DNA of 7,466 nt from an uncultured Cellvibrio sp. (GTDB taxonomy: Bacteria; Pseudomonadota; Gammaproteobacteria; Pseudomonadales; Cellvibrionaceae): assembly GCA_946482385.1 (NCBI GenBank), contig CAMLRI010000091.1, forward strand, positions 1 through 7,466, given 5' to 3'. How positions within the stretch are numbered: the stretch's first letter is position 1; each line of letters opens with the position of its first letter. Positions 1-7,466 of the stretch are shown here, piece after piece. The notes beneath the pieces are model-generated. The model had not been told where the DNA came from. It did no database searches and saw only the letters and a list, made by a program, of their open reading frames with translations. A program made the position numbers and the translations under genes.

Positions 1-481
1 TATAAGCCACAGAGCCGGAGAAACCACCGCCAAAAGTTGGGGTTACGTATTGCACAATATTGCTTGCGCGAATTTCGCCTTTGAATATCTGGGTGATATC
101 ACCTTCCAGGTCATTGAACAGGTCGATTTTTTCCTGCGCCACCTTGGTGGGAGTATCAAAATGGCCACCCATAATAGTACCGGCGGCCCCCTGCAAACCT
201 ATGTAGATATTGCGCTGGCCAAAGGTGCCACTGCTACCGCTGCCATCATCCACTTCAGTTTGGTATTCAAATTGGTAAATAGCTTTAAGGCCGTCGCTAA
301 TTTGCTCACTGCCTTTCAAACCAATGCGCGAAGCATTGCTAACCAATTCAATTTTATCGCCGCTGGCTTCTTCATCAGCATGTTGCAGCGAAACATTGCC
401 CTTACCATAAACAACCACTTCGGCCGGGGCCGCCAGGGGCAGTGCAGATGCAATCAACAGAGCAAGTAGGGATTTTTTCAT
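1..481 (-). CDS. Outer-membrane general porin, N-terminal part (cut by window edge)
   Basis: Read from the ATG at 481, an uninterrupted frame of 160 codons runs off the left edge of the window, so the C-terminal half or more is missing. The protein begins with a classic Sec signal peptide, MKKSLLALLIASALPLAAPA, with likely cleavage after APA. The mature start EVVVYGKGNVSLQ is followed by SRIGLKGSEQISDGLKAIYQFEY and a FGQRNIYIGL/GTIMGGHFDTP stretch. These are hallmarks of the 16-strand trimeric Gram-negative porins (Porin_4/OmpC-like superfamily), which let small hydrophilic solutes cross the outer membrane. The start is supported by AAGGAG eight bases upstream. The gene stands alone after the hvfABC operon with its own 312-base upstream region. 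That region carries PhoB-like sites, suggesting induction by phosphate starvation as for PhoE. The family call is firm. Substrate preference cannot be read from this fragment. Confidence 0.9.
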   Translation of the reverse strand, partial: MKKSLLALLIASALPLAAPAEVVVYGKGNVSLQHADEEASGDKIELVSNASRIGLKGSEQISDGLKAIYQFEYQTEVDDGSGSSGTFGQRNIYIGLQGAAGTIMGGHFDTPTKVAQEKIDLFNDLEGDITQIFKGEIRASNIVQYVTPTFGGGFSGSVAY

Positions 482-489
482 GGAGTCGT

Positions 490-495
490 CTCCTT
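490..495 (-). promoter_or_regulatory. Ribosome-binding site of the porin gene
   Basis: AAGGAG on the minus strand, eight bases before the ATG at 481. It is a near-ideal Shine-Dalgarno sequence and fixes the start directly ahead of the signal peptide. Confidence 0.85.
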
Positions 496-601
496 GAAGA
501 CAGTGTGTTTGTGAGAGCTTTGTATTTGTCGCCCGTGCCTGGTTGGCACTGTTAACAACCTTATCCCCGGTTCAAACACCTGCTGCCTAAGGCAATTTTT
601 C

Positions 602-674
602 ATGACAGACGAATGAAGCTTTGGTTACGGTTCTGCGACTATTATGTGAATGATTTATGACACTTGTGTGACAG
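602..674 (-). promoter_or_regulatory. PhoB-binding (Pho box) array upstream of the porin gene
   Basis: On the minus strand, reading from 674, seven heptamers follow one another every 11 bases: CTGTCAC, GTGTCAT, CATTCAC, TAGTCGC, CCGTAAC, GCTTCAT, CTGTCAT. The four-base spacers are ACAA, AAAT, ATAA, AGAA, CAAA and TCGT. The known PhoB site is CTGTCAT, four AT-rich bases, CTGTCAY. Hand-counted matches per heptamer are 6, 6, 5, 4, 5, 4 and 7 of 7. The first two units (657-674) form a good complete Pho box. The weaker middle units are supported mainly by the strict phase and the A-rich spacers. PhoB/PhoR activates porins such as PhoE under phosphate limitation, so the downstream porin is the likely target. 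Binding is inferred from sequence only. Confidence 0.7.
641..674 (-). promoter_or_regulatory. Predicted PhoB-dependent promoter of the porin gene
   Basis: The best Pho box (657-674) is followed after exactly ten bases by CATAAT (646-641), five of six matches to the sigma-70 -10 consensus. E. coli phoA has the same arrangement: a Pho box replacing the -35, ten bases, then the -10. Transcription would start near 634, giving a leader of roughly 150 bases. Half-sites downstream of the -10 are unusual and could mean a second mode of control or a different start. Confidence 0.55.
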
Positions 675-794
675 CGCAGGCGGGCTTATAGGGAAAAACG
701 ATAAATCCGCCCCACTAAGACTAGTATTGGGCATCTAAAAATCAAATTCAGGTTATTTTTTAGGCACAACCAATTACCCCCAAGGGGTTAGGGT

Positions 795-1535
795 TTAGAT
801 TGCACCGACAAGGCCCAGGCCATACCACTCTTGCAGTAAGGTTTCGGCCTGCTGGTTAAGTAACTGGGGATTGGGGTGTTGCAGCTCCTGGGCGAGTAGC
901 TGTAAATGCGCCCATAAAGGCTGGTTTGGCGATGTTTGCAGCAAATGCAGTAGGCGATGGGTGAGCGCATTGGCTTCGATAAATTTCACCTGATCGGCGC
1001 GATTGCGATATACCACCAAATAGGTTGGCACTACCTCTGTAGGCATAAAACCGGGGCCAATTTTATGTACCGGATAGGAATAGCAGAGGTTCATCACCAA
1101 AGGCGACACCTGTATACAGGTATCCATTAACGATGCAGGCAAAGGCTTGGCGATATCCCACTCGGCCTCGGCCACATCCAAGGCCAGCTCCACCCATTCG
1201 TAATGGGCCAGCTCAATCATAAACGCGGGATCGGTTTCGCGCAGGCCGCGGGTTTGCATTAAATAGGCAAGGAATTCCTGGCTGATTTCCAAAAAATAAG
1301 GCGTTTGGGCGCGGTGTTGCACTACAAAATCCCGCACCAGTAATTGCCAATCACTATCGCTGGTAATGCTGCGCAATACTGGAAAGGCACCGGCAATAAA
1401 ACTTTCAATATTGTTGAAGATTAAATCGCGATAAATGGCCATGCGCCTGTCTTCAATTGCCGGCGGTGGCGGATTGTGTTGCGGGTCGCGCAAATGGGCG
1501 GCAAAGGCCAGTTGGGTTTGCTGGAAGGATTTCAT
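795..1535 (-). CDS. hvfC: HvfC-family RiPP maturation partner protein (DUF2063)
   Basis: A 246-residue cytoplasmic protein without signal peptide or membrane segment. The N-terminal 100 residues match the DUF2063 pattern, named historically a putative DNA-binding domain. Typical stretches are FAAHLRDP, the [12 protein letters not shown] and FPVLR block at 35-55, and LVRDFVVQH near 66-74. A second, less conserved domain follows an [14 protein letters not shown] helix (110-123). Proteins of this family (HvfC/BufC, related to MbnC of methanobactin synthesis) partner the MNIO enzyme, present the precursor peptide and help oxidise cysteines. The ATG overlaps the hvfB stop as ATGA, which implies translational coupling and a 1:1 supply of the two subunits. 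No strong Shine-Dalgarno precedes it. The gene ends the operon. No DoxX gene follows; the next gene is a porin. The call rests on the domain pattern plus the diagnostic neighbours. Confidence 0.88.
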
Positions 1536-2392
1536 AGCGCAAGCGGCTCACTCTGGCGCTGCACACTAGCCGTTTGTATAGCGCTAATCTGCTGCAACTC
1601 TGCCAACAATTCCGCCAGTGGCGGCAGATTAAAATCGCGCTCCAACAAGGTTGGTTTTACACCAAAATGCTGGTAGGCCTCGGCCAATAATTGCCATACC
1701 GGGTCAATGACAGCAGCGCCGTGGGTGTCCACCCGCAAATCCTCTGCTTCGCAGTAATGGCCGGCCACATGAATATAGGCGATGCGCTCGCCCGGCAGCG
1801 AACGCAAAAATGCGTGGGGGTCGTAATGGTGATTAATGCTGTTGACGTAAATATTATTCACGTCGAGCAGGAGCGCGCAATCTGCCTCGCGGATAACCGC
1901 GTTGATAAATTCCGCCTCGCTCATTTCCTGTTGCGGTGCGCAATAGTAAGAGGCATTTTCAATGGCAATGCGCTGGCCGAGAATATCCTGTGCTTCGCGA
2001 ATACGCGCCGCCACATAATGCACTGCTTCTTCGGTAAAGGGGATGGGCAATAAATCGTACAGCTGCCCCTGGTCGCTGCAATAACTCAAATGCTCGGAAT
2101 AGTAGCGGACCTGGTGATCTGCCATAAATTGTTTAATGGCTAACAACAGCTCGCGATTCAAGGGTGCGGGTGAACCAATCGACAAAGACAAACCGTGGCA
2201 AACAAAGGGAAAGCGCTCGGTATAACTGCGCAGCTGTTTGCCCAGCCGGCCGCCAACCCCAATCCAATTTTCCGGCGCCACTTCCATAAACTGAATACTG
2301 GCCGTGTTGGTTTCGCTAAGGGTTTTTAGCAAGCTCCGGCGCAGGCCCAGGCCCGCGCCGGATACATTAGCCGTGAATGAATTCACTGACAT
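1532..2392 (-). CDS. hvfB: HvfB-family MNIO-type RiPP peptide maturase (DUF692)
   Basis: A 286-residue TIM-barrel enzyme of the multinuclear non-heme iron-dependent oxidative (MNIO, DUF692) family. Recognisable blocks in order are [11 protein letters not shown] (12-22), [11 protein letters not shown] (35-45), [12 protein letters not shown] (63-74), YYSEHLSY (97-104), IAIENASYY (142-150), [11 protein letters not shown] (174-184), IAYIHVAGH (204-212), DTHG (222-225) and LLERDFNLP (249-257). The conserved His66, His101, Glu145, Asp177, Asn180, His208, His224 and Glu251 are the probable iron ligands or active-site residues, by analogy with MbnB and TglH. In HvfB systems the enzyme uses oxygen to convert Cys in EGKCG motifs to oxazolone/thioamide pairs that bind copper. 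The substrate gene hvfA ends 26 bases upstream and hvfC overlaps by four bases. The start at 2392 has no strong Shine-Dalgarno, which may keep enzyme levels below precursor levels. The last 25 residues look unconserved. Confidence 0.93.
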
Positions 2393-2418
2393 GGGATAGA
2401 TTACTCAACCGGGAAGGT

Positions 2419-2781
2419 TTACTCGGCTTTTTTATCGCCGCCACATTTACCTTCGCCACACTTGCCTTCACCTTCGGCTTTTTTATCGCCGCCGCATTTA
2501 CCTTCGCCACATTTGCCTTCACCTTCGGCTTTCTTATCGGCACCGCACTTACCTTCGCCGCATTTGCCCTCACCGCATTTGCCTTCGCCATCTTTTTTAT
2601 GCTCGGCACCGCATTTGGCTTCGCCACACTTGCCTTCAGTATTTTCCGCCAGGGTGTAACCCGCTGACAGGTTGTTGGCAGCAAAGCTGGCATCGGCAGC
2701 CGAAGCCATAGGAGCGAGAGCAGTCGATGCAGCAAAAGCAGCGCCAATCATCAGGGATAAAGAAGAGGGTTTGTTATTCAT
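2419..2781 (-). CDS. hvfA: HvfA-family RiPP metallophore precursor with nine EGKCG-type motifs
   Basis: A 120-residue secreted precursor. Residues 1-28 are a Sec signal peptide: positive N-end, hydrophobic core, cleavage after MASA. A short leader-like segment (29-48) contains NLSAGYTLAE, resembling the conserved part seen in such precursors. The rest is a hydrophilic Lys/Glu/Gly-rich core with nine cysteines (52, 57, 69, 74, 79, 91, 96, 108, 113), all in the pattern E-G/A-K-C-G. Eight are EGKCG and one is EAKCG. In Haemophilus HvfA such motifs are turned by HvfB/HvfC into oxazolone/thioamide groups that bind copper. Related bufferins protect cells against copper in the periplasm. Residues 86-102 and 103-119 are identical 17-residue repeats. 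AAGGAG lies seven bases before the ATG, so expression should be strong. It is first in the operon, and hvfB and hvfC follow directly. After the stop, GAG-TAA recurs in frame 18 bases on. The product's modification is inferred from the family, not seen. Confidence 0.92.
   Translation of the reverse strand: MNNKPSSLSLMIGAAFAASTALAPMASAADASFAANNLSAGYTLAENTEGKCGEAKCGAEHKKDGEGKCGEGKCGEGKCGADKKAEGEGKCGEGKCGGDKKAEGEGKCGEGKCGGDKKAE
2423..2575 (-). repeat. 51-bp in-frame tandem repeat in the hvfA core region
   Basis: Three consecutive 51-base units start at 2423, 2474 and 2525. The first two differ at only two positions by hand alignment, both silent (a Cys and a Lys codon). The third differs at about seven positions. 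Each unit encodes 17 residues with two EGKCG motifs and a DKKAEG linker. The near-identity points to recent duplication and a locus that can gain or lose metal-binding motifs by slippage or recombination. Confidence 0.9.
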
Positions 2782-2788
2782 CGTATAA

Positions 2789-2794
2789 CTCCTT
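2789..2794 (-). promoter_or_regulatory. Ribosome-binding site of hvfA
   Basis: AAGGAG on the minus strand, seven bases before the ATG at 2781. It is much stronger than anything ahead of hvfB or hvfC, in keeping with a precursor needed in excess over its modifying enzymes. Confidence 0.85.
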
Positions 2795-2912
2795 GGATAG
2801 GTTTAAAGAGATAGAACACAACACACAACGGCATTAACACTAGCACAATTCCACCGCCGCATAGCCCGGCAGCATCAGGGGCATCTGGCGGTATAAGCAA
2901 TAGCGCTACCCA

Positions 2913-2940
2913 TAGATGCACAAGGGCGCGGCTTGTTACA
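2913..2940 (-). promoter_or_regulatory. Possible ECF-sigma promoter of the hvfABC operon
   Basis: On the minus strand TGTAAC (2940-2935) is followed after 16 bases by CATCTA (2918-2913). This resembles ECF-type promoters with a GTAAC-like -35 and a CGTC-like -10. Known bufferin operons, for example in Caulobacter, are driven by the ECF factor SigF. It lies 130 bases before hvfA in the only spacer available for an operon promoter. The -10 match is imperfect and no sigma-factor gene lies in the window, so this is tentative. Confidence 0.3.
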
Positions 2941-2995
2941 GATCGCCGGTGAATTTAATGGCAACACTGACCTTAACAGCAAGGTAAGATCGCCT

Positions 2996-5900
2996 TTACC
3001 CGGCGGCGGCCATGGCTTGCTCCCACTGCTTATCCATACGCTTATCCGATACTGGCACCTGGGTTTTCAGGGTTTGGGCAAACAGCGATACCCGCAACTC
3101 CTCCAACCACCAGCGGTAATCCATTAGCTCGTTATTTTGCTGCAAACGGTAGTCGCCAACTTTGGCCAGATAGTCCAACAACCGCTGGCGATGAGGCGCC
3201 ACCTGCTGTAAACCCAATTTATCTTTTTGCGGGTTGAGCAAAGCCTTTTCCAGGCGCAAACCTATGGCGCGCAAATAGCGCGGGTACTGGGCAAACCACT
3301 CGCCCGGTGTGTTATATACCAGGCCGGGGTAAAAAAGTTCCGCCAATTGCTGCTGTATATCGCCCAAGCTATAGGCCAGCATCAACATATTTTTTTGCTG
3401 CTTTAGCTGCTTCTTTAAATCCACCAAAAGTGCCAGGCTGGCTTGCAAACTGTTTTCCAAGGCTTGCGCCTGCACAATCAACTGTTCATTCACTTTATCC
3501 AAACAAGCTGCAAATTCTGTAGTGCTGCGCGGCAATTGGTTTTGCTGCGGCAAAGCGATTTGTTTAATGGCCGCCATAATCAGGTCATCCACCACCTGCT
3601 CGCGGTTGCCAATGCCCGCCAGGGTGAGCGCTACCTGCTGGGTTTTAATTAATTCTTTTTGCAGGTATTTCACCTTGCTGCCGGCATTCAGGAATAACAA
3701 ACGCGCCAAGCCGCGCTGGGTTATATGCTGGGCTTGCAAGGGGTTATCCAGCACTTGCAGCGAGGTTGAGGTTTGTTTATCGACCAAAGCCGGGTAAGCG
3801 CGAATGCTGATGCCCGCACGGGGCAGCTGGATGGACTGGGGTAGCTCGGCAAAATCCCATTGGGTTATGCCTTCGCGCTCAATACTGGTCGCCGCCGATT
3901 GGATATTTTGCTGCACCCGTTCGCGGTATTGCTCGCGCAGTGGCGCCAGTTCGCGGCCACTGGCAATAATTTTGCCGCGCTCATCCACCACATGGATATT
4001 AAATTGGTAATAACTATCCAGGGGTTGTTCCAGCCAGGCCTCTTTGGGCACATCCACACCGCTCAGGCGTTTTAATTGCTGCGCCAGGGCCTCGCTCAAG
4101 GGTTTGTTATCGGGGCTGATGCTGGCCAGGATTTTATCCACCACATCCGGCACTGGCACAAAATGTTTGCGCAAATTTTTTGGCAAGCCTTTGATGAGGG
4201 CAATGCATTTATCGCGCAGCATGCCAGGCACCAACCACTCCAAGCGCTGCTCCGGCACCTGGTGCAACAGGCTGACCGGCACATGGATGCTAACACCGTC
4301 GTGCGGGTGCTTTGGCTCAAAGTGGTAGCTGAGGGGAAATTCCATGCCGCGCCATTCAAGGCTGTTGGGAAATTGCGCTTGGGTAATATCCCCAGCGCCG
4401 TGGCGCATCAGGGTTTCGCGGCTGATATACAGGAGTTGCGGGTTTTCCTGCTCGGCCTTTTTGCGCCAGGCTTCAAAGCCCGCCCAATTGACCACAGAGG
4501 CGGGAATACGCTCGCTGTAAAACGCAAAAATAACCTGCTCATCCACCAGAATATCGCGCCGCCGCGCCTTGGATTCCAATTCTTCCAAATCCGCCAGCAG
4601 ACGCTGTTGGTGGGCAAAAAAATCATCTTTGTCGGCCTGTTGGCGGCGTTTGGGATGCTGGCCATACTGCCCCTCCACCAAGGCGGCGCGAATAAAAATA
4701 TCGCGGGCCTGGGCTGGGTCTATATGGCTATAGCTCACCGCTTTTTTCTCGATGATGGTTAAACCATAAAGGCTGATTTTTTCGTAAGCCATTACCTGGC
4801 CGCTGCGGCTGTCGTAATGGGGCTCGAAATACTGACGCTTTACCAAGTGCTCGGCAGCGGCAATCACCCATTCGGGTTCTATTTTGGCTACCGTGTGGGC
4901 AAACAGCTTGGAGGTTTCCATCAGCTCCGCCGCTATAATCCACTTGGGCGTTTTTTTGTAGAGCGAGGAGCCGGGGAATATAGAAAATTTGCGGTTGCGC
5001 GCGCCCAGGTATTCGCGCTCTTCATGATTAAACCCCAGGTTGCCCAACAAACCAGCTAGCAGCGCCTTGTGCACAGCCTCGTAATTGGCAGCTTCGCTAT
5101 TCAAGCGAAAGCCCAGGTCTTTAATCGCCACGCACAATTGGTGATGCACATCGCGCCATTCGCGCAAGCGCAAATAGGAAAGGAATTCTTTTTTGCAGAG
5201 TTTGCGCAATTGGTTTTGCGATAGTGCCTGGCGCTGGGTTTCAAAATAATCCCACAGGCTGACATAGCCGGCAAAATCCGAATGTTCCGCCCAAAAACGC
5301 CGGTGCAACTGGTCGGCGGCCTGTTGTTTTTCCACGGGCCGTTCACGCGGGTCCTGCACCGAAAGGGCGCTGACAATAATTAACAGCTCGCGCACACAGC
5401 CATGCTGTTGCGCTGCCAGCAGCATGCGCGCCAGGCGTGGGTCCAGCGGCAGTTTGCTCAACTGCTGGCCCACCGGGGTCAACTGGTTTTTGCCGTTTAC
5501 CGCGTGCAGCTCTTCCAGCAATTTAAAGCCATCGCTAATCAGGCGGTGGTCGGGGGCATCAATAAACGGGAATTTGTGAATATCGCCCATGCGCAATTGC
5601 AGCATTTGCAAAATCACCGCCGCCAGGTTGGTGCGCAGAATTTCCGCATCAGTAAAGGCCGGGCGCGCATTAAAATCCTCCTCGCTGTACAAGCGGATGC
5701 AAATACCTTCCGCCACCCGGCCGCAACGGCCTTTGCGCTGGTTGGCGCTAGCCTGGGATACAGGCTCAATAGGCAAACGCTGCACCTTGGTGCGGTAGGA
5801 ATAGCGGCTAATGCGGGCAAAGCCCGGGTCTATTACGTAGCGAATACCCGGCACGGTAATGGAAGTTTCCGCCACGTTGGTGGCCAGCACTATGCGCCGC

Positions 5901-6943
5901 CCGGTGTGGGGGGCAAATACTTTTTGCTGCTCGGCCAAACTCAGGCGCGCATAAAAAGGTACCACTTCCAAATGGGAAAATTGCGCTTTGCGCAGGGCTT
6001 CCGCCGCTTCGCGGATATCGCGCTCGCCACTTAGAAACACCAGGATATCGCCACCGCGCATGGCCTTGGCCGTTTTTTCGTAGGCCTCTATTTCGTGTAC
6101 CGCATCGACAATCGCCGTGTAAATATCCGGCTCGCTGTCGGCATCCTCATCGGCAGCCAGTTCATAGATGGGGCGATACCACACATCCACCGGATAGGTG
6201 CGCCCCGAGACTTCAATAATAGGCGCATGGTTAAAGTGCTGGGAGAATCGCTCCAGGTCGATAGTGGCCGAGGTGATAATCAGTTTTAAATCGGGGCGTT
6301 TGGGCAACAGTTGTTTTAAATAGCCCAACAAAAAATCAATATTGAGGCTGCGCTCGTGGGCCTCGTCGATAATAAGCGTGTCGTAACGGGAAAGGTAAGG
6401 ATCGTTCTGGATTTCCGCCAGCAAAATACCGTCGGTCATCACTTTAATCAGGGTGTTGTCGTTGGACTGGTCGGTAAAGCGAACCTGATAACCCACCTTT
6501 TCGCCAAGGGGAGTTTTTAATTCTTCGGCAATGCGGTTGGCCACTGTGTTGGCGGCAATACGGCGCGGCTGGGTGTGGCCGATCATGCCCTGCACACCGC
6601 GACCAATGGTTAAACAAATTTTGGGCAGCTGGGTGGTTTTGCCCGAGCCGGTTTCACCCGCCAGCACCACCACCTGGTGCTGGGCGATGAGTGCGGCAAT
6701 TTCCTCGCGCCGCTCGCACACCGGCAGCGGGGGAAATTCGATTTGTGCGGGCACCTGGGCAAAACGTGCGGCAGCGCGCTGCTGGGATTGATTGCACTGC
6801 GCCAGCCATTTTTCCAACCCCTGGTCGTAGGGTTTGCCGGCGCGGGCGGTTTTTTCCAACTCCTGTAAACGGCGCGACAAACGGTGCTTGTCGCAAGCCA
6901 TTACCAGGTTGAGGATTTGTTTATATTCTGACCATTGATTCAT
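2996..6943 (-). CDS. hrpA: ATP-dependent DEAH-box RNA helicase HrpA
   Basis: A full-length HrpA, 1315 residues from the preferred start (E. coli protein about 1300). All helicase motifs are visible: Walker A GETGSGKTT (96-104), TQPRR (124-128), DEAH (193-196), SAT (225-227), ATNVAETS (354-361) and QRKGRCGR (402-409). HA2 and OB-fold regions follow (roughly 450-700). The long C-terminal DUF3418 region, typical of bacterial HrpA, fills the rest. It is a cytoplasmic 3'-to-5' RNA helicase; E. coli HrpA has been linked to fimbrial mRNA processing and rescue of stalled ribosomes. An ATG at 6976 would add MMPPPEKAASV, but that ATG lies in the probable -10 element right behind a terminator U-tract and has no ribosome-binding site. 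Conservation-like sequence begins near MNQWSEYKQ, so 6943 is preferred, although its Shine-Dalgarno is also weak. It is probably monocistronic and unrelated to hvfABC. Confidence 0.96.
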   Translation of the reverse strand: MNQWSEYKQILNLVMACDKHRLSRRLQELEKTARAGKPYDQGLEKWLAQCNQSQQRAAARFAQVPAQIEFPPLPVCERREEIAALIAQHQVVVLAGETGSGKTTQLPKICLTIGRGVQGMIGHTQPRRIAANTVANRIAEELKTPLGEKVGYQVRFTDQSNDNTLIKVMTDGILLAEIQNDPYLSRYDTLIIDEAHERSLNIDFLLGYLKQLLPKRPDLKLIITSATIDLERFSQHFNHAPIIEVSGRTYPVDVWYRPIYELAADEDADSEPDIYTAIVDAVHEIEAYEKTAKAMRGGDILVFLSGERDIREAAEALRKAQFSHLEVVPFYARLSLAEQQKVFAPHTGRRIVLATNVAETSITVPGIRYVIDPGFARISRYSYRTKVQRLPIEPVSQASANQRKGRCGRVAEGICIRLYSEEDFNARPAFTDAEILRTNLAAVILQMLQLRMGDIHKFPFIDAPDHRLISDGFKLLEELHAVNGKNQLTPVGQQLSKLPLDPRLARMLLAAQQHGCVRELLIIVSALSVQDPRERPVEKQQAADQLHRRFWAEHSDFAGYVSLWDYFETQRQALSQNQLRKLCKKEFLSYLRLREWRDVHHQLCVAIKDLGFRLNSEAANYEAVHKALLAGLLGNLGFNHEEREYLGARNRKFSIFPGSSLYKKTPKWIIAAELMETSKLFAHTVAKIEPEWVIAAAEHLVKRQYFEPHYDSRSGQVMAYEKISLYGLTIIEKKAVSYSHIDPAQARDIFIRAALVEGQYGQHPKRRQQADKDDFFAHQQRLLADLEELESKARRRDILVDEQVIFAFYSERIPASVVNWAGFEAWRKKAEQENPQLLYISRETLMRHGAGDITQAQFPNSLEWRGMEFPLSYHFEPKHPHDGVSIHVPVSLLHQVPEQRLEWLVPGMLRDKCIALIKGLPKNLRKHFVPVPDVVDKILASISPDNKPLSEALAQQLKRLSGVDVPKEAWLEQPLDSYYQFNIHVVDERGKIIASGRELAPLREQYRERVQQNIQSAATSIEREGITQWDFAELPQSIQLPRAGISIRAYPALVDKQTSTSLQVLDNPLQAQHITQRGLARLLFLNAGSKVKYLQKELIKTQQVALTLAGIGNREQVVDDLIMAAIKQIALPQQNQLPRSTTEFAACLDKVNEQLIVQAQALENSLQASLALLVDLKKQLKQQKNMLMLAYSLGDIQQQLAELFYPGLVYNTPGEWFAQYPRYLRAIGLRLEKALLNPQKDKLGLQQVAPHRQRLLDYLAKVGDYRLQQNNELMDYRWWLEELRVSLFAQTLKTQVPVSDKRMDKQWEQAMAAAG

Positions 6944-6971
6944 AACAGATGCCGCTTTTTCAGGGGGAGGC

Positions 6972-6998
6972 ATCATAACAAAAAAGCCCGCTTATCAG
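6972..6998 (-). promoter_or_regulatory. Possible hrpA promoter (extended -10) in the tail of the upstream terminator
   Basis: The minus strand carries TGTTATGAT (6980-6972), an extended -10: TG, one base, then TATGAT with five of six consensus matches. CTGATA (6998-6993), a four-of-six -35, lies 15 bases before TATGAT. Transcription would start near 6965, about 22 bases before the hrpA ATG at 6943. This would insulate hrpA from the upstream gene and explains why the ATG at 6976 is probably not used. Confidence 0.4.
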
Positions 6999-7006
6999 TC
7001 GGGCTT
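6980..7006 (-). terminator. Rho-independent terminator after the LamG-domain gene
   Basis: On the minus strand AAGCCCG (7006-7000), a nine-base loop and CGGGCTT (6990-6984) make a perfect seven-base-pair stem. The stem's last two Ts and the following bases make an unbroken run of six Ts (6985-6980). The 5' arm lies within the final codons (Lys-Pro-Asp) of the LamG gene and the stop codon is in the loop. It ends transcription of that gene just ahead of hrpA. The plus strand has no T run, so it acts in one direction. Confidence 0.85.
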
Positions 7007-7466
7007 GGCAATCAAGTCCAGCAGCACAAATTCTGCCGGGGTTAATTTTTTCGGGGTGATCGCCACCTGGGCAATAGCACCATTAAACCAGTGAATTTGG
7101 TTCATGCGCGCGCCTATGGAGGTTTTGCCCTGGGCGGCAATGGGCTGGTAATCCACCTCGCCGCGCAATTCCTGCTGGCCATTAACGTAGGACAAAAATT
7201 CGCGCGACTTATAAGTCACCGCCGCGTGATACCACTCACCTAGCCTATGTACTTTGGTGGGGTCAATCAGGGTGAATTGGGAAAATTCCGATTTGATATA
7301 GGCATCCAGATACCACTGCTTGTTATCGTTTAAGCGCAATTCAATGGTGAGGCGGCGGTTGGGGTTATCGGCGGCTTCTATATGAAAAAAACGCGGTTCC
7401 TGGTTAGCGGGAAATACATCATTAGCTTTAAACACAATTTCGATAGTGAACTCGGTGGCATCCCCC
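6995..7466 (-). CDS. LamG / concanavalin-A-like domain protein, C-terminal part (start outside window)
   Basis: The frame is open from the right edge (7466) to a TGA at 6995-6997, giving 157 codons. The GTG at 7435 could act as a start but would split the domain. In-frame sequence continues upstream (GDATEFTIEIVFKAND), so the gene almost certainly begins outside the window. The pattern is that of a LamG jelly-roll fold: FTIEIVFKAND, RRLTIELRL, a WYLDAYIKSE strand, LGEWYHAAVTYKSREFLSYV, NGQQELRG, TSIGAR and HWFNGAIAQVAI, followed by the closing helix LTPAEFVLLDLIA. Such domains bind carbohydrate or protein ligands and occur in exported proteins of polysaccharide-degrading bacteria. Export cannot be verified because the N-terminus is missing. 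No catalytic domain is visible in this part. The protein ends directly after the domain, so LamG is C-terminal. The gene is closed by a strong terminator and shows no link to hrpA. Confidence 0.8.
   Translation of the reverse strand, partial: GDATEFTIEIVFKANDVFPANQEPRFFHIEAADNPNRRLTIELRLNDNKQWYLDAYIKSEFSQFTLIDPTKVHRLGEWYHAAVTYKSREFLSYVNGQQELRGEVDYQPIAAQGKTSIGARMNQIHWFNGAIAQVAITPKKLTPAEFVLLDLIAKPD

Follow-up and report, generated by a model that had tools for sequence, protein, structure and literature searches.

An HvfA-type captophorin precursor operon from a Cellvibrio-like source and a candidate ECF sigma promoter element linking it to scattered genes

It has been reported that the product of HvfA from Haemophilus, previously described by an oxazolone/thioamide chemistry, is reassigned to a 5-thiooxazole (PMC13419390, PMC13097082), and as such the chemistry that the original prediction for the present locus took as established is outdated. 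In FonA, whose motifs lie in blocks of 2-3-2 and include an EAKCG, all seven sites are described as modified to 5-thiooxazoles with 4 H lost per site, and the peptide FonA67-80, SGEAKCGEGKCGEK, is reported to lose 8 H, or 4 Da at each Lys-Cys (PMC13097082). In MmrA of Microbulbifer, six of six Cys are reported to be modified, and the product binds copper (PMC12538549). By analogy with these relatives, we infer that the peptide encoded at the locus studied here would be modified in the same manner, exported, and would bind copper. The window, by which we mean the whole stretch of 7,466 nucleotides analysed, contains the following features.

2419..2781, minus strand: hvfA-type precursor gene, an ORF of 120 aa (NF050137, 89.6 bits against a cut-off of 19.5; the strict HvfA equivalog NF050188 is missed, 60 against 95 bits)
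2698..2781, minus strand: probable Sec signal peptide, residues ~1-28, its end placed by eye
2638..2697, minus strand: leader, residues 29-48, with L..GY at residues 38-42 (2670-2656), a candidate HvfC docking segment
2440..2637, minus strand: core array of nine E(G/A)KCG pentamers in blocks of 2-3-2-2, from motif layout and the DNA repeat
2608..2622, minus strand: EAKCG, residues 54-58, motif 2, from motif layout
1532..2392, minus strand: hvfB, MNIO enzyme of 286 aa (NF003818, 448.3 bits against 360; PF05114; PDB 3bww, E=2.6e-76)
795..1535, minus strand: hvfC, DUF2063 partner of 246 aa (NF050145, 301.1 bits against 142; PF09836, PF22106; PDB 3dee, E=9.9e-11)
2913..2940, minus strand: candidate ECF sigma promoter TGTAAC-N16-CATCTA (-35 at 2940-2935, -10 at 2918-2913), the single match in the window, with 0 expected

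The original prediction gave no strand for the precursor, which is read from 2781 to 2419, and which these bases do not encode when read on the plus strand. As had been predicted, all nine Cys of the product lie within E-(G/A)-K-C-G motifs, eight EGKCG and one EAKCG, and the linkers AEHKKDG, ADKKAEG and GDKKAEG are present as quoted; the order of the blocks is 2-3-2-2, however, rather than two, two, two and three. The array consists of four 17-residue units, of which unit 2 is longer by one pentamer. The precursor matches NCBIfam family NF050137 with E=7e-26, with no bufferin family among its NCBIfam matches, no Pfam family, and no match to solved structures at E up to 1. HvfB, which shows weak similarity to MbnB, scores 273.6 bits against the bufferin maturase NF050167, below the cut-off of 310. 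Of the proposed 'HvfA/bufferin' label, the HvfA half is thus retained and the bufferin half is not. On this sequence evidence, hvfA is a further EGKCG (HvfA-type) captophorin precursor from a Cellvibrio-like source, and of a kind already known; an array of repeat units such as this is a feature described in PMC12452194. A beta-helix has been published for a mid-size member of the repeat type (PMC12452194), which the AlphaFold model of the hvfA peptide (36 sequences; disordered, mean pLDDT 42) neither confirms nor excludes. At the DNA level, the array is a tandem repeat of period 51 with 3.0 copies and 92% matches, perhaps no more than the amino-acid repeat itself imposes. Within-array permutation of synonymous codons found no pair of units significantly more alike, the best being units 3 and 4 (13 of 16 codons, P=0.063), and recent tandem expansion of the array is therefore not supported.

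The precursor gene is followed by its MNIO enzyme and partner, as predicted, in the order hvfA, hvfB, hvfC, with 26 bases from the hvfA stop to the hvfB start and an overlap of 4 bases between hvfB and hvfC. HvfB and HrpA are 79% and 82% identical, respectively, to their counterparts in Cellvibrio sp. OA-2007. We compared the locus with 80 genome loci, which are the best HvfB matches and not a random sample. The gene hrpA precedes hvfA in the window, and is also found upstream, in the same orientation, in 45 of the 80; a porin-like gene begins after hvfC, with relatives in the same position in 19. Further upstream, beyond hrpA, a partial ORF at 6995-7435 on the minus strand carries a Laminin_G_3 (concanavalin A-like) domain. 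Searches of the ORF list and of protein families found neither DoxX/HvfX nor any gene for a protease or exporter in the window. Published clusters combine these genes in various ways (PMC12452194), and as such we do not take the absence of hvfX from the operon as disqualifying. A tRNA search of the window was negative, and no RNA family reached the Rfam gathering score, including in the long leader before hvfA.

The survey of homologues that had been suggested found the EGKCG motif conserved beside DUF692 genes, with an EGKCG precursor ORF in 70 of the 80 HvfB-selected loci and HvfC at most 500 bases downstream in 77. At the level of whole genomes, the family group carries the precursor domain in 102 of its 144 members, compared with 0 of 14 controls. 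The number of motifs in the 70 locus precursors ranges from 2 to 18 (median 7.5), with nine in 4 precursors and more in 16, and an array of nine or more, found in 20 of 70, is not the special 'repeat expansion' that had been envisaged. Blocks of three, as in unit 2, occur in 14 of the 70 locus precursors and in 18 of 120 homologues, these being the best 120 of 6074 matches with length limited to 0.55-1.75 times that of the query. EAKCG had been regarded as a lone variant and a natural test of whether the enzyme tolerates Ala before Lys. The latter question is answered in the relative FonA, where EAKCG is reported to be modified (PMC13097082). Nor does EAKCG stand alone: among the matches listed, 32 of the 37 proteins that share the leader type of this precursor have it as motif 2, as opposed to 3 of 84 others; judged from these sequences, it is a clade signature, with kinship making the counts non-independent.

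Of 230 pairs of proteins that share 80% or more identity in the leader, 147 differ in motif number, and therefore arrays change faster than leaders, as is also reported for Microbulbifer (PMC12538549). Within the leader, L..GY is present in 115 of 121 proteins among the matches listed, and [LFM]..GY in 69 of the 70 locus precursors. Such conservation suggests that the leader, probably around L..GY, may be the segment on which HvfC docks; every single Ala change ahead of the core of FonA is reported to be tolerated (PMC13097082), which counts against one essential docking residue. Variation in the arrays themselves was also seen. Two Wenzhouxiangella loci, L050 (from ~5575) and L061 (from ~5605), have Lys-to-Ser arrays of EGSCG repeats upstream of hvfB, which vary naturally in the residue preceding the modified Cys, and in L078 (from ~5400) an EGQCG-EGRCG array replaces EGKCG beside an HvfB relative. 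HvfB is also above cut-off in two genomes with no NF050137 match, G021 (C1:3023878-3024669, 401 bits) and G034 (C2:72980-73765, 395 bits), where the precursor is either of another kind or was missed.

Alignment of the hrpA-hvfA gap from the window and five Cellvibrio loci revealed an invariant TGTAACAA together with a TCTA box. Between the putative -10 box of this element and the hvfA start codon lie ~130 bases, which would form a long untranslated leader. The pattern TGTAAC-N16-[CA][GA]TCTA is present in all six upstream regions of the Cellvibrio type and in 0 of 62 others (67 of the 70 loci and the window, three loci with less than 250 bases being left out), and in resampled sequence its count was 0. 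A search for a sigma-70 promoter in 400-3100 gave none, where shuffled sequences led us to expect 3.0. In the five discovery genomes, TGTAAC-N17-RTCTA has 12 sites: 5 before hvfA, from which the pattern came, 5 before an unlinked DoxX-ECF operon, and 2 before a large ORF. In the one discovery genome that was scored, the DoxX protein is HvfX (NF050144, 240 bits against 80), the next gene encodes an ECF sigma factor, and the large ORF is ovoA (641 against 400). The ECF sigma factor of L127 matches Sigma70_r2 (58.1 against 24) and TIGR02937 (84.9 against 42.9), with no equivalog family above cut-off among the 25 listed of 87 families. The small ORF after the sigma gene encodes Cys4 and H-x3-C-x2-C in 5 of 5 genomes (two starts being chosen by hand), and the one of these five proteins that was scored, from L151, matches the anti-sigma family NF052368 (54.5 against 50) and falls below the cut-off of Pfam zf-HC2 (19.9 against 22.2). 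No ECF gene was found beside hvf in the 80 loci, some of which end at a contig edge, by tblastn with one Cellvibrio ECF query at E<=1e-8, which fits a sigma factor acting in trans.

Across 21 Cellvibrio-group genomes the element has 47 sites, of which 33 lie before targets, that is, in the right orientation and within 900 bases of a gene of a kind named from the five discovery genomes: hvfAB at 10, hvfX with ECF at 11, an MNIO gene without hvfA at 6, ovoA at 4, and ECF alone at 2. When the spacing was increased by 3 bases, 0 of 29 sites lay before targets (Fisher P=1.6e-10, the genomes not being independent). Five of the ten hvfA sites are those from which the pattern was derived, and with the discovery genomes removed 21 of 35 sites still precede targets. 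The remaining 14 of the 47 sites have no target, and one of these (L167 from 2085, in G034) lies 53 bases before msrP (NF003767, 473 against 207). A relative of the sigma gene (E up to 1e-30, 66-100% identical) is present in 18 of the 21 genomes, and these are exactly the 18 with sites; G019, G020 and G021 have neither. The hvfX gene is above cut-off in 12 of the 21 genomes, all among the 14 with hvfA and in each separate from hvfB. Every one of these 12 carries the element ahead of hvf, exactly matched in 10 and with a single mismatch in 2. Where hvfA is present but the sigma gene is lacking, as in two genomes, no version of the element has fewer than 3 mismatches, and G025 has hvfX-ECF without an exact site. 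In six genomes that lack hvfA, the element instead precedes another MNIO operon, at L134 (G027), L141 (G034), L148 (G029), L160 (G028), L162 (G031) and L166 (G033), and the one precursor of these six that was scored, from L134, is BufA2 (85 against 60).

These distributions suggest that an ECF sigma and zinc anti-sigma pair, resembling the Neisseria and Haemophilus ones, activates hvfABC and the unlinked HvfX through the element. More broadly, we regard it as likely that this pair controls, from TGTAAC-N16-NRTCTA, a dispersed regulon for periplasmic thiols and metals, comprising hvfABC and the hvfX-sigma operon, elsewhere a bufferin-type MNIO operon in place of hvfABC, and in some genomes ovoA and msrP, such that production of the thiooxazole peptide would accompany that of ovothiol, with one MNIO peptide type exchanged for another between genomes under the same promoter. 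The element could instead be another kind of conserved site, an operator for example, with the sigma gene present simply as the neighbour of hvfX. Consistent with this, the raw number of sites is not raised (47, compared with 67 for the reversed pattern), and sites with a single mismatch are frequent among the matches listed. Against this reading, the element stands in the correct orientation before a range of genes in separate parts of the genome, depends on its spacing, and tracks the sigma gene genome by genome. The element also resembles known ECF promoters, namely those reported for Neisseria sigma-E (-10 CGTCTAAH, -35 GTMAGBWTT; PMC2893595), sigma-F (GTAACC-N16-CGAA; PMC3511200) and ECF16 ((T/C)GTAAC-N17-CGAA), and we consider the operator reading distinctly improbable.

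Combining the locus with its putative promoter, we think it quite probable that hvfABC produces an HvfA-type (EGKCG, Lys-Cys) captophorin which serves as a Cu(I) buffer or sink under an ECF sigma switch. HvfC would bind the leader of the precursor, probably around the conserved L..GY, and HvfB would oxidise Lys-Cys pairs to 5-thiooxazoles with the loss of ~4 Da per Cys, at up to nine per molecule. The modified peptide would then be exported and hold periplasmic Cu(I). An ECF sigma factor whose gene lies elsewhere on the chromosome, sharing an operon with hvfX and the gene for a small zinc-type anti-sigma factor, would switch on hvfABC through the element at 2940-2913, and the window's own genome would presumably carry such an hvfX-ecf locus. 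Expression of the related Microbulbifer genes is reported as undetected with or without copper (PMC12538549), which counts against this account, as does the failure of the precursor to reach the strict HvfA equivalog.

Within the copper-buffer account, it had been proposed that each block might act as a separate metal site; on this view the two or three motifs of a block would form an ordered Cu(I) site, with the number of blocks setting stoichiometry. Blocks of two do dominate (376 of 460 in the best 120 of 6074 homologues), FonBC is reported to modify a peptide with two repeats but not one with a single repeat, and MBP-FonA bound up to four Cu (PMC13097082). However, blocks of one (60), three (22) and four (2) also occur among these 460, the authors of the FonA study suspected stochastic, network-like Cu binding and saw aggregation (PMC13097082), and the predicted disorder of the hvfA peptide argues against ordered sites in each block, making this arrangement rather doubtful. 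The peptide may alternatively serve chiefly as protection from HOCl and other oxidants or from thiol stress, with metal binding secondary. The presence of the element before ovoA (4 sites) and msrP (1 site) in the genus group fits such a role, as does the HOCl induction through RpoE2 reported for a Haemophilus operon with matching domains (PMC7907618; matched by COG/DUF, the name hvfA being absent from the text available). In contrast, relatives bind copper (PMC12538549, PMC13097082), meningococcal sigma-E expression is reported to be unchanged by oxidants (PMC2893595), and Caulobacter sigma-F genes are reported as not induced by ROS agents (PMC3511200); we therefore view a primarily oxidant-directed function as somewhat unlikely. 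Finally, the peptide might be cut and secreted to fetch copper in the manner of methanobactin, a suggestion favoured by the related MNIO chemistry implied by the weak similarity of HvfB to MbnB. The lack of protease and exporter genes in the window argues against a secreted, chalkophore-like role; none is reported near the mmr genes, for which protection is argued (PMC12538549), and bufferins are reported to improve growth under excess copper (PMC12452194). We consider secretion for copper acquisition highly unlikely.

In relation to the buffer or sink that we favour, the kind of precursor is already known, and the modest new element is the putative scattered, promoter-linked regulon. What had appeared a 'repeat-expanded' curiosity becomes a family member with predictable chemistry and a testable switch. 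Reported triggers for such systems differ, being copper for bufferins and HOCl for the Haemophilus gene set, with no expression in Microbulbifer, and an element linking the peptide operon, HvfX, a redox-type anti-sigma factor and ovothiol synthesis points to the stress and the mutant of choice. Sigma genes are reported in Buf1 but not Buf2 clusters (PMC12452194), and the words 'promoter', 'regulon' and 'ovothiol' are absent from the available text of that paper. Among the papers listed on ovothiol or OvoA with sigma regulons, and on Cellvibrio with ECF sigma, DoxX or MNIO, no title or abstract describes this arrangement, most subscription papers being outside the scope of this search.

Among described systems, fontiphorin (FonABC of Fontimonas thermophila, captophorin class; PMC13097082) shares with hvfABC a blocked EGKCG array (2-3-2) that includes EAKCG, and a minimal precursor-MNIO-DUF2063 cluster without DoxX. 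FonA has seven motifs compared with nine in hvfA, its EAKCG is motif 1 of its block rather than motif 2, and the structure of its product is proven, whereas that of the hvfA product is predicted. Oxazolin of Haemophilus influenzae (HvfABC-HvfX; PMC13419390) likewise derives from a Sec-type precursor with repeated EGKCG, together with HvfB and HvfC. HvfB and HvfC of the window score above the equivalog cut-offs while the precursor falls short of that for HvfA, and H. influenzae HvfA has six Cys and an hvfX gene in its operon, which the window lacks. Bulbicupramide (MmrABC of Microbulbifer; PMC12538549), from a related marine and soil lineage, has a conserved leader and a variable number of EGKCG Cys (5-8). 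As in the window, no DoxX is described for it in the text available. Its expression was not detected in the laboratory, and the exact element is absent from the one Microbulbifer locus examined (L073). With regard to regulation, Caulobacter sigma-F/NrsF (PMC3511200) has a GTAAC-type -35 and N16 spacing, as in our element, and controls DUF2282-DUF692-DUF2063-DoxX, but differs in its -10 (CGAA), its anti-sigma factor NrsF (DUF1109) and its DUF2282 precursor. Neisseria sigma-E/MseR (PMC2893595) and Haemophilus RpoE2/HrsE (PMC7907618) resemble the Cellvibrio group in pairing an ECF sigma factor with a small ZAS anti-sigma factor (H-x3-C-x2-C, early Cys) tied to DoxX, DUF692 and DUF2063 genes, and in Neisseria the pair is in one operon with DoxX and has a -10 of CGTCTAAH. 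Unlike in Neisseria and Haemophilus, in the Cellvibrio group hvfABC forms a separate operon joined to hvfX-ecf by the promoter element only, and ovoA and msrP bear the same element in some genomes.
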